Below are positions 1-64,000 of a DNA stretch of 64,000 nucleotides, piece by piece. Below the pieces are notes generated by a model. That model was not told the origin of the DNA, searched no databases, and was given only the letters and a program-made list of their open reading frames with translations. Numbering within the stretch: position 1 is the first letter of the stretch; each line of letters starts with the position of its first letter. This DNA is from Halarchaeum rubridurum (GTDB lineage Archaea > Halobacteriota > Halobacteria > Halobacteriales > Halobacteriaceae): contig NZ_BMOO01000003.1 in assembly GCF_014647115.1 (NCBI RefSeq), positions 1-64,000 on the forward strand, written 5' to 3'. The position numbers and the translations under genes are program-made.

Positions 1-28
1 CCGAATCGCGTCCCGGCGCTTCGCGTTT

Positions 29-1081
29 TCAGGGTGCTTCGTCGCGCGCGACCGTGATCTCGTAGGCCCGGACGTCCTCGTCGGCGGCGACGGCGACGCC
101 GACGGTGACGACGTCGCCGTCCGCGATCTCGACGTCGACGCTCGCCACCTCCTCCGTCTCCTCGTGCTCCGTGTTGACGATTCGCCCACGGACGGTGCGC
201 GTGTTCCCGCGTTCGACGTCGCGGCCCTCGACGGTCGCGTAGAGGTCGCCCTCCAGCGTTTCGAGGTCCTTCACGCAGCGCCGGATGGAGGCGTAGCGCC
301 GCGGGAGGGTCGGCGTCTCGTCGTCGGCGAGCAGTTCGGTCTCGGCGGTCGTCCAGAGGACGGTGCCGAAGAAGCCGAGGACGAGGAAGCCGAGCGCGGA
401 GCGATTGAAGATGACGGCGTACTGGTCGGGGTTGGAGCCGACCGCGCCCTGCGTGGCGTAGATGGAGTAGTCGCCGTCGGCGACGGCGAGCAGCGGCGTC
501 GTGACGCCGCGGCGGGCGCGCGCCGCGCTGGCGATGCGGCCGTAGTCGTACGTCCGGCGGTCGGGCGCGTCGGCGGCCGGGGTGACGACCAACTCGACGT
601 CGACGCCGCGCTCGCGTGCCGCCGCGAGTTCGTCCTCGAAGCGCCCGACGAGCGCGGGCGTCAAGGAGAGCGCGAGTTCGTACTCGGCGCGCGTGATGAC
701 CTCCTCGAAGTACCGGAGGATGGTGGTCCGGCTCTTGACGAGCGAGACGGCCTCGGTCTCCCGCTCGGGGGCGGTGTAGAGGGATTCGAGGTCGTCCACG
801 AGGTCGGTGAGCGAGGCCCGCAACCCCGCGAAGGCCTCCTCGGGGTCGACGGCGACGACGGTCATCGGGCGCGACTCGCGAATCTCGACGAGCCCGCGGT
901 CCCCGAGGCTACGGACGGTGTCGTAGACGCGTGGTTGTGGAACGTCCGTCCGGTCCGCGATTTCGCTCGCCGTCAGTTCGCCGTGTTCGAGGACGACGAG
1001 GTACGCGGCGATCTCGTACTCGCCGAGGTCGAACCCCTCCCCGACGTGTTCGAGGACGGTTCGGAGGTCGGACTCGCTCAT
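29..1081 (-). CDS. TrmB family transcriptional regulator
   Basis: Sugar- or metabolite-responsive DNA-binding regulator of the TrmB family, 350 aa. An N-terminal winged helix spans about residues 20-75, with recognition-helix region [14 protein letters not shown] phospholipase-D-like middle domain and a C-terminal beta-rich effector-binding domain follow, as in full-length haloarchaeal TrmB proteins that control central carbon genes. The start is ATG. It is divergent from the mscS gene with under 100 nt between them, so the two promoters share a short region. The ligand cannot be told from sequence. Confidence 0.85.
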
Positions 1082-1174
1082 GGGCGCACGTGCGCGTCCA
1101 CCGGGCTAAAAACCACCCGCTTCCGCGGGGCGTCGAGGACAACCCTTTTCGCCACGCCCGCCAATCCGGTGGAT

Positions 1175-2083
1175 ATGCCGTGGCCGAGCACCGCCCGAGA
1201 GTTCGTCTCGCGCGTTGGGACCCTGATGCACGACTTCGGGCCCGTCGTCGCGGTGCTCGCCGTCGTCGCCGGCTGGTACCTCGGGCGCGTCCTCACGGGC
1301 GTCCTCGGTCGACGCGTCGCCCGGCGCTTCATGCGCCCGTCCGTGACGCGCACCGTCCTCCGGCTCATCCGCACGGGCGCGCTCGGCGTGGGCGTGCTCG
1401 TCGCCGTCTGGTCGCTCGGACTCGGCCTCGGAAACCTCGTCGTCTCCGTCACGGTCTTCTCCGCCGTGCTCGGTCTCGTCCTCGCGCCCATCGTCGGGAG
1501 CATCCTTAACGGCATCTTCGTGCTCGCCGACCAGCCCTACGAGATAGGCGACATGATCGAGTTCACGGACACGGGCCAGCGCGGTTTCGTCGAGGACATC
1601 ACGCTGCGCTACACGAAGGTGTTCACGCTCGACAACACCTTCCTCGTGATGCCGAACGGCGAGATGCGCGAGGCGAACATCGTGAACTACTCCGCGGAGG
1701 ACGAACGCACCCGCTGTTCGCTGACCGTCCAGATGACCTACGAGAGCGACATCGCCACCGCCCGCTCGGCCATCGAGCGCGCCGCCGCGACCTGCGACGA
1801 GGTCATCGAGGGCGGCCCCGACATCCGCATCGGGAGCGCGCGCTACCCCGCGAAGCCGCGCTGTTACATCGACGAGTACGCCGACAGCGGCGTGAACCTC
1901 ACGCTGCGCTACTGGGCGAAACAGCCCTACCGGCTCGGTGCCGTCCGCTCCGCCGTCCAGACGCGCATCTGGGACGAGGTGCAGGCCCGCGAGGACGTCG
2001 CGTTCGCCTACCCGCACGTCCAGCACGTCTTCGACGAGGAGGAGAGCGGCGAGGCGAAGGTAGCGCTCAGACGGGAACGGTGA
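1175..2083 (+). CDS. MscS-type mechanosensitive ion channel
   Basis: Small-conductance mechanosensitive channel in the cytoplasmic membrane that releases solutes on hypo-osmotic shock. The 302 aa protein has three predicted membrane helices (about residues 15-35, 60-80 and 85-115). The last is glycine/alanine-rich and pore-like, and is followed by the soluble MscS beta domain with ADQPYEIGDMI, typical of the family. The reading frame stays open far upstream, but homology begins near this ATG and the upstream part is the antisense of trmB. Its 3' end overlaps the convergent Usp gene by 17 nt. Confidence 0.88.
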   Translation: MPWPSTAREFVSRVGTLMHDFGPVVAVLAVVAGWYLGRVLTGVLGRRVARRFMRPSVTRTVLRLIRTGALGVGVLVAVWSLGLGLGNLVVSVTVFSAVLGLVLAPIVGSILNGIFVLADQPYEIGDMIEFTDTGQRGFVEDITLRYTKVFTLDNTFLVMPNGEMREANIVNYSAEDERTRCSLTVQMTYESDIATARSAIERAAATCDEVIEGGPDIRIGSARYPAKPRCYIDEYADSGVNLTLRYWAKQPYRLGAVRSAVQTRIWDEVQAREDVAFAYPHVQHVFDEEESGEAKVALRRER

Positions 2084-2468
2084 CGAGTTCGCAGTCGAGT
2101 TGCTCGCGGAGGTAGGACTCGACGTCGGGTTCGCCGAGGAGCGAGCGGAGGGCCTTGCGCCAGCGCGAGACCTGTGCGCTCCCGATGACGACGACGTCGG
2201 CGTCCTCCGCGGCGACCTCGTCGAGGATGGTCTCCTCGACCATGAAGGAGCGCCGGACGACGTAGCGGGTGCGCTCGACGGTGCCGAAGGCGCGCTCGAC
2301 GGCGCGCTTGAGGTCGCTCCACGTGACGCGACGGTCGTTCTGGTAGAGATCGACGTGGAGGACGGTGAGGCTGGCGTCGCGGTCAGCGGCGAGGTCGATG
2401 GCGGCCTGGAGCGTCGCGCGCGAGTGTTCGGTGAGCGGGTAACGGACCGGCACGACGACGGTTGTCAT
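2067..2468 (-). CDS. Universal stress protein (UspA) domain protein
   Basis: Single-domain cytosolic Usp of 133 aa. The N-terminal strand VVVPVRYPLTEHS and the late VVIGSAQVS segment match the Usp fold. The canonical ATP-binding pattern G-x2-G-x9-G-S/T is not intact after VVIGS (AQVSRWRKALRSLLG), so nucleotide binding is uncertain. The internal ATG was chosen because the fold starts there; upstream codons in the same frame run through the neighbouring gene. It ends inside the convergent mscS gene. Confidence 0.8.
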   Translation of the reverse strand: MTTVVVPVRYPLTEHSRATLQAAIDLAADRDASLTVLHVDLYQNDRRVTWSDLKRAVERAFGTVERTRYVVRRSFMVEETILDEVAAEDADVVVIGSAQVSRWRKALRSLLGEPDVESYLREQLDCELVTVPV

Positions 2469-2552
2469 CACTGTCCCCGAGGGTTCCCCCCGGCCTAAGC
2501 GTTCCCCACTGCGACGGGGGAACTTAAGGGCGCGACGCGCCGACGACCGTGT

Positions 2553-2789
2553 ATGTTCGAGGTGGAGACCGACGACGGGACGTTCTACGCCGCGGAGGAC
2601 GAGGGCGAACGCGGCGACGAGGGGGCGTTCCTCGTCGTCTACCGGACGCCGGACCGGGAGACGCGCTACGGCTGGTACTGCACGAACTGCGAGTCGGTAG
2701 ACAACGCGATGGATGCGATGGGGACCATCGTCTGTAACGTCTGCGGGAACTACCGGAAGCCGGACGAGTGGGACGCCGCGCACGAATAG
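2553..2789 (+). CDS. Small zinc-ribbon protein (DUF5816-like)
   Basis: 78 aa acidic protein with two CxxC knuckles (YCTNC about residue 44 and CNVC about residue 64), which suggests one structural zinc. It resembles small haloarchaeal zinc-ribbon proteins of unknown function. The ATG is preceded by only a short gap, consistent with a leaderless or near-leaderless mRNA. Its last codons lie inside the first copy of a 50-nt direct repeat. The DUF assignment is from memory of the family and is tentative. Confidence 0.7.
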   Translation: MFEVETDDGTFYAAEDEGERGDEGAFLVVYRTPDRETRYGWYCTNCESVDNAMDAMGTIVCNVCGNYRKPDEWDAAHE

Positions 2790-2832
2790 CGTCGTTCCGA
2801 GCGCGAGCGAGGAACGACGGAGAGACGAGCGG
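2783..2832. repeat. 50-nt direct repeat, copy A (contains a dyad)
   Basis: First of two near-identical copies (one visible mismatch). The core has the inverted repeat GTCGTTCC...GGAACGAC around a short GAGCG-rich loop, so each copy could form a hairpin. This copy starts within the last codons of the upstream zinc-ribbon gene. Confidence 0.85.
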
Positions 2833-2914
2833 GAGTGAGCGTGGGCGAACGACACGCGAGCAGCGTGGTCGCTCTGCGACCACGGTACGACGAGCGGGGA
2901 GCGATAGCGACCCG

Positions 2915-2964
2915 CGAATAGCGTCGTTCCGAGCGTGAGCGAGGAACGACGGAGAGACGAGCGG
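2915..2964. repeat. 50-nt direct repeat, copy B (contains a dyad)
   Basis: Second copy, 132 nt after copy A, with the same GTCGTTCC/GGAACGAC dyad. The copy includes the TAG that ends the upstream gene in copy A, so it may be a local tandem duplication of the gene's tail and terminator region. A dispersed haloarchaeal repeat element is an alternative. Confidence 0.85.
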
Positions 2965-3119
2965 TGAAGCCGCGAGTACGGCGGGCGCGCTTCCCCGAGA
3001 CCTTCTCGCGACGCTCGCGCCGACGCCGCGTTCTCCGACGGTGCGCGACGTCGCGGACGGCTCGCTCGCCGCGACCGCCGGGCTCGCGGGACGTCCCATC
3101 GACCCGGACACAAACGTAA

Positions 3120-3136
3120 TGTTTTCTGAGAAAACA
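3120..3136. promoter_or_regulatory. Perfect palindrome, probable operator
   Basis: TGTTTTCTGAGAAAACA is a perfect 7-3-7 inverted repeat located 20 nt before the ATG at 3157. It overlaps the region where the start of transcription is expected. A dimeric repressor binding here could block the O-demethylase-like gene. The cognate regulator is not known. Confidence 0.55.
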
Positions 3137-3156
3137 CTTCTTCGTGGGTGTTTCCC

Positions 3157-4530
3157 ATGAGCGACTCACTATCGGACGTCATCGACGAGGCGGGGAGCGC
3201 GCTGGAACTCGTACGGAGTAACTACCTCTATCCCGAGGACTTGTTGGACCTCGGTGGCGACATCCCCTCGGAGTTCTCGAACTGGCGCGAGGAGCAGCGA
3301 GCGTGGACGGACGGCGCGACGCTGATGGACCAGTCCCAGCACATGGTGGACTTGATTCTGGAGGGCCCGGAGGCGGTGGAGCTCCTCGCGGACCTCGGAA
3401 TCAACGACTTCGACGGGTTCGCGCCGGGGAAGGCGAAGCAGTTCGTGGCGTGCAACCCCGACGGCTACGTCATCGGCGACGCGATCCTCTTCTACCTCGA
3501 CGAGGGGGAACTCGACCTCGTGGGGACGCCGCCGGCGGCGAACTGGGTGGAGTACCACGTCGAGACGGGCGACTACGACGTGACGGCGGAGCGCGAGGAG
3601 AACGCGCTGCGACGCGACGGCCCGCCACAGCGGTTCCGCTATCAGGTGCAGGGGCCGAACGCGCTCGACATCATGCGGGAGGCCATCGACGGGCCGCTCC
3701 CGGACGTCGCGTTCTTCAACTTCGATACGGTGACCATCGCGGGCCACGACGTCGAGGCGCTGCGCCACGGGATGCTGAGCGAGGCGGGCCTCGAACTCTT
3801 CGGCCCGTGGGAGTACCGCGAGGACGTCCGCGAGGCCATCGTGGACGCCGGCGAGGGGTACGGGCTCGTCCCCTGCGGGATGAAGGCCTACTTCACGAAC
3901 AACGTCAACGGCTGGGTGCCCGCGCCGCTCCCCGCCGTCTACAGCGAGAGCACGGCGGAGTACCGGGAGTGGCTCGGCGACCGGGGGTGGGAGGCCGGCT
4001 TCTCCGTCGGCGGGAGCCTCCGCGCGGACGACGTGAGCGACTACTACCTGAACCCCATCGAGATCGGCTACGGCTCCTTCGTCGACTTCGACCACGACTT
4101 CGTCGGGAAGGAGGCGGTGCGCGAGATGACGGCGCGCGACCAGCGCACGAAGGTCTCGCTCATCTGGGACCGGGACGACGTCGTCGACGCGACGGCGGGC
4201 CTCTTCGAGGACCCGACGACGAAGTCGATGGACTTCCCGCGCCCGCAGTACGCGCTGTCGATGTACGACCGCGTGGAGGTGGACGGCGAGACCGTGGGTA
4301 TCTCGAAGTGGCCGTGCTACCGCGACCACGTCCAGGAGATGATGTCGCTCGGAATCGTCGATTCGGACCTCGCCGAACCCGGAACGGCGGTCACGGTCGT
4401 CTGGGGCGAGGCCGACTCGCCGAAGGCGAACGTCGAACCCCACGAGGAAATCGAGATCGACGCCGTCGTCGAGTCCATCCCCTACCACGACGAGGACAAA
4501 CGGAAGTCGACGGACTACGGCGGGGCGTGA
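3157..4530 (+). CDS. GcvT-like aminomethyltransferase / vanillate O-demethylase family protein
   Basis: 457 aa member of the tetrahydrofolate-binding GcvT fold. The segment NGWVPAPLPAVY followed by EYREWLG closely resembles LigM/DesA-type O-demethylases, which move an aryl methyl group to tetrahydrofolate. The C-terminal beta-barrel (about residues 340-457) is typical of GcvT. It is not beside glycine cleavage genes, which favours a demethylase or one-carbon scavenging role over glycine cleavage. The ATG was preferred to a GTG 9 nt upstream. An operator-like palindrome precedes it. The exact substrate is unknown. Confidence 0.72.
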   Translation: MSDSLSDVIDEAGSALELVRSNYLYPEDLLDLGGDIPSEFSNWREEQRAWTDGATLMDQSQHMVDLILEGPEAVELLADLGINDFDGFAPGKAKQFVACNPDGYVIGDAILFYLDEGELDLVGTPPAANWVEYHVETGDYDVTAEREENALRRDGPPQRFRYQVQGPNALDIMREAIDGPLPDVAFFNFDTVTIAGHDVEALRHGMLSEAGLELFGPWEYREDVREAIVDAGEGYGLVPCGMKAYFTNNVNGWVPAPLPAVYSESTAEYREWLGDRGWEAGFSVGGSLRADDVSDYYLNPIEIGYGSFVDFDHDFVGKEAVREMTARDQRTKVSLIWDRDDVVDATAGLFEDPTTKSMDFPRPQYALSMYDRVEVDGETVGISKWPCYRDHVQEMMSLGIVDSDLAEPGTAVTVVWGEADSPKANVEPHEEIEIDAVVESIPYHDEDKRKSTDYGGA

Positions 4531-4664
4531 GACGGCGACGGTGAGAGGACGCGGCGTCGCGGGGTCGTACCGGCGCGCCCGCCTCCCGGCGGGCGTGCGT
4601 CCCGTCGGCGCACCTCTCGGCGGGAGCCTCCACCTTTAGGGTCGGCTCGCGCGAACCACGTGGC

Positions 4665-6101
4665 GTGACCATCACCGCAGCACGGATGGCGGCCGTCGAC
4701 CGGAACGCGGCCGCCCTCGACGTCTCGACGAAGCAGTTGATGGAGTCGAGCGGGCACGCCCTCGCCCGCGCGGTCCGCGACGTCGCCGCCCCGGGCGACT
4801 CGGTGGCAGTCGTCGCGGGCCGCGGGAACAACGGCGGGGACGCCTTCGTCGCCGCGCGCTTCCTCGACGCCGACTTCGACGTCTCCGTCTCGCTCCTCGG
4901 CCGCCCGGAGACGATCACGACCGACATCGCCCGCGAGAACTGGGACGCCCTCCGGGCCGCGGAGGTCGACGCCGAGCGCGTCCTCGACTCGACGGCGCTC
5001 GACCTCGGCGACCCGGACGTCGTCCTCGACGGCGTGCTCGGGACGGGCGTGACGGGCGCGCCGCGCGAACCCGAGCGCTCGGCCATCGTCGCCGCGAACG
5101 AGGCCGACGCGGCGGTCGTCTCCGTCGACGTCCCCTCGGGAATGGACGCGGACACGGGCGACGTGGCGGACGTCGCCGTCGACGCGGACCGCGTGGTGAC
5201 CTTCCACGACCTGAAGCCCGGACTCGTGGGTCGGGACGACGTGACGGTCGCGGACATCGGCATCCCGGACGCGGCGGAGACGTTCGTCGGCCCCGGCGAC
5301 CTGCTGTCGCTCGAACGCGACCCGACGGCGCACAAGGGCGACTTCGGGCGCGTGATGGTGATCGGTGGGGGCCCCTACACGGGCGCGCCGGCGCTCTGCG
5401 CGCAGGCGGCCCTGCGGGCCGGTGCGGACCTCGCGTACGTCGCCTGTCCGGCCGCCATCGCCGGGGAGGTGCAGGGGTACGCGGCGGACCTCATCGTCGA
5501 GTCCTACGAGGGCGAGCGCCTCCGCCCCCGGCACGTCGACGACCTGCTCGCGGCCGCCGCCGACCGCGACGTCGTCGTCATCGGGCCGGGCCTCGGGGGC
5601 GCGACGGACACCCTCGACGCCGTCCGCGACTTCCTCGCGGGCTACGACGGGACGGCCGTGGTCGACGCCGACGCGCTCCAGGTCGTGCCCGAGGTCGAGA
5701 CGGACGCGACTCTCGTCTGTACGCCCCACCAGGGCGAGCTCGTGAAGATGGGCGGCCCGCGCGTCGACGACTGGGAGGAGCGCGCCGCGCTCGTCGCCGA
5801 GTTCGCGGCCGACCTCGACGTCACGCTCGTCGTGAAGGGCGCGTACGACGTGGTCTCGGACGGCGAGACGACGCGCGCGAACCGCACCGGGAACCCCGGG
5901 ATGACCGTCGGCGGGACGGGCGACGTCCTCGCGGGTATCACGGGCGCGATGGCGTCCACGCAGGAGCCCGCGCAGGCCGCCGCGATCGCCGCGTACGCGA
6001 ACGGGGCCGCGGGCGACGCGGTCGTCGACGAGCAGGGGTACGGCCTGCTCGCCTCCGACCTCTTGGGGGCGATTCCGACGGCGCTGTGGGGGGAGCGATG
6101 A
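4665..6101 (+). CDS. nnrD: Bifunctional NAD(P)H-hydrate epimerase / ADP-dependent dehydratase
   Basis: Metabolite-repair enzyme of 478 aa with two fused domains. The N-terminal YjeF_N epimerase domain (about residues 1-205) carries GRGNNGGDAF and the VDVPSGMDADTG motif. The C-terminal YjeF_C/ribokinase-like dehydratase domain (about 215-478) carries HKGDFGRVMVIGG and GNPGMTVGGTGDVLAG. Together they convert damaged hydrated NAD(P)H back to NAD(P)H. The start is GTG. The TGA overlaps the ATG of moaC (ATGA), indicating translational coupling. Confidence 0.93.
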   Translation: MTITAARMAAVDRNAAALDVSTKQLMESSGHALARAVRDVAAPGDSVAVVAGRGNNGGDAFVAARFLDADFDVSVSLLGRPETITTDIARENWDALRAAEVDAERVLDSTALDLGDPDVVLDGVLGTGVTGAPREPERSAIVAANEADAAVVSVDVPSGMDADTGDVADVAVDADRVVTFHDLKPGLVGRDDVTVADIGIPDAAETFVGPGDLLSLERDPTAHKGDFGRVMVIGGGPYTGAPALCAQAALRAGADLAYVACPAAIAGEVQGYAADLIVESYEGERLRPRHVDDLLAAAADRDVVVIGPGLGGATDTLDAVRDFLAGYDGTAVVDADALQVVPEVETDATLVCTPHQGELVKMGGPRVDDWEERAALVAEFAADLDVTLVVKGAYDVVSDGETTRANRTGNPGMTVGGTGDVLAGITGAMASTQEPAQAAAIAAYANGAAGDAVVDEQGYGLLASDLLGAIPTALWGER

Positions 6102-6685
6102 GCGACGAAGATGTCGGGTCCGAGGCCGACGCCCAGGACGACGCGGACGGTAACACCCGTGACTCCGACGCCGACGCCGACCTGACACACACCACCGAGT
6201 CGGGCGACGTCCAGATGGTGGACGTCGGCGACAAACCCGAGACGGCGCGCCGGGCGGTCGCGCGCGGCGAAATCCACCTCCAGGAGTCGACCGTCACGGC
6301 GATTCGCGACGACGAGGTCGGCAAGGGCGACGTCCTCGCCACGGCGCGCGTCGGCGCGGTGCAGGCCGTCAAGCACACCTGGGAGACGATACCGATGTGC
6401 CACCAGATACCGATAACGAACGTCGAGACGGCCTTCGACGTCCGGGACGACCGCGTCGTCCTCACCGTCACCGTCGAGACGACCGGGCAGACGGGCTGCG
6501 AGATGGAGGCCCTGGAGGGCGTGACGACCGGGCTGAACGTCGTCTGGGATATGGTGAAGGCCGCGGAGAAGCGCGAGGCGCGCGAAGGGGGTCGGGACGG
6601 CGACGCCGTGGCGGCGAGTCAGTACCCCGGGACCGCAATCGAGGGCGTCGCGGTCGTCGAGAAGACGAAGCGCGCGCTCGACTGA
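6098..6685 (+). CDS. moaC: Cyclic pyranopterin monophosphate synthase MoaC
   Basis: Second step of molybdopterin biosynthesis, acting after MoaA to form cPMP. The 195 aa protein has an acidic N-terminal extension of about 35 residues, then the MoaC fold with PMCHQIPI and the catalytic-region EMEALEGVT motif. The ATG at the ATGA overlap with the upstream repair enzyme is the natural start; a GTG 12 nt upstream also exists. The cofactor is needed by haloarchaeal molybdoenzymes such as nitrate or DMSO reductases. Confidence 0.93.
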   Translation: MSDEDVGSEADAQDDADGNTRDSDADADLTHTTESGDVQMVDVGDKPETARRAVARGEIHLQESTVTAIRDDEVGKGDVLATARVGAVQAVKHTWETIPMCHQIPITNVETAFDVRDDRVVLTVTVETTGQTGCEMEALEGVTTGLNVVWDMVKAAEKREAREGGRDGDAVAASQYPGTAIEGVAVVEKTKRALD

Positions 6686-6748
6686 GCGGAGGCGGCGAGC
6701 GTCGTGGTCGCCGGAACCGATACGGGGCCGCCGACCCAGTGCCCGGGC

Positions 6749-7546
6749 ATGGACCTCGGAATCGACGGAACGGTCGCACTCGTCACCGGCGCCAGCAAGG
6801 GCATCGGGAACGCCATCGCCGCACAGCTCGCGAACGAGGGCGCGCGCGTCGTCATCTGCTCGCGCGACGCCGACGAACTCGACGCGGCCGCGGCCGACAT
6901 CGACGGCGAGGTGCTCCCCGTCCGGGCGGACGTGACCGACGACGACGACGTCGCGCGACTGGTCGACGAGACGGTCGCGGAGTACGGCACGCTCGACATC
7001 CTCGTGAACAACGTCGGGACGACGGGCCCCTTCGAACCGCTCGCGGACGTCCCGCGCGACGAGTGGCGCGCGGTGATGGAGACGACGCTCTTCTCGACGA
7101 TGGCGGTCACGCAGGAGGCCCTCCCCTACCTCCGCGAGGACGACTGGGGGCGCATCGTCAACGTCGCCTCCGACGCGGCGCTGATGCCGCACGCGAAGAT
7201 GCCCCAGTACAGCGCCGCGAAGGCGGGCATGGTGAACCTCACGACGAACCTCTCGCGCGCCTACGCGGACGACGGCCTGCTCGTGAACGCCATCGCGCCC
7301 GGGACGACGATGACGCCGCTCGTCGAGGAGATGATGGCGGACATCGCCGCGGAGCGCGGCATCACCGAGGAGGAGGCCGTCCGGGCCTTCCTCGAGGAGG
7401 AGAAGCCGATGATCGACGTGGAGCGCTTCGCCGACCCCGAAGAGGTCGCGGGCGTCGTCGCCTTCCTCGCGAGCGACGTCGCCTCCTACGTCACGGGCTC
7501 CACGTACCGGGTCGACGGCGGCGCGATTCCCAGCATCGACGTCTAG
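6749..7546 (+). CDS. Short-chain dehydrogenase/reductase (SDR)
   Basis: Classical SDR of 265 aa. The NAD(P)-binding TGASKGIG motif is at about residues 12-19, then NNVG, a catalytic Tyr-x3-Lys (YSAAK) and the C-terminal TGSTYRVDGG typical of FabG-like enzymes. The Asp/Arg pattern after beta-2 (CSRDADE) suggests NADP(H). The ATG is preceded by a short spacer after moaC, and the gene may share the nnrD-moaC transcript. The usual catalytic Ser lies in the NVASDAAL strand. The substrate is not deducible. Confidence 0.85.
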   Translation: MDLGIDGTVALVTGASKGIGNAIAAQLANEGARVVICSRDADELDAAAADIDGEVLPVRADVTDDDDVARLVDETVAEYGTLDILVNNVGTTGPFEPLADVPRDEWRAVMETTLFSTMAVTQEALPYLREDDWGRIVNVASDAALMPHAKMPQYSAAKAGMVNLTTNLSRAYADDGLLVNAIAPGTTMTPLVEEMMADIAAERGITEEEAVRAFLEEEKPMIDVERFADPEEVAGVVAFLASDVASYVTGSTYRVDGGAIPSIDV

Positions 7547-7547
7547 C

Positions 7548-8174
7548 TCAGAGCGTCGTCGGGTCGTCGCGGCCGCCGTCGAGGCAGTACCACGCGAGCG
7601 CGAGCGCGCCGAGGGAGAGCAGCGGCGTCACCCACGGGAGCGGGCCGGTCGTCGCGCTCTGGAGGTGCGGGTGGAGGCCGAAAACGTAGTCCGCGACGTC
7701 GTTCGCGGCGAACCAGCACGCGGTGACGACGAGCGCGAACCGGCTCGTTCGACCGTAATACGGGAGGAGGAACGCTTCTGCGACCATCACGAGGTGCGTG
7801 AAGAGGATGCCCCAGTAGCTCCAGACGTCCGGGTAGTACGCGCCGAAGAAGTAGTTGAGCGTGAACGCCGTCCAGAGGCCGTACTTCACCATCGACGCGA
7901 ACGCGAGCGTGTTCAGGACGTCGAGGAACGGCGAGGAGGGGTAGTAACGCCGGCCGAGCCCCCAGAGGGTGAGGAGGCTCGCGGCCAGCCAGCACAGCGA
8001 GAGCGGGCTATCAATGAGCAGCGGCCACGCGAGCACGGGGGTGGCCGTCATCTGTTCGAGGTAGAAGTTCAGCCCGACGAGCACGCCGACGGCGTTCGCA
8101 CAGAGGAGGAGGACCCGCGAGAGCTCGACGTCGAGGTACGGGGCGGCGACCCGCTCCGGGAGTGGCGTCCACAT
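7548..8174 (-). CDS. DUF1405 family integral membrane protein
   Basis: 208 aa polytopic membrane protein with six or seven hydrophobic helices and the family-like NFYLEQM and HLVMVAEAFLLPYYG segments. It matches the conserved archaeal/Bacillus DUF1405 family, whose function is unknown. It is convergent with the SDR gene, with only a few nt between the stops. Confidence 0.78.
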   Translation of the reverse strand: MWTPLPERVAAPYLDVELSRVLLLCANAVGVLVGLNFYLEQMTATPVLAWPLLIDSPLSLCWLAASLLTLWGLGRRYYPSSPFLDVLNTLAFASMVKYGLWTAFTLNYFFGAYYPDVWSYWGILFTHLVMVAEAFLLPYYGRTSRFALVVTACWFAANDVADYVFGLHPHLQSATTGPLPWVTPLLSLGALALAWYCLDGGRDDPTTL

Positions 8175-8335
8175 GGCGGAGCGCTACACCCGGCGGCGTT
8201 GTAGGCTTCCCGCCTTCCGGCGTGCCCCCGAGTCGTCGCGTGGACCCGCTCGTGTCGTCGCGCGGTGTACAGCACACGGCGCGCACGGTGGCTTCGCGTT
8301 CGGCGGCGGCCTCGCGGCGCCCTCGGTCGACCTCT

Positions 8336-9667
8336 CTACGCGGAGGCGAGCGTGCTCGCCTTGTCGCGGGACTGCTCGACGACCTTCGGGCGCGCCTCGA
8401 AGGCGACGACGACCTCGTCGTCGCCGTACGTCACGTCCTCGACGTGGGCGTTGTCGTGGAGCCACGAGACGACGCTCATCGTTTCGTCCGTCATCGGGAG
8501 GACGAGGCGTTCCTTCTCGCGGCGCGGGAGGGCGTACGTGACGCGCTCGCGGAGGTCGTCGAGACCGACCTCCTCGATGGCGCTCACGGCGACCGGGTTC
8601 GGCGCGAGCGCGGAGAGCGCCTCGCGTTTCTCCGCGAGCTCCTCGTCGGGGACCTGATCGACCTTGTTGAACACGGTGACGATGGGGGCCTCGTTGCGCT
8701 CGGAGAGCGTGTCGTGGGAGGTGGCGAGCTTCTCGCGAATCTCCTCGACGGGCTCGCTCGCGTCCACGACCAGCAGGACGAGGTCGGCCTGATACACCGA
8801 GTCGAGCGTCGACTTGAACGACTCGACGAGCCAGTGCGGGAGGTCGCTGATGAATCCGACCGTGTCCGTGAGGAGGACGTCGCGCTCCTCTACGTCCATC
8901 CGGCGCGTCGTCGTCCCGAGCGTCGTGAACAGCTCGTCGCGGGATTCGGCGGTCGTGTCGAGGTCCGGGTGGAGCTCCTCGTTCTCGTCGAGGTCGAGGT
9001 CCTCGGCGAGCGCGCGCATCAGCGTCGACTTCCCCGCGCTCGTGTAGCCCGCGAGCGCGACGAGGTCGAAGCCGGACTCGCGGCGGCGGTCGCGGCGCTG
9101 GCGCTCCGTCGTCTCTATCCGGTCGAGCTCGTCTCTGATACGCGATATCTGGGCCTTGATGTCCTGCTCGCGCGACTCGTCGTACTCCCCGAGACCCATG
9201 AAGCCGGGGCGCTCGTCGCGCTTCGCCAGGCTCGCCTTCGCCTCCGCGCGCGGCAGTTCGTAGCGGAGTTCGGCGAGTTCGACCTGGAGTTGGGCCTTCC
9301 GGGTCTGCGCGCGCTGGCCGAAAATCTCGAGGATGAGCGTGAAGCGGTCCATCACGGTCACGCCGTCCGGGAGGTGGTCGCCGAGGTTGAACGTCTGGTA
9401 GGGGCCGAGACGGTTGTCGAACACCACCGTCTGCGCGCCCGTCTCGGCGACGAGCGCGGCGAGCTCCCCGACCTTCCCCTCGCCGAGCTGGAGGGCGGGG
9501 TCGGCCGTGCGACTCTGCGTGACCTCGCCCGCGACCTCGTAGCCGGCCGCGCGGACGAGCTCGCGTATCTCCTCCGTGTCGGGCTCCCCGTCGTCGACGC
9601 GTTTCGCCACGACGGCGGAAGCGGTAGATGCGCCTGTCACTCGCGCCCACGTACGCCCCGAACCCAC
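8336..9667 (-). CDS. hflX: GTPase HflX
   Basis: Ribosome-associated GTPase of 443 aa. An N-terminal HflX domain carries a glycine-rich LGEGKVGEL-like segment and a coiled coil of charged residues (about 125-185). The G domain follows, with G1 AGYTSAGKST, G3 DTVGF and G4 NKVD. HflX family members split stalled or hibernating ribosomes. The start is GTG; a slightly downstream start is possible. Acylphosphatase follows upstream on the same strand. Confidence 0.92.
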   Translation of the reverse strand: MGSGRTWARVTGASTASAVVAKRVDDGEPDTEEIRELVRAAGYEVAGEVTQSRTADPALQLGEGKVGELAALVAETGAQTVVFDNRLGPYQTFNLGDHLPDGVTVMDRFTLILEIFGQRAQTRKAQLQVELAELRYELPRAEAKASLAKRDERPGFMGLGEYDESREQDIKAQISRIRDELDRIETTERQRRDRRRESGFDLVALAGYTSAGKSTLMRALAEDLDLDENEELHPDLDTTAESRDELFTTLGTTTRRMDVEERDVLLTDTVGFISDLPHWLVESFKSTLDSVYQADLVLLVVDASEPVEEIREKLATSHDTLSERNEAPIVTVFNKVDQVPDEELAEKREALSALAPNPVAVSAIEEVGLDDLRERVTYALPRREKERLVLPMTDETMSVVSWLHDNAHVEDVTYGDDEVVVAFEARPKVVEQSRDKASTLASA

Positions 9668-9707
9668 TTAAGCCCAATCCGTCGAGGCGCCCGACCCGTC
9701 CGCGAGT

Positions 9708-10028
9708 TCAGCGCCGAATCTCGAACCCGCCGACGCCCTCGGGGTCCTCGTACGTCACGTCCACGTCCTCGACCGACGCGGCGGGACTGCCCGTCTGGCA
9801 CCACTCGACCATCGCCTCGACGGCGCCCTCGGGCCCCTCGAAGACCGCCTCGACGCGACCGTCGTCGAGGTTCCGCACCCAGCCGTCGACGCCGCGCTCG
9901 CGCGCCGTGTCGCGGGTGCTCGCCCGGTAGTAGACGCCCTGGACGCGCCCGGTGACGTGGACGTGCGCGCGCACTCGCTCGCCGTCGGTCGCGGCCCGTT
10001 CGCCAGCCTCCCGCTCGTCGTCGCTCAT
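9708..10028 (-). CDS. acyP: Acylphosphatase
   Basis: Small alpha/beta enzyme that hydrolyses acyl phosphates. The core (about residues 18-106) contains GRVQGVYYRAST, in which the Arg and the loop bind phosphate, and the downstream VRNLDDGRVEAVFEG strand with the catalytic Asn. A short charged N-terminal extension of about 18 residues is common in haloarchaea. It lies between ogg and hflX on the same strand. Confidence 0.92.
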   Translation of the reverse strand: MSDDEREAGERAATDGERVRAHVHVTGRVQGVYYRASTRDTARERGVDGWVRNLDDGRVEAVFEGPEGAVEAMVEWCQTGSPAASVEDVDVTYEDPEGVGGFEIRR

Positions 10029-10053
10029 GCTCGGGCGCTCGCCCGCCGGCCAC

Positions 10054-10953
10054 TTAGCTCCCGTCCTCGTCGTCGCCGCTCCGGAGGTAGTGAAAGACGT
10101 AGGTCTGTGTGTAGCCGGCGTTCGGGCCGAAGGCGTCGCGTATCGCGCGCGACGTCTCGGCGTAGTTCCCGCGCGCGCAGTTGGGATAATACTCGTCGAT
10201 GGCCGTGCGAATCCAGGTGTCGAGCGGGACGGCGTCGCGGTAGCCGAGCGAGAAGAGCGCGATGCAGTCCGCGACCTTGTCGCCGACGCCGACGTACCCC
10301 TTCAGGGCCTCGCGGGTGGCCTCCAGGTCCGCCCCGCGGACGTCCGATTCCGTCAGCTCGCCCGACGCCACCATCTCGGCCGTCCGGGCGACGTAGGGTG
10401 CCCGATAGCCGAGGCTCAGATCGCGGAGGTCGCCCTCGCTCGCGTCGGCGAGCGCCGCCGGGGTCGGGAAGGCGTGGTACGTCCGGCCGTCGAACGCGAC
10501 CGGCTCGCCGTACGTCTCGCGGAGCGCCTCCTGCATGGCGAAGATACGGCCGACGCGCATCTGCGCCGAGCAGATGAAGGAGACGAGACAGCCGAAGAAC
10601 GGGTCCCGAACGATTCGCAGCCCCCAGTAGCGCTCGTAGGCCGCCCGTATCAGGTCGTCGTCGCTCGCGCCCGCGCGAATCGCGTGGAGGTCGTCGTCGA
10701 GTGCGAGGAGGTCGAACAGGAGCGACTCGGCGTCCGTCGTGCTCTCCCACTCCAGCAGGCCGTCGCGCTGGCGGACGCGGAGCACCTCGCCGTCGACGAC
10801 GGTGCTGTACCACGCGTCGCCGCCGCGCGCGCCGTCCGCGTCGTACGTCGCGCCGTCCTCGCGGGTCCAGAGGTAGGTCTGCCCGCTCTCCAGCGTCGCC
10901 TGCAGGTCGAAGCCACCGGCGAGGTCGGCGAGCGGTACCGAACCGGTTCGCAT
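10054..10953 (-). CDS. ogg: 8-oxoguanine DNA glycosylase / AP lyase (OGG1-type)
   Basis: Base-excision repair enzyme of 299 aa. It has an OGG N-terminal domain and a helix-hairpin-helix with GYVGVGDKVADC; this Lys is in the catalytic Schiff-base position. The conserved Asp follows in DAVPLDTWI. These two residues place it with OGG1 rather than AlkA. It heads a leftward group with acyP and hflX. Confidence 0.9.
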   Translation of the reverse strand: MRTGSVPLADLAGGFDLQATLESGQTYLWTREDGATYDADGARGGDAWYSTVVDGEVLRVRQRDGLLEWESTTDAESLLFDLLALDDDLHAIRAGASDDDLIRAAYERYWGLRIVRDPFFGCLVSFICSAQMRVGRIFAMQEALRETYGEPVAFDGRTYHAFPTPAALADASEGDLRDLSLGYRAPYVARTAEMVASGELTESDVRGADLEATREALKGYVGVGDKVADCIALFSLGYRDAVPLDTWIRTAIDEYYPNCARGNYAETSRAIRDAFGPNAGYTQTYVFHYLRSGDDEDGS

Positions 10954-11056
10954 TGCGTTCGCTCGGCGGCCCGGCGGCCAAAGCGTGTCGGTTTCCGTCC
11001 GCGAGAACAGCCGTCGCTACGCGATGTGTGATACGGACCCGGCTCGTCGTCGGGTT

Positions 11057-11299
11057 TCAGTCGGCCTGGGCCGCGACTTTCTCCGTGCTCTCCTCGGAGT
11101 CCATCGCGGTCGTGATGTCGCCGGCCAGCGCGAAAACAGCCGCCTTGTGGTCGGTCTTCGACTTGTGAATCGATGTCGGTCGAATGCCCAGTTCTTCGTA
11201 GTCGTCGAGGTCCAGGGAGGTCTCGCCCTCACACTTCGCGTAGTAGTTGCCTACCTCTGCGAGAAGCCCGTGAAGGTGGATGAGCTCCTGTTTCTTCAT
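11057..11299 (-). CDS. UPF0058 family protein
   Basis: 80 aa protein starting MKKQELIHLHGLLAEV, the signature of the UPF0058 family widespread in haloarchaea and methanogens. It is probably a small all-helical cytosolic protein of unknown function. A TATA-like box about 27 nt upstream (near 11,326) suggests a leaderless transcript, and a perfect palindrome lies just upstream of that box. Confidence 0.85.
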   Translation of the reverse strand: MKKQELIHLHGLLAEVGNYYAKCEGETSLDLDDYEELGIRPTSIHKSKTDHKAAVFALAGDITTAMDSEESTEKVAAQAD

Positions 11300-11339
11300 G
11301 ACAACACATCCTATCGCCCGGAGGGTTATAGTATTATCT

Positions 11340-11354
11340 TGATAACTGTTATCA
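11340..11354. promoter_or_regulatory. Perfect palindrome upstream of UPF0058 promoter
   Basis: TGATAACTGTTATCA (7-1-7) sits about 41-55 nt before the UPF0058 start, upstream of its TATA-like element. This position suits an activator or an upstream repressor site. It lies between two divergent genes, so it could also act on aIF2-beta. Confidence 0.45.
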
Positions 11355-11442
11355 CACGGGTTTTCGGGCCGCAGAACGCGAGAGCCGTCGGTCGGGTGGT
11401 CGGGCTGAAACGCTTTTAGGCCGCCGGCGTTTCCGTCCTCTC

Positions 11443-11841
11443 ATGGGATACGACGAGCAACTCGACCGGGCGATGGCGGAGAAATCCGAGATCGACGCCG
11501 ACGAGTCGCGTTTCGACGTGCCGGACCCGAACGTCCGCACCGAGGGTAACTTCACGGTCTACGAGAACTTCCCGGCGACGCTCGACCGGCTCGACCGCGA
11601 GCAGCGCCATGTCCTCCAGTTCATCCAGAACGACCTCGGGACGGCCGCGCAGATCGACGAGAACGGCCGCGCGCGACTCACCGGCGAGTTCGACGCCGAC
11701 CGAATCGCGGAGGCGCTCGACGACTACGTCGAGCGGTACGTCCGCTGTCCGGAGTGCGGGCTCCCGGACACGAACCTCGTCGAGGAGGGCGACACCACGC
11801 ACCTGCAGTGTGACGCCTGCGGTGCGCGAACGACCGTCTGA
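11443..11841 (+). CDS. eif2b: Translation initiation factor aIF2 subunit beta
   Basis: Beta subunit of the heterotrimeric aIF2 that delivers initiator Met-tRNA to the small ribosomal subunit. The 132 aa protein has the IF2B alpha/beta domain (about residues 35-100) and a C-terminal C4 zinc finger (CPECG...CDACG). Length and layout match archaeal aIF2-beta. Confidence 0.93.
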   Translation: MGYDEQLDRAMAEKSEIDADESRFDVPDPNVRTEGNFTVYENFPATLDRLDREQRHVLQFIQNDLGTAAQIDENGRARLTGEFDADRIAEALDDYVERYVRCPECGLPDTNLVEEGDTTHLQCDACGARTTV

Positions 11842-11845
11842 GACG

Positions 11846-12031
11846 TCAGGACTGCAGGCGCTTCAGGTTCTCCAGGTCGCGCTCGGTGCGCATGAACTCG
11901 CTCGTCCGGTAGGTCGCCGCGCAGTCCGGACAGTCGAAGTTCTCATCGGGTGCCGGGAGGTCGGTCGGCGACTCCTCCCAGTGCTTCGTGCAGTCGGGGC
12001 ACAGCAGTTGGACGTAGGCTTCGTTCGGCAT
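11846..12031 (-). CDS. Small C4 zinc-finger protein (DUF7836-like)
   Basis: 61 aa protein with two CPxC knuckles (CPDC at about residues 11-14 and 34-37), typical of haloarchaeal zinc-finger miniproteins. Function is unknown. It is convergent with aIF2-beta. The T-rich tract on this strand about 27 nt upstream could act as its TATA region. Confidence 0.7.
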   Translation of the reverse strand: MPNEAYVQLLCPDCTKHWEESPTDLPAPDENFDCPDCAATYRTSEFMRTERDLENLKRLQS

Positions 12032-12055
12032 ACCCGGGGACTGCGCGGGCCGGCG

Positions 12056-12062
12056 AAAAAAA
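12056..12062 (-). terminator. T7 tract: terminator of DUF2267 gene or promoter of the zinc-finger gene
   Basis: Seven consecutive T on the minus strand lie just after the DUF2267 stop, as expected for intrinsic archaeal termination. The same tract is at the TATA distance from the next start (12,031), so it may serve both roles. Confidence 0.45.
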
Positions 12063-12078
12063 GGTACTGGCGGACGCC

Positions 12079-12471
12079 TCAGTAGTACGAGTCATCCCCG
12101 AGGAGTTCGAAGAGTTCGTCGTAGCCGGCGGGGAGCTGCGCGGTGACGTCGTCGAGCTCCGTGTCCGGGACGGCGTCCTCGACGACGTCGACGACGACCT
12201 TCGCGTAGAAGGCCGCCTCGGCGGGCTCGACCCGGGCGCGCTGTGAGACGCGCGCGACGTACTCGTCGAAGTCGAAGAGCTGGCCGGAGTCGGCCGCGTG
12301 GAGGAAGCGGTCGATCTCCATCGGGAGCGGCCCGGCGAGGTCGGCGGCTTCGTCCGCCTGGAGGCGCTCCCCGAGCGTTTCGAGGACGGCCCGCGTCGCA
12401 CGGATGGCCTCGCCGCGCGAGGCGAGTTCGAGTCGATGCTGGACGTCGCCGACGAACTCGTCGTGCTTCAT
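12079..12471 (-). CDS. DUF2267 family protein
   Basis: 130 aa all-helical protein. MKHDEFVGDVQHRLEL at the N-terminus and the repeated four-helix pattern match DUF2267. The internal ATG begins exactly at the conserved segment; 15 upstream codons in frame are not conserved in character. The role is unknown, though the family is often linked to stress loci. Confidence 0.78.
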   Translation of the reverse strand: MKHDEFVGDVQHRLELASRGEAIRATRAVLETLGERLQADEAADLAGPLPMEIDRFLHAADSGQLFDFDEYVARVSQRARVEPAEAAFYAKVVVDVVEDAVPDTELDDVTAQLPAGYDELFELLGDDSYY

Positions 12472-12534
12472 GCACTTACGTGATACCGGCGGGCCTTGCC
12501 TAAGGCTGGTGGCCACCGGAACGGCGGTCTCCTC

Positions 12535-12819
12535 TCACTCCGTGAACAGGTGTCCCTCCGTCGGGACGTCGAAGAGGCCGATGCGCGCGCCGGCGTCCAG
12601 CCACGCGTGGCCGTAGCTGAACGCCGCGAGGGCGTTCACGGGGTCGTCGTGCTCGCGGAAGTGGCGTCCGTCCTCCAGGTACGAGCGGGCCATCTCCTCG
12701 TACTCCGCGGTGGCGTCGGCGAGCGGCGTCCCCTCCGGTGCGACCGGCTCGGCCGCCGCGAGGGCGTCGGCGAGCAGCGCCTCGTAGCGATCCGTCTTCT
12801 CGGCGAGGTCGGCGGGCAT
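12535..12819 (-). CDS. DUF357 family protein
   Basis: 94 aa helical protein with the C-terminal segment NALAAFSYGHAWLDAG that marks archaeal DUF357. The function is unknown. The ATG at MPADLAEK was chosen because upstream codons are low-complexity. It is transcribed divergently from the thioredoxin reductase fusion. Confidence 0.8.
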   Translation of the reverse strand: MPADLAEKTDRYEALLADALAAAEPVAPEGTPLADATAEYEEMARSYLEDGRHFREHDDPVNALAAFSYGHAWLDAGARIGLFDVPTEGHLFTE

Positions 12820-12969
12820 ACCCCTACTGGGTCGCCCGCTCGGCGTAAGGATGTCGTCGTCGTCGTCCCGGTTCACCGCGACTCCCTCCGTTTCGCACGT
12901 GCGCACGCGACACCGGCCAGCCTCCCGGGTGGCGCAACCTACAAGCCCCCGAATCCCGTTCTAGGGCGT

Positions 12970-14298
12970 ATGAGCGACGATCCCCGCGTAGAGATTTACA
13001 CGAAGACGGATTGCCCCTATTGCGAGAAGGCCAAGGACCTCTTCGACGCGAAGGGCGTCGACTACGTGACGTACAACGTCACGGGCGACGAGGAGCGCTT
13101 CGCGGAGATGAAAGAGCGCGCGAACGGCCGCGAGACCGCCCCCGAGGTCTTCATCGACGACGAACTCATCGGCGGCTGGGACGACACCTCCGCGCTCGAC
13201 GCGACGGGCGAGCTCGACGAGAAGCTCGGTATCGCCGACGAGAGCGACGACGACGTCGTTGAGCACCGCCCCCTCATCATCACCGGGACGGGCATCGCGG
13301 CGCTCACCGCCGGCATCTACGCGGCGCGCTCGGACAACGACCCCCTCCTCTTCGAGGGCGACGAGCCCGGCGGCCAGCTCACCCTCACGAGCGAGGTCGA
13401 CAACTACCCCGGCTTCCCCGAGGGAATCAACGGCTCGGAGCTCGTCAACGACATGAAGGAGCAGGCCAAGCGCTTCGGGGCGGAACTCGAACACGGCATC
13501 GTCGCCTCCGTCGACGACGACGTCCGTCCGTTCCGCGTCACCCTCGAAAACGGCGACGTCTACACGGCGGACGCCGTCATCGCCGCCTCCGGTGCGTCCG
13601 CGCGGACGCTCGGCATCCCCGGCGAGGACGAGCTGATGGGCTACGGCGTCTCGACGTGTGCGACGTGTGACGGCGCGTTCTTCCGCGGCGAGGACATGGT
13701 CGTCGTCGGCGGCGGCGACGCCGCGGCCGAGGAGGCCGTCTTCCTCACGAAGTTCGCGGAGACCGTCTACCTCGTCCACCGCCGCGACGAGCTGCGCGCC
13801 GAGGACTACTGGGAGGACCGCGTGCAGGAGCACGTCGAGTCCGGCGACATCGAGGTCCTCTGGAACACCGAGGCCACCGAGGTCCACGGGAGCCCGCAGG
13901 ACGGCGTCGACAGCGTCGACCTCGTCTACCACCCCGAGGGCCACCCGACGGCGAAACTCGACGACGGCCAGACCGAGGAGCGCACGCTCGACGTCGGCGC
14001 GTTCTTCGTCGCCATCGGTCACACGCCGAACACGTCCTACCTCGAAGAGACGGAGGTCGAACTCGACGACGAGGGCTACCTCCGCACGCGGGGCGGCCAC
14101 GGCGCCGGCCAGACCGCGACGGACGTCGAGGGCATCTTCGGCGCGGGCGACGTCGTCGACTTCCACTACCAGCAGGCCGTCACGGCCGCCGGGATGGGCT
14201 CGAAGGCCGCCCTCGACGCCGACGAGTACCTCGAAGGCGCGCTGCCCGAGGCCACCGGCGAGGCCGAGGGGAGCGCCGAAGCGCCCGCCGACGACTGA
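12970..14298 (+). CDS. Glutaredoxin-thioredoxin reductase fusion protein
   Basis: 442 aa two-domain redox enzyme. Residues 1-80 form a glutaredoxin-like domain with active site CPYC at 15-18 and a TAPEVFIDDELIGG cis-Pro region. After an acidic linker, residues about 97-420 form an FAD/NAD(P)H thioredoxin reductase with GTGIAALTAG, redox-active CATC at 230-233 and GGGDAAAEEA for the pyridine nucleotide. The NADP signature after the GGGDAAAEEA strand (HRRDELR) looks intact. The fusion implies direct electron transfer from flavin disulfide to glutaredoxin, in a lineage that uses gamma-glutamylcysteine as main thiol. Confidence 0.88.
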   Translation: MSDDPRVEIYTKTDCPYCEKAKDLFDAKGVDYVTYNVTGDEERFAEMKERANGRETAPEVFIDDELIGGWDDTSALDATGELDEKLGIADESDDDVVEHRPLIITGTGIAALTAGIYAARSDNDPLLFEGDEPGGQLTLTSEVDNYPGFPEGINGSELVNDMKEQAKRFGAELEHGIVASVDDDVRPFRVTLENGDVYTADAVIAASGASARTLGIPGEDELMGYGVSTCATCDGAFFRGEDMVVVGGGDAAAEEAVFLTKFAETVYLVHRRDELRAEDYWEDRVQEHVESGDIEVLWNTEATEVHGSPQDGVDSVDLVYHPEGHPTAKLDDGQTEERTLDVGAFFVAIGHTPNTSYLEETEVELDDEGYLRTRGGHGAGQTATDVEGIFGAGDVVDFHYQQAVTAAGMGSKAALDADEYLEGALPEATGEAEGSAEAPADD

Positions 14299-14355
14299 AC
14301 ACGGTCTGCGCTGAGCGGACTGGAGACGCGAGCGGCGACGCGGTTTCGTCTCCCG

Positions 14356-14928
14356 TTACGACCCGGGGAGGATGTCCCCGAGCGCGGCACCGATGGCCGT
14401 GGGCGCCCACGCGACGGCGATGACGCACGCGGCCACCCACGGGTCGCCCCAGTCGACCTGTCCCCAGCCGGTGAAGATGAGCGCCGTGATGCCGAGCGAG
14501 ATCGTGACGACGCCGGCGAGGCGTCGCGGGAGGAAGCCGAGGATGGGGTCCTTGACGCGGACGTCCTGGATGTCGGCGACGTAGAGGATGCCGTACACCA
14601 TCGCCACGGTGGCGGCGAGGGTGCCGGCGAGCCCGCCGACGTGTGAGGCGATGTAGACGCCGACGTCGCGCGTTCCGCCCTCGACGACCATCGGCATGGC
14701 GAACAGCACGCTCCCGAGGGCGGCCTCGGCGGCGTCCGTGCGGTCGAAGCCGCGGATGACGCGCCCGAACGTGCCGCGATGGCCGAGTTCGCTCGCGGTC
14801 GCCATCGCCTCGGCGACGGCCTCCCGACCCGCTTCGCTCTCGACGTGCGCCTCCAGTTCTTCGAGGTCGTCCATCAGGTCGGAGACGTCCGCGCCGTCGT
14901 CGTCGCCGTCCGTCGCCGCGTCGCTCAT
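14356..14928 (-). CDS. DUF2391-like integral membrane protein
   Basis: 190 aa protein with an acidic soluble N-terminus and a helical region (residues 1-75), then about four membrane helices. These include SLGITALIFTGWGQ, reminiscent of the DUF2391 family. Function is unknown. The ATG at MSDAATDG is preferred to an upstream GTG-type extension of arginine-rich sequence. Confidence 0.6.
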   Translation of the reverse strand: MSDAATDGDDDGADVSDLMDDLEELEAHVESEAGREAVAEAMATASELGHRGTFGRVIRGFDRTDAAEAALGSVLFAMPMVVEGGTRDVGVYIASHVGGLAGTLAATVAMVYGILYVADIQDVRVKDPILGFLPRRLAGVVTISLGITALIFTGWGQVDWGDPWVAACVIAVAWAPTAIGAALGDILPGS

Positions 14929-15002
14929 GGTTCGGGCGACGGCGCGGCGATACAAAAAGTCGGCCGCCACGCCTTTGGGTCGACGCCCGTTCACGGCCGC
15001 GT

Positions 15003-15188
15003 ATGCCGGAGTACCCGAGCCCCCACGAACTGGAGACCGGGATGACCGTCGAAATCGAGCAGAGCGAGGACGAAGAGCCGATACTCGGCGAGATAGGTGC
15101 GGTGATAGGTGAGGCCGACCCGACGGGCGCGGACGTGAAGCTGAAGTCCGGTGCTCGCGGTCGCGTCCGGAAAGTCACCCACCGGTAA
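15003..15188 (+). CDS. YwbE family protein (DUF2196)
   Basis: 61 aa beta-rich protein. The TGMTVEIEQ start and the KLKSGARGRVRKV ending match the YwbE/DUF2196 family found across Bacillus and haloarchaea. The family has no known reaction, though the basic C-terminus suggests possible nucleic-acid contact. Length matches the family. Confidence 0.82.
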   Translation: MPEYPSPHELETGMTVEIEQSEDEEPILGEIGAVIGEADPTGADVKLKSGARGRVRKVTHR

Positions 15189-15265
15189 CTCCGACCACGT
15201 CGCGCCGCTCCCTCGTCGCCCCGCGTTCGGGAACGCCTATACGACCGGGCGGCATAGCCCGGCGC

Positions 15266-16135
15266 ATGACCGACCAGACGCCCGCGGGTGACGCGGGCTG
15301 GTTCGCCGGCGTCGAGCCCGGCGACACCGACGCCGCGGCCGCGGCGATCCGCGAGGGCGGCACCGAGACGCCCGCCGACTGGCCCGCGCGGGCCGTCGAG
15401 GCCGGCTTCGCGGCCCACGCCGACGACTACTACGCGGAACTCCACGAGGCCACGGTGGCGGCGACGCGCCGCGCCGTCCGCGAGGCCGAGTCCGCGGACG
15501 ACAGACAGGTGGTCCACGCGATCCGCGCGATGGACGACCTCGCGGCGACGACGAACGAGCTCGCGGAGCGCGTCGCGGAGTGGGGCGGCACGACCGACGA
15601 CGACCCGGGGACGGGCGTTCCGTACGCCCGCGAGCTCGCGGCGCGCGACCCGGAGACGGCGGCCGAGGAGCGAATCGTCTCGCTGGCGGAGCGCGTCGTC
15701 GACCTCGCCGCGGAGCGCGACGCCGAGCGGGAGTTCCTCGAACGGACGGTGCCGACCGTCGCGCCGAACCTCGCGTCGATGGCGGGCCCGATACTCGCGG
15801 CGCGCCTGATCGACCTCGCCGGCGGGCTGGCGTCGCTCGCCAAGATGCCCTCCGGGACGGTCCAGGTGCTCGGCGCGGAGGACGCGCTGTTCGCGCACCT
15901 CCGGGGGAACGCGCCCTCGCCGAAGCACGGCGTCATCTACACGCACGAGTACGTTCGGGGCACCCACCCGGACGAGCGCGGGTCGGCGGCGCGCGCGCTC
16001 GCCGGGAAGCTCACCATCGGCGCGCGGATCGACCACTACGCCGGCGACTACCGCCCGGAGGTCGAGGCCGACCTCGACGAGCGCATCGAGACCATCCGCG
16101 CGCGCCACGGCGACGAAACGGGGGAAGACGAATGA
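15266..16135 (+). CDS. nop5: Nop5/Nop56-Nop58 family C/D-box RNP core protein
   Basis: Scaffold protein of the C/D-box small RNP that guides 2'-O-methylation. The 289 aa protein has an N-terminal fibrillarin-binding part, a coiled coil (about residues 90-160) and the Nop domain (about 170-280) with SMAGPILAARLI, LGAEDALFAHL and HGVIYTHEYVRG, which bind L7Ae-RNA. Its TGA overlaps the flpA ATG, so the two RNP partners are co-translated. Confidence 0.93.
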   Translation: MTDQTPAGDAGWFAGVEPGDTDAAAAAIREGGTETPADWPARAVEAGFAAHADDYYAELHEATVAATRRAVREAESADDRQVVHAIRAMDDLAATTNELAERVAEWGGTTDDDPGTGVPYARELAARDPETAAEERIVSLAERVVDLAAERDAEREFLERTVPTVAPNLASMAGPILAARLIDLAGGLASLAKMPSGTVQVLGAEDALFAHLRGNAPSPKHGVIYTHEYVRGTHPDERGSAARALAGKLTIGARIDHYAGDYRPEVEADLDERIETIRARHGDETGEDE

Positions 16136-16776
16136 GCGACGACGAACTCGACCTCCCGGCGGGCGTCGCGCGCCGGGACTTCGGCGACGGGCCCGCGCTC
16201 GCCACGCGCGGCGAGCCGGTCTACGGCGAACCCACGGCGGACGGGTGGCGGCGCTGGGACCCGCATCGCTCGAAGCTCGGCGCGACAATCGAGAAGGGCC
16301 TCGACACCGGCCTCGCCGCGGACGCCTCCGTGCTCTACCTCGGCGCGGCGAACGGAACGACGGTGAGTCACGTCGCGGACGCCGCCGGGCCGACGTACGC
16401 CGTCGAGTTCGCGCCGCGCTCCGCGCGCGACCTGCTCGACGTCGCCGAGGACCGCCCGACTCTCTTCCCCCTCCTGAAGGACGCCCGCAAACCCGAGACG
16501 TACGCGCACGTCGTCGAGTCGGGCGTCGACGTGCTCGTGCAGGACGTCGCCACGCGGGGGCAGGCCCGCGTCGCGGTCGAGAACGCGCGGTTCCTCGCGG
16601 ACGACGGGCGACTCGTCCTCGCGGTCAAGGCCCGGAGCGAGGACGTCACCGCGGACCCCGAGGACGTCTTCGCGGACGCGCTCGACGACCTTCGGGAGGC
16701 CTACGAGGTGGTGGCGCGCGAGCGCCTCGAACCGTACCACGACGACCACCTCGCGGTCGTGGCGATCCCCCGCTGA
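16132..16776 (+). CDS. flpA: Fibrillarin-like rRNA/tRNA 2'-O-methyltransferase
   Basis: SAM-dependent methyltransferase of the C/D-box RNP, 214 aa. The SAM-binding motif VLYLGAANGTT, YAVEFAPRSARDLL and the VDVLVQDVA strand match archaeal fibrillarin. ATGA overlap with nop5 fixes the start. Confidence 0.94.
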   Translation: MSDDELDLPAGVARRDFGDGPALATRGEPVYGEPTADGWRRWDPHRSKLGATIEKGLDTGLAADASVLYLGAANGTTVSHVADAAGPTYAVEFAPRSARDLLDVAEDRPTLFPLLKDARKPETYAHVVESGVDVLVQDVATRGQARVAVENARFLADDGRLVLAVKARSEDVTADPEDVFADALDDLREAYEVVARERLEPYHDDHLAVVAIPR

Positions 16777-16824
16777 GGGCCGCCTTCGGTACTTATAAAC
16801 TCGGCCCCCTCGAAAGCCGGGTGA

Positions 16825-17898
16825 ATGACGACGGGTTCGCCGGACGCGTTCAGTGAGCTCGGGACGCTCGGCGTCGAGGAGGAGTTCTTCCTCGTCGACG
16901 CCGACGGTCGCCCGACGGCGGGCAGCGACACGCTCGTGTACGAGGCCGACCCGCCGGCGCTCCTCGCCGACCGTATCGACCACGAACTGTTCAAGTTCGT
17001 CGTCGAGACCCAGACGCCGAAACTCGACGGGCCGGCCGACGCCGGCGCGGCGATCCGCGACGTCCGGGACGCGCTCGTCTCCTACGCGGCCGAACACGGC
17101 TACGGCGTCGCCGCCGCCGGTCTCCACCCGGGCGCACGCTGGCGCGAACACGAGCACGCGGAGAAACCACGCTACCGCTCGCAACTCGAGCGCATCCAGT
17201 ATCCCCAACATCGGAACACGACCGCGGGCCTCCACGTCCACGTCGGGGTCGACGACGCCGACAAGGCGATGTGGATAGCGAACGAGATACGGTGGTACCT
17301 CCCCGTGATGCTCGCGCTCTCCGCGAACTCGCCCTACTGGGACGGCCACGACACCGGCCTCGCCTCCGCCCGCGCGAAGGTCTTCGAGAACCTCCCGAAC
17401 ACGGGAATGCCGACCGCGTTCGACTCCTACGCCGAGTTCGACGCCTTCGAGGAGCGGATGGTCGAGCACGGCTCGATGGAGGACCGCGGCGAGATTTGGT
17501 GGGACGTCCGCCCCCACTCGGGGCACGGGACGGTCGAGGTCCGCGCGCCCGACGCCCAGCACGACCCCGCGGTCGTCGAGGCGTTCGTCCGCTACGTCCA
17601 CGCGCTCGTCCTCGACCTCGCGGAGCGCTACGCGGACGGCGAAGCCGGCTACGGCCACCGGCGCGAGCTCCTCGACGAGAACAAGTGGCGCGCGACGCGC
17701 CACGGTCACGACGCCTCCTTCATCGCCCGCAGCGGCGAGGACACGGTGACGCTCGGCGAAGTCGTCGAGCACGAGGTCGAGCGCCTCGGCGTCACGGGCA
17801 TCAGCGACGTCTACGAGGCGGAGAGCGGCGCGGCGTTCCAGCGCCGCGTCCGCGAGACCGAGGGCGCACGCGCGCTCTACGACGCCATCCGACTCTGA
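16825..17898 (+). CDS. gshA: Glutamate-cysteine ligase (GCS2 type)
   Basis: ATP-dependent synthesis of gamma-glutamylcysteine, the main low-molecular thiol of haloarchaea. The 357 aa protein shows [10 protein letters not shown] at the N-terminus (metal/glutamate site), then [10 protein letters not shown] and [15 protein letters not shown] of the carboxylate-amine ligase fold. A TATA-like stretch (ACTTATAAAC) lies about 27 nt upstream. It fits the redox theme of the glutaredoxin-thioredoxin reductase fusion in this window. Confidence 0.92.
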
Positions 17899-17971
17899 GA
17901 GCGAGCGCGAGGACCAGGACGAGCAGGAGGTTTTTACGCGCCCGGAGCTTCCGTTCTCCCGAGACCGACAC

Positions 17972-18544
17972 ATGTCCGAGGACACAGCCGACACACCCGA
18001 GGACGAGGGGGAGCGAAGCGCGCGTGACCGGCTCGGCGAGAGCGCGGACCGCGCGCGCTCGGGGTTCGACGACCGCGTCGTCGACATCCTCTCGTGGATG
18101 CTCGACACCGAGACCCGCGCGCGTATCTACGTCTACCTCCGACAGCACCCGTGGAGCACGAGCGAGGAGGTCGCCGAGGGGACCGGCCTCTACCCGAGCA
18201 CGGTGCGCGAGGCGCTCGCCGAACTCGCCGACGAGGACACCGTCGAGCGCCGTAAACGCGAGAGCGAGGGGGCCGGCAACAACCCCTACGAGTACACCGC
18301 CATCGCGCCGAGCGACCTCGTCGGCGGCGTCGTCGGCGGCGTTCAGGACGAACTGAACACGATATTCACGCTCGGCCGCGAGGACGACGACCAACCGGTC
18401 CGCATCGAGGTCGACGGCGACGACGATGACGCCGAGGCTGCCGGCGAAGGGTCGGACGCCGACGGCGAGGCGGACGCGAGCGACGCGAGCGATGCGAGCG
18501 ATGCGGCCGCGGGCGAGGCGGATAGCGACGACCGGAACGCCTGA
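17972..18544 (+). CDS. Winged-helix transcriptional regulator with acidic tail
   Basis: 190 aa protein. A winged helix-turn-helix occupies about residues 35-110 (TRARIYVYLRQHPWSTSEEV...GLYPSTVREALAEL). A glycine-rich amphipathic segment (VGGVVGGV) follows, then a low-complexity Asp/Ser/Ala tail of about 60 residues encoded by GCGAGCGA-type repeats. The tail may mimic DNA or be an instability-prone spacer. The regulon is unknown. A GGTTTTTACG box lies about 40 nt upstream. Confidence 0.78.
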   Translation: MSEDTADTPEDEGERSARDRLGESADRARSGFDDRVVDILSWMLDTETRARIYVYLRQHPWSTSEEVAEGTGLYPSTVREALAELADEDTVERRKRESEGAGNNPYEYTAIAPSDLVGGVVGGVQDELNTIFTLGREDDDQPVRIEVDGDDDDAEAAGEGSDADGEADASDASDASDAAAGEADSDDRNA

Positions 18545-18584
18545 GAACCAAACTGCTAAACATGATGGAATCCTCGCCCGGTGT

Positions 18585-19064
18585 ATGAACGTTGCGCTGG
18601 GCGGGACGTTCGACCCCATCCACGACGGTCACCGCGCGCTCTTCGAGCGTGCGTTCGAACTCGGGGACGTCACCGTCGGCCTGACGAGCGACGACCTCGC
18701 ACCCCAGACCCGTCAGGAGGAGCGCCACGTCCGCCCGTTCGCGGAGCGAAAACGCGCCCTCGCCGACGAACTCGAACGGTTCGCCGACGAGTACGGCCGT
18801 GACTACGAGGTCCGCGAGCTCTCAGAACCCACCGGCATCGCCGTCGAACCCCAGTTCGACGCGCTCGTCGTCTCCCCCGAGACCGAGAAGGGGGCCGAGC
18901 GCGTCAACGAGATACGCCGCGAGCGCGGCTACGACTCCCTCCGCATCGAGGTCGTCCCGCGTGTCGCCGCCGACGACGGCGGCGTCATCTCCTCCACGCG
19001 AATCGTCAAGGGCGAAATCGACGAACACGGGAACGTGACACCCGACGCGACCCCGCGCGAGTAG
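18585..19064 (+). CDS. coaD: Phosphopantetheine adenylyltransferase
   Basis: Penultimate coenzyme A enzyme: 4'-phosphopantetheine plus ATP gives dephospho-CoA. The 159 aa cytidylyltransferase-like fold carries GGTFDPIHDGHRAL (the nucleotidyltransferase HxGH-type motif) and the distal ISSTRIVKGEI. It is the archaeal/eukaryotic type rather than bacterial CoaD in detail. A TATA-like CTGCTAAACAT precedes it at a suitable distance. Confidence 0.92.
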   Translation: MNVALGGTFDPIHDGHRALFERAFELGDVTVGLTSDDLAPQTRQEERHVRPFAERKRALADELERFADEYGRDYEVRELSEPTGIAVEPQFDALVVSPETEKGAERVNEIRRERGYDSLRIEVVPRVAADDGGVISSTRIVKGEIDEHGNVTPDATPRE

Positions 19065-19070
19065 TCGGCC

Positions 19071-19406
19071 CTACCACGACGGCGGTTCGAGCCCCGCGTC
19101 CGCCAGCAACTCCTTCCATCGGCCCTGCACGGATTGCCGCGAGACGTCCGCGGCCTCCGCGACTGCCGTCTGCGAGCGCTGGTCGCCCGCGACGAGCGAC
19201 CCCGCGTAGATCGCCGCCGCGAGCGCCGCCCGCTTCGACCGCTCCTCCTCCGGGACCCCCGTGAGGAAGAGGTCCTCCGCGCTCGAACGCGCCTCCGCGT
19301 CGAGGTCGAGTCTGTCCGCGACGCGGTCGAGCTCCGCCACCCACTCGGCGTTCTCGAACGCGTCGCCCGCGCGATACATATCGCTCCCGAGGGGGTGAAG
19401 CGACAT
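19071..19406 (-). CDS. TFB/cyclin-fold protein (single repeat)
   Basis: 111 aa protein that resembles one cyclin-like repeat of transcription factor B. The sequence from RSKRAALAAAIYAGSL to VSRQSVQGRWKELL matches the second TFB repeat with its helix-turn-helix. No zinc ribbon or B-finger is present, so it cannot replace TFB and may act as a small regulator. The ATG at 19,406 was chosen because a longer frame would run into the tRNA-Leu gene. Confidence 0.72.
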   Translation of the reverse strand: MSLHPLGSDMYRAGDAFENAEWVAELDRVADRLDLDAEARSSAEDLFLTGVPEEERSKRAALAAAIYAGSLVAGDQRSQTAVAEAADVSRQSVQGRWKELLADAGLEPPSW

Positions 19407-19461
19407 AAGCGCACGGCGAAGGCGACACGCTCTTAGGGAACTCGGCCCATCGTCCGTACGC

Positions 19462-19546
19462 GCACGGGTAGCCAAGCCTGGCCAACGGCGTAGCGCTTAG
19501 GACGCTATCCCGAAGGGGTCCGCCGGTTCGAATCCGGTCCCGTGCA
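19462..19546 (+). tRNA. tRNA-Leu (anticodon UAG)
   Basis: Full cloverleaf of 85 nt. The acceptor stem is GCACGGG/CCCGTGC with A73. The anticodon stem TAGCG/CGCTA has loop CTTAGGA, giving TAG. A long class-II variable arm follows, then T-arm GCCGG-TTCGAAT-CCGGT. No intron is present, and CCA is not encoded, as usual in archaea. Confidence 0.96.
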
Positions 19547-19632
19547 TTTTCTGTCCGAGCGAAGCGAGGGCGAGAGTTACCTGAACGGACCGCCACGACA
19601 CCGGCGCACACGCCGAGAAACGTGTTCCCGCC

Positions 19633-20028
19633 TTACTGGCCGGTAACGACGTCGTCGGCCCGAATCCGCAGGAGGACGCGCTCGCTCTGGATGGGGACGG
19701 CGTAGTCGTCACCGGTGTAACGGTGGGCGAGGGCGTCGATGTGTTCGCGCGCGCCGTCGGTCGTGACCGCCGCGACCTCGCCGGTGACGGAGAGGAACCG
19801 ATAGTCGTCGTCGGGGTCGGTCATGCTCGCGGCAATCGTCGGGTCGCGTTCGGCGTTGCGGGCCTTGCGGCGGTGGCGTTCGGTGTTGACGAGGAGGCGG
19901 TCGTCCTCGGCGTCGTAGTCGACCCAGACGGGCGTCGCGTGTGGCGTGCCGTCGGGGTTCATCGTGGTGACGTGCGCGATGGTCGGCTTCTCGAAGAGGT
20001 CGTGGTACGCCTCGGGAATCGCGGGCAT
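19633..20028 (-). CDS. PPOX-class F420-dependent oxidoreductase-like protein
   Basis: 131 aa split-barrel flavin/F420-binding protein of the pyridoxamine-5'-phosphate-oxidase superfamily. TIAHVTTMNPDGTPHATPVWV at the N-terminal strands and LLVNTERHRRKARN are characteristic. Haloarchaea make F420, so F420 is the likelier cofactor, but FMN cannot be excluded. Confidence 0.82.
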   Translation of the reverse strand: MPAIPEAYHDLFEKPTIAHVTTMNPDGTPHATPVWVDYDAEDDRLLVNTERHRRKARNAERDPTIAASMTDPDDDYRFLSVTGEVAAVTTDGAREHIDALAHRYTGDDYAVPIQSERVLLRIRADDVVTGQ

Positions 20029-20130
20029 GCCCGACCCATCGGCGGGGCACGACGTAGTTCTTCGCGTCCCGGCGGACGGACGTCAGACGGGTCACAACCC
20101 TTTTTGTGGGTCCACGAGTCCGTAGCACTA

Positions 20131-20952
20131 ATGTCTGCGCTGAAGGGTCTTCTCGGCGAGCTCGTGACGGACGTCGACGCGCTGGTGGCGTTCTCCCCCA
20201 GCGGGTCGTATTACGAGCGCGCGCGGGACGCCACCGACGAGGGTGACGTCGACCTGATCGTGGTGGGCGCGGAGAACACGGTCGGCGCGGATGCCTTCGT
20301 CGAACTCCCGCTGGAGTTCGCCGAGGTCACCGAACGCGTGCGCTTCGGCATCGAGGGGGCGCTCGACAGCGAGTACGTCGCGGATGGCGACGACGTCGCG
20401 TGCGTGACCTCGGTGTTCGACGACGGCGTCGATACGGTCTCGCGGGTGCGCGTCGACGCCGAACGCCATTCGGGCGTCTACGACCTCTTCGTGAACTCGC
20501 GGGCCGACCCGGCGGTCATCCGCGACGTCCTCGACGTCGTGATCGAACTCGGGCAGAAGGGTCAGAAGGGTAAGCCAGTCGGTGCGCTGTTCGTCGTCGG
20601 CGACGCCGGGAAGGTGATGAACAAGTCCCGGCCGCTCTCCTACAACCCCTTCGAGAAGAGCCACGTCCACGTCGGCGACCCGATCGTGAACGTGATGCTC
20701 AAGGAGTTCTCGCGGCTCGACGGCGCGTTCGTCATCAGCGACTCCGGGAAGATCGTCTCCGCGTACCGCTACCTGGAGGGCTCCGCCGAGGGCGTCGACA
20801 TCCCGAAGGGGCTCGGGACGCGGCACATGGCGGCGGCGAGCATCACGCGCGATTCGAGCGCCATCGCCGTGGTGCTGAGCGAGAGCGACGGGCTCGTCCG
20901 CGCGTTCAAGGGCGGTGAGCTCGTCCTCGAACTCGACCCGGAGGCGTATTGA
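20131..20952 (+). CDS. dacZ: Diadenylate cyclase DacZ
   Basis: Makes the second messenger cyclic di-AMP from ATP. The 273 aa protein has an N-terminal PK-like domain and a C-terminal DAC domain (about residues 150-260) with DGAFVISDSGKI and GTRHMAAASITR, equivalent to the DGA and RHR catalytic motifs. The TGA overlaps the ATG of the downstream MscS-like gene (TGATG), so the two are translationally coupled. This agrees with the link between c-di-AMP and osmotic balance. Upstream frame extension was rejected because homology begins at this ATG. Confidence 0.92.
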   Translation: MSALKGLLGELVTDVDALVAFSPSGSYYERARDATDEGDVDLIVVGAENTVGADAFVELPLEFAEVTERVRFGIEGALDSEYVADGDDVACVTSVFDDGVDTVSRVRVDAERHSGVYDLFVNSRADPAVIRDVLDVVIELGQKGQKGKPVGALFVVGDAGKVMNKSRPLSYNPFEKSHVHVGDPIVNVMLKEFSRLDGAFVISDSGKIVSAYRYLEGSAEGVDIPKGLGTRHMAAASITRDSSAIAVVLSESDGLVRAFKGGELVLELDPEAY

Positions 20953-21719
20953 TGGACGTCCAGACGCTCGTGATGCGGGACGTCGACTACCTCCTCGCGC
21001 TCGGCGTGCTCGTCGTCGGCCTCGTCGCGGGCTACCTCGTCGGGCGGCTGAACGCCCGCCTCCTCCGCGCGGCCGGCGTCCCCGAGGCCGTCGAGGGGAC
21101 GAGCGTCGAGCGGACCGCGCGGCGCTTCGATACGTCCATCGCCGCGCTCCTCGCGCGCTTCTCCTCGCTCGTCATCTACGCCGTCGCGGTCGTCCTCGCG
21201 CTCGCCGTCATGGACCTCGTGGACCTCCGCGCGCTCTGGTACCGCCTCGTCGGCTACCTCCCCGCCGTCGTGTTCGCGCTCGCCGTCCTCGTCTTCGGCG
21301 TCCTCGTCGGCGACAAGGCCGAGGTCGTCGTCTCCGAGCGCCTGCGGGGCGTGAAGGTGCCCGAGATCGGCGTCATCCCGCTCGTCGTCAAGTACGGCAT
21401 CGTCTTCGTCGCGGTGCTCGTCGCGCTCGGCCAACTCGGCGTCGCCACCCTCCCGCTCGTGCTCGTCTTCGCCGCGGCCGCGCTCGCGCTCATCGTCTTC
21501 GTCGCCGTGGCGACGAAGGACCTCCTCACCTCGGCCGCCGCGGGCGTCTACGTCCTTCTGAATCAGCCCTACGGCATCGGCGACCGCGTCCGCATCGGCG
21601 AGACGAGCGGCATCGTCCAAGAACTCGACGTCTTCGTGACCTACATCGAGGACGACGGCACCGAACACGTCGTCCCGAACGCCCACGTCTTCGAGTACGG
21701 CGTCGTAAAAGAGCGCTAG
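20952..21719 (+). CDS. MscS-like mechanosensitive channel, coupled to dacZ
   Basis: 255 aa membrane protein. Four hydrophobic segments (about residues 10-30, 62-82, 95-115 and 138-180) lead into a short MscS beta domain with LNQPYGIGDRVRIGETSG. The large C-terminal vestibule of canonical MscS is missing. It starts within the dacZ stop. A c-di-AMP-regulated osmotic channel is a reasonable inference, not shown. Confidence 0.85.
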   Translation: MDVQTLVMRDVDYLLALGVLVVGLVAGYLVGRLNARLLRAAGVPEAVEGTSVERTARRFDTSIAALLARFSSLVIYAVAVVLALAVMDLVDLRALWYRLVGYLPAVVFALAVLVFGVLVGDKAEVVVSERLRGVKVPEIGVIPLVVKYGIVFVAVLVALGQLGVATLPLVLVFAAAALALIVFVAVATKDLLTSAAAGVYVLLNQPYGIGDRVRIGETSGIVQELDVFVTYIEDDGTEHVVPNAHVFEYGVVKER

Positions 21720-21735
21720 TTCCGTTCCGGCTCTC

Positions 21736-22338
21736 TCACTCCCGTTCCTCGGCCGTCCCGTCGGCACCATCGTCCACCGTGTCCGCCGCGTCCGCCGTGT
21801 CCGCCGCGCCCGTCCCTTCGCCACCGCCACCGCTCGCGTCGCCGTCCCGCGATAGTGGTTCCGCCGGGACGCCCGCGACCGTCGTCCCGGGGGGAACGTC
21901 CTCGACGACGAGCGAGTTCGCCGCGACCTGCGCGCCGCGGCCGACCGTGACACCCGGGAGGACGACCGCACCCGCACCGACCATCGCCCGTTCGCCGACG
22001 ACCACCTCACCCGTCCGGTACTCGTCCTGGAGGAACTCGTGGCAGAGCAGCGTGGCGTCGTAGCCGACGATGGCGTCGTCCTCGACGGTGAGGAGCTCGG
22101 GGAAGAAGACGTCGGGCGTCGCCTCCAGGCCGAAGGAGACGCCGTCGCCGACCGTCATCCCGAGGAGCCGGTAGAGGACGACCTTCAGCCGGAGGCTCGG
22201 CGAGTGACGCGCGAGCACGATGCAGGCGTAGTTGAACGCGATGCGGGCGAACCCCTTCGCCTCCGGCCAGTGTCGGAGGGCGTTCCGAGGCCCGGGCGTG
22301 GGGTGGCGCGCCAGTCGGTCGTGGCGGCGGTCGGTCAT
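21736..22338 (-). CDS. Left-handed beta-helix acyltransferase
   Basis: 200 aa transferase. Hexapeptide repeats (about residues 65-160, e.g. VVVGERAMVGAGAVVLPGV and the DVPPGTTVAGVPAEPL ending) define the LbH fold of maltose/galactoside O-acetyltransferase relatives. A C-terminal Gly/Ala/Asp low-complexity tail of about 35 residues follows. The acceptor substrate is unknown. Confidence 0.82.
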   Translation of the reverse strand: MTDRRHDRLARHPTPGPRNALRHWPEAKGFARIAFNYACIVLARHSPSLRLKVVLYRLLGMTVGDGVSFGLEATPDVFFPELLTVEDDAIVGYDATLLCHEFLQDEYRTGEVVVGERAMVGAGAVVLPGVTVGRGAQVAANSLVVEDVPPGTTVAGVPAEPLSRDGDASGGGGEGTGAADTADAADTVDDGADGTAEERE

Positions 22339-22447
22339 ACCCGGCGTTCGTCACCGCGTACCGTGAATCCCCTGCTCCCCCGACCGTTTTCGACGGCTGT
22401 CGTAGCCAGGGTTTATGGTCGTCGTACCCCTCACTACGTCTAACGAG

Positions 22448-22672
22448 ATGCAAGCGCGACAGATGCCGAAGGGAGTTCCCGAAACGGTCGAATCGGCGCG
22501 GGGAAAGCTCGTCTATCTCTTCTTGCAGTTCCACGAGGGTGCGACCCTCGACGAGCTCCGCGACGGCCTCGACCTCCAACGGATTACGCTGTTCAGTGTG
22601 CTAAAGACCCTCGAAGAACGCGGCGTCGTCGATCGCGACGGCGAGACGTACGTTACCGCTCGACCGGCCTGA
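22448..22672 (+). CDS. Small TrmB/MarR-like winged-helix protein
   Basis: 74 aa helix-turn-helix protein (VPETVESARGKLVYLFLQF at the start, then LDLQRITLFSVLKTLEERG). The ATG at 22,448 was preferred over one 33 nt upstream because the GTTTATGG promoter box lies about 35 nt before it and overlaps the upstream ATG. It is probably a DNA-binding regulator with unknown targets. Confidence 0.75.
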   Translation: MQARQMPKGVPETVESARGKLVYLFLQFHEGATLDELRDGLDLQRITLFSVLKTLEERGVVDRDGETYVTARPA

Positions 22673-22823
22673 ACTCGCCCGTTACGTCCCAATCGTGGAT
22701 ACAGGATACTTCTCCCTCGTCACCCTCGGGTACGCGCCACGCATCGACGTCCTCGTTCCAGGCTTCCGTTCGTCCGCATCGCACGCAGGAGCGTTCTTTC
22801 GGAGACCGAATGGTGAGACTCAT
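22653..22823 (-). CDS. HEWD-type small zinc-finger protein
   Basis: 56 aa protein starting MSLTIRSPKERSCVRCGRT and ending with CIHDWDVTGEF, close to the haloarchaeal HEWD family of zinc-finger miniproteins. TTTTACC about 27 nt upstream supports a leaderless start. It overlaps the end of the HTH gene on the other strand by 20 nt. Confidence 0.78.
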   Translation of the reverse strand: MSLTIRSPKERSCVRCGRTEAWNEDVDAWRVPEGDEGEVSCIHDWDVTGEFRPVER

Positions 22824-22908
22824 ACACACACGTAATGCGTCGATGAGGTAAAAGGCTACGCTTCTTCGGCAACGATTGTCACTCCCGTCCACGGGTCTAT
22901 CACGGTCG

Positions 22909-25287
22909 TTACTCCCAGAATTCGTCCAGCTTCGGCCCGATGAACTCCGGCGTCATCCGAACGAACTCCTCGCGCTCCTCCGCACCGAGATAGCCGTGGA
23001 CCGACCGGGGCGCGTCCGCCGTGTAGCGCTCGTCGACGAAGGCCCGGACGCCGCGCTCGTCGCGCCCGCGGACGACGCGTCCGATGGCCTGTCGCGCCCG
23101 CCGGACCGCCGGCACCGTCAGCGCGTACTCGAAGGCGTTCTCCTCCCCGAACGCGTCCGCGTACGCCCGCTTCACCGCGCGGATTCGGGGCGACGCGACG
23201 TTCACGAGCGGGACGCCGACCACCGCACAGCAGTGGAGTTTCTCCCCGTCGTAGTCCACGCCTTCCGTCAGCGTCCCCCGCGTCGAGGTGACGAGCACCT
23301 TCCCCGGGCCGCGGAAGAACGCGCGCTTCAGCCGCTCCGTCTCCTCGTCGCTCGAACTCGAATCGACCAGTACCTCCTTCTCGACCGCCTCGGCGAGGTA
23401 GTCGCCCGCCCACGCCGCCTCGCGGTAGTTCGGCATGCAGACGAGGACGTTCCCGTGGCTCCGTGCGAGCGTCCGCAGGACGTAGCGGTACTCCTCGCGG
23501 GTCGCGTTCGCGTTCTCGCTCGTCGGCGTCCCCCGGTTGCGCGCCGTGAACGCCTCCGCGGCGACCGTCCACGACGCCCGGTTCTCCTCGGGGAACGGCA
23601 GGTCGTAGGAGCGCTCCGCGACCGGCCGCGGGTCGTCCGGGTCGTCCGCGAGCGCGTCGAGCCCGACGACCTCCCGAAAGACGTCGAGCGGTTCGAGCGT
23701 CGCCGACATCAACACGCCCCCGCCGAGCCCCGCGAAGACGTCGCGCACCGCCCCGCCAGGCATGCAGTTGTACGTCACGAGCCCCGCGGTGTACGTCGCC
23801 TCCCACGGCTCGCCGCTCGGCGCTTCCTTCGGCGCGTGCTCCAGTTCTATCTCCCGGAAGTACGTCGCGTGGTCGCGCTCCCACCAGTTCGTGAAGACGG
23901 ACCCGACGGCCGCACAGACCGTCGAGCGGTCCTCCTCGTCGAGGACGTCCTCGACCGCCGTCCCGACCGCCCGGAGCCGCCGCCAGCAGTCGCCCGCGTA
24001 CCCCTCGCGCTCCGCCCACCGCGTCAGGTCGTCGGGTTCGGCGACGTCCGGGTCGCGCAAGGGGAGTTCGACGTCGTGCGCCGGCCAGTCGCGCTCGCCG
24101 TCGAACTCGTCGGCGAGGCGCTCTCTCACCTCGCCCGTCAGCCACGCCGCGACGTCGTCGTAGAAGTCCCGCGCGCGCTTCACGTCCCCGACCGTCACGT
24201 CGAAGTCCGCGAGGTGCGCCGCGACCTCCGATTTCGCCTCCTCGCTCTGATTCGCCCGCGCGACGAGTTCGCTCAGGTCGTTGCGCGCCCGCCGGAGCGT
24301 CTGCCGGCCGACGCGCTCCGAGAGCAGGTCGCGCACGCGCTCCTCGATTCGGTGGGCCTCGTCGACGATCACGAACGTCTCCTCGCCGACGACGCCCTCG
24401 ATGAGCGGCCGGCTCTGCGGGTCGAAGAGGTGGTTGTAGTTCCCGACGATCACGTCCGCCTCGTCCAGCAGGACGCTCTGGACGCGGTGGGGACACGTCC
24501 CGGCCTCGACGGCCGCCGGCAGGAGGTCGCGGGAGGTGACGACGTGCTCCTCGCCCGCGGAGAAGTCGATCGGAGAGCCGCGGTTGCGACCGTACCAGTC
24601 CGCCTCGAACGGACAGAACAGGGGTTCGTCCTCGTCGAACTCCGCCCCCGCGCTCGGCTGGACGGGGACGTAGGGCGAACTCGCGCCCGCGGTCTCCAGC
24701 GTCGACCGGTCGATGGACTCCCGGCCGGGGCGCGCGCTCGCCGCGAGCTCGCGGGCTTTCACGGGGTCCCACCACGCCTCGTCGACGTCCTCGTCCGTCC
24801 GTATCGCGGTCAGGTCGTCTATCTCCACGCCGTCGGAGCGCGCCCCGTCGTCGCCCGCCTCCACCAGCCCGGCGGTCGTCTCGCGGAGGTCCTCGCAGCG
24901 CTCGTGGGTGCTCGTGTCCGCGGGGAAGACGTCCTCGCGGCCGTACGGGCAGAGGTCGCGCTTGCCGACGAGCGCCACGCTCCTGAGGGGGTCGTCGCTG
25001 TCCGCGTTCATCGTCCGGAGGTCGTCGACGAACTGCCGGAGCTGCTGTTTGACGGGCGTGACGACGAGGACGTTCTCGTAGACGCCCGCATCGCAGAGCG
25101 TCGCGGCCGCGGTCAGCGCCGCCATCGTCTTCCCCGTCCCGCACGCGCCCTCCATGGCGAGATAGCCGCCATCGCGCCCGACGTCGAGCGCGGCCTCGAT
25201 GGCGTCCGCCTGATTCTCGTACGGCTCGTCGAAGCCGAAGCGCTCGCGCCACGCGGCCCCCGCGTCCTCGGCGTCGGCGTCGCTCAT
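22909..25287 (-). CDS. Rad3/XPD-DinG-type ATP-dependent DNA helicase
   Basis: 792 aa superfamily 2 helicase. Walker A GACGTGKTM lies near residue 50. Cysteines typical of an XPD/DinG FeS region are at about residues 112-265 (LCPYGRED, LFCPFEAD, GTCPHRV). DEAH box IVDEAHRIE and the C-terminal motifs SRGTLTEGVDYDGE and RRARQAIGRVVRG complete the core. It unwinds DNA 5' to 3' in known relatives and probably acts in repair or replication. Long acidic insertions fit the haloarchaeal version. Confidence 0.9.
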   Translation of the reverse strand: MSDADAEDAGAAWRERFGFDEPYENQADAIEAALDVGRDGGYLAMEGACGTGKTMAALTAAATLCDAGVYENVLVVTPVKQQLRQFVDDLRTMNADSDDPLRSVALVGKRDLCPYGREDVFPADTSTHERCEDLRETTAGLVEAGDDGARSDGVEIDDLTAIRTDEDVDEAWWDPVKARELAASARPGRESIDRSTLETAGASSPYVPVQPSAGAEFDEDEPLFCPFEADWYGRNRGSPIDFSAGEEHVVTSRDLLPAAVEAGTCPHRVQSVLLDEADVIVGNYNHLFDPQSRPLIEGVVGEETFVIVDEAHRIEERVRDLLSERVGRQTLRRARNDLSELVARANQSEEAKSEVAAHLADFDVTVGDVKRARDFYDDVAAWLTGEVRERLADEFDGERDWPAHDVELPLRDPDVAEPDDLTRWAEREGYAGDCWRRLRAVGTAVEDVLDEEDRSTVCAAVGSVFTNWWERDHATYFREIELEHAPKEAPSGEPWEATYTAGLVTYNCMPGGAVRDVFAGLGGGVLMSATLEPLDVFREVVGLDALADDPDDPRPVAERSYDLPFPEENRASWTVAAEAFTARNRGTPTSENANATREEYRYVLRTLARSHGNVLVCMPNYREAAWAGDYLAEAVEKEVLVDSSSSDEETERLKRAFFRGPGKVLVTSTRGTLTEGVDYDGEKLHCCAVVGVPLVNVASPRIRAVKRAYADAFGEENAFEYALTVPAVRRARQAIGRVVRGRDERGVRAFVDERYTADAPRSVHGYLGAEEREEFVRMTPEFIGPKLDEFWE

Positions 25288-25357
25288 TCAGGCGTACTGG
25301 GGCCCGCTCGCATTTGAGTGTCGGGATGAACCGGGACGAGCTGGGGTGCCGCGTCGC

Positions 25358-26359
25358 TCAGAGACCGAGGTCGAGGGGGAGCGCGCCCTTCGTGTACCCC
25401 TCGACGCGGCCGCTCGGGCGCACGCGGAAGACCGCCGCCGGGCGGTGCTGGACGTCCGGCTCCTCCGCGAGGAGCGCCCGCCAGTCGTCGTCGGGGAAGC
25501 TCGAACAGTCCACGAGGAGCGTCGCGCCGCCGCCGTGTTTCGCCAGCTGCCCGTCCGTCTTCGTCGCCACGGTGTCGCGGATCGCGGCCGCCGGCGTCCC
25601 CGCCGAGCGCTCGTTCACCGGGAGGGGGCGCGTCACCTCGACGAGGTGGGCGGCCGACTCCCCGGGTCGCTCCGCGCGGAAGTCGAGTGAGTGGCCGGTC
25701 GCCACCTCGATCTCCGGGGTGACGTCGTAGCCCGCCTCGTGGAGGAGCCACGCGGCGTCGAACTCGCCCATCGCCGCCGCGGTCCGCGTCAGGTCGAGGT
25801 ACTCGGAGGTGCCGAGTTTCCCCGCCATCACGTGTCGGTACTCCTCAAGGATGCCGCTCTTCAGGAAGTCGTCGTAGAACGCCAGCGCGTCGTCACGGTT
25901 CGCGTCCGGGAACCCCGCGGCGTGCTCGCGGAAGAAGGTCCGCGAGGTCTCGCGGCCGTCCTTCGAGCAGAAGACCGGGAGGAAGAACCACGAGAGGTAG
26001 GTGTAGGGTTCGAGCCACGGGGCCTCGTCGTGGAGCCCCGCGAGGAGCTCGCGCTGCGCCCACCGCGAGACGTCGTGGGGGGCCTCGCCGAACCCCTCCT
26101 TTTCGGTTCGCCAGAGCGCGCTCGGCGTCTCCGTGTTCCCGAGCCAGTACGCGCCGCCCCCGTTTTCGGCGTAGGCGAAGAGCGCGACGTCGCCGTTGTC
26201 CATCTCGAAGCGCCGCGCCGCGTACCCGGAGGGCGCGCGGTACCACGGCGACGTCGCCGTCGCGCCGATGTTCGCGTCGAGGTCCGCCAGCAGTTCGTCG
26301 CGGACCCGCCCCGCGTTCCACGTTTCGGTCGAACACCTGAACCGGAGCGGTTGTGCCAC
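25358..26359 (-). CDS. DUF5784 family protein
   Basis: 333 aa haloarchaeal protein of unknown function. The GTG start giving MAQPLRFRCSTETW was chosen because upstream codons are arginine-rich antisense-like sequence. The C-terminal half (HLVEVTRPLPV...LLVDCSSFPDDDW) has an alternating hydrophobic pattern reminiscent of a nuclease-like alpha/beta fold, but no catalytic set can be assigned. The helicase upstream lies on the same strand. Confidence 0.7.
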   Translation of the reverse strand: MAQPLRFRCSTETWNAGRVRDELLADLDANIGATATSPWYRAPSGYAARRFEMDNGDVALFAYAENGGGAYWLGNTETPSALWRTEKEGFGEAPHDVSRWAQRELLAGLHDEAPWLEPYTYLSWFFLPVFCSKDGRETSRTFFREHAAGFPDANRDDALAFYDDFLKSGILEEYRHVMAGKLGTSEYLDLTRTAAAMGEFDAAWLLHEAGYDVTPEIEVATGHSLDFRAERPGESAAHLVEVTRPLPVNERSAGTPAAAIRDTVATKTDGQLAKHGGGATLLVDCSSFPDDDWRALLAEEPDVQHRPAAVFRVRPSGRVEGYTKGALPLDLGL

Positions 26360-26406
26360 GGGCGTCGGTAGTCGACCCGTCCGTTTACGTCTTCCGTCGC
26401 CCCGCC

Positions 26407-26553
26407 TCAGGCGGGCGCGAGCGGCCGATAGAGGATGTCGTCGCACTCCGGACAACGGAGGACGTCGTCGCCCTTGTGGTTCCCGCGCGCGCCGCGGGCG
26501 TCGCAGTCGGTGCACATCGGTGCCACATCGGCGTGGGGGGCGTCGCCGGGCAT
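26407..26553 (-). CDS. Zinc-ribbon miniprotein
   Basis: 48 aa protein with CTDC and CPEC knuckles spaced for one zinc. It lies on the same strand just upstream of the DUF5784 gene. Unknown function. Confidence 0.6.
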   Translation of the reverse strand: MPGDAPHADVAPMCTDCDARGARGNHKGDDVLRCPECDDILYRPLAPA

Positions 26554-26640
26554 CGAGTAGGGAGAGGCGGGCGCGCCCCTTCTGCGTACCGGCCGTCCGA
26601 GGGCGATTCGCTTTTGCCGCCGACGCTCCCAGGCCGTTGC

Positions 26641-28023
26641 GTGCGCGACACCGCGAACGACCGCTGGCTCTACGCGTGGGCGGGTGCGAACGTCGCCGTC
26701 GGCGCGCTCTCGCTCCTCGTCCCGCTCTTCATCGTCGGCCTCGGCGGCACCGCCTTCGACCTCGGCGTCTGTTGGTTCGCCACCTCCGTCGCCATGGTGC
26801 CGGGCGCGCTCGGCGTCGGTGCGCTCGTCGACCGGACCGGCCGCCACCGGCCGTTCGCGCTCGCCGGCCTCGCCGGCATCGCGCTCGCCACGGCGGTCCT
26901 CCCGTTTCTCGACACCGTCGCGGCCGTGATTCTCGTCGACGCCGCCCTCTGGCTCTGCGTCGCCAGCGCCACGCCGGTGTTCACGACGCTCGTGTTGGCC
27001 GATGCGCCCGAACGCGAGTGGAACGGCCGCATCGCGCGCCTCAACCGCTACCAGGGGTACGGCTGGGCGGGCGGCCTCGTCCTCGGCGCGCTCTGGACGC
27101 GCCTCGCCGGCGGCGCGCTCGGCCCGCTCGCGTCGTCGTCGCTCGCCCTCCCGGGCGGCCTCAGCGTCGGGCCGCTCACCCTGCCCGTCCAGCGCTCGCT
27201 CTTCCTCGTCTGCGTCGCCCTCCTCGCCGGCGCGACGCTGGCGGCCGCGCGCTGGCTCCCCGCGAGCGACGCCGCGCCGAGCGCCGGGAAGCTCGCGCGC
27301 CGCCCGCGCCTCCTCGGAACCGCTCGCGGGGCGCTCAGCCCGCTCCTCCCCGGGCGGCTCGTCTCGCTCGCGCGGACGTCGAACCCCCGCGCGCTCCTCC
27401 GCGGCGTCCGTCGCCCCCTCGCCGTCTACCTCCTCGCCGTCTCCGTCTTCTTCGCGGGCTTCAGCGTCTTCAGCGCGCCCCTCCCGGACTTCCTCGCGGG
27501 CGTCGGCTTCGGCGACGACGCCGTCTACGCCCTCTACGTCGTCTCCAGCCTCTCCTCGGCCGCGTTCTACGCCGGCGCGGGCGCGCTCGCCGACCGCTAC
27601 GACCTCCGTCGCCTCCAGACGGGCGCGCTCGGCTTCCGCGCGCTCGCCTTCCCCGCGGTCGCCGCCGCGGCCGCCGTCCTCGGCGCCCCTTCCCTCTCCA
27701 GCCTCCTCGGCGTCGCCGCGCTGAACGTCGTCGTCGGCCTCTCGTGGGCCGTCGTCGCCGTCACCGCGAACACGCTCGTCGCGCGCTACGCCGCCCCCGG
27801 CCGACGCGGCGCGGCCCTCGGCCTCTACACCGCGCTCTCCTCAGGTGCCGGCGGCGTCGGCGGCCTCGTCGGTGGCTGGCTCGCCGCCCGCACCGACTAC
27901 CTCCTCACCTTCGGCGTCGCGGGCTGCCTCGTCGTCCTCGGCGGCGTCGTCGTCTTCGCGCTCGGGTGGCTCGCGGACACGAGCCGCGTCGCCGGCGCGG
28001 CCGGCGCGGCGGACGCCGACTGA
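26641..28023 (+). CDS. MFS transporter
   Basis: 460 aa integral membrane protein with about 12 hydrophobic helices. A cytoplasmic-loop motif after helix 2 (GALVDRTGRHRP) and another in the second half (GALADRYDLRRL) are the two major-facilitator signatures. The GTG at 26,641 fits the beginning of the first helix region. Substrate unknown. Confidence 0.85.
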   Translation: MRDTANDRWLYAWAGANVAVGALSLLVPLFIVGLGGTAFDLGVCWFATSVAMVPGALGVGALVDRTGRHRPFALAGLAGIALATAVLPFLDTVAAVILVDAALWLCVASATPVFTTLVLADAPEREWNGRIARLNRYQGYGWAGGLVLGALWTRLAGGALGPLASSSLALPGGLSVGPLTLPVQRSLFLVCVALLAGATLAAARWLPASDAAPSAGKLARRPRLLGTARGALSPLLPGRLVSLARTSNPRALLRGVRRPLAVYLLAVSVFFAGFSVFSAPLPDFLAGVGFGDDAVYALYVVSSLSSAAFYAGAGALADRYDLRRLQTGALGFRALAFPAVAAAAAVLGAPSLSSLLGVAALNVVVGLSWAVVAVTANTLVARYAAPGRRGAALGLYTALSSGAGGVGGLVGGWLAARTDYLLTFGVAGCLVVLGGVVVFALGWLADTSRVAGAAGAADAD

Positions 28024-28070
28024 CTCGACATCGGGGATGGGCTTTTCTTCGCGCCCGACCACGGGACAGT

Positions 28071-29642
28071 ATGGCACCGTACGGCCACTACGTCGACGGC
28101 GACTGGCGCACCGGAGCGAGAGCGGGAGCCGAGACCTTCGAGAGCCGCTCGCCGGCGACGCGCGAGTCCCTCGGCGAGTTCGCCCGTGGAACGCCCACGG
28201 ACGTCGCGGACGCCGTCGCGGCCGCGGAGGCCGCCCGGGCCGAGTGGCGCGCGCTCTCCTACATCGACCGCGCGGAGTACCTCTGGGAGATATACCACGA
28301 ACTGCGCGAGCGCCACGACGAACTCGGCGAAGTCGTCTCGCGGGAGTGCGGCAAGGAGATAAGCGAGGGGAGGGCGGACGTCACCGAGGCGTGGCACATG
28401 GTGGAGTGGGCGGCCGGGAACGCCCGCCACCCGCACGGCGACGTCGTCCCGAGCGAGATCGCCGCGAAGGACGCCTACATGCGCCGCAAACCCCGCGGCG
28501 TCGTGGGCTGTATCACGCCGTGGAACTTCCCCGTCGCCATCCCCTTCTGGCACATGGCGCTCGCGCTCGTCGAGGGCAACACCGTCGTGTGGAAGCCCGC
28601 CGAGCAGACCCCCTACTGCGCGCAGATAATCGCCGAGATGTTCGACGACACCGGCATCCCAGACGGCGTGTTCAACATGGTGCAGGGCTACGGCGACGCC
28701 GGGAACGCCATCGTCGAGAACGACGCCGTCGACACCGTCCTCTTCACGGGGAGCGCCGAGGTCGGGCACTCCATCGCGGAGAAACTCGGCGGCGTCCCGG
28801 GCCGCGACGTCGCCCTGGAGATGGGCGGGAAGAACGCCATCGTCGTCACCGAAAAGGCAGACCTCGACATCGCCGTCCACGCCGCCGTCATGAGCGCGTT
28901 CAAGACGACCGGCCAGCGCTGCGTCTCCGCCGAACGCCTCATCGTCCACGAGGACGTCTACGATGCGTTCGAGGCGCGTTTCGTCGACCTCGCGGCGGAC
29001 GTCGCGGTCGGCGACCCCCTCGACGAGGAGACGTTCATGGGGCCGCTCGCCGACGCCGACCAGGTCGCAAAGTTCCGCGAGTACAACGAACTCGCCCGCG
29101 AGGAGGGCGTGGACGTCCTCGTCGACCGCGCCGACCTCGACGCCGACGAGGTCCCCGAGGGCCACGAGGACGGCTTCTGGGTCGGCCCCTTCGTCTACGA
29201 GACCGAGTACGACCCCGAACTGCGCTGTCTCCACGAGGAAGTCTTCGGCCCGCACGTCGCGCTCATCCCCTACGCCGGTGACGTCGCGGACGCCGTCGAG
29301 ATACACAACGCCGTCGACTACGGCCTCGCCGGCGCGATAATCAGCGAGGACTACCGCCAGATAAACTACTACCGCGACCACGCCGAGGTCGGCCTCGCCT
29401 ACGGCAACCTCCCCTGCATCGGCGCGGAGGTCCACCTCCCCTTCGGCGGCGTGAAGAAGTCCGGCCACGGCCCCGCGTCCGCCCGCGAGGCCATCGAGGC
29501 CGTCACCGAACGCACCGCGTGGACGCTCAACAATGCGACGGAGATCGAGATGGCTCAAGGCCTCTCCGCGACGCTCTCGACCGGCGACGAGGACGAAGAC
29601 GTGGACGGGGACGTGGACGGGAACGGGGACGGGGACGAGTAA
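28071..29642 (+). CDS. Aldehyde dehydrogenase, probable L-glutamate gamma-semialdehyde (P5C) dehydrogenase
   Basis: NAD(P)-dependent oxidation of an aldehyde, 523 aa. Visible motifs are [15 protein letters not shown] (cofactor site), FTGSAEVG, the Glu in ALEMGGKN, and the catalytic Cys in [12 protein letters not shown]. It is convergent with proline dehydrogenase 15 nt away, so conversion of proline-derived glutamate semialdehyde to glutamate is the likely job. The acidic (DVDGN)-type C-terminus is low complexity. ATG chosen at [12 protein letters not shown]; the long open frame upstream is antisense to other genes. Confidence 0.87.
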
Positions 29643-29657
29643 GCGAGGCGGGCCCGC

Positions 29658-30494
29658 TCAGGAGAGGACGGCGCGCGCGGCGAACACGAGGTTCTCGCGG
29701 CGCTCCGCGACGCGCCGGTAGAAGTACTGGAGCCACTTCCCGCCGTAGGGGACGTACTGCGCGACCTCGTACTCCGCGGCGAGCGCGAACTGCGTGTCCT
29801 CGCGGACGCCCATCAGCATCTGGAACTCGAAGGCCGTGTCGTGCTCGGCGGCGAGCGTCTTCGCGTGGTCGATCATCGCCGGGTCGTGGCTCCCGACCGC
29901 GATCTCGCCGTCGTCGTAGTGCGCGAAGAGGTAGTCGAGTCCCGCCCGGTACTGCTCGTTCACGGCCGCCTTCTCCGTGTACGCCACCGACTCCGGCTCG
30001 TCGTACGCGCCCTTCACGAGGCGCACCGCCGCGGGCACGTCCGCGAAGCGTTCGAGGTCCGCCGAAGTTCGCCGGAGGTTCGCCTGGAGCGCGACGCCGA
30101 CCCCGCCCGGGTGCGCGTCCGCGGTGCCGACGACGGCGTCCAGCGTCGCATCCGTCGTCGTGTGGTCCTCCATGTCCACCCAGCAGAAGACGCCCCGCTC
30201 CGCCGCGGCGTCGACGATCCGCGCGAGGTTCTCCGCGAAGACGTCGTCGCCGACGCCCAAGCCGATCTGGCTCGGCTTCACGGAGATACGGGCGTCGAGG
30301 TCCGTCGTGGCGACGTCCGCGAGCAACGAGACGTAGGCGTCCGCGTCCGCGTCCGCCTCGCGCCGGTCGTGGTAGTGCTCGCCGAGGAGGTTCAGGATCG
30401 CGTTCACGCCGCCGTCGTCGAGGTCGGCGGCGTGCGCGAGCGCGGTCGCCGGCGACTCGCCCGCGACGAACCGGTCCGCGATGGGTGGAATCAT
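29658..30494 (-). CDS. Proline dehydrogenase
   Basis: FAD-dependent oxidation of proline to pyrroline-5-carboxylate, 278 aa, the short monofunctional type. The TIM-barrel motifs are visible: SVKPSQIGLG, WVDMEDHTTTD, GVGVALQANLRRT, RLVKGAYDEP, EFQMLMGVRED and YVPYGGKWLQYFYRRVAER (substrate Arg-x2-Arg region). It is the last chromosomal gene before the provirus. Confidence 0.9.
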   Translation of the reverse strand: MIPPIADRFVAGESPATALAHAADLDDGGVNAILNLLGEHYHDRREADADADAYVSLLADVATTDLDARISVKPSQIGLGVGDDVFAENLARIVDAAAERGVFCWVDMEDHTTTDATLDAVVGTADAHPGGVGVALQANLRRTSADLERFADVPAAVRLVKGAYDEPESVAYTEKAAVNEQYRAGLDYLFAHYDDGEIAVGSHDPAMIDHAKTLAAEHDTAFEFQMLMGVREDTQFALAAEYEVAQYVPYGGKWLQYFYRRVAERRENLVFAARAVLS

Positions 30495-30576
30495 ACCTCA
30501 CTCTTGGTCGCTCGCGGGCATAAACGCCACTCCGGATTCGGCCGCGACCTCGCCCGTGAAACGTGGAAAAACCGAG

Positions 30577-30598
30577 AGCCAAGGGAGGGATTTGAACC
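30577..30598 (-). other. attL: 3' end of a tRNA gene (probably tRNA-Cys)
   Basis: On the minus strand this reads as a T-loop TTCAAAT flanked by GG and CCCTC, then acceptor strand CCTTGGC and discriminator T. The 5' part of the tRNA is absent, because matching to a T-stem stops at 30,598. U73 and an implied GCCAAGG 5' acceptor suit tRNA-Cys. The intact tRNA should lie at the far right end of the provirus. Confidence 0.75.
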
Positions 30599-30602
30599 AA
30601 AT

Positions 30603-30609
30603 GTTTAAC
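30603..30609 (+). promoter_or_regulatory. TATA-like box of the integrase gene
   Basis: GTTTAAC lies about 33 nt before the integrase ATG and just inside the attachment site, consistent with a promoter carried by the viral side. Confidence 0.45.
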
Positions 30610-30638
30610 AGCCAATCGGGTGTGTCGCTAGGCGCTCC

Positions 30639-31853
30639 ATGCCCTCGGACCCACGAGACCAGATCGACCGCCTCCGAAGCCAGCTCGAAGACGGCGAGCG
30701 GGGTGGCTGTCCGGCCGACCGCGAACTCCTCCTCGAGTTCAGCGACGAGACCTTCCTCGTTCCCTCGAAGTGTGGCGACCACCGCCACCTGAAGACGCTC
30801 CGTCACGGTGTCCGCCTCAGCGAGGAGCCGGGCGTCGACCTCGTTGACGTCGTCGAGGACGAAGCGGCTGCGAAGGAAGCCGTCCGCTGGATTCACCGCA
30901 CCTACGAGAACGAACACACGAACCAGGACTATCGGACGGCGCTCCGGACGGTCGGCCGTCGCGCGACGGCCGGCGATGAGGTCCCCGGCCCTTTGGCGTG
31001 GGTTCCGACTGGGACGTCGAATGATTTCGACCCCGTCCCGTCGGAGCGCGACCTGCTCGACCGCGAGCAGGACGTCCAGCCGATGATCGAGGCTGCGCAG
31101 AATCCGCGGGACGCCGCGCTCATCGCCGTCCAGTTCGAGGCAGGCCTCCGTGGTGGGGAGCTCTATGATCTGCGTGTCGGCGACGTCTTCGACGGCGACC
31201 ACGCGGTCGGCCTGCACGTCGACGGGAAGCAGGGTGAGCGCTCCGTCCACCTCATCGAGTCCGTCAGCTACCTCCAGCGGTGGCTGCAGGCGCATCCTGG
31301 ACGTGAGGATGACGCCTACCTGTGGACGAAGCTCGGCACGGCCGAGCGCGTCTCCTACCAGATGCTCTTGAAGATCTTCCGCGAGGTCGCGGGCCGTGTC
31401 GGCATCTCGAAGGAGGTGACGCCGACGAACTTCCGGAAGTCGAACACGCGCTGGCTCCTCCAGGTCGGGTTTGAGACGCCGCGCATCGAGGATCGGCAGG
31501 GGCGGAAGCGCGGATCGGAGCAGACCGCGCGGTATCTCGCCCGGTTCGGTGACGAGTCCACTGAGGTGGCGTTCGCGAAGGCGATGGGGCGCGACGTCGA
31601 CGGGGAGGGCGACGACGAGTTCGGACCGATCGTCTGCCATCGCTGCGACCGGGAGACGCCGCGCCACGAGGACTTCTGCGTGTGGTGTAACGCCGCCCTC
31701 GATCATGATGCCGCAGCGCGTGTCGACGAGCTTGAGGACGACATGTTCGCGGACGCCGCGGACGCCGATGGTCGGGAGCTCGACGACCTGCAGGAGGCGC
31801 GCCGCCTCCTCCGCGAGCATCCGGCGTTGAAGCGCGCGCTCCTCGGGGAGTAG
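30639..31853 (+). CDS. int: Tyrosine recombinase (provirus integrase)
   Basis: 404 aa integrase next to attL. An N-terminal core-binding domain (about residues 25-130) precedes the catalytic domain. Arg I is in FEAGLRGGELYDL, Lys in DGKQGERS, Arg II in TNFRKSNTRW and the nucleophilic Tyr in TARYLARFG. The residue three before Arg II is Thr where His is usual. After the catalytic domain comes a C-terminal C4 zinc ribbon (CHRC...CVWC, about residues 333-352) and an acidic helical tail, seen in some haloarchaeal phage integrases. It integrates or excises at the tRNA site. Confidence 0.88.
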   Translation: MPSDPRDQIDRLRSQLEDGERGGCPADRELLLEFSDETFLVPSKCGDHRHLKTLRHGVRLSEEPGVDLVDVVEDEAAAKEAVRWIHRTYENEHTNQDYRTALRTVGRRATAGDEVPGPLAWVPTGTSNDFDPVPSERDLLDREQDVQPMIEAAQNPRDAALIAVQFEAGLRGGELYDLRVGDVFDGDHAVGLHVDGKQGERSVHLIESVSYLQRWLQAHPGREDDAYLWTKLGTAERVSYQMLLKIFREVAGRVGISKEVTPTNFRKSNTRWLLQVGFETPRIEDRQGRKRGSEQTARYLARFGDESTEVAFAKAMGRDVDGEGDDEFGPIVCHRCDRETPRHEDFCVWCNAALDHDAAARVDELEDDMFADAADADGRELDDLQEARRLLREHPALKRALLGE

Positions 31854-31854
31854 C

Positions 31855-32031
31855 TCACGCATCACGACCACCGCCGTCTTCGGTGCGATTGAGCGCGTTC
31901 TGGGCGTACTTCGAGACTCGGAGATCGGTGTTGGCGAGTCGCTCGAAGAGCTCGCGGTGCTCCTCGATGACGTCGTCCGGGTCGTCGGGCTCTGCGTCAT
32001 CGATCAGGCCTCGCTGGTGGTCTATGCTCAC
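31855..32031 (-). CDS. Small hypothetical protein, end of early leftward operon
   Basis: 58 aa acidic, mostly helical protein (EEHRELFERLANTDLRVSKY). It starts with GTG overlapping the upstream gene's stop (GTGA), so it is read as the last gene of the early operon. It meets the integrase stop tail to tail. Not recognised. Confidence 0.6.
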   Translation of the reverse strand: MSIDHQRGLIDDAEPDDPDDVIEEHRELFERLANTDLRVSKYAQNALNRTEDGGGRDA

Positions 32032-32327
32032 TGCTGGGTCACCTGGTTGTGGACGTAGTCGCGGGTGGTCTGCGGGCGGTCCTGGATGTCGATGACGGTG
32101 CGGATGAAGCCGTAGTCGGCGAGGAGGACGACGCCCGCACCAGGGTGGTAGCGGGCGTATGTCTGGTTCTCGGCGGGCGGGTAGTCGACAGGCGTCGCTT
32201 CGCGCCAGATGGCGCGGAGGTTATCTTCGTCGTAGGGTGGGTGGGCGCGAGCTCGCAGCCGCTGCTCGGCGTGTGGCACGATGGCTTGCGCGTCGGCCTG
32301 CCGGTAGGCGTTCGGGCTGGCGGCCAT
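32028..32327 (-). CDS. Hypothetical protein of early operon
   Basis: 99 aa protein, with a possible beta-rich C-terminal part (HPGAGVVLLADYGFIRTVIDI). The ATG was chosen because GGGAGGGAG lies 8 nt upstream; an ATG 42 nt earlier is also in frame. No family is recognised. Frame is coupled to the next gene by a GTGA overlap. Confidence 0.65.
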   Translation of the reverse strand: MAASPNAYRQADAQAIVPHAEQRLRARAHPPYDEDNLRAIWREATPVDYPPAENQTYARYHPGAGVVLLADYGFIRTVIDIQDRPQTTRDYVHNQVTQQ

Positions 32328-32358
32328 CACCGGCTCCCTCCCTGGGTGTGTCGGCCGG

Positions 32359-33054
32359 TCATAGTGCATGCACCCGTTCAAGTGCTCGTGCGGTGTTCTT
32401 CCCTGATTTCGAGAGGTAGTGTTTCGCGGTTTCGAGCTTGCTCCAGCCCATGAAGGCTTTGAGCGGGATGATGTCGAGGCCGTTATCTGCCAGTGTGGTT
32501 GCGGCGGTTGCTCGGAGTGCGTGTGGGTAGCAGTGGTCGGCATCAACTTCGGCGGCGTGTTCGGCTGCGGCGGTGACGCGGCGGTTGACGACCGCGCGGG
32601 AGAACGGCCACTCGTCGTGCCGGTTGAAGAACCGCTCGATGGCGAGTGTCGCGCGAGGGTTATGTCCGAAGGGGACTTCGCGGGCGGATGCGACGGTCTT
32701 CGGACTCCACATTCGGGCTTCCGCGTCGGCTTGACTGAGGTCGTCGTTTGCGTCCGCGGCCTGCGCGCTCTGCGCGCGACAGTATCCGCAGACGCCACCA
32801 TCCATGCCTTTCTGGCAGGGTTCGTGGACGGGGATTTCGATCATCTGCCGTCGGAAGTCGACCCAGTCGCGTTGGATGTGCGCGATCTCGCCGGCGCGAA
32901 GTCCGAGGCGGCCGGCGACGAGAATTACGAACCGTGTGTCCTGTGCGTGGCTGTCGGGCAGCTCGCGCGCGCCCTCTAAGAGAAGTTGGAACTGGCGGCT
33001 GCGCAGTGCATCTTCACGCGAGTATCGGTGGGTTTCAGCGTTCGTGATCGCCAT
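32359..33054 (-). CDS. Second tyrosine recombinase, catalytic-domain type
   Basis: 231 aa recombinase without a full core-binding domain. All key residues can be seen: Arg in GRLGLRAGEI, His-x2-Arg in CYPHALRATAATTL, Trp in FMGWSKLETA and Tyr in KHYLSKSG. A CxxC pair (CQKG...CGYC) sits in an insertion at about residues 80-93 and may bind zinc. It is embedded in the early operon rather than at an att site, so inversion, dimer resolution or excision help are possible roles. Confidence 0.85.
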   Translation of the reverse strand: MAITNAETHRYSREDALRSRQFQLLLEGARELPDSHAQDTRFVILVAGRLGLRAGEIAHIQRDWVDFRRQMIEIPVHEPCQKGMDGGVCGYCRAQSAQAADANDDLSQADAEARMWSPKTVASAREVPFGHNPRATLAIERFFNRHDEWPFSRAVVNRRVTAAAEHAAEVDADHCYPHALRATAATTLADNGLDIIPLKAFMGWSKLETAKHYLSKSGKNTARALERVHAL

Positions 33055-33315
33055 CTACTCCCCACCCCCATCGCGTTCAGCGTCCGCAGAGACTTCGCTA
33101 TCGTCTGGTTGGCAGATGCCGCACAGTCCGTCCCCCATCAGCGTGACTTCGCGGCCACAGAGGTCACAGACGGATGGGTCGGTGGCGCGTTCGAGCGCGT
33201 CAAGTGCCTGCACGACCGTTCCGTGCCGCTCCTCACCGCTGAGGTAGCCCCAGTCGCGTTCGGCCGATTCGAGGTACTCCTTCGCTTCTTCTACGGGTTC
33301 GATGTCGTCACTCAC
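33055..33315 (-). CDS. Zinc-finger miniprotein (C-terminal C4)
   Basis: 86 aa protein. The N-terminal half is acidic-helical (EPVEEAKEYLESAERDWGYL) and the C-terminal half has CDLCG...CGICQ. The start is GTG overlapping the upstream frame by 8 nt. Its stop directly precedes the recombinase ATG. Family unknown. Confidence 0.62.
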   Translation of the reverse strand: MSDDIEPVEEAKEYLESAERDWGYLSGEERHGTVVQALDALERATDPSVCDLCGREVTLMGDGLCGICQPDDSEVSADAERDGGGE

Positions 33316-33559
33316 CTTCACCACCTCGGTCGGTGTCCGCAGAGACTTCACCCGTGATGACTGAGAGGGCGCAGTCCTCAGAACACGGATATTCTCGGGA
33401 GATATTGACGACAACCCCGTCGTCAGTCCGGTCAGCCTTGTCCAACGACATAACGGCGTCGCGGCATCGTATTGCGTCCCCGCAACCGGGGCACCTCACC
33501 CGGTCGTTCTGTATCTCTGTCTCAAGCGGTTCAAACGGAGACTGTTCAGTATCGCTCAT
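33308..33559 (-). CDS. Zinc-finger miniprotein
   Basis: 83 aa protein with CPGCGDAIRC and CSEDC, which suggests a zinc ribbon of the type found near viral DNA-binding proteins. GGAGGTGG lies a few nt before the ATG. Its C-terminus (VSADTDRGGEGE) resembles that of the downstream gene (VSADAERDGGGE), a sign of duplication of the gene end. Confidence 0.62.
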   Translation of the reverse strand: MSDTEQSPFEPLETEIQNDRVRCPGCGDAIRCRDAVMSLDKADRTDDGVVVNISREYPCSEDCALSVITGEVSADTDRGGEGE

Positions 33560-33744
33560 GCACTCCACCTCCGGCCACTGTCAGGGAGCACGATGGGGTC
33601 GACGTCGCGCGCCTCCCGGCACGCCTCACAGAGACACTGTCTCCCAGAGGAGGTTTGGCAGGGCCACACGCGGTCGCGTGGCTGTGGCTCGCTGCACCCG
33701 TCGCAGAGCCACGTGTCCTCTCCCGGCCACTCGCCAGACGGCAT
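33556..33744 (-). CDS. Zinc-finger miniprotein
   Basis: 62 aa protein with CDGC and CLCEAC knuckles. It starts within the stop of the upstream gene (TGATG), in tight translational coupling. Function unknown. Confidence 0.6.
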   Translation of the reverse strand: MPSGEWPGEDTWLCDGCSEPQPRDRVWPCQTSSGRQCLCEACREARDVDPIVLPDSGRRWSA

Positions 33745-34001
33745 CACGCGCCACCTCCGAAGAAGACGCGGCTGACCCCCCTCTCGCCGCATGCCGGACA
33801 CTCGTCTGCCGGGTCTCCCCATCGCAGCACAGAGCAGGAGATGCACATGAATCCACTGTCGATCTCGATCTCGCCGTGATAGATGTCGACGTCACAGCCG
33901 AACTCGTCGTGCGCTTCAGCGACGTCGCCAGCCTCCTCGAGGTCGGCTGCGCCGTCGGTGAGCTCGCCGCACTGCTGGCAGACAGCGACGTAGCCGGTCA
34001 T
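33744..34001 (-). CDS. Zinc-finger protein of early operon
   Basis: 85 aa protein with CQQCG, CISC and CPACG motifs, enough for two zinc sites. The last codons encode GGGA and end in GCGTGATG, the same junction seen in neighbouring genes. Unknown function. Confidence 0.62.
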   Translation of the reverse strand: MTGYVAVCQQCGELTDGAADLEEAGDVAEAHDEFGCDVDIYHGEIEIDSGFMCISCSVLRWGDPADECPACGERGVSRVFFGGGA

Positions 34002-34423
34002 AGTGCCTCACCTCGGTAGTCGTCGCGGGCGTCGTGTCGTGCGAGGAAGGTCTGCCAGAGGCCGTCGCTGGCGGCGTCCGCGCATGCTTGGCAGGGGAGG
34101 CGGCCGGCGCGGAGGTCGCGCTCGCCGCGACACCAGGGGTCGTCGTGCTGGCAGGTCTCGCCGTCATCGGCGAGGAACGCCTTGAGGGCGCGTTTCGGGC
34201 CGGCGCGCCCCGCGTTCCCTTCTGGGGTCTCCGTGGGTTTGTCGGTGCAGCGTCCGCACTTCTGGTAGTGTCCGTCGGGGATCGCGCTCGTGGGCTTCTC
34301 GGCGAGGTTCTTCGCCTGTTGGGCGGCCGGGCACTCCGGGTCCCAGTGTTCGGTGTTCGTCGAGCGCTTCGTCGCAACGTGGAGCGTCTCCGGCCGCGAC
34401 GACGGCGTCGAGGCGGCCGCCAT
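33998..34423 (-). CDS. EHWD-type zinc-binding protein, long form
   Basis: 141 aa protein. The N-terminal 48 residues form the EHWD module: a strand, TEHWDPECP, then GHYQKCGRCT. A second Cys/His-rich part follows (CQHDDPWC, CQACADAA) that looks like an independent zinc domain. Two paralogues of the first module lie upstream in the same operon (67 and 129 aa). ATGA coupling with the next gene. Confidence 0.65.
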   Translation of the reverse strand: MAAASTPSSRPETLHVATKRSTNTEHWDPECPAAQQAKNLAEKPTSAIPDGHYQKCGRCTDKPTETPEGNAGRAGPKRALKAFLADDGETCQHDDPWCRGERDLRAGRLPCQACADAASDGLWQTFLARHDARDDYRGEAL

Positions 34424-34644
34424 CACGCGTCACCCCCCTCGTCGATAACGCTATCCCAGTCGACGGTCGCGATGTAGCCGTCCGCGTCGTCTGGGTGGAT
34501 GTCGTCTTCGAGCGCTTCGGTGAGTTTGAGCGCGCGATCCTGCAGGTCGACCAGAATCTTGTCTGCATCCTCGTCAGGGCCGGAGACGACGATGTCGATC
34601 TCATAGTCGCCGTGGCCGAGACCCGAGACGCTGATTTCGACCAT
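34423..34644 (-). CDS. Small acidic protein, early operon
   Basis: 73 aa protein predicted as beta-beta-alpha (VEISVSGLGHGDYEIDIVV, then an amphipathic helix). It has no cysteines, unlike its neighbours. It ends in DEGGDA, encoded by the repeated junction sequence. Unknown function. Confidence 0.6.
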   Translation of the reverse strand: MVEISVSGLGHGDYEIDIVVSGPDEDADKILVDLQDRALKLTEALEDDIHPDDADGYIATVDWDSVIDEGGDA

Positions 34645-34847
34645 CACGCGTCACCCCCTTCGTCGGTGCAGAGCTGGCATTTCGGGTAGTACCCCTGGGG
34701 GATCGTCGTGGCGGGCTTCGTCGCGACGTTCTCAACACGCGCGAGCGCTTGGCAGCTCCGGTCCCAGTGCTCGGTCTTTGTCGCGTGCCGCGCCGTGTTC
34801 ACGTGCACTTCGTCGGGCCGCGTCGACGGCGTGTCGGCCGCCGCCAT
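34644..34847 (-). CDS. EHWD-type zinc-binding miniprotein, minimal form
   Basis: 67 aa protein that is essentially one EHWD module: VHVNTARHATKTEHWDRSC, then GYYPKCQLCT and the DEGGDA tail. The His/Cys set (HWDxxC, CxxC) suits one zinc. It shows the module is a stand-alone fold. Start and stop are both TGATG overlaps. Confidence 0.65.
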   Translation of the reverse strand: MAAADTPSTRPDEVHVNTARHATKTEHWDRSCQALARVENVATKPATTIPQGYYPKCQLCTDEGGDA

Positions 34848-35032
34848 CAGACGTCACCCCCTTCGAGGGCTTCAGCGGCACACTCGAGGTCGCAGTAGTA
34901 GTCCGTCTGACTGACGGCGATGCCGTCGGGGTCGAACTTGTGCATCACGACCTCGTCGAGACGGTCGTCTTCGACGGCGTCGTCGGGGAAGTCCGGGAAC
35001 TCGCGGCCGCACGACTGGCAGATGAGCGCCAT
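34847..35032 (-). CDS. Zinc-finger miniprotein
   Basis: 61 aa protein with CQSCG and YCDLEC, a treble-clef-like CxxC...CxxxC arrangement. It ends in EGGDV at a junction variant (GACGTCTGATG). Unknown function. Confidence 0.62.
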   Translation of the reverse strand: MALICQSCGREFPDFPDDAVEDDRLDEVVMHKFDPDGIAVSQTDYYCDLECAAEALEGGDV

Positions 35033-35421
35033 CACGCGTCACCCCCTTCGTCGGCGGCGGGCGTGCAGCGCTTGCAGAACTCGTAGTAGCCCTCGGGGAC
35101 GGTCGCGGCGTCGCGCGCCGCCGGTGTCGACGTCGACTTGAACGCCGGGCAATCCTCGTCCCAGTGTTCGCGCTTCTTCACCGACCCGGTCGGCACGTAA
35201 ATCGTCGCCGGCCGCGCGTCCGCTTCCTTAACCGGCTGGCCCGCGTCCGACCCAGTAGGGCTCCCCGGCCCTGTCCGATCCTTACTCGCTGCGCTCGCTG
35301 AGTCAGACAGCTCGCGCTCTTCGTGGTGGGTCTCCGCGTCGATACGCGCGGCCTCGGTAGCCGCAGGCTTCCGCGTCGTATGGGCCCTATTCTTAAGAGG
35401 CCCGTCGATGTTGTCTCGCAT
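35032..35421 (-). CDS. EHWD-type zinc-binding protein, first gene of early operon
   Basis: 129 aa protein. A disordered charged N-terminal half (about 75 residues) precedes the EHWD module: IYVPTGSVKKREHWDEDCP, then GYYEFCKRCT and DEGGDA. As the promoter-proximal gene it should be the most expressed of the operon. The structured control region lies directly upstream. No annotated family is recognised. Confidence 0.65.
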   Translation of the reverse strand: MRDNIDGPLKNRAHTTRKPAATEAARIDAETHHEERELSDSASAASKDRTGPGSPTGSDAGQPVKEADARPATIYVPTGSVKKREHWDEDCPAFKSTSTPAARDAATVPEGYYEFCKRCTPAADEGGDA

Positions 35422-35655
35422 GGCTTCTGAAATACCCCTGTGTGGGAGTAGGAAGCCACGTCCGGGGTGCCTCTAACACCCCGGGCACTCCTTACCGCGG
35501 AGCGGGACCTGGCTTCCACCAAATCAATAGTCAGCCGCTACCTTAGTTCTTGCCCACCCAACGGGTACCTGTGGGAGCCTCTAACCCCTCTACAGGGGTG
35601 GTAGGGGGTACTACTATTACCCTACAGCCCCCTTATATGGCACATCGGTGGTTCT
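35422..35655. promoter_or_regulatory. Divergent lysogeny control region with nested inverted repeats
   Basis: This region separates the leftward early operon from the rightward repressor gene. It contains CCGGGGTG-CCTCTAA-CACCCCGG (35,462-35,484), ACCCCT-CTAC-AGGGGT (35,584-35,599), the repeated string GCCTCTAAC in both places, repeated TGTGGGAG, and an outer pair GGAAGCC/GGCTTCC about 60 nt apart. TTATAT at 35,633-35,638 is the likely repressor-gene TATA box, and GTATTTC on the minus strand near 35,432 may serve the early operon. This is the expected layout of a repressor operator switch. Confidence 0.6.
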
Positions 35656-35685
35656 ATGAGCGCGACACACCCATCGGGTAGCAAG

Positions 35686-35970
35686 ATGCGGCAGAGCGCC
35701 GACTGGATGACGAAGGCCGACGAGCGCATCCTCGAAGTCATCCGTGAGGAGGGGAACATGACCCCCCAGGCACTCTCCCGCGAAGGCACGACGCCGCGCA
35801 TCGACATCACCCGAAAGTACGCCGGGCGCCGGTGCCGGAAACTCGCGAAGGCCGGGCTTCTCCGCAAGATCGACCGGGGGCTCTTCGGCATCACGGAGCG
35901 TGGAGTCGCCTTCCTTGACGAGGAGTTCGACGCCAGGGAGCTCCCCGACCCCGACACCGACGCCGAGTAG
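35686..35970 (+). CDS. PhiH1-type winged-helix repressor
   Basis: 94 aa DNA-binding protein. MRQSADWMTKADERILEVI at the start and the following winged helix (MTPQALSREG..., RRCRKLAKAGLLRKIDRGLFGITERG) match PhiH1-like repressors of haloarchaeal viruses. An ATG 30 nt upstream is in frame, but the TTATAT box is too close to it. The position opposite the early operon supports a lysogeny-repressor role. Confidence 0.8.
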   Translation: MRQSADWMTKADERILEVIREEGNMTPQALSREGTTPRIDITRKYAGRRCRKLAKAGLLRKIDRGLFGITERGVAFLDEEFDARELPDPDTDAE

Positions 35971-35975
35971 CCGAG

Positions 35976-36275
35976 TCACGGCCGAGTGACAGTAACGCCA
36001 CGCCGGAGTTCCTCCTCGACATGCTGGAAGACGTCCTCGAGCCACGCCGGCGGCTCCATCTCCTTCTTCACGAGCCGCTCACCGCCGCGCGAGAACCACT
36101 GGTCGCCCCCATGCACGAGCTTGATCCGCCGCCCACGCTCACCATCCGCGATCACGGTGACGTCGACGCCGCGCTCCTCCTCGCGAACTTCGTAGCCGAG
36201 GCGATGCAGGTCCACGCGCATCGCGATCTCGCGAACACGACTCGCCTCCCGCCGAGAGTGCTGCTTCGTAGCCAT
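35976..36275 (-). CDS. Hypothetical protein, early region
   Basis: 99 aa basic-acidic protein: an N-terminal helix (RREASRVREIAMRVDLHRLGYEV), a beta region (VDVTVIADGERGRRIKLVHGG) and a C-terminal helix. The alpha-beta pattern with D-V-x-V is vaguely nuclease-like, but no catalytic set is complete. The promoter shares a motif with that of orc1/cdc6. It is convergent with the repressor. Confidence 0.6.
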   Translation of the reverse strand: MATKQHSRREASRVREIAMRVDLHRLGYEVREEERGVDVTVIADGERGRRIKLVHGGDQWFSRGGERLVKKEMEPPAWLEDVFQHVEEELRRGVTVTRP

Positions 36276-36301
36276 CGCACCCGGACCGACGACCGCCTAT
36301 G

Positions 36302-36328
36302 TAAAAAGTGGGGGTTGTAGTTCCGAAA
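36302..36328 (-). promoter_or_regulatory. Shared promoter element, copy 1
   Basis: On the plus strand: TAAAA, a G-rich spacer, then TGTAGTTCCGAAA. Read on the minus strand the T-rich part is a TATA box about 27 nt before the ATG at 36,275 and TTTCGGAACTACA lies just upstream of it. The same arrangement precedes orc1/cdc6. Confidence 0.6.
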
Positions 36329-36336
36329 AACGCGGG

Positions 36337-36540
36337 CTATCTGCGCACGATCTCGCACGCCAGATAAGCTGCGACGCCACAAGCCGCGCCAAACGCGAAG
36401 GGGGCGAGTGCGATCGGGACGTTATCGCGGAAGGACGGGTTCGCCATTACGTAGAGCAGTAGGACTATCGCCGCGATCACGATGCCGCCAGCACCGACGT
36501 TGATCGAGAAAGATCGGGTTGACCTTTCGTGGCGGCTCAT
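36337..36540 (-). CDS. Small membrane protein with two helices
   Basis: 67 aa protein with two hydrophobic helices (GGIVIAAIVLLLYVMA, about residues 18-33, and IALAPFAFGAACGVAAYLAC, about 43-62) separated by a short polar turn. A TATA-like TATATC lies 27 nt upstream, with a perfect palindrome between it and the start. Possible superinfection-exclusion or holin-like role, unproven. Confidence 0.6.
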   Translation of the reverse strand: MSRHERSTRSFSINVGAGGIVIAAIVLLLYVMANPSFRDNVPIALAPFAFGAACGVAAYLACEIVRR

Positions 36541-36541
36541 G

Positions 36542-36560
36542 CGTCACACATTGTGTGACG
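36542..36560. promoter_or_regulatory. Perfect 19-nt palindromic operator
   Basis: CGTCACACATTGTGTGACG is a perfect 9-1-9 palindrome. It covers the transcription start of the small membrane protein gene and lies about 35 nt upstream of the TATA box of the divergent membrane gene. A dimeric repressor would block the first and might affect the second. Confidence 0.65.
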
Positions 36561-36594
36561 GGTATATCAGGCTATCGTAACACAGGTGATAGTA

Positions 36595-36600
36595 TTATAA
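36595..36600 (+). promoter_or_regulatory. TATA box of the 254-aa membrane protein gene
   Basis: TTATAA centred 27 nt before the ATG at 36,624, so the mRNA is probably leaderless. Confidence 0.65.
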
Positions 36601-36623
36601 GTCGGGGCAGATATGTGTGGGGT

Positions 36624-37388
36624 ATGTCGATTGGTGGCGATGGTGTGCTCTCCTCTGCAACCAGCACGTTTGATCTCTATGACTTCTTCAGTATGCTCCT
36701 CCCGGGCGTCGCATTTTTGATCGGGATGTTCCCATTCGCCCCAAGCGAAATGCCCCTTGGTACATTCGAAACTCTACTCGTACTCATCGTCGTGGGCTAC
36801 ATCCTCGGCCGGGCAATCCACAGCGCCGCTGAGAGCCTGGACCCCCACCTCGGGGAGCCAAGCCACCGGGCTGAATTTGACCGTCTCATCAGGACCCGTA
36901 GTCCATCTGAAATATCCGAAGAGACGCTCGATGCGTACTACACAGCTGCACAGGAGCAATTCGACTACATGGACCTCCCCGATGATCGAACGGACGTTGA
37001 GGATGGCGACCTTAAGACGCTATACGTCCACACACGAGCCCTGATCCACCGCGATGGGCAAGGCCGGTCGCGGACCTTCCAGGCGATCTACGCGTTCTAT
37101 CGGAGCGTCACCCTCGTCGCTGTACTCCTCGCAGTGGTATACTTCATCTACGGGATGGGGAGGTACTTCGGGGCGTGGGTTGTGATCGGAGCCTACACGT
37201 CTCACCTCGGGGCACTACAGCTTCCCTTCGCGTTCTTCCAGCTGGGGGCTGAAGCTGCGACTATGTTGACGTACCTGACGTTTCACGACGCGAAGGGAGA
37301 CTACCGGACCTACTTCCTCCAGTACCTGATCGTTGACTTCTTGATCATCCTCGGTATCCGAGAAGGGGTCAGACCTCCGGCTCAGTAG
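36624..37388 (+). CDS. Polytopic membrane protein, low-GC cargo gene
   Basis: 254 aa protein. Two N-terminal membrane helices (about residues 18-38 and 45-65) precede a cytosolic helical region (about 70-150). Two or three more hydrophobic segments follow (about 155-180, 185-205 and 232-248). Codon use is far less GC-biased than the neighbours, which suggests separate recent acquisition. No family recognised. Candidate for superinfection immunity or lysogenic conversion. Confidence 0.68.
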   Translation: MSIGGDGVLSSATSTFDLYDFFSMLLPGVAFLIGMFPFAPSEMPLGTFETLLVLIVVGYILGRAIHSAAESLDPHLGEPSHRAEFDRLIRTRSPSEISEETLDAYYTAAQEQFDYMDLPDDRTDVEDGDLKTLYVHTRALIHRDGQGRSRTFQAIYAFYRSVTLVAVLLAVVYFIYGMGRYFGAWVVIGAYTSHLGALQLPFAFFQLGAEAATMLTYLTFHDAKGDYRTYFLQYLIVDFLIILGIREGVRPPAQ

Positions 37389-38433
37389 TAACCACGAGCG
37401 GCGGCTCGACGTCGCGGTCGACGACACGATACTCGGTACCCCGCCGTTTACCCTCGCGTTCGACGAGGTCGTACGCCTCAAGCTTCTGGATTTTGTACCG
37501 GCGATCCCGCCGGCTGATCGGCTGGACCGGAAGGCCGGAGTAGAGCCGGTCGTCGGCGCGCTCGTAGCGATCATGGAGCCGGCCACCCCGAACCCACTCG
37601 TCGCCGAACTGATAGAGCACGGCGTAGAGCACCTGGTGGTGGGTCGGCAGCGACGCGAGGTTGCTGCGGCGGATCGCCGTCCGTGCGCGCGCGTAGCAAT
37701 CCGCGACGTCCAGGTCGTGAATATGGGGGTGGTCGCGCTCCTGTGCGAGTTCGGCCGCGGCGCGCAGGCTCTGGATTCCGTCGCGGGCAACACCTGCGAC
37801 TTCGTCCGCAATCGTGTGGAGCTGGTCGGAGGTCACGGCACCAAAGCGGAGGCCGACGCGCGCCCGCGCTTCAAGGATGTCCGCGAGTTCGGTCGTGCCG
37901 TACCGGTCGAGTCCGAGATGGGTCATGGCGGCGTGGTCGTAGCCGTCGGGGGCGCGTGCGAGCCACTCGTCGGGGTCGTGGACGATGACGACGACGGACA
38001 CGAGGCCGATCCCGCGGAGGTGGTCGAGGATGTTGGTTTCGTGGAGATCGTCGGCCTCGTCGAGGACGACGATGCAGGGGCGGTCGGCTGCGACCTGGAG
38101 GATTTCGACGAGGTCGGGGAGGGGTTCGTTCCCGGCAAGGTGGACGCCAGCATGGTGTTGGTGGAGGATCGTGCGGAGGATGTCTCCAGCGGTCGCGCCC
38201 ATGGTGTCGACGACTGCGCTATCGACGTCGGCGTGCTCGTCGAGACGGCGGAGGGCGCAGCGCGCGAGCGCGGTTTTGCCGACGCCGCTCGGGCCGTGGA
38301 TGAGGACGTCTTCGGCGCGGTCGCCGTTTGTGGCTGGCTGGAAGGCTTGTGCGAGGGTGGTCATGGCGCCTTCGCGGTGTTCGAGCGACCGTGGGAGGTG
38401 GCCGTCTTCGAAGACGTGCGGCGCCGTGATCAT
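37369..38433 (-). CDS. Orc1/Cdc6-type replication initiator
   Basis: 354 aa AAA+ protein. Walker A HGPSGVGKTA is at about residues 46-55, Walker B VVLDEADD near 123-130, and a C-terminal winged helix lies at about 265-345 (SRRDRRYKIQKLEAYDLVEREGKRRG). It should recognise an origin and load the helicase for the virus. The ATG at 38,433 fits a leaderless mRNA from the TTTTATA box about 30 nt upstream. An origin-box-like site lies behind the promoter. Confidence 0.88.
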   Translation of the reverse strand: MITAPHVFEDGHLPRSLEHREGAMTTLAQAFQPATNGDRAEDVLIHGPSGVGKTALARCALRRLDEHADVDSAVVDTMGATAGDILRTILHQHHAGVHLAGNEPLPDLVEILQVAADRPCIVVLDEADDLHETNILDHLRGIGLVSVVVIVHDPDEWLARAPDGYDHAAMTHLGLDRYGTTELADILEARARVGLRFGAVTSDQLHTIADEVAGVARDGIQSLRAAAELAQERDHPHIHDLDVADCYARARTAIRRSNLASLPTHHQVLYAVLYQFGDEWVRGGRLHDRYERADDRLYSGLPVQPISRRDRRYKIQKLEAYDLVEREGKRRGTEYRVVDRDVEPPLVVTTEPEV

Positions 38434-38459
38434 GTCACCTCGCACCGACAAGTCCAGGG

Positions 38460-38487
38460 TATAAAAGAATGGGCTGTAGTTCCGAAA
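38460..38487 (-). promoter_or_regulatory. Shared promoter element, copy 2 (orc1/cdc6)
   Basis: TATAAAA, a short G-rich spacer, then TGTAGTTCCGAAA on the plus strand. This is the same order and nearly the same spacing as at 36,302-36,328. On the minus strand it places TTTCGGAACTACA upstream of the orc1/cdc6 TATA box, suggesting common control. Confidence 0.6.
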
Positions 38488-38528
38488 CCCACCCCAGGAA
38501 CACCTGCAATCTGGGGGGCCGCGGGGGT

Positions 38529-38546
38529 CGAGTGGAAACAGGGGGG
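38529..38546 (+). promoter_or_regulatory. Origin-recognition-box-like site
   Basis: CGAGTGGAAACAGGGGGG contains the GTGGAAAC core and G-string of archaeal ORB elements and lies upstream of the provirus orc1/cdc6 gene. It is flanked by CCGCGG on both sides. Only one good copy was seen, so the origin assignment is tentative. Confidence 0.45.
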
Positions 38547-38559
38547 TTCCGCGGAGGGG

Positions 38560-39012
38560 TTAGTCCGCGCGTCGCGCGGCGGACCGGTGCCAGCCGGCGA
38601 GCTGGCAGGACTCGTCGTGGACGATTTCGAAGACGTCCTCGTCGAGGTTGCCGCACGAGCAGAAGAACGCGACCGTCTCGCCCTCGTGGAGGCCGACCTC
38701 CCCCGTCTCCGATGACTTCCCTTCGGTCTCGCCGTACTCGACGATGGTGATCGTGTGCGTCGGGGAGAGCTCGGGCGTCGGGGTCGTCTCGTCGACGACG
38801 GGCTCGAGGTCGTCGTAGAATTGGCGGCCGTGCTCGCCGGCGAGCCGGCAGTCTGCTTGGTGCCATATCTGGGTGAGCGTCTCGTCAGCCTGGAAGCAGT
38901 GGGGGCAGAGGTAGCCGACGACTTCGTCGATGAAGTGCTCGGTTGTGCCGGGCTCAGTGACGACGAGGCGCTGGATCGGCGTGCCGTCGAGGTCCTCGCG
39001 GACGACCTTCAT
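38560..39012 (-). CDS. Zinc-binding protein with internally duplicated Cys/His module
   Basis: 150 aa protein. Two copies of a C-x-x-C or C-x-C knuckle followed by H-x3-C-x-LAG-x-H are visible: CPHC...HQADCRLAGEH (about residues 35-62) and CSCG...HDESCQLAGWH (about 113-142). A variable linker separates them. It is the last gene of the second leftward early operon. Unknown function. Confidence 0.65.
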   Translation of the reverse strand: MKVVREDLDGTPIQRLVVTEPGTTEHFIDEVVGYLCPHCFQADETLTQIWHQADCRLAGEHGRQFYDDLEPVVDETTPTPELSPTHTITIVEYGETEGKSSETGEVGLHEGETVAFFCSCGNLDEDVFEIVHDESCQLAGWHRSAARRAD

Positions 39013-39437
39013 CGCCGCGCCTCCACCGAGTCGGCGTCGAGCTGCTCGGGGTGGCGTTGGAGCCACTCGCGCGCTTCGAAACGCCCCTCGCGTGCCTCCG
39101 CGCGGGTCCAGTGGCCTTCGCGGACCCACTCGCCGGCGTCCTCAAGAACGCGCCGGCAGGCGTCGGCGACCGTCTCCTCGAGGCGGACGCCGACGAGGCC
39201 GTCGACAGTCTGCCATGCGTTCCAGAGTTCCGCGAGCCCCGGGGCGTCGTCGCCGGCGCGGAGTTCGCGGAGGTCGGCGGCGGCTTCCGCGCGGACCGCG
39301 ACGTCGACGAGCGCCCCGAGCTGGTCGTCCTCCAGGACGGCGTCCACGACCACGCGGCGCATCACGCCCGCGGAGAAGTCCTCGCCAGCTTCGAAGGCGA
39401 GGTCTTGGACGCGTCGGTCGGTCTTCTTCGCCTCCAT
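39009..39437 (-). CDS. Helical hypothetical protein
   Basis: 142 aa, strongly acidic and almost wholly helical, without cysteine motifs. The C-terminal half contains REWLQRHPEQLDAD-like sequence. A similar AWLRAHPDVRERV segment occurs in the 251-aa protein of the same operon, so the two may share a domain. Coupled to the next gene by an ATGA overlap. Confidence 0.6.
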   Translation of the reverse strand: MEAKKTDRRVQDLAFEAGEDFSAGVMRRVVVDAVLEDDQLGALVDVAVRAEAAADLRELRAGDDAPGLAELWNAWQTVDGLVGVRLEETVADACRRVLEDAGEWVREGHWTRAEAREGRFEAREWLQRHPEQLDADSVEARR

Positions 39438-39745
39438 CACCCTGCCTCCTCGTCGAGCTTCTTCCGGAGGACGACGTCGAGGCGGACGTCCGGGACGCGG
39501 CGGGCGCCGCGAATCATCTCGACGCGCCGAACGTGCGCGCAGCCCTCAGGCGGGTCGTTGTACTGCATGTCCTCGCAGTCACAGACCGCGGCGTCGGGAT
39601 CGACCGTCCGCGCGACGCCCTCGGAGTTGTAGACCGTCCAGAAGCCGTCGCCGTCCGGTTCGACGGCGACCATCGCGTCCTGGGCGGCACGGAGGTCGCG
39701 CTTCCCGTAGACGGCGCGGGCGAGTTCTGTGTTCGAAATCGCCAT
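39437..39745 (-). CDS. SWIM zinc-finger protein
   Basis: 102 aa. The sequence VCDCEDMQYNDPPEGCAHV matches the CxCxnCxH pattern of SWIM domains (about residues 55-73), usually DNA- or protein-binding. The N-terminal half is a small alpha/beta region. No fused ATPase or helicase is present. TGATG-type coupling on both sides. Confidence 0.75.
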   Translation of the reverse strand: MAISNTELARAVYGKRDLRAAQDAMVAVEPDGDGFWTVYNSEGVARTVDPDAAVCDCEDMQYNDPPEGCAHVRRVEMIRGARRVPDVRLDVVLRKKLDEEAG

Positions 39746-40500
39746 CAGTCCTCGGCCTCCTCGTGGATCGCCGCAGTGCGCTCAAGCCGGCCGCGGGGGT
39801 AGGCGTAGCGATTCTGCGGCGTGAGGTCGGTGTCGCTCCGACTCGGGAAGACGACTTCGACGACGTCGTCGTCCGCGGGGTAGTCGGGGTTGACGTCCGC
39901 GACGGTCGTGCCGTCCGCGTCGATCTCGTGACCGCTCGCGTCCCCTACGGGGACGCGAGCGGCAAGCATCGTTGCCGGGGTCTCGCCTTCGTCGTCGCGG
40001 TCCTGGACGTGGTCGCCGACGTGGAGCTGCGGCCGGCCGCCGTCCGTGGCGAGCGTGCTGAGCGGATCGTCTTCGAAGACGCGCTCGCGGACGTCCGGGT
40101 GGGCGCGGAGCCACGCGGCGGCCTCGCGCGTCGCGGCCGCGACGTCCGCGGCGTCCTCGAAGCCCTCCGCGACCCAGGTATCGCCGTCCGCGAGGACGAC
40201 GCCGGCGCGGGCCGCGCAGAGTTCTCTGACGCGGTCGCGGGCCTGTCGGTGGAGATCGGGGAGGGGCTCGCCGGCCGTGCGTCCCTGATCTCCAGCGCCG
40301 CGCAGCGTCTCCCGGCGTTCGTCGCGGACGTCCTCGAGGGACGCGATGGCGTCCTCCAGGGTGGCGAGCTGCGAGTCTTCCAGGACGTCGTCGTGGACGC
40401 CGTCGGCGAGGACGCGATGTCGGAACTCGCTGGGTGCCGTCGACGTGTGGTCGCTGCGGATGCGGCGTGCCGCCCGCGGGTGGATGTCCTGACCGCGCAT
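39745..40500 (-). CDS. Hypothetical protein, second early operon
   Basis: 251 aa acidic protein: a helical N-terminal 160 residues (including TREAAAWLRAHPDVRERVF) and a beta-rich C-terminal part (VEVVFPSRSDTDLTP). No known family is recognised. Start in a TGATG overlap with the microprotein gene. Confidence 0.6.
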   Translation of the reverse strand: MRGQDIHPRAARRIRSDHTSTAPSEFRHRVLADGVHDDVLEDSQLATLEDAIASLEDVRDERRETLRGAGDQGRTAGEPLPDLHRQARDRVRELCAARAGVVLADGDTWVAEGFEDAADVAAATREAAAWLRAHPDVRERVFEDDPLSTLATDGGRPQLHVGDHVQDRDDEGETPATMLAARVPVGDASGHEIDADGTTVADVNPDYPADDDVVEVVFPSRSDTDLTPQNRYAYPRGRLERTAAIHEEAED

Positions 40501-40583
40501 CACGCATCGGCCTCCTCGGTGTCGCGCTGCTGGTAGACGACCGCGTCGTCTTCGGGGACGTGGAGGACGTCGTAGGACTGCAT
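40500..40583 (-). CDS. 27-residue microprotein, copy 1
   Basis: Only 27 codons, yet coupled on both sides (TGATG overlaps) in the operon. Its sequence shares YDxLHxPxDDAVVY with the 27-aa gene at 51,578-51,661 on the other strand, 11 kb away. Conservation of sequence, length and coupling supports real translation. Probably a single beta hairpin or a partner peptide. Confidence 0.62.
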   Translation of the reverse strand: MQSYDVLHVPEDDAVVYQQRDTEEADA

Positions 40584-41086
40584 CAGTTCCCACCCTCGCT
40601 GAGCCGCGGTTCGTCGTCGCGCACGGCGACCGAGGCGGCGAACGATTCGGGGCCGCCGCGGCGGACGATGCGCGGGACGACGAGGAACCCCTCGCCGAAC
40701 CCGTCGGCCATGACGGGGAGGCCGGGATAGTCCATCCGGCCGTCCGGGGCCTCGGCGTGCTGGCTCCAGATGTGGATCGTCTCGGCGTGCGCCTCGATGA
40801 GGCTCGCGTCGTAGACGCGCTCGACGCGATCGCCCGTCTCGGGGTCTTCGTAGAGGACGTGGATCTGGTTGCGTTCGTCGGCGTTGGCACGCGAGCCGCT
40901 GACGCGCTTGGTGACGAAGGCGTAGGTGTGGCAGAGCTTGATCGCGTGGAACCGCGTCTCGCCGTCGCGGACGGGTTCGTGGCTGCCCCACTCTGCCCAC
41001 GTCGCGGGGACATCGTAGAGGGTGCGATCCAGCTGCTGTACCGTCGCGTCGGAATCGTTATCCGGTCTGCGTGGTGTTGTGTGCAT
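40583..41086 (-). CDS. Hypothetical protein, first gene of second early operon
   Basis: 167 aa mixed alpha/beta protein with AIKLCHTYAFVTKRVSG and VVPRIVRRGGPESF; no family recognised. The ATG at MHTTPRRPD was chosen; a GTG 54 nt upstream is possible and would fit a TTTTATA box near 41,194 better. Palindromes upstream suggest tight control. Confidence 0.6.
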   Translation of the reverse strand: MHTTPRRPDNDSDATVQQLDRTLYDVPATWAEWGSHEPVRDGETRFHAIKLCHTYAFVTKRVSGSRANADERNQIHVLYEDPETGDRVERVYDASLIEAHAETIHIWSQHAEAPDGRMDYPGLPVMADGFGEGFLVVPRIVRRGGPESFAASVAVRDDEPRLSEGGN

Positions 41087-41138
41087 GGGTTTGCGTGGTG
41101 CAGACCCGAGGTCCGGCGCTGGTACGCCGGGCCACTTC

Positions 41139-41242
41139 ACTTCTGAAGTAGCGTTCCTCGGTGCCTACTCTACAGTATACTTCCCGTGTCTATAAAACTT
41201 ACGTCGTAAGCTCACTTCGGGGGCTTCCGTAGTAAGGCTTAC
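41139..41242. promoter_or_regulatory. Divergent promoter region with CTTAC/GTAAG palindromes
   Basis: Three perfect short palindromes: ACTTCTGAAGT (41,139-41,149), CTTACGTCGTAAG (41,198-41,210) and GTAAGGCTTAC (41,232-41,242). The last two share CTTAC/GTAAG half-sites with centres 33 nt apart, about three helical turns. TATAAAA at 41,191 lies between them and the leftward operon. This is the control region for the leftward operon and the rightward winged-helix gene. Confidence 0.6.
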
Positions 41243-41267
41243 AACGCGGGCGCGCATCAATAGCCTT

Positions 41268-41540
41268 GTGAGCCTCACAACCGAACCCGGAGGCATGCTC
41301 ACCGACGCAGACCTCCGCGACCTCGACCGCGAACTACTCGACTACCTCGACGAGGGGCGCATCACGCCGGTATACGCCCAGCGCCGCCTCGAGGAGGACA
41401 ACGTCGGCGACTACTCCCGCGGGTACGTCCAGCAACGCCTCGCCCGGCTCGAAGAACACGACCACGCCGCGAACCTGCTCGGCGTCGGACTCTACGAACT
41501 CGTGGACGACCCTCGCGAGGACGATGGTGGCGATGTCTGA
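41268..41540 (+). CDS. Winged-helix DNA-binding protein
   Basis: 90 aa. LTDADLRDLDRELLDYLDEG and RGYVQQRLARLEEH match the MarR-like winged helix common in haloarchaeal viruses. The start is GTG; an ATG 27 nt downstream is possible. It likely binds the palindromes just upstream and so controls its own and the divergent operon. Confidence 0.75.
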   Translation: MSLTTEPGGMLTDADLRDLDRELLDYLDEGRITPVYAQRRLEEDNVGDYSRGYVQQRLARLEEHDHAANLLGVGLYELVDDPREDDGGDV

Positions 41541-41892
41541 GGAGTTCGACACGCGAGTCACGGGCGAGGACGTCGTGCGTGACGACGACCGCGACGTCGC
41601 GCGGCTGAAGACGAAACACTACGGCGGCAGGCATCGCTACTGGGTGGTTATCGACGTCGACGACGGCAGCGCGTCGTTCTCGCGCGTGTCACCCATCCTT
41701 CCGGATGGGCGGAACGCGAAAGCGACGAAGAAGATCGACCTCTTCGACACGACCGAGGTCAAACTCGCCGACGTCGAGAAGGTCTGCGCGCTCCTCGCGG
41801 CCGCCGGCGAGTACGCCCGCGACGTCCACGACCTCGACGTCAACCGTGCACTCTGGCTGGACGGCTCTCACGCAGAGATCGGGAGTAAGTAG
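41524..41892 (+). CDS. Hypothetical protein coupled to winged-helix gene
   Basis: 122 aa: a beta-rich N-terminal half (HRYWVVIDVDDGSASF) and a helical C-terminal half (VEKVCALLAAAGEYARD). It overlaps the preceding gene, so co-translation is likely. The ATG at 41,533 is an equally good start. No family recognised; may be an antirepressor or partner. Confidence 0.6.
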   Translation: MVAMSEEFDTRVTGEDVVRDDDRDVARLKTKHYGGRHRYWVVIDVDDGSASFSRVSPILPDGRNAKATKKIDLFDTTEVKLADVEKVCALLAAAGEYARDVHDLDVNRALWLDGSHAEIGSK

Positions 41893-41907
41893 AACGCATA
41901 CGAGTCT

Positions 41908-42759
41908 CTATTCGCCGGCGGGCGTCTTCTGCGGGACGTGTCTGCGCCGGTGGTAGAGGTAGACCGGGAGGCCGAGGATGATCAGACTGCCGTATAAGTA
42001 CCACTTGCTCGGCCGCCAGACACCCATGATGCGGAGCGTCCGCATGTCGAGATAGACGCCTGCGACCGCGATGAGTATGAATACCGTGCCCACCCCGTAG
42101 AATATCTGGTAGGGGAGGCTGCCTTCAGGAAATAGAGACCCAAGGAGCGCGCCCATGAACCCGACAGCGCCACAGACCGCAATGATTTTGGGGTAGTTGA
42201 CGCCGACGTCAGACGGATGATCGGCCTGCTGGATTCGGCGTCGTGCCTCCTCGGACGCCGACCGCTCACCGGCGGACTCCCCCGACCCACCTGCCTCGGT
42301 GTCGATCTCCCCGCCGCCGAGGTCGGCGTACTGCTCAACGAGGTCGTAGGCGTCGAGGTCGTCGACGAGCTGGACGAGATCATCGCCATCGACGAGCTTC
42401 ACGTTCAGGTCGCTGGCGCGCGCTTCGGCCTGTGACGTCACGGCGCCGGTCGTGACGATCACGACCTGGTCGACGCCGTCCTCCTGGTGTTTCAGGCTCG
42501 CGTACTGCTGGATGTCCGGCCCGCCGACGGTCGTGTTCTCGCCGTAGCGTTTCGCCTGAATCAACGCCTTCTGCTGGAAGGGCGTCTCCTTGGTCGCGCG
42601 GACGTCGACGCCGGCGTCGGCGGACTGCTGCTCGACCTCCGTCGTCCACCCCTGCCGGCTCCAGAGGTCCGCGACGAAGTGCTCGAAATCCCAGTCGTCC
42701 ATCCCTTGGAGGCGCTTCTTCAACGCCGCCGCGGAGAGGGACGCAGCACGAGTCGACAT
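41908..42759 (-). CDS. Membrane-tethered Mrr-type restriction endonuclease
   Basis: 283 aa. An N-terminal Mrr_cat PD-(D/E)xK nuclease (about residues 18-130) has FEHFVADLW, the Asp in DAGVDVRA and QAK at 68-70. An acidic linker and three C-terminal membrane helices (about 190-210, 220-242 and 258-276) follow. The active-site set looks complete. The membrane tether implies cleavage of DNA entering at the envelope, a superinfection-exclusion role. TTTTAT 26 nt upstream, with an adjacent palindrome, is the promoter. Confidence 0.8.
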   Translation of the reverse strand: MSTRAASLSAAALKKRLQGMDDWDFEHFVADLWSRQGWTTEVEQQSADAGVDVRATKETPFQQKALIQAKRYGENTTVGGPDIQQYASLKHQEDGVDQVVIVTTGAVTSQAEARASDLNVKLVDGDDLVQLVDDLDAYDLVEQYADLGGGEIDTEAGGSGESAGERSASEEARRRIQQADHPSDVGVNYPKIIAVCGAVGFMGALLGSLFPEGSLPYQIFYGVGTVFILIAVAGVYLDMRTLRIMGVWRPSKWYLYGSLIILGLPVYLYHRRRHVPQKTPAGE

Positions 42760-42771
42760 ACCCGCAATCTG

Positions 42772-42784
42772 TCACCGTCGGTGA
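42772..42784. promoter_or_regulatory. Palindromic operator at Mrr-type gene promoter
   Basis: TCACCGTCGGTGA is a perfect 6-1-6 palindrome placed between the TATA-like box (42,783-42,789 on the minus strand) and the start at 42,759. It would be a natural repressor site, as expected for a toxic nuclease. Confidence 0.55.
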
Positions 42785-42899
42785 TAAAACTACGCGGCAA
42801 GGCGGCGATAGCCTCTACATAACCGCCGCCCGGAAGCGCGTCCAGCACTGGGTGCCACACGACCGGTGCCGGTTTTTCGCTCCAGAAGACCCCGGCGGC

Positions 42900-43178
42900 C
42901 TACGCGAGAACCCGTGCGTAGAACGCCTTGACGCTCCAGCCGAGCGTCACGACGGCGGCGAAGGACGTGATGAAAACCCCGGCCAAGCCGGTTAAACCGG
43001 GCTGGCGGGTGAGGGCGGCGAAGTCAGGAAGGTTCCCGACGACACCCGGAAGTGGAACGCTGGCGATGGTGGCGAGATTCACGATCAGGCTTCCCGAGTT
43101 CGGGAAGAGCACTCCGATGACTATCGCGGCTCCGACGACCGGCGCGATCTTCTTCAAGATCGCTCGTCTGTCGACCAT
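42900..43178 (-). CDS. Small membrane protein (possible holin-like)
   Basis: 92 aa protein with a basic N-terminus and two or three hydrophobic helices (VVGAAIVIGVLFP at about 14-26, GLAGVFITSFAAVVTLGWSV at about 62-82). It lies directly after the tail-fibre genes, where lysis or exclusion genes often sit. Not a recognised holin family. Confidence 0.6.
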   Translation of the reverse strand: MVDRRAILKKIAPVVGAAIVIGVLFPNSGSLIVNLATIASVPLPGVVGNLPDFAALTRQPGLTGLAGVFITSFAAVVTLGWSVKAFYARVLA

Positions 43179-43247
43179 AGCTGGCCATCACACTCCACTC
43201 TGATAAGCGTGCAGCGTGAGAGCGCGGCCACGAAGCGCTCCGTCCGT

Positions 43248-43505
43248 TCAGAGACGGTCGAGGATCGCGAGGAGGAGGTAGTAGAGGACTTTCAGCCCGG
43301 GCTTCCCGTCGAGCGCGCCCTCGTCAACGAGCGCCTGGGCGTCCGCGACGTAGTCCGCATCGGAGTCGACAGGACCGACGTGGACGCGGTCGCCGTCGCG
43401 CTCGACGTGCCCCGGCGGCCCACCAGCGTGCGGTGGCGCGGGGACGTCCTTCGGCGGGCCGCCCCCGCTGTTCCCCGGCCCACTACCTCCCTGTCCAGGA
43501 GTCAT
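43248..43505 (-). CDS. Pro/Gly-rich small protein, end of late operon
   Basis: 85 aa. A disordered Gly/Pro/Ser-rich N-terminal half precedes an acidic helix (YVADAQALVDEGALDG) and a hydrophobic C-terminus (LKVLYYLLLAILDRL). Unknown role; overlaps the preceding late gene by 4 nt. Confidence 0.6.
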   Translation of the reverse strand: MTPGQGGSGPGNSGGGPPKDVPAPPHAGGPPGHVERDGDRVHVGPVDSDADYVADAQALVDEGALDGKPGLKVLYYLLLAILDRL

Positions 43506-43921
43506 GCACTGACCACCTCGATTTCGACGACGTCGCTTTGCTCGGCCGGATGCTCCGCCAGGTCGGTTGCCTGGACGCGGATGGTCGAGCCCGCCGACGC
43601 GGTCGTCGTCACGTCGAGCGACCCCGTCCCACCCGTGAGGGAGACGGACTGCGCCACGCCGTCGACGGTGACGGTCGCCTCGCCGCCGGCATCGAGGACG
43701 TCCGCGTCGCTGGGGTCGGTCCCCCGCGCGACCTGGAGGCCGTCCACGACCGCGACCTGGAGCGTCTCGGTCGCGCTCCCGTCGTTCGGGAGCTGGCCGT
43801 CGTCCGATGTCGTGAGATGGAGGACTCGGAAGGGTGTCGACTGGTGGATTGTCGCGGTTTGCACGTCTGTCGTGATGACTTCATCAATCCAGTCGCCATT
43901 CCTGCGGTATTTTCGGCTCAT
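43502..43921 (-). CDS. Virion-associated beta-rich protein
   Basis: 139 aa, predicted almost entirely beta (Thr/Val/Ser-rich), without cysteine. Position after the fibre genes suggests a fibre tip, chaperone or attachment accessory. Shares a 1-nt stop/start contact with the fibre gene. No family recognised. Confidence 0.6.
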   Translation of the reverse strand: MSRKYRRNGDWIDEVITTDVQTATIHQSTPFRVLHLTTSDDGQLPNDGSATETLQVAVVDGLQVARGTDPSDADVLDAGGEATVTVDGVAQSVSLTGGTGSLDVTTTASAGSTIRVQATDLAEHPAEQSDVVEIEVVSA

Positions 43922-44694
43922 TAGTCAAGGACGTAGAACAGACTGTATTTGTGAGTCGACATGTTGCTCGCCCCCACGTAAGGGTCAAGCTCGCCATCAA
44001 ATCTCACGCAGAAAGAGGCCGAACTCGACGAATGAGTGTTTGCTGGGATGTCGTCTCTGAAATATTGCGCGTAACTCCCATCTATTGTGAGTCCGCAGTC
44101 GAGGTATCCCGCAGCATCTGTGGTTGTGCCGCTCACGGAGAGACCGAGCGCGAATCCCGATCCGCTGATGGTGGCCGAGGAGTCTGCGACGAGCGGTGTC
44201 TTGCTCGACCAGTCGACCGAGTCCTCGGGGACGGCGCGCGACGAGACGGCCGCGTCGACGTTCCCTCCCGGGAACGCCTGCCCGTCGGAGAGGATGTCGC
44301 TTTCTGCGAGGTCGTTGAGCGCCGAGATCGCCTTATCGAGACGCTGCGCTCGCGTCGCCGTCCACTCCGACGGGTCTGGCGAGTCGTCCGGAACTGCCCG
44401 TGTGGAGACGTCCGCGTCAAGATGCCCCTGCGGGTCGGGGTCGTCGTGACTGGAGCGCGACGACACGCTCGCATCAACGTTCGCCCCCGGGAAGGGGTGG
44501 CCGTCGGAGAGGATGTCGTCCTGCGCGAGCGACGGGATAGCGACCCACTCGAGGCCGCTTCCGACGTCCGCGTAGAGCTTTGTGCGGACGCCTTCGTCCG
44601 CGGATTGGTCGAACCATGATTCACCTGCTCGGGGGTTGGTCGGAGGGTCGGACTGTACGTAGTCGAACCCGCCGACGAGTTTCTTGAGTCCCAT
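43921..44694 (-). CDS. Tail fibre protein with repeated shaft units
   Basis: 257 aa. Repeats of ILSDGxxFPGxNVDAxVSSR occur at about residues 60-85 and 130-155, with a shorter DADVSTRAVPDD copy between them. A C-terminal globular beta domain (about 175-257) may bind the host surface. It starts in the stop of the upstream fibre-like gene. The repeats are visible at DNA level too and could support recombination. Confidence 0.7.
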   Translation of the reverse strand: MGLKKLVGGFDYVQSDPPTNPRAGESWFDQSADEGVRTKLYADVGSGLEWVAIPSLAQDDILSDGHPFPGANVDASVSSRSSHDDPDPQGHLDADVSTRAVPDDSPDPSEWTATRAQRLDKAISALNDLAESDILSDGQAFPGGNVDAAVSSRAVPEDSVDWSSKTPLVADSSATISGSGFALGLSVSGTTTDAAGYLDCGLTIDGSYAQYFRDDIPANTHSSSSASFCVRFDGELDPYVGASNMSTHKYSLFYVLD

Positions 44695-45260
44695 TAGTCT
44701 GTGACGTAGAAGTGCTGGCCGCCGGCGCGGTCGTAGACAACCGTGCCGGACGGGAGGCTGGTGCTCGCCGCGTCCGCGGCGGCCTCGTCCGGGTAGGTGA
44801 GCGTGCCGTCGCCGGCGACGAGCGCCCACTGGCCGCTTATCGAGTCCGCGGCCGTGTCGACCTCGGCGACCTTCAGCGCTGAGGCGGCCGGCGGGTCGCC
44901 GGTCGTGTTCACGACGAGCTCGGGCTGGTCGTCCTCACTCCAGTTCGCGTCGACGAAGAGATGGTTCGTCGCACCGTCCGTGAGCGCGACGTCCGTCCGC
45001 GCGTCGAGATGCGCGACGACGAGGACGTGATCACGGCCGGCGCTCCGCTGCGTGCCGTCGTCCTCCGTCCACTCCGCGGTCGCCGCATCAAGGACGTGCG
45101 CCGTCTTCCCCGCCGCGATGTCCACGGTCGGACCCGCGCTGTCGTAGCCGGAGAGCGCGAGCCCGGAGACGAGGCGAGGGACGGGGAGCGTTCCGGCGAG
45201 CGCGCCGACGTTCTCCGCCGCGTTCGCGTCCCCGGACTGAATCAGGGTGTAGTCAGCCAT
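44694..45260 (-). CDS. Tail fibre-like protein
   Basis: 188 aa, mostly beta. Ala/Asp/Thr-rich with SGLALSGYDSAGPTVDIAAGK near the N-terminus, resembling fibre or receptor-binding proteins of haloarchaeal myoviruses. Sits between a collar-like protein and the repeat-bearing fibre. Confidence 0.65.
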   Translation of the reverse strand: MADYTLIQSGDANAAENVGALAGTLPVPRLVSGLALSGYDSAGPTVDIAAGKTAHVLDAATAEWTEDDGTQRSAGRDHVLVVAHLDARTDVALTDGATNHLFVDANWSEDDQPELVVNTTGDPPAASALKVAEVDTAADSISGQWALVAGDGTLTYPDEAAADAASTSLPSGTVVYDRAGGQHFYVTD

Positions 45261-45266
45261 TCAGAA

Positions 45267-45641
45267 TCACCGCGAGGGGTCGTGCGGGATGGTGAACTCC
45301 TCGGTGTGGCCGGCCTCGACGGTCACCGGCTCGAACTCGTCGATGGTGAGGAGCGTCCCGCCAGCCTCGGGGTCGCCGTCGTAGACGGCCATCTCGCTGA
45401 TCGCGGTGCCGCCCGCGACTTCGGTGCCGCCCTTCACGCGGATGACGACCTCGAAGCCGCCGGTGTCGGTTGTCTCGACGAGCTCGACGTTCGCGTTCGA
45501 CGCCGCTGCGCCATAGGCCGGGCTCGCAAGTGCCGTTGCGTCTGTCGCTTCGTTCTGGCCGGTCCCGAGCGCGACGTACGCGACCGCGTTACGGACGAGG
45601 TCGCCGCGCGCTTCGAGACCGACGTCTGGAATCGTGGTCAT
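45267..45641 (-). CDS. Tail fibre/collar-like protein
   Basis: 124 aa, beta-rich. The VALGTGQNEATDATALASP segment and AISEMAVYDGDPEAGG resemble phage tail-collar fibre domains that join fibres to the baseplate. Downstream of tail protein I, the usual order. Confidence 0.65.
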   Translation of the reverse strand: MTTIPDVGLEARGDLVRNAVAYVALGTGQNEATDATALASPAYGAAASNANVELVETTDTGGFEVVIRVKGGTEVAGGTAISEMAVYDGDPEAGGTLLTIDEFEPVTVEAGHTEEFTIPHDPSR

Positions 45642-45659
45642 GAGTGTGTGAGTGGGTGG

Positions 45660-46319
45660 TTAGCTGAAGGAGGAGTCGCCGTCGAACGCGTTGGTGCCGA
45701 ACGTCCCGCTGCTGTCGACCGTCGTCGGTTCCGTATCGTCGACGGCGTAGTGTGTCACTGCATCCGGGAGTCCAGTTCCGCCACGCGCGACGGCTGCCTC
45801 GGCGCTGTACTGGACGGCGGCGGTCGGGAGGTCGTAGTGGATCGGGTCGCGTCGCGCGACGACACTCGGGTCCGCGAGGTCGGCGAGCGCGTGGACGGTG
45901 CCTGTTCGATGCGCCTGCCAGTCGCGGAGGACGACTTCGTACTCGAGGCTCTGGAAGTCCTCGATGAGCGCGACGTCGTCCTGGTCGGCGAGGACGCCGG
46001 CCGCGATAGCGAGGCGGAGGCCGGGCGGCGTCCCACGGCCGTTGAACGCACCCACGAGACTGAGGAGATAGCTCCGATAGGGGCCGTCGTCGCGGCCTCG
46101 GCGGCGGCCCAGCTGGCCGAAGCCCTTCCCGAGCTCGTCGAGCGCCCGGCCGTCCGCCTGCGTGATCTTGAGGCTCTTCGCGACCGCCTCAAGGTCGCCG
46201 GCGTACCGTTCCAGCTCGTCCTGGTGGGCGGTGATCCAGGCCGCGAAGTCCGACTCCCCAGAGAGGAGGAACGGACTCGGGAGACGCCCCGGGAGGTCGC
46301 CGTCCTGGACGTCGACCAC
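45660..46319 (-). CDS. Phage tail protein I-like (gpI/YmfQ) baseplate protein
   Basis: 219 aa. LKITQADGRALDELGKGFG and RSYLLSLVGAFNGRGTPPGLR match the gpI/YmfQ-like baseplate family that follows baseplate J. It links the baseplate to the fibres. The start is immediately after the J gene stop. Confidence 0.75.
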   Translation of the reverse strand: MVDVQDGDLPGRLPSPFLLSGESDFAAWITAHQDELERYAGDLEAVAKSLKITQADGRALDELGKGFGQLGRRRGRDDGPYRSYLLSLVGAFNGRGTPPGLRLAIAAGVLADQDDVALIEDFQSLEYEVVLRDWQAHRTGTVHALADLADPSVVARRDPIHYDLPTAAVQYSAEAAVARGGTGLPDAVTHYAVDDTEPTTVDSSGTFGTNAFDGDSSFS

Positions 46320-47474
46320 TTAGACCACCGCCGTGACCGTCCCGGGCTCGGCGATTGCCTGGTCGGCGACCGCGCGGTCATCCGAGACCGTCCCACTCGA
46401 GTCGGAGACGGTGAGCGAGTCAATCGAATCGATATCGCCGTCCGCGTTCATCACGTTCTGGATCAGCTTGTCGCGGATGACGTCCTCGCCGAGACCGAGT
46501 CCGGCGAGGTACTGCGTGACCGCGGCCTCGACGGCGTCCGTGTCGACGCCTGTCCCAGCGAGGTCGACGTCGACGTCGATAGTGACGAGCGTCGGTCGCA
46601 CGAGCGTGTGCTCAACCGCACTTGGCCGGAGCTCGTCGATTGCGGCCTGGACCTCACTATCCGACGGCCCCCCGTTCACGATCACGTCGGCGTTCGGTGG
46701 GGATGCGTTCCGGTGCTCGTCGACGATGACGTCACCGAGGTCAACGCCGTCGAAGCGGGAGGCGAGCCCGCCCTCGATGCCGCCGGTCGTGCCGCCGCCG
46801 GAGTTCTGAACGATGGCCGCCTGGGCGCGCTCGCGGAACTCCGCGTTCGTTTCGGGGTTCTCCCCGCCCGTGGTCGCGGTCGGGTTCGTGACGCCTTCGA
46901 CCCCCGGCGGCGGGCTCGGCATCGTCTGGATCGTCCCCGATCCGACGTTGTGGTCGGCGCCACGCGCGAGCGCTTGGATCGGCGCCGTGACGGTCGTCGC
47001 GCCGGCGTCGGGCGTGACGTCCGCGGTCGTTTCGAACGCGAGTGCGTCCGGCGGGTCAGTTGTGACGCGGAAGCCCGCGTCGACAGTCGTCGTCTCACTC
47101 GCGGTCGTGATCTGGATGGTGCCCGTCGCGTACGTCCCGGGGTCGCGCGTCACCGAGTTGCGAGCGGCGAGCGCGTCCAGGTCCGCGTCCTCCATCAGCG
47201 AGTTCAGGAGGTCGAGGTCGACGACGTCCGGGTCGATCCCGAGGTCGGTGAGGTCGTCCTCGGTGATGGGGCCGCCGGCGTACGCGATCCAGCCGGAGAG
47301 CTGGACGGCGAGTTTCGCGTGCTCGAGGGCGCGGAACGCACCGGCGAAGCCGTCGTCGGTGAGCGCGCGCTCCGGCGAGTTCGGGGAGAAGTTCGTGATG
47401 TCCGCGTCCGACTCACGGATACGGTCGCGGACGGCCTCGTACACCTGCTGCTGGGTCTGTGGGGCTTGTGGCAT
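46320..47474 (-). CDS. Baseplate J-like protein
   Basis: 384 aa wedge protein. An N-terminal helical part (QQVYEAVRDRIRESDADI) precedes a beta barrel and the typical GTASGG-like loop region GGENPETNAEFRERAQAAI (about residues 200-220). It assembles the contractile-tail baseplate with gp25-like and gpI. Length and neighbours fit. Confidence 0.88.
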   Translation of the reverse strand: MPQAPQTQQQVYEAVRDRIRESDADITNFSPNSPERALTDDGFAGAFRALEHAKLAVQLSGWIAYAGGPITEDDLTDLGIDPDVVDLDLLNSLMEDADLDALAARNSVTRDPGTYATGTIQITTASETTTVDAGFRVTTDPPDALAFETTADVTPDAGATTVTAPIQALARGADHNVGSGTIQTMPSPPPGVEGVTNPTATTGGENPETNAEFRERAQAAIVQNSGGGTTGGIEGGLASRFDGVDLGDVIVDEHRNASPPNADVIVNGGPSDSEVQAAIDELRPSAVEHTLVRPTLVTIDVDVDLAGTGVDTDAVEAAVTQYLAGLGLGEDVIRDKLIQNVMNADGDIDSIDSLTVSDSSGTVSDDRAVADQAIAEPGTVTAVV

Positions 47475-47484
47475 CTAGTGTCAC

Positions 47485-47820
47485 CTACTGCGTGAAGACG
47501 TACTGGCCGCGCTCGCCGGTCGTGGCGGTGAGCGCGACGTCGATCTCGACGGTGTCGGGGGCGGGCTCGCGGACGTCCAGCTGGTCAATGGACTGGACAC
47601 GGTCCTCGCCCGAAACGAGGTCGCGGACGTCGATCTCGACGTCCTTGCGCGCGTCGACCGTACCGAGCTGGCCGATTTCGAGGTCGCGTTCCAGGGCGAA
47701 CGCGAGGTCACGGCCGAGGCAGTCGATCCCGGAGACGGTGCCGATGCTGCCGGCGACGAGCTCGAAGTCCCAGTCGGACTCGAACGCGAGCCCCGTCCCG
47801 AGCGCGTCAGCGGCGTCCAT
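47485..47820 (-). CDS. Baseplate wedge gp25/GpW-like protein
   Basis: 111 aa. DCLGRDLAFALERDLEIGQLG and the C-terminal beta region fit the gp25/W-like lysozyme-fold baseplate family. Located between spike and J as in P2/T4-type baseplates. ATG chosen over an upstream GTG codon. Confidence 0.75.
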   Translation of the reverse strand: MDAADALGTGLAFESDWDFELVAGSIGTVSGIDCLGRDLAFALERDLEIGQLGTVDARKDVEIDVRDLVSGEDRVQSIDQLDVREPAPDTVEIDVALTATTGERGQYVFTQ

Positions 47821-48479
47821 CACTCGACCTCCGTCTGCGTCCCGGACTCGTTCGGCGTCGTCGACGTCGTCGTGGAGCTATCCGAGAGCGTGACGTCGTG
47901 CGTATGGTTCTGACGGGCGACCGGCGCCGCAGTTCCACCCTCGTCGATGACGACCTGGCCGCCCGCAGAGATCGTGACATCGCCGTCCGTCTCGATCCGG
48001 ACGGCGCCGCCAGCGTCGAGTTCGACGCGCGCGGATGGGTCGTCGAGGTCGCCCGGCTTCTTCGCGAGCCGCGCCCACGATCCGTCTCCAGCGACCTCCG
48101 CGTAGAGCTCGCCGCGGCGGATGCGGACGTCACCCTCTTCGCCGAGGGGGGCGCGATCCGCGTCAGCGTCGCCGTAGACGGCAGGCATCGCCACCGGACC
48201 CGTATCGGAGCCCATGACGAGTACGAGATCGTTGACGCTCGGGACCGCGACGGCGCCGGTCGCCGGCTGCTGGATCGGGATCTGTCGGTGCTCGCCGTCG
48301 ACGTCGCCGCCGGGTGGCACCGCGACGTTCACCTCGTGGTTCGACGTATCCGCCTCGTCTGTATGCGTCCAGACCTTCCGGACGCGGCCGACGCGTGGGA
48401 TGTTCAGCGCTTCCCGGAGTTCGCCGAGCAAGCGGCCGCGTTCGTTCGGCTCCAGCGCCCCGAGGACGTCGTCAGTCAC
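47820..48479 (-). CDS. Baseplate spike protein (gpV-like)
   Basis: 219 aa. An OB-fold-like N-terminal region (VGRVRKVWTHTDEAD..., about residues 30-110) leads to a beta-helical C-terminus (VRIETDGDVTISAGGQVVIDEGG) of repeated strands. HTHDVTLS near the C-terminus resembles metal-binding spike tips (HxH). It pierces or plugs the tail end. GTG start in a GTGA overlap. Confidence 0.8.
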   Translation of the reverse strand: MTDDVLGALEPNERGRLLGELREALNIPRVGRVRKVWTHTDEADTSNHEVNVAVPPGGDVDGEHRQIPIQQPATGAVAVPSVNDLVLVMGSDTGPVAMPAVYGDADADRAPLGEEGDVRIRRGELYAEVAGDGSWARLAKKPGDLDDPSARVELDAGGAVRIETDGDVTISAGGQVVIDEGGTAAPVARQNHTHDVTLSDSSTTTSTTPNESGTQTEVE

Positions 48480-49453
48480 GACGATCCCTCGGCGAGGACG
48501 CCGCCACACGTGACGGTCGTACGGAAGCCATCCTGGCTGGTGAGCCGATGCGTGATCCCCGAGACGAGGTACGTCTGCGTGTCGATTGCATCCGGCACAC
48601 TGAGCGTGTCGAACGGTCGGATCGACGCGCGCCCCGGGAGCGTGATCGACCCGGTCGCGCGCTGCCGCTTGAGCTCTTCAAGGATCGACTGTGCTGCGTT
48701 CTCGGCCATCGCTTGTGTTCTGATTCCATCATCGTGGTAGTCGAAGCGAGGCGTGCCGTCGCCAGCGGTCGCGACGAGTGACTCGGAGGAGATGAGGCAC
48801 ATCGCGTCCGCGCCCTTCTGCGACGCTGGGGACGCGCCGGTCACGCGCACGGACTGGTAGGGCATCGACCGGTCGCCCGGCGCCGCGTCGACGACCGCCG
48901 ACTCGTCGTGCGCTGTCGACATCTCGGCGATGGTCGTCGTGACGTGGACGGTGCCGTCCGCGGCGACGTACCAGACGCCACCGCCCCACGTGGCGACCTT
49001 CTCGAGAACGCGGTCGCAACGCGTCCCCGTGAACTCGACGGACGTCCGCTCCACGGGAAGACTGATTGAGACGTCGTCGACGCCGGCTTCCTCAAGCGCA
49101 CGCGCCGCGATATCGACGAGCGTCGCCTGCTGGAACGACTGGGTGAGCGTTGTCCGTTTCAGCTCGTAGATCGGATCATGTGCGATCACGTGATACCAGC
49201 CGGATCGGGACTCCGCCGAGGAGATCGTCCCGGTGAAGATCCGCTCGCCGGTGACCGAGCACGTGATTCGGGATCCGGTCTCGGGCTTCGTGTCTTGGAG
49301 GAGGGAGACTTCGAGTTCAGCGCTCGTGTTCCAGCGATCCTGCGTCAGTGTGAGCCCGTACGGCGACTGCGTCCCGGGGAGGGACTCGCCGCCGAGCACG
49401 ATCGGTGCCGTCTCACCGCCGACGTCAGCTGCGCCGTAGATCGGTCGACTCAT
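48476..49453 (-). CDS. Tail hub protein (gpD/gp27-like)
   Basis: 325 aa late-control-D-like hub. The beta-barrel pattern, LTQSFQQATLVDIAARALEEAG and the C-terminal barrel with YLVSGITHRL fit gp27/gpD. It joins the tail tube to the spike. Confidence 0.78.
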   Translation of the reverse strand: MSRPIYGAADVGGETAPIVLGGESLPGTQSPYGLTLTQDRWNTSAELEVSLLQDTKPETGSRITCSVTGERIFTGTISSAESRSGWYHVIAHDPIYELKRTTLTQSFQQATLVDIAARALEEAGVDDVSISLPVERTSVEFTGTRCDRVLEKVATWGGGVWYVAADGTVHVTTTIAEMSTAHDESAVVDAAPGDRSMPYQSVRVTGASPASQKGADAMCLISSESLVATAGDGTPRFDYHDDGIRTQAMAENAAQSILEELKRQRATGSITLPGRASIRPFDTLSVPDAIDTQTYLVSGITHRLTSQDGFRTTVTCGGVLAEGSS

Positions 49454-49818
49454 GCTTCTTGCAGGTCGACACGGAACGTGTACCAGCGGCCGTCCTCATC
49501 CACCCCGCTCCCACGCGAGTCATCAACGGACTCTACCAGGACGCGCCCACTCCACTTTGGATGCCGGAGAACTGTCTCTTCGCCGAGGAGGTCGTAGAGC
49601 TGTTCAACCTCGTCCTCGTAGCAGTCCCCGCGAAGTGTGAACGTTCGCGGCGAGTGCGAGAGAACCTGCGTTTCGGCCGTTGTCTCGCTGGTACCTTCGT
49701 CGGTCGGGAGGACGTCGAGCGTCGCGGTCTTGACGTCTTGACTCCCGTCAAGGACAGGGTACGCAAACTCGAACTGAGTAGAGCCGAGACGGGCAGTAAC
49801 ACGATCATCTGGTGGCAT
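49450..49818 (-). CDS. Tail-hub-associated protein
   Basis: 122 aa, beta-rich (FEFAYPVLDGSQDVKTA, FTLRGDCYEDEVEQL, RWYTFRVDLQEA). It resembles the gpX/gp53-like proteins placed between tape measure and hub, though it lacks a clear LysM motif. ATGA-type coupling with the hub gene. Confidence 0.68.
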   Translation of the reverse strand: MPPDDRVTARLGSTQFEFAYPVLDGSQDVKTATLDVLPTDEGTSETTAETQVLSHSPRTFTLRGDCYEDEVEQLYDLLGEETVLRHPKWSGRVLVESVDDSRGSGVDEDGRWYTFRVDLQEA

Positions 49819-49922
49819 TATGTGTATGCTGTCTGCAAGATCCTCGCCCAGGGCGGGGTCATCGGAGGAAGGAAGGAGGTTAGTCGTCAGCCGATACAGC
49901 CGTATCCGGGCAGAGACGAAGG

Positions 49923-50969
49923 TCAGAGATTGCGCTCTGCCCTTCGGTGGCACGGCCGGCACAGCGCGACGAGATTCGATAAGTCGTTTCCTGCCTCGTG
50001 GTCAATTGTGTCGCCGGCTCGGAACTCCCGAAGCGGGGTACGGTGATGGACATCGAGCCCTCGCCCAGCCTCTGCACGATACGTGGGAGCGGTGATACCA
50101 CACTCTTGGCAGCGGTACTGGTCTCGGCGAAGCGCCCGCTCACGTTGACGGAGCCAGTTTGAGCCGTAATTCAGGGAGCCACCCCCGGTCCAATTCCAGC
50201 TATCCTCACCGGAGAACTCGTTGGACATCCACTGCCCACTGCAGTCGTTTGAACAGAAGCGCCGGCTGTCTTCTTCGTGAGGGTCTACCTGGACTGCAGC
50301 CCCACAGACTTCACATTGCACATTCACCTTTCCCCCCTTCCAATGAGGGTGGTTGGGGCCGGTTTTGTTCTCTGACTGCCAGTTGATGGAGCAGGTCTTA
50401 GAGCAGAACCGCCTGTGCTGCTGACTTCGCGGCACGTGGAACTCGTCGCTGCATTGGTCGCAGGTGAGCTGCACCTGTTTGTTCTTACAGTCAAGTGAGC
50501 AGTACCGCGTCTTTTCGGCGCGGGCAGGGACGACATCGTACTCATTACCACACTCGTGGCACGTACTGGTCACACGGTTGCGATCTGGAGCGTTACCTTC
50601 GCCCGCACACTGCCGGCTGCAGTATATCTGGTTGTTATAGTCTGTGTCCCGGGCCTCGAATACCTCGCCGCAGTTCTGACATTCCCGTTCCACACTCCCC
50701 TTCCAGTGCACGGAGTTATCCTCGGAAAGGTTCTCAGATTGCCACGCAGCTAAACATACCTTGTCGCAGAATCGTCGACCGTTGCTCCGCGAGGGTTTGG
50801 CTCGAAATGCCTCTCCGCACTGTGCGCACTCGGTTTCCACCCCGGCGATGCTTTCGTCGTGGGTCTTTGCGTGGTGCAGTTTCTTCCCCCGGGAGCTGGC
50901 GAAGTCGTCGCGCCCGCACGTCGGACAGGTCGTGTCCTCGGCGTCGGTGGTGTCGTCAGTCGTGCTCAT
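49923..50969 (-). CDS. HNH endonuclease with zinc-finger array
   Basis: 348 aa. A C2H2-like finger (CPTCG...H...H) is followed by five CxxCG...(F/Y)CSxxC-type treble-clef fingers, with WKG linkers between some. A C-terminal HNH domain follows: CQECG...LDVHHRTPL...NLVALCRPCHRR. This layout suits sequence-specific DNA cleavage, as in free-standing homing endonucleases. It interrupts the tail operon between the hub-associated gene and the tape measure. Less GC-rich than its neighbours. Confidence 0.85.
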   Translation of the reverse strand: MSTTDDTTDAEDTTCPTCGRDDFASSRGKKLHHAKTHDESIAGVETECAQCGEAFRAKPSRSNGRRFCDKVCLAAWQSENLSEDNSVHWKGSVERECQNCGEVFEARDTDYNNQIYCSRQCAGEGNAPDRNRVTSTCHECGNEYDVVPARAEKTRYCSLDCKNKQVQLTCDQCSDEFHVPRSQQHRRFCSKTCSINWQSENKTGPNHPHWKGGKVNVQCEVCGAAVQVDPHEEDSRRFCSNDCSGQWMSNEFSGEDSWNWTGGGSLNYGSNWLRQRERALRRDQYRCQECGITAPTYRAEAGRGLDVHHRTPLREFRAGDTIDHEAGNDLSNLVALCRPCHRRAERNL

Positions 50970-51186
50970 CGTGATCCTTACAGACGACGTCGCGGAGTTC
51001 TTCGAGCAGGCCGGGGTGGTGTTCTTCGAGGGTTTCGACGTCGTCAACGAGCTCGTCGTTGATGCGGTTGCGGACTTCGGAGATCGCCTGGTAGACCTTG
51101 CGGTCCTCGACGTCCTCTTCGCCGGCGATGCGTGCGCGTTCGGTTTCGGTCATGAGGGCGCGGGTTCGCGCCATGTTGGTAGGCAT
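50956..51186 (-). CDS. Helical hypothetical protein upstream of HNH gene
   Basis: 76 aa, charged and helical (ERARIAGEEDVEDRKVYQAISEV). It overlaps the HNH start by 14 nt, so both are probably made from one transcript. May be a partner or regulator of the nuclease. Not recognised. Confidence 0.6.
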   Translation of the reverse strand: MPTNMARTRALMTETERARIAGEEDVEDRKVYQAISEVRNRINDELVDDVETLEEHHPGLLEELRDVVCKDHDEHD

Positions 51187-51386
51187 ATTTGACTACCTCG
51201 TACTCAGTAGTACCGCTTCCAACACCGTAAAGGTGCGCATATTCACGTACTACGCAAATACACATACCTTTATGGTGGTTGCCTCCATAGACTGTAGTAA
51301 GAAGGCTGCCGCTCATCGGGAATCTGCTCCGGCAGAAACCCGGGTGCTGGAACACCCGAGTGGTGGGCTTCTTGCACCGAAAACCC
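51187..51386. promoter_or_regulatory. Divergent promoter region of the inserted island
   Basis: 200 nt, clearly AT-richer than average. It contains GTACTCAGTAGTAC (51,200-51,213), a related GTACTAC about 40 nt on, a CTTTATGG box (near 51,269) likely serving the rightward small genes, and the hairpin CGGGTG-CTGGAA-CACCCG near 51,341-51,358 in the leader of the first gene. Confidence 0.5.
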
Positions 51387-51581
51387 ATGTCGACTAACGC
51401 ATCGGCCGCACTTAAGACCGCGGCCAACGACGACATCGAATCGGCCTACACCTACCATATCGAGCCCGCCACGCAGGGCGGCTGTCGGTATGTCCGCTGC
51501 GAGACGTGTGGTGCAGAGTGCGTTCCCGCGACGCCCGCCCGCCTCACCCACCGCCCCGGCTGCACGGAGGCGGACGCATGA
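51387..51581 (+). CDS. Zinc-finger miniprotein, first gene of inserted island
   Basis: 64 aa. CETCGAEC...THRPGC gives a CxxC...HxxxC zinc pattern similar to those in the early-operon miniproteins. Ends in TEADA encoded by GGAGGCGGACGCATGATG, so the stop overlaps the next start and carries its ribosome-binding site. Confidence 0.62.
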   Translation: MSTNASAALKTAANDDIESAYTYHIEPATQGGCRYVRCETCGAECVPATPARLTHRPGCTEADA

Positions 51582-51661
51582 TGTACGACGAACTCCACAT
51601 CCCCAGCGACGACGCCGTCGTCTACCACCGCCGCCGCGGCAGCCCGGAGGACGACGCATGA
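51578..51661 (+). CDS. 27-residue microprotein, copy 2
   Basis: 27 codons, MMYDELHIPSDDAVVY then a basic-acidic tail ending DDA. It shares YDxLHxPxDDAVVY and exact length with the gene at 40,500-40,583. Starts in an ATGA overlap and ends in another, so it is part of a coupled operon. Confidence 0.62.
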   Translation: MMYDELHIPSDDAVVYHRRRGSPEDDA

Positions 51662-51783
51662 CCGCCGACGACTTCCTCGGTGACGACCAGCTCGCGGAGT
51701 GCCCTGTCTGCGGCGCGGTCGGCCTTCCCGAGCGGATTGACGAGCATGACTGTGAGAGCTTCCTCGCGCGGAGGGGCCAATGA
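51658..51783 (+). CDS. 41-residue zinc-knuckle protein
   Basis: 41 aa with CPVCG...HDC, a CxxC...HxC pattern for one zinc. Overlaps both neighbours by 4 nt (ATGA). Unknown function. Confidence 0.6.
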   Translation: MTADDFLGDDQLAECPVCGAVGLPERIDEHDCESFLARRGQ

Positions 51784-52157
51784 CCAACCGCGCCAACAAC
51801 CCCGCGCTCGGCCAAATCCTCACCGGCCTCCCAATCCGCCCTGGCGGCCACACCGACTGCACCAACTGCCACCAGACCGTCCGCGAAGGCGACCCAGTCG
51901 GCATCTACGCCCACTGGGGTGCCGAACACGGCGACTGGCACATCACCGACGTCTACTGCGTCGACTGCCGCCCCCGCGACTTCGGGCTCAAACGCACACG
52001 CATCCTCGGCGTCCCCGAAACCCTCGCACACGGCCGCCTCGCCGTCATGAGCGACAACCACACCCAGGACGCCAAACTCGTCGCGCATAGCGTCACCCTC
52101 CGCGCAACCAGCCCCGCAAACGAAGGCGCACACGGCCACACCATCACCGATGACTAG
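51780..52157 (+). CDS. Zinc-binding hypothetical protein of inserted island
   Basis: 125 aa. CTNCHQTVREGDPVGIYAHW and YCVDCRPRDFG form one zinc-ribbon-like domain (about residues 24-65). The C-terminal half is beta-rich with HSVTLRATSP. Function unknown. Confidence 0.6.
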   Translation: MTNRANNPALGQILTGLPIRPGGHTDCTNCHQTVREGDPVGIYAHWGAEHGDWHITDVYCVDCRPRDFGLKRTRILGVPETLAHGRLAVMSDNHTQDAKLVAHSVTLRATSPANEGAHGHTITDD

Positions 52158-52419
52158 CGGAGACGCCGCGTGCCGCCGGCTCGCCACCACCGGCGTCCGC
52201 GCCGCACGCTTCGAGGTCGAAGAACCACTCCGAGCGATGGAAGCCCGACTTGAAGCAGGCGAGCGTCCGACCGCCGAGCAAATCCACGCGCTCCGCAACG
52301 CCATCGACTACCTCATCACCATCACCGAGGACGACCTCGCCCCCGCCGCCACCAACACCGAGGCCTACACCTACACCTACTCCATCCCCTACGGCGCACA
52401 ACCCCGACGGCGCGACTAA
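52150..52419 (+). CDS. Hypothetical helical protein of inserted island
   Basis: 89 aa. A helical middle (FEVEEPLRAMEARLEAGERP, then QIHALRNAIDYLITI) and a Tyr/Thr-rich tail. Overlaps the previous gene by 8 nt. Not recognised. Confidence 0.58.
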   Translation: MTSGDAACRRLATTGVRAARFEVEEPLRAMEARLEAGERPTAEQIHALRNAIDYLITITEDDLAPAATNTEAYTYTYSIPYGAQPRRRD

Positions 52420-52462
52420 ACCCCCACCCAATTTTCGCCGTCCTCCCCGGGACTAGGACTCA

Positions 52463-52470
52463 TTTTTATG
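52463..52470 (+). promoter_or_regulatory. TATA-like box of the two-microORF unit
   Basis: TTTTTATG centred about 25 nt before the ATG at 52,491. This is the expected haloarchaeal spacing for a leaderless transcript. Confidence 0.55.
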
Positions 52471-52490
52471 CCCGCGGTGTCTCCGCGTAG

Positions 52491-52580
52491 ATGGCGGTCT
52501 TGGTTAGATCGTCGCGGGTGCGAACCCCGCTACTGCACAAGTGGTCGGAATTAACGTGGAGGCACCCGCTGCCGGTGTAA
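52491..52580 (+). CDS. 29-residue microORF (possible leader peptide)
   Basis: 29 codons with haloarchaea-rare codons (TTA, CTA, AGA, AGG), so it may be a leader or an RNA element rather than a protein. The stop overlaps the next ATG by one base (TAATG). The ATG sits at the expected start of a leaderless mRNA. The RNA can also fold into two tRNA-arm-like hairpins. Confidence 0.4.
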   Translation: MAVLVRSSRVRTPLLHKWSELTWRHPLPV

Positions 52581-52687
52581 TGGCCGGTGCGTGGCTGCTT
52601 GCACACGGAAATCCCATAGGGGCACTGGTCATCATCCTCTGCCTGGGTGTGTACGTCCTCCTTCAACAGAGGGCGCCCAACGCATAA
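52580..52687 (+). CDS. 35-residue single-helix membrane peptide
   Basis: 35 aa with one hydrophobic helix (PIGALVIILCLGVYVLL, about residues 12-28) and a short basic C-terminus. Start coupled to the preceding microORF (TAATG). Size and shape suit a small toxin-like, holin-like or signalling peptide, but no family is recognised. Confidence 0.5.
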   Translation: MAGAWLLAHGNPIGALVIILCLGVYVLLQQRAPNA

Positions 52688-53000
52688 CACGCAACGGGAA
52701 CTGGCCGTATCGCCCGCAAAATGCCATACTGGCCACTCTTGGCCAGTTTCTCAAAGCGGGAGAAGTGGTCGGAATAGCTCCCGGCTCGCACGCACCCCGA
52801 TTCTCAGCGCCATGGTTAGTTGACGCACCCGGACTGCGTGCGACGGGCGTTAATGCGCTCCCGCTCGGTGATGGTGGTTGCTGGCGTTGGTGGGGTGCAA
52901 CCACTAGTGAGTCATCACCCCACGCCGATAAGCATAACGGTACCCCCCGGAACCAACGTTAGACCACCGCACAGGCAGTCTACCAACACATCTCGTTCCT
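52688..53000. other. Gene-poor stretch between island and PH-like gene
   Basis: About 310 nt where no frame looks coding. It holds the hairpin ACTGGCCA-CTCT-TGGCCAGT, a second copy of AGTGGTCGGAAT (also at 52,539), and otherwise AT-mixed sequence without obvious promoters. Confidence 0.55.
52728..52747 (+). terminator. Hairpin after the inserted island, possible terminator
   Basis: Perfect 8-bp stem ACTGGCCA/TGGCCAGT with a CTCT loop, followed by TTTCTC. It may end transcription of the rightward island before it opposes the late operon. An operator role is an alternative. Confidence 0.4.
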
Positions 53001-53366
53001 CTATCCTTCTCCACGAGCACTAACCCGCTCACGGAGACTTCTCGCGAACCTTTTTCCGGTATCGGCCCCCTTTAGTTTGAACTCCGTTTCGATGCCGCTC
53101 CCGCGAAGAGTGACATCCTGCCCACCACGGAAAGTCTTGATTCCCGACAGCTGGCTGAATCGGAATGACTGCGTTGATCCACTGAGGAAGGTGAATTTAA
53201 TGGTAAGAAGACGGCTATCTGTTAGGATGAGGTGTGTTCGTGCTTTGGGACGGACAGCGTCGCGGCAGTCGAATGCCTCGTTGAAAGTTTCCCCATCAAG
53301 AAGCATCGACGAGAGTTCATCTGCTACCCTGTCCGGGAGTTCCTCCGTGGCAGTGTAATGGGTCAT
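53001..53366 (-). CDS. PH-like (bPH/YokE-type) domain protein
   Basis: 121 aa. The pattern LILTDSRLLTIKF, FRFSQLSGIKTFRG and VTLRGSGIETEF matches short prokaryotic pleckstrin-homology domains. No signal peptide or membrane helix. It lies between tape measure and island, on the late strand, and is probably an acquired non-structural gene. Confidence 0.7.
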   Translation of the reverse strand: MTHYTATEELPDRVADELSSMLLDGETFNEAFDCRDAVRPKARTHLILTDSRLLTIKFTFLSGSTQSFRFSQLSGIKTFRGGQDVTLRGSGIETEFKLKGADTGKRFARSLRERVSARGEG

Positions 53367-53402
53367 AGCGGTTGTGCAGCATCCGCCTCTATAGTTCTGT
53401 GG

Positions 53403-55217
53403 TCAGTTTGTTCCCTGTCCGCTCTGCATGCGGCGTTTCTTCTCAAGGCGCTTCACCACGCGATCCGCTATCGCGTCGGCATTCTCCGATTGGGCGTTCA
53501 CTGTCACGTCGTAGTTGTGCGTGCTCTTGTCAACGGTCGGTTTGTCGGTAGTGGTGCTGGCGGAGGTGGTGGACGCGGCGGGCGGAGGGGTGCTACCCCC
53601 CTTCGTGCTGCCCGAGTTTCCCCCTGTGTTGACCTTCGCGGCGTCGAGCTGGACGCCGCCGGCTTGGTCGACCGCATCGGCGGCGTCACCGATTGCTGAT
53701 GCGGCGTCATCGACGAGGGCTGCGGCAGGGGCGAGCCAGTCCTCGGCTTTCTTCCCGAGCCATTCGAAGAGATCGCCGAGTAGGCGGACGCCATCTTGCA
53801 CCCAACCGATAACGGTTCCCAGGTGCGTTATCGCCCAGATCGCGACGCCGAGTGGCGGATTCACCAATGCGACCGAGGCTGCGAGCATCGTAAACGCCGG
53901 CTGTAGAGCGATAAGCCCATTCAAGAGGAACTCCCCTGCCTCCACCAGCCAATTCCACGCTCTCGCAAGCGCGCGTGCACTTGCGCTCGCGACATTGGCG
54001 ATATCATCCCAGAGGCCGAGCACTTCGATGAGGCCTGCAGCCGCGCCGGCGACTGCTGCGATGGCCCAGACCGGGGCTGAGAGCGCGCCAGCGAGAATCG
54101 TAACCTCTGCCGTCAACACGCCAACCGCGGCGCTCAGAACCCCGACACCTCCGGCGAGTGTATACGCGCCGATACTGGCAGCCACCATTGCCACAGAGGC
54201 GGCTTGAAGTGGCTGTGGAAGGGCGTTAAATCCGGACGCGAGCGCGTTGACGCCGTCGAGGGCGAGGGACAACGCGGGAAGCGCGTACGTAAGCACAGTC
54301 GTGCCGAGTTCACCGACAGAGCCAGCAGCGTTGATCGCACTCCACCCCACGTCACCGAGCGCAGGCGATAGTTTAACTGCCTGCTCACGGAAATAGCGGA
54401 TCGCGTCTGGAGTGGCGCGGACCACCGAGTTCAACCCTTCGAGCGCAGGTGCTAACTTACGGACCGTCGTCTCAATCTCCTCGAATGCCGCAGGGGCCGT
54501 CTGCAGCGTTGTCGCGCCGAACGACTCGGCAAGCGGGACGAGCGTCCCTCGGAGATCAGCGATTGACGTTGACGCTTTATGGATGAGCTCCACAGCCCCC
54601 TCAAGCCCACTCATGGCGAAGTCCGTATTCGCCATCGTCTGCAGGGGCGCGGTTGCCTCACGGACTTCTGTGCCGAAGTTCTCCCAGATCTGCTGCATCG
54701 CCTCGCCCGAATCAGCGAGCTTAGACGACGTCGCGGCCATCCGCTCAGCACGCTGCTGCAGGCCACCGAACGCGAGCGCGCCAATTCCCGCCGCGGCGGC
54801 ACCGCCAGCGCCGCCAAGACCAATCAGAGCAGAGGACAGCCCGAGGACTTCAGGGGTGGCCGCAGCAGCGAGAGCTCCTACCGAGGACACCCCGCCGGAC
54901 AGTGGACCGAGTTCCGCTCCGAATCCGCTAGCCCTCCGGTCAGCATGATTCAACGCAGCGGTGAATCCCTGCAGTTGAATCGCGGACTCTGTAGCCTCGT
55001 CGCCGAGACCATCAACGGCGTCCTGAGCGTTGTGGACGCCGATAGCGAACTCAATGGCGTCATCGGAAGTGTTGTTGAGTGCGGACCCGAAGTTCCCGAA
55101 CCGGATACCCGCCCCGGTTGCTTCTTCGCCGGCGTCTTCGGCCGCTCCCGCGATGCTACGCAGGACGGGCGAAACCAGATTCTCCGCTCGGATAACCGCG
55201 TTTAGGGCTTTGAACAT
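53403..55217 (-). CDS. Tail tape measure protein
   Basis: 604 aa. Long helical N-terminal region, a hydrophobic middle with several Ala/Gly-rich membrane-like helices (e.g. EVTILAGALSAPVWAIAAV) and a charged C-terminus, the usual tape-measure plan. At about 1.5 angstrom per residue it would set a tail near 90 nm. Follows the chaperone pair as in tailed phages. Confidence 0.88.
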   Translation of the reverse strand: MFKALNAVIRAENLVSPVLRSIAGAAEDAGEEATGAGIRFGNFGSALNNTSDDAIEFAIGVHNAQDAVDGLGDEATESAIQLQGFTAALNHADRRASGFGAELGPLSGGVSSVGALAAAATPEVLGLSSALIGLGGAGGAAAAGIGALAFGGLQQRAERMAATSSKLADSGEAMQQIWENFGTEVREATAPLQTMANTDFAMSGLEGAVELIHKASTSIADLRGTLVPLAESFGATTLQTAPAAFEEIETTVRKLAPALEGLNSVVRATPDAIRYFREQAVKLSPALGDVGWSAINAAGSVGELGTTVLTYALPALSLALDGVNALASGFNALPQPLQAASVAMVAASIGAYTLAGGVGVLSAAVGVLTAEVTILAGALSAPVWAIAAVAGAAAGLIEVLGLWDDIANVASASARALARAWNWLVEAGEFLLNGLIALQPAFTMLAASVALVNPPLGVAIWAITHLGTVIGWVQDGVRLLGDLFEWLGKKAEDWLAPAAALVDDAASAIGDAADAVDQAGGVQLDAAKVNTGGNSGSTKGGSTPPPAASTTSASTTTDKPTVDKSTHNYDVTVNAQSENADAIADRVVKRLEKKRRMQSGQGTN

Positions 55218-55220
55218 GCG

Positions 55221-55370
55221 TTAGGGCTGGTTACGGCGCGCGCGCTCGGTTCGTGCGTACATGAGGAAGGTGTGCTGTGCATCGGTGAGTTGGCCGGCAC
55301 CAGCGATGTTGGCGAACCCGAATTGTTCGACTTCGTACAATAGGTGGAGGCCGGCGTTACTTCTCGCGAA
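55221..55370 (-). CDS. Tail assembly chaperone frameshift extension (GT-like)
   Basis: About 49 codons in the +1 frame relative to the chaperone gene. It overlaps the chaperone's last codons and runs to just before the tape measure gene. It has no ATG, no GTG and no ribosome-binding site at a useful place, so it is probably reached by +1 slippage on TTTC (55,371-55,368). The peptide ends with RTERARRNQP. Confidence 0.6.
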   Translation of the reverse strand, partial: FARSNAGLHLLYEVEQFGFANIAGAGQLTDAQHTFLMYARTERARRNQP

Positions 55371-55788
55371 AGGACTCAACGCCGTCGACGTCAGCGGATT
55401 TTCCGAGCACCCAGAACGCGACACCCATGTAGATTTCGTCGTCGGCGTGCTCAAAGAGGTCGACAATTTCGTCTCCGATGAGAGTTGGGCTGTCGAGGCC
55501 GGTTGCGATTGCGTCGTCGAGTTTATCGATTGCGGCGCCGGAGGGGATCATGCTGGAGGTAACCCCGATCTCGTCAGCGACCTCGGCGGCGGTTTCTGCA
55601 TCCGAGTCCTGCACTTGCCCGAGGTTCTGCAGCAACTCATCTGGGAGAGCGCGCATAGTCTCCACCCGCTGGCGGCGAGGGAGGCGGTTAAGTGTGAATG
55701 TGAGTTCGCCATGCTTCGTTTTGAGAACGATTGATTCATCTGCGGTTTCGGCGAGGATTTTGTCAACTACCTCGGAGCCGTCTGCCAT
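55357..55788 (-). CDS. Tail assembly chaperone (G-like)
   Basis: 143 aa acidic helical protein between tail tube and tape measure, the fixed place of tail chaperones. LTFTLNRLPRRQRVETMRALPDELL is its most conserved-looking part. The ATG at MADGSEVVDK was chosen; upstream codons are not protein-like. Shares its end with the frameshift extension. Confidence 0.78.
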   Translation of the reverse strand: MADGSEVVDKILAETADESIVLKTKHGELTFTLNRLPRRQRVETMRALPDELLQNLGQVQDSDAETAAEVADEIGVTSSMIPSGAAIDKLDDAIATGLDSPTLIGDEIVDLFEHADDEIYMGVAFWVLGKSADVDGVESFREK

Positions 55789-55798
55789 TTGTGTCACC

Positions 55799-56173
55799 TT
55801 AGAATGTCGTTGCGGATTCGGCTTCGTAATCGATTGACGTGGACGCCTTCTCGTCGCTGGGGTAGTCGCGTGAGAAACTCGTGATGATGACACCATTACA
55901 GCGCACACCGCCACCATCTTCTCGGATGATGAGTCGATGTTTGTTCTCTGGTGCAGCCATCAAGGCGTCGCGGAGTTCGGCGTTTTTCCCGTCATACTCG
56001 AAGGACCCGGAAATATCGACGCCGGTCACTCCTTTGTCGGTCTGCTCAATTGGGGAGTCGTCGAACTGGCTGTCACTTGTCTGTGGCTCCCAGCTGAAGC
56101 TCTTTGACGTACATGGGTATTTTTCGGAGTCGATCACGAGCGACGCGTCAGATCCGTGGAAGTTCTTATCCAT
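55799..56173 (-). CDS. Tail tube protein
   Basis: 124 aa, beta-rich. KSFSWEPQTSDSQFDDSP and GVTGVDISGSFEYDG fit tail tube (gp19-like) folds of myoviruses. Lies directly after the sheath gene, the usual order. Confidence 0.78.
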   Translation of the reverse strand: MDKNFHGSDASLVIDSEKYPCTSKSFSWEPQTSDSQFDDSPIEQTDKGVTGVDISGSFEYDGKNAELRDALMAAPENKHRLIIREDGGGVRCNGVIITSFSRDYPSDEKASTSIDYEAESATTF

Positions 56174-56179
56174 CTATTG

Positions 56180-57520
56180 TCACCCCTGCGTGTCGATGTT
56201 CACTGTCGCGCGGAACGTGCTGACAGCCTGAATCGGCGTGACGCCCATTTCGAGGGCGATCTCGCCTTGGTCCGTCTCGGCCGGGCGGACGTAGAGGTTC
56301 GTCTCGTCCTGGGTGTTCGCTTCGAGCAGTCCGTCCGCCGCGAGATCTTCGAGTTCTCCCTGGGCGGTCTGCGCGGCGATCTGCTCACGGTCACTCGTGT
56401 CGAGCTGGCCGTAGACGGCGTCGCCGACCGCCTTCACGAGGAGGACGCAGCGGTCGACGACGCGAACCGTCTGATAGGTGCGGCGCCAGTCGGCTTCGGT
56501 GGATGTCGACGAACTGCCGTCGACCGTAATCGAGCCCTCGGATTTGATCGGGATGACCTGCCCATCACGGAGGTTGTCTCGGTCCGCCTTTGTGAGCCGG
56601 CCTTCGTCGTTCTTCCCGGTTTCGAGCGTGACGCCGGTGAGTGCGTCGCCGAGGATCGGGTTTGTGAGGGCGTTCCCCGCGCCGATCCCGGCGAGCGCGC
56701 CGAGCAGCGTCTCGGTCGTATCGTCTTGGCGGACGGGGGCGGCGAGCCACTGCGGGAGCGCGTCGACGGCGTCCTCGTACGTCGTCGTGTCGTACATCGG
56801 CGTCGGCGGGGACTCGGAGGTGGTCGCGTTCGGCTCGGCGCCGGCGAATGCCTTCACCATCTTGTAGTCGGGGTTGCGGAGGGATTGGGCTTTCCCGGCG
56901 AGCGCGGACGCGACAGATTCCGCCTCGCTGAGTGCGACGTAGACGCCGGAGTCGCCCTCGTTGAGGACCATGTCCGCGCTGTCGAACGCCCCCCGCCATT
57001 CGAGGTACTTGTAGTCGATCTCGAAGTCGCTGCTCGCGTCCGTCTCTACGTCCCCGGTGAAGGGGTTGACGTACGCGGTGTCGGTTGATGACGGGGTCGC
57101 GAGCGACCCGTAGTGGTACTCGACGTCGAGGTCGGTCCCGGCGGTCGTGTCGGTGACCGTGATCTCGGCGGTGTCTTCGATGATCGGGGCGTTCCCGAGT
57201 GTGAAGGACTGGGTGCCGGCGTGCGACTCGCCGGTGACCGCGGTCGTCGACGGCATGACGCCGTAGAGGTAGCCGTTGTTCGCGCCGTTGTTGAGCGCGT
57301 CGCGGCAGCCGTTTGCGAGTTCGGTGTCGGCGCCGAATTTGGTCTCGGCGTCGTCGGCGGACGTGATCTGCGTCGGGGTGTTCGTTGCGGCGGTGCCACT
57401 GCTTGGGTCGCCCCGACCGAAGATGACGAGGAGCTCTTCCATCCCGACTTCGACGCCGGTAATGGACTGCCCCTTGAGGATCACCTCGGTCCCGGGCGTG
57501 CTGCCATACGTGATAGTCAT
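56180..57520 (-). CDS. Tail sheath protein
   Basis: 446 aa. The C-terminal part (WRRTYQTVRVVDRCVLLVKAVGDAVYGQLDTSDR) and the terminal GEIALEMGVTPIQAVSTF match contractile sheath proteins. This gene makes the element a myovirus. N-terminal insertion domain (about residues 60-200) is variable and likely surface exposed. Confidence 0.88.
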   Translation of the reverse strand: MTITYGSTPGTEVILKGQSITGVEVGMEELLVIFGRGDPSSGTAATNTPTQITSADDAETKFGADTELANGCRDALNNGANNGYLYGVMPSTTAVTGESHAGTQSFTLGNAPIIEDTAEITVTDTTAGTDLDVEYHYGSLATPSSTDTAYVNPFTGDVETDASSDFEIDYKYLEWRGAFDSADMVLNEGDSGVYVALSEAESVASALAGKAQSLRNPDYKMVKAFAGAEPNATTSESPPTPMYDTTTYEDAVDALPQWLAAPVRQDDTTETLLGALAGIGAGNALTNPILGDALTGVTLETGKNDEGRLTKADRDNLRDGQVIPIKSEGSITVDGSSSTSTEADWRRTYQTVRVVDRCVLLVKAVGDAVYGQLDTSDREQIAAQTAQGELEDLAADGLLEANTQDETNLYVRPAETDQGEIALEMGVTPIQAVSTFRATVNIDTQG

Positions 57521-57537
57521 GTGTCAGGCGGGAGGGT

Positions 57538-58143
57538 TTAGGGCTGGTACTCCCAGACCAGCGTCTCGCCGTCTGCCGACGATGTCGTCGTCTCGTCGGT
57601 CGTTGGCGTGTGGACGGTCGTGATCGGCTGTCCGTCAGTACTGGTGCGGTCGAAGAAGTGGACGCGGAGGTCCTGTCGCCAGCGGCGGATATCCGGGCCG
57701 CCGAGGTCGTCCTCTCGGCGGCCCTCGTCGATCCGGAGGTAGGAGACATCCGAGACCGTGCCGCCGTCGCCGTCAGGGAGTGCGCGCCCCTCGTTGTGCG
57801 AATCGAACGGCCGGAGTGCCTGCTGGCAGTCGAACCCGAGTTGGGTGGCGTCCCACGGAACGTTACCCCCAGCGATGTGGATGTCCACCTGAACATCCAT
57901 CTCCCAGTCCAGTTCGAAGACGCGGCCGACGCGGTTCCCCGCATCGTCGGTGACGTAGGCGACACGGTCGGTATCGTGCACCGTCCCCCGAGGCATGCTC
58001 GTCACCTGGAGCGTGACCCAGGGTTGGCGGAGGCGGTTGTTCGCGCCTTCGTAGCTCGGCTCCTCGGTGATCACGTCGCCCGTGTCCATCTCGGAGGCTT
58101 CGAGCGCGCGTTTGATCGCGGCAAGGACGGCGTCGGGCGTCAT
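57538..58143 (-). CDS. Tail completion/terminator protein
   Basis: 201 aa alpha/beta protein located between the HK97gp10-like gene and sheath, where the tail terminator lies in myoviruses. WVTLQVTSMPRGTVHDTDR and a beta-rich core support this, but homology is not certain. Confidence 0.68.
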   Translation of the reverse strand: MTPDAVLAAIKRALEASEMDTGDVITEEPSYEGANNRLRQPWVTLQVTSMPRGTVHDTDRVAYVTDDAGNRVGRVFELDWEMDVQVDIHIAGGNVPWDATQLGFDCQQALRPFDSHNEGRALPDGDGGTVSDVSYLRIDEGRREDDLGGPDIRRWRQDLRVHFFDRTSTDGQPITTVHTPTTDETTTSSADGETLVWEYQP

Positions 58144-58604
58144 CGGAACACCGCCCGGAGGAGGCGCGCGATCTCGTCCTGGATGTTCTCGACGAGCGCG
58201 TCCTCGTGTTCGTGGAGCGCCGGCCCGAGATAGGGTTGTGCTGGCGTCCCCGGGTGTTCCACGCGGGCGGCGAAGACTTCCTGGCCGTTGACGGTGAAGT
58301 GGAGTGCGTCCGCGTCATCGGGCGTGATAACGTGCGGGCTCGTCCCCTTCTCGACGTCCTCCGCGTACGGGACATTCGTGCCGACACGATAGTCGGCCTG
58401 CCCCGCACGTAAGTGGGCGAGGCTTGAGCGAAGCGTTCCACTGTCGACGGATACGTTTTCTTTGGCGGTTGCTTCGATTTGGAGCGTGGTGTCTCGAACC
58501 CCAGTGTCAACCGCGCTATCGAATCGATCAGCGACAGCCTCGAACTCCTGCGCGAGTTCAGAGAACTCCTCGGCCAGATCCTCGAAGCCGTTGAACTGGG
58601 TCAT
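58140..58604 (-). CDS. HK97gp10-like neck/tail-joining protein
   Basis: 154 aa. A helical N-terminus (FEAVADRFDSAVDTGVRDT), then VDSGTLRSSLAH and YAEDVEKGTSPHVITP, the signature of HK97 gp10-type proteins. ATGA coupled with the tail completion gene. Confidence 0.82.
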   Translation of the reverse strand: MTQFNGFEDLAEEFSELAQEFEAVADRFDSAVDTGVRDTTLQIEATAKENVSVDSGTLRSSLAHLRAGQADYRVGTNVPYAEDVEKGTSPHVITPDDADALHFTVNGQEVFAARVEHPGTPAQPYLGPALHEHEDALVENIQDEIARLLRAVFR

Positions 58605-58607
58605 GAG

Positions 58608-59009
58608 CTAGAAGTCGGGGACGTTGAGTGTCGCCGTGTTCGTGCCTTCGTCCGCGCTGGCGTTGATGATGCCTTGGACCGCGTCCTCCCAGATGGTCTT
58701 CATCTCGCTGGCGACTTCGGCGACATCCTCGTTCGAGCCGGAGTAGAAGTCGCCGGATCGGGCGGAGTTGGGATGTTCGACGCCGGAGAGGAGGATGTAG
58801 CTTGCGTAGGCGGTCGCTGCGGTGCGGTGGATGGACTCGACGTCGTCGAGTGGGAGGCCGCTGTTTACGCGCGCTTCGAGCAGTCCCTCCGCGGCGTCGG
58901 CCGCCTTGAGTTTCTCCTGCGGGGTGTCACTCCACGCGTCTGGGCCGGTCAGCGGGATTGCGTCCAGGCCCGAGATGTACTTCAGGTCCGACTCGCTCTC
59001 GTAGGGCAT
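58608..59009 (-). CDS. Head-tail connector protein
   Basis: 133 aa, mostly helical (EKLKAADAAEGLLEARVNSG, IHRTAATAYASYILL), in the usual position of the head-tail adaptor next to capsid genes. Family not named with confidence. Confidence 0.65.
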   Translation of the reverse strand: MPYESESDLKYISGLDAIPLTGPDAWSDTPQEKLKAADAAEGLLEARVNSGLPLDDVESIHRTAATAYASYILLSGVEHPNSARSGDFYSGSNEDVAEVASEMKTIWEDAVQGIINASADEGTNTATLNVPDF

Positions 59010-59012
59010 CGG

Positions 59013-59354
59013 TCATCCCTCGCGTTCAGCGTCGATTGCGTCGAGCGCGGTTTCTCGCGATTCGCCGGCCTCCTCAGCCGCGTGAAGTGCGTCGAGTTCA
59101 GCAGGCGAGTAGTCGTTGTCGTCGAGGTTGCTGCGGAGCGTCGCGACCGTCACCCCGGTCGGGTCGAACGGCGGTTCGATCCCGCCCGCGCCATCCACAT
59201 CGCTCCCCCCGCCTGTGGTGTCGACGGGTGTGAGGAGATCGCCGAACGCATCAAGTTCGGCGTCGGTCGGATCCTCGACGAGATCCCCTTCGGTGAGGGT
59301 TGTTTGGCCGCTGTCACGGACGAGGCGTGTCCCCGTGAATCGATAGGTCGCCAT
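59013..59354 (-). CDS. Head completion or connector-region small protein
   Basis: 113 aa. A beta-rich start (YRFTGTRLVRDSGQTTL), a Gly/Asp linker and a C-terminal SAP-like or HeH-like helical segment (GVTVATLRSNLDDNDYSPAELDALHA). Often found after the capsid gene in tailed phages. ATG chosen over GTG 3 nt upstream. Confidence 0.62.
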   Translation of the reverse strand: MATYRFTGTRLVRDSGQTTLTEGDLVEDPTDAELDAFGDLLTPVDTTGGGSDVDGAGGIEPPFDPTGVTVATLRSNLDDNDYSPAELDALHAAEEAGESRETALDAIDAEREG

Positions 59355-59360
59355 CACTCA

Positions 59361-60401
59361 TCACCCCTGAAGGCCGGTAAGGTGCGCGACGCCCATCTGG
59401 CCGGCTTCCGTGGAGGCGAGCTGGAGGTTCATCCCGCCGAAGATCTTCATGTGGAGCGTCCACCCGGACGGGCTCTCCCATTCGATCGGCTGGATTTCCT
59501 CGGCGACACCGAGCTCGACGACGTCGCGAGTCGGCTGGAAGAGGATCGCCTCCCCGGCGGGGACGTGCTTGGTCGGGCGGATGCGTGCGATCTCGTCGCC
59601 GAGCTCGCCGAGAATCCGCTCGCGCATGTTCGTGTCCCCAGGGCTCCCACCGCCGAAGTCGGCGATGATTCGGCGGAGGCGCTGGTACTCGCCACGGTTG
59701 ACGTACGTCCAGTAGCCGCCGTCGTCGAACTCGTCGTTCTCGAGGGCTTCGACCGCCGAGAGGAAGTCGGCGCGGATGTCCTCGGCGTCGGCCGTGTCGT
59801 CGTACCAGTTCGACCCAGTGACCGTGTTCCGGTCGGGGTGATTGGCGAAGCCGTACATCTCGTAGCCGTCGATCGGGCGCTTCCAGCCGTTGATGAAGTA
59901 CTTCTCGAACGTCGAGGAGACGCTCCGAGTAGCCTGACTGGGGACCTTCGTGTCAAGGGCATTCCCCGGCCCCTGGCGGCTGGACATGAGGATGCGGCGG
60001 TCGATCCGCCAGTCCTTCCAGACGCAGGGGAGCGGGACGCCGTCAAGGCCGTACCCGGGGTCCTCCTCGTTGGAGTCGCCCTCGGGGTTCATCCCGATCT
60101 CGGCGTCCTCGCTGATGTCCCCCATCGTCTGCCAGCGCGAGACCCACGTCGCGAGATCCTCACTGGTCGTCAGACCGGCGCCGCGGAGATCGTTGACGAG
60201 GTTGAGCTGCTGGTTGCGGTTTTCGACGACGACGTCGGAGAGGTCCTTCCACTCCTCGTACTCGAGCGCGCCGTCGGCGATGAGTTCTGCGCGTTCGTCG
60301 TCGCTGGCGGCCATGAGGTATTGGAACCCACGATCACCACCGGCGTCTGCGAATAGCTGTTTCGCGCTCTGCACCTTCGTGTTCGGGGGTTGGGTAGACA
60401 T
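59361..60401 (-). CDS. Major capsid protein
   Basis: 346 aa, HK97-fold type of the DUF2184/encapsulin-like group. MKIFGGMNLQLASTEAGQ near the C-terminus and WKDWRIDRRILMSSRQGPG in the E-loop/spine region are consistent. Placement between decoration and neck genes supports the call. Confidence 0.85.
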   Translation of the reverse strand: MSTQPPNTKVQSAKQLFADAGGDRGFQYLMAASDDERAELIADGALEYEEWKDLSDVVVENRNQQLNLVNDLRGAGLTTSEDLATWVSRWQTMGDISEDAEIGMNPEGDSNEEDPGYGLDGVPLPCVWKDWRIDRRILMSSRQGPGNALDTKVPSQATRSVSSTFEKYFINGWKRPIDGYEMYGFANHPDRNTVTGSNWYDDTADAEDIRADFLSAVEALENDEFDDGGYWTYVNRGEYQRLRRIIADFGGGSPGDTNMRERILGELGDEIARIRPTKHVPAGEAILFQPTRDVVELGVAEEIQPIEWESPSGWTLHMKIFGGMNLQLASTEAGQMGVAHLTGLQG

Positions 60402-60404
60402 TGA

Positions 60405-60905
60405 TTAGAGCACCTCGTAGACGAGCCGGGCCTGACTGGCCGACCCAGAATTGTCGACGTCTTCGCGAGCGACGCCGATGACGGCGCCGGGCGAGTCGTT
60501 GCTCGAGTCGTACTTGCGGACCGCGCCGTTGCCGTAGGAGACGAGGAAATCACCGGCGGTGATGTCCGCGTTCGCTGCGACGTCGGGCGCTGCACCGGCG
60601 GCGTTGGAGCCGCCGAAGAGGAGGCCGAGCACGCGAATGAATCGCTTGAGACCGGCGACGAAGACGTAGTCGCCACCAGCGTAGGCATCCTCGACGGATT
60701 CGATGTCGGTGGTCGGGTCGCCAGAGTAGGGGGCTTTCGTCGCGACGAGCGGTTCCGCGACACCACCCGCGGTGGAGTGCTTCTGGAACTGTTCGAGGTT
60801 CCCGCTGACGTACTCGACGAGGTGCCCGGGCGTGATCGACTCGGCGGCCTCTCCCTCCTTTTCGGTGGCGGTGGGGCCGCCCATGACGATCTTGTTACTC
60901 GACAT
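60405..60905 (-). CDS. Capsid decoration/stabilisation protein
   Basis: 166 aa beta-rich protein. VMGGPTATEKEGEAAESITPGHLVEYV and AVIGVAREDVDNSGS resemble DUF2190-like capsid decoration proteins. Located between protease-scaffold and capsid genes, its normal place. Confidence 0.75.
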   Translation of the reverse strand: MSSNKIVMGGPTATEKEGEAAESITPGHLVEYVSGNLEQFQKHSTAGGVAEPLVATKAPYSGDPTTDIESVEDAYAGGDYVFVAGLKRFIRVLGLLFGGSNAAGAAPDVAANADITAGDFLVSYGNGAVRKYDSSNDSPGAVIGVAREDVDNSGSASQARLVYEVL

Positions 60906-62140
60906 TAGTCATCACCTCTGTCGCCGTGGCCGTTGAGTTGGGCGACGAGATCCTCGTACTCGCCGGCATCCTCGGCGCCAGCGGTCGCCTGCTGTCGGCC
61001 GGTCGCGCCCGGGAGGCGCGCCGTCGCCGACGCCGTTGCCTGTTCATGGAGGGAGTTGAGGACGCTCTCGGTTGAGGCCATGAGGTCCTCGCGGTCCTCC
61101 TCGCTGAAGTCGTCCGAGTGTGCGATGATCTCGTCGACGCGATCCGCCTTCTCGGTCTGGGCCTTCGCTGCTGCGACCTGGTTGTCGGCGATGTCGGCGA
61201 CGTAGTCCTCGAGGGAGTCGTGGTCACCGAGATCGACTTCGACGGTGTTCTGTGTGCTGTTCTCAGGGTCACCACTGCCGTCGGTGGTGGTAACGGAGTC
61301 GTAGAGGCGGTCGAGGTCGTCCTCGTCCATCGCCTCAAGCGACTCTTCGCTGAAGTCGTGGTCGTTGATGAGCGTCTGGTATTTGTCGTCCATCTGAGTC
61401 AAGGGGTCCGGGCCGGATTCCGCCGGTTCGTCGTCGGTCTGGGCAGAGGCCGCGCCGCCGCGGGCGGTGTCGACGCCGAGGAACTCGGCGAAGGAGTCGA
61501 CAAGTCCGCGGGCTGCGGGGCGATCCGCATCGGGTGGTGTGGGAGCATCACCGCCGTTGTCGTCGTCCGCTGCTGCGGTTAGCTCGGCCGCGATGTCGTT
61601 GTCGTGAACCCATGCGGCGAGTTCCTCGGAGGGCCCCCAGTTGACGGTGTTCGAGGGGGAGTCGCCCTTGGAGACGACCGAGAGATCAAGGAAGTCGATG
61701 TCCTCGGCGACGAGGAGACCGCTCTCTTCGTCGACGTGATCCGCGCGGAACGAGGGATGGATGGAGACCTCGTAGCTCCCGGCGTGGATCCCGCGGGCGA
61801 GATCGGGGTCGTGGACGTTTGCCTCGTAGCCGACGCCTTTCCCGTCGAGATAGCGCGCTTTTGTGACCTTCCCGTACGTGTCGTCAGTACTGGGTGGGTA
61901 CTCGGGGCGGCCGAAGTCATCGGCGGGATGGTCGGCGGTAAGCGGTTCGTCAGTTTGAGTTTCTGCCGCGGCGCGGAGCGCCTCCTCGGTGAAGAGGACG
62001 GGTGTGCCGTCGTCCATGTGGAGGACGTCTCCGGGTGCGACGGCGATTCCGGAGAAACGCCACGGCGGGTCAGTCTCGGTCGGGTCGTTCGTGTCCGCTT
62101 GGAGATAGCGGACGGGGACTCGGAGTTCTGTAGTGGTCAT
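60905..62140 (-). CDS. Prohead protease-scaffold fusion (DUF2213-like)
   Basis: 411 aa. The N-terminal about 160 residues form the protease-like domain (HPADDFGRPEYPP, SIHPSF, FLDLSVVSKG) with candidate His and Ser residues. The remaining acidic helical part is a scaffold-like coiled coil (QVAAAKAQTEKADRVDEI). It would assemble and process the prohead. Confidence 0.82.
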   Translation of the reverse strand: MTTTELRVPVRYLQADTNDPTETDPPWRFSGIAVAPGDVLHMDDGTPVLFTEEALRAAAETQTDEPLTADHPADDFGRPEYPPSTDDTYGKVTKARYLDGKGVGYEANVHDPDLARGIHAGSYEVSIHPSFRADHVDEESGLLVAEDIDFLDLSVVSKGDSPSNTVNWGPSEELAAWVHDNDIAAELTAAADDDNGGDAPTPPDADRPAARGLVDSFAEFLGVDTARGGAASAQTDDEPAESGPDPLTQMDDKYQTLINDHDFSEESLEAMDEDDLDRLYDSVTTTDGSGDPENSTQNTVEVDLGDHDSLEDYVADIADNQVAAAKAQTEKADRVDEIIAHSDDFSEEDREDLMASTESVLNSLHEQATASATARLPGATGRQQATAGAEDAGEYEDLVAQLNGHGDRGDD

Positions 62141-62222
62141 CAGTAAGAGAGGGTCCGGGACCTCGAGCTCGGAGCATCACTCGACACTCGTCGACGCCGT
62201 CATCGGGCCAGGGGTCGGAGGT

Positions 62223-63056
62223 CTATACGACAGGCGCGATACAGCACACGCAGTTTGGATGCGTGCGTCCCGGGATCAGCCCGTCCGCCTCAGAAACCGG
62301 ATATGGGCCGTTGGTGGCGAGCGCCTCGCAAACCGGGCACGGGTCGGAGGTGAGGATGCGGACCTCGTCGACACCAGCGCCGTCGTATCGACGGGCGCTC
62401 GCGGTATTATACGCGTTGGAGATCTCCGTTCGAGAGAGCGTTCGCGCTCGTGTGATGCCGATATCGTCGATGTCCTGAGTGAGACGGGCGGCGGCTTTCC
62501 GTGGATTCCACCCTTCTGTAAGCGCGGTCGCAAGATCATCGCGAACCGTCTCTTGGATGGCGTCGGTGATGCCGGCGAGATTGTCGTACGCTCGCGTGTA
62601 GATTTCTTGAACGGTGCGCTGGTGGACAGGCATGCGGAAGGTGGCACCGACACTCGCCTCGCCGGCGTGGATGCCAGCCTCCTCGAGTCGGCGCTCGGCG
62701 CCGCGAAGCCCGCGCAGGTAGGCCGTCCGGAGATACGGGCCCGTATAGTGTCCGCCCTGTGCGATACGGCTGGGTGTGATCTGCTCTAGGACGTCCTCGT
62801 CGAGAGCCTCTTGGAGCCACTCGGTGAACGCGTCGACAGCGTCGGCCCGCGTGTCGAACGTGAAGTGGTCGCGGGGCTGAGCGGCTGCGAGTTCGAGTGC
62901 GTCGTTCTCGTAGCCGACCGTCGTCCGAAGCAGTCCCTTCAGGCGGCGGAAGCGTTTGGTCATCGCTGGCGCGAACTCGCGCTTGTGGAGCGTCGTCGTC
63001 CGCGTCAGATCTTGGGCCTCGGCGGTGAGTGTATGCCGTTGGTGGGTGTGGGCCAT
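62223..63056 (-). CDS. SPP1 gp7/MuF-type head morphogenesis protein
   Basis: 277 aa minor head protein. The C-terminal MuF domain contains RTLSRTEISNAYN, SDPCPVCEALATNGPYP and the ending GRTHPNCVCCIAP, the metal-binding signature of the family. Overlaps the portal gene end by 1 nt and probably binds portal. Confidence 0.9.
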   Translation of the reverse strand: MAHTHQRHTLTAEAQDLTRTTTLHKREFAPAMTKRFRRLKGLLRTTVGYENDALELAAAQPRDHFTFDTRADAVDAFTEWLQEALDEDVLEQITPSRIAQGGHYTGPYLRTAYLRGLRGAERRLEEAGIHAGEASVGATFRMPVHQRTVQEIYTRAYDNLAGITDAIQETVRDDLATALTEGWNPRKAAARLTQDIDDIGITRARTLSRTEISNAYNTASARRYDGAGVDEVRILTSDPCPVCEALATNGPYPVSEADGLIPGRTHPNCVCCIAPVV

Positions 63057-64000
63057 CAGTCATCGGCCTCCGCCTCCGGGAACGCACTCCCGTAGTAGTC
63101 TTGGACGTTCTCGTCGGCCTCGTCGATGGGTGGGACGTCCGCGGTTGACTCAGCTCCAAGGTCCGGGAACTCGCCGGTTTCGATGAACTCAACGACATCT
63201 GCAGTCGTCATGCCGGCGAGGAGTGCCTGCACCTGCTGGAGAACCTCCGCACGAGTGGCTTGGACATCGGCTTCATCCGACTCGGACTGCTCGGCAAGCG
63301 GCGGCCACGCAACGTCATAGCCGCCACCGTTGGGCTGGGAGACTGCACCGTACTCTGTGAGTCGATCGATGAGGTCGCGGACGATGATCGGCGTGGTGGT
63401 CTGTTCGCGACGCTCGGCGATCGACCCGTACCATTCCTTCCGGTCTTCAGTTGTGGCGCGCTCCCCTGTCTCGTTGCCTTTCAGCATTGATTGGGGCATG
63501 CCGGTGTAGGCGCTGATCGCTTCGATCTCGGGATTGATGATCGGCGTTGGGTCGATATCGTTCCCACCGATCTGCTCGACGTCGGCGCCCTCCAACTGCA
63601 TCGTCTTCGAGAAGCCGTGCATGAACTCTTGGAGCTCTTGCTCCATTCGGTCGCCGCCGTCTTCGAGCTGGTAGCCGGAGTCGACGTTGACCGCGAGCCC
63701 GTAGTCGGCGCCGCGATAGGCCATTTCGGCGGCGGCACCGAGCGTCTTCTCGATGTCGAAGAGTGCGTTATAGACGGGCTCCATCCGGGGGGTGCCGCGG
63801 ATGTCGTCGTCGAGGAGGTTCTCGGCGATATGGATGACGCGCGAGTGATGCACCCATGCGGTCGTCGAGGTCTCCGGTGTGGCGTCGTCTTCGTCGCCAA
63901 GGTCAAGCCGGTAGTATTCGGGATACCCCCAGCGGTCGCTCTGGGGGTCGTCGTCGAGGCGGAGGTCCTCAACGGAGAGCTGGCTGAACGGGCGAAGCCA
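63056..64000 (-). CDS. Portal protein (DUF1073-like), truncated by window end
   Basis: Open from the window edge to the stop, at least 314 residues. QLEGADVEQIGGNDIDPTPI, the GMPQSMLKGNETGERATTEDRKEWY region and the helical stem fit DUF1073-like portals. The gene begins beyond 64,000 and terminase should follow further right. The portal forms the DNA-packaging vertex. Confidence 0.85.
   Translation of the reverse strand, partial: WLRPFSQLSVEDLRLDDDPQSDRWGYPEYYRLDLGDEDDATPETSTTAWVHHSRVIHIAENLLDDDIRGTPRMEPVYNALFDIEKTLGAAAEMAYRGADYGLAVNVDSGYQLEDGGDRMEQELQEFMHGFSKTMQLEGADVEQIGGNDIDPTPIINPEIEAISAYTGMPQSMLKGNETGERATTEDRKEWYGSIAERREQTTTPIIVRDLIDRLTEYGAVSQPNGGGYDVAWPPLAEQSESDEADVQATRAEVLQQVQALLAGMTTADVVEFIETGEFPDLGAESTADVPPIDEADENVQDYYGSAFPEAEADD

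Follow-up and report, generated by a model that had tools for sequence, protein, structure and literature searches.

Two 27-codon open reading frames (ORFs), copies A and B, in the 64,000-nucleotide stretch of Halarchaeum rubridurum DNA analysed here (the window) probably represent one translated micro-cistron, which was recently duplicated, is private to a haloarchaeal tailed provirus and is kept open by translational coupling to its neighbours. As listed in Table 1, both ORFs were found where a preliminary description had placed them and were equal in length, their translations being MQSYDVLHVPEDDAVVYQQRDTEEADA on the minus strand and MMYDELHIPSDDAVVYHRRRGSPEDDA on the plus strand, each followed by a stop. 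The core YDxLHxPxDDAVVY that the same description had recognised is common to both copies, with 11/14 residues identical, and no trypsin site falls inside it, as in the peptide SYDVLHVPEDDAVVYQQR. ORFs of less than 90 nt fall below the size limit of default gene callers. We scored coding potential by codon log-odds, using the long genes of the window and the adjoining DNA as the training set. Controls were the 79 provirus ORFs that start with ATG, span 22-35 codons and are out of frame with called genes. Copies A and B scored 12.7 and 10.9, respectively, versus a maximum of 4.2 among the controls, and both ORFs look genuinely coding. The in-frame extensions upstream of the two ATGs scored -59 and -6, favouring the short forms and the ATG starts; note that a second ATG of copy B, at 51581, is an alternative possible start. 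A 422-aa frame spanning copy A was also considered as a gene and was rejected, being explained instead by a 251-aa gene starting at 40500, since homologues of the latter in two other genomes align from the first residue.

Table 1. Features of the provirus around copies A and B, in window coordinates.
Feature	Position	Strand	Basis or remark
Tyrosine integrase	32359-33054		Provirus
Orc1/Cdc6-type replication protein, end of operon A	37369-38433	-	TIGR02928 E=5e-35, below curated cut-off
251-aa protein downstream of copy A	39745-40500	-	N-terminal half phrog_26013
TGATG overlap, copy A stop / 251-aa gene start	40498-40502	-	Sequence; homologues align from residue 1
Copy A, 27-codon ORF MQSYDVLHVPEDDAVVYQQRDTEEADA	40500-40583	-	Codon score 12.7
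GGAGG Shine-Dalgarno-like motif in copy A tail	40511-40515	-	Codons E-E-A
TGATG overlap, 185-aa gene stop / copy A start	40581-40585	-	Sequence
185-aa protein upstream of copy A	40583-41140	-	44% identity to ChaoS9 gp64
90-aa protein divergent to operon A	41268-41540	+	Winged-helix-like by inspection only
Baseplate protein among contractile-tail genes	46320-47474		Provirus
64-aa CxxC zinc-finger-like protein upstream of copy B	51387-51581	+	
GGAGG Shine-Dalgarno-like motif upstream of copy B	51566-51570	+	Within 64-aa gene
Copy B, 27-codon ORF MMYDELHIPSDDAVVYHRRRGSPEDDA	51578-51661	+	Codon score 10.9
GGAGG Shine-Dalgarno-like motif in copy B tail	51646-51650	+	Codons P-E-D
ATGA overlap, copy B stop / 41-aa CxxC gene start	51658-51661	+	Sequence
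41-aa CxxC zinc-ribbon-like protein downstream of copy B	51658-51783	+	
125-aa protein with CxxC pairs, next in operon B	51780-52157	+	
Tail sheath	56180-57520		Provirus; related to Halogranum tailed virus 1

Both ORFs lie within one provirus, which is identical to the IMG/VR record IMGVR_UViG_2913406730_000001 (37,379 bp; window 32359 to ~69737). The operon of copy A is early, runs on the minus strand and ends in the Orc1-type gene, and that of copy B runs on the plus strand, encodes small CxxC proteins and is situated inside the tail-gene region. Both had been described as embedded in operons of zinc-finger miniproteins; this holds for copy B, whose neighbours are small CxxC/zinc-finger proteins, but not for copy A, which sits between the 185-aa and 251-aa proteins. 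Searches of the latter two proteins against Pfam, NCBIfam and PADLOC returned nothing useful on function, and a structure model of the 185-aa protein, built from an alignment of three sequences, was of no value (mean pLDDT 31). Neither Pfam nor NCBIfam gave a match for the divergent 90-aa protein; relatives, too, have a winged-helix/HTH gene in divergent orientation to the 185-aa gene. The 251-aa protein itself looks like a fusion of a phrog_26013 N-terminal half and a C-terminal half (PQLHVGDHVQD...), the latter being a separate protein in other haloarchaea, e.g., G208. Elsewhere in the provirus, three paralogous small ORFs (HWDxxCPA ... YxxCxxC) at 33998-35181 on the minus strand are interleaved with other ORFs in a chain coupled through TGATG, the junctions being nearly identical (GGGGGTGACGCGTGATGG); such junctions could be microhomology for cassette duplication, and a likely tail-fibre gene contains a 67-bp direct repeat of 82% identity (44233-44299 and 44452-44518).

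Copies A and B are diverged paralogues of one micro-cistron. A blastn comparison within the provirus aligned them at 60/78 identities (77% over 78 bp; E=1e-7) from the Tyr codon to the stop codon with one short gapped stretch, and only three repeat pairs within the provirus scored higher. This DNA similarity is confined to the ORF and ends at the ORF ends, indicating that the copies are paralogues. With copy B as the protein query, copy A was recovered from the 2.8-Mb genome with E=3.1e-4 (22 bits), whereas the best match other than the two copies across 98 genomes had E=0.009, the chance ceiling lying near 18.6 bits. In addition, the same codon was used at 10/11 shared core residues versus 6.7 expected (P=0.027), a slight excess that fits a fairly recent duplication.

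The stop/start overlaps that had been reported for both ORFs were confirmed at all four junctions and measure 1 nt or 4 nt, with TGATG on both sides of copy A, ATGA/TGATG upstream of copy B and ATGA downstream of it. Shine-Dalgarno motifs accompany them, namely GGAGG at three junctions and GAGG where the 185-aa gene meets copy A. Both ORFs thus show the features of haloarchaeal termination-reinitiation pairs, i.e., co-directed overlaps of 1 or 4 nt and a Shine-Dalgarno motif in the upstream 3' end. Across the provirus, 19/34 overlapping junctions had a Shine-Dalgarno match of at least 5 nt within the final ~20 nt of the preceding gene, compared with 8.3% of control positions, and DA was the commonest C-terminus at such junctions. 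Both 27-mers end in E-x-D-A (EADA in copy A, encoded by GAG-GAG-GCC-GAT-GCG-TGATG with the preceding codon, and EDDA in copy B, encoded in CCG-GAG-GAC-GAC-GCA-TGA), and several unrelated neighbours end alike (TEADA, EGGDA). The E-[AD]-D-A tail is therefore attributable to the Shine-Dalgarno motif and the overlapping start of the next gene, a provirus-wide pattern, and its resemblance between the two copies is no argument for peptide function.

Experiments in Haloferax volcanii showed strict coupling by termination-reinitiation for genes that overlap at ATGA/TGATG (Huber et al. 2019, PMC6728339) and its loss when the gap is 22-23 nt (Huber et al. 2023, PMC10666635). By analogy, we infer translation and coupling for both ORFs, as well as the direction of insertion, as follows. 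A cassette with coupling-compatible ends would have been inserted in two operons, the early, minus-strand Orc1 operon and the plus-strand operon of small zinc-finger proteins in the tail-gene region. A ribosome finishing the upstream gene would reinitiate at the overlapping ATG and translate the 27 codons; the stop of the 27-mer overlaps the next start, where GGAGG in the last codons would aid reinitiation on the gene that follows. If reinitiation fails across gaps of ~22 nt or more here as in H. volcanii, the frame must stay open: lacking an open frame with overlapping ends, the 80 nt between the 185-aa and 251-aa genes should shut off the genes downstream. Coupling alone could thus maintain the ORF open and fix the EADA/EDDA tail, and this bridge cistron would be translated since the operon requires its translation, whatever the product does.

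The pair had been presented as a conserved microprotein, a claim that found no support as far as a family is concerned: further searches returned only the two copies or chance matches. Specifically, strict and relaxed DNA patterns of the motif in IMG/VR matched only copies A and B, plus chance matches in unrelated frames, and the motif search of the GTDB genome collection yielded no relative, its single match being in an alphaproteobacterial MAG with no detectable DNA similarity to the window. Patterns and a profile revealed no further copy of the 27-codon ORF in 392 genomes of the order, and tblastn of each 27-mer against phage and plasmid records gave chance matches or none. The profile matches in the 98 and 392 genomes, all except L100, were rejected as short stretches of long unrelated frames. 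No homologue outside the provirus, of the kind that a conserved haloarchaeal virus protein family would have, was found in the collections searched. The syntenic sites agree with these results: the 185-aa and phrog_26013-type genes abut with nothing between them in the operon A relatives L068, L070, L076 and L077, virus ChaoS9 has a 2-nt gap from gp64 to gp65 without the 27-codon ORF, and the operon B relatives G208 and G219 are also without it. As far as the searched collections reach, the 27-codon pair is private to this provirus. Two observations were made at related loci. In G209 (L108 8842-8961), a different, unrelated 39-codon coupled ORF, MSATTTYTIGDGRTTTSAIVAEAFARIGVPVKAVTEADA, stands directly upstream of the phrog_26013 gene, suggesting that the slot accepts or exchanges different tiny cistrons. 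Furthermore, three genes lie downstream of the relatives of operon B genes at L181 8331-10830 and L182 8891-11420; the first matches the RAMP superfamily below threshold (PF03787, E=3.5e-4), and these are possibly mobile-element CRISPR-type genes.

A peptide-level function, perhaps as a β-hairpin, is possible. The acidic 27-mer might form a strand-turn-strand (YDxLHxP / DDAVVY), folded or docked on a viral or host partner, with a selected core and a drifting tail, and its two copies would then put the peptide under two regulatory programmes. We regard such a functional microprotein as unlikely, although it is the alternative that deserves the most weight. In its favour, the core is 11/14 identical and the tail poorly conserved, and overlapping gene pairs of H. 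volcanii are enriched for complex subunits (PMC10666635). The core changes also fell in only 4/14 codons (P=0.025 by simulation, post hoc), and the retention of 11/14 core residues had P=0.053 under random substitution, again post hoc and overlapping with the codon-clustering test. Taken together, clustered changes and intact residues hint that more than the openness of the frame is constrained, to some degree also the peptide. On the other hand, NG86 dN/dS was 0.181/0.217 = 0.83 for the core and 0.42/0.40 = 1.04 for the whole ORF; these values lend no support to purifying selection, and a single pair of such short ORFs gives the test low power. The check proposed earlier for constraint on a microprotein, in which equal proportions of synonymous and non-synonymous changes would speak against it, thus went largely against the proposal, with ratios of about 0.8 for the core to 1.0 for the whole. 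The lack of any homologue in the 392 genomes, IMG/VR and the GTDB genome collection, as well as the absence of the ORF at syntenic sites, likewise tells against a microprotein, and the 27-mers are under the 30-residue minimum of structure prediction.

The profile built from the two peptides pointed to the C-terminus of a leader ORF (YDVIHVAGDDAVLFEPT...). These leader ORFs, 75-100 aa in length, occur on Natrialbaceae plasmids and chromosomes and end in YDxIHVAGDDAVLFEPTGxDRDA. They form an uncharacterised family (L115 2501-2728 on N. magadii pNMAG01, L100 and L152-L160), with starts of the type M.NE.SRGNEYCPLDDG... or MRQDSLRAHNCRAHEP... and the end YDEIIVAGDDAILFEPT. Each overlaps the start of the next gene, which encodes a TnpB/Cas12f-TNB zinc-ribbon or another protein, and is divergent to a winged-helix repressor where flanks were seen; several records leave it unannotated. 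The 27-mer might accordingly be a detached C-terminal module of this leader, in which the motif modulates termination-reinitiation from the ribosome tunnel. The motif stands 20-25 codons before the stop in both 27-mers and leaders, and the leader family also overlaps its next gene. However, copy B reached no more than 11.8 bits against the leader profile (E=0.13 in a search of 1.15 million residues), under other chance matches, the first leader had been chosen by its similarity to the 27-mers, and the acidic end is explicable by the reinitiation signal. Homology of the 27-mers to the leader family, a lead that came from L100, was not established, the match to the C-terminal profile being non-significant, and we give the module reading little credence. 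The broader idea that the motif YDx[LI]H..xDDAV.. sets termination-reinitiation efficiency from the exit tunnel and moves as a mini-cassette between viral operons is barely credible.

It is also very improbable that a DNA or RNA element, such as an operator, a recombination site or a hairpin, is what is conserved, and not the peptide. The dyad GACGACGCnGTCGTC is present in both copies and occurs 4 times in the window versus 0.03 expected, and identical codons exceed expectation; but this dyad is D-D-A-V-V in preferred codons, two of its four occurrences fall outside the provirus, the RNA folded no better than shuffled sequences (z=0.78 and -1.02), and the coding signature of both ORFs is strong. 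That two spurious ORFs in GC-rich DNA resemble each other by chance is hardly conceivable: open frames abound in such haloarchaeal DNA (206 ORFs of at least 20 aa in 16 kb), as do weak matches of 15-19 bits, but the blastn match with its high rank among provirus repeats, the coding scores far above controls and the 22-bit protein match over the chance ceiling contradict it.

With a coupled bridge cistron as the preferred reading, the pair would be a clean case from nature in which very short ORFs spread through haloarchaeal virus operons and remain open although the peptide need not be useful, coupling alone enforcing the frame and dictating part of the peptide sequence. It also cautions that frame preservation or common C-terminal tails are poor grounds for naming tiny ORFs 'microproteins', and it offers a compact system for testing if ribosomes are handed on by a bridge cistron of 27 codons.

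Among known systems, the Natrialbaceae leader (e.g., WP_012996860.1 on N. magadii pNMAG01) carries YDxIHVAGDDAvLFEPT, which resembles YDxLHxPxDDAVVY and stands equally far from a coupled stop, whereas the leader is 75-100 aa long, has another N-terminus and is often upstream of TnpB-like zinc-ribbon genes. The haloarchaeal micro-proteins, including those of the C(P)xCG type (PMC6562870, PMC10716476, PMC11241148), are likewise very small and acidic, and copy B lies among CxxC ORFs. However, the 27-mers are shorter and without known relatives; cysteine is absent from both, so that neither has the two C(P)xCG motifs of zinc-finger micro-proteins. The early operon of Halobacterium virus ChaoS9 (gp64 to orc1; PMC6471424) resembles operon A in its order of a divergent HTH gene (winged-helix-like by inspection here), a gp64-like gene, small genes and orc1, but it is without the 27-codon ORF at gp64/gp65, and gp65 is not a demonstrated relative of the 251-aa protein. 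Compared with Vertoviridae/ChaoS9-like viruses, the gp64 homologue and orc1 stand in the same order here, whereas for the tail sheath the nearest match is Halogranum tailed virus 1 (44%). Finally, haloarchaeal coupled pairs (PMC6728339, PMC10666635) show the same ATGA/TGATG overlaps of -4/-1 nt with a Shine-Dalgarno motif in the upstream 3' end. The pair belongs with the coupled micro-ORFs of haloarchaeal viruses, an already known sort, and differs from those coupled pairs in that the 27-codon cistron here bridges two genes that abut in relatives.
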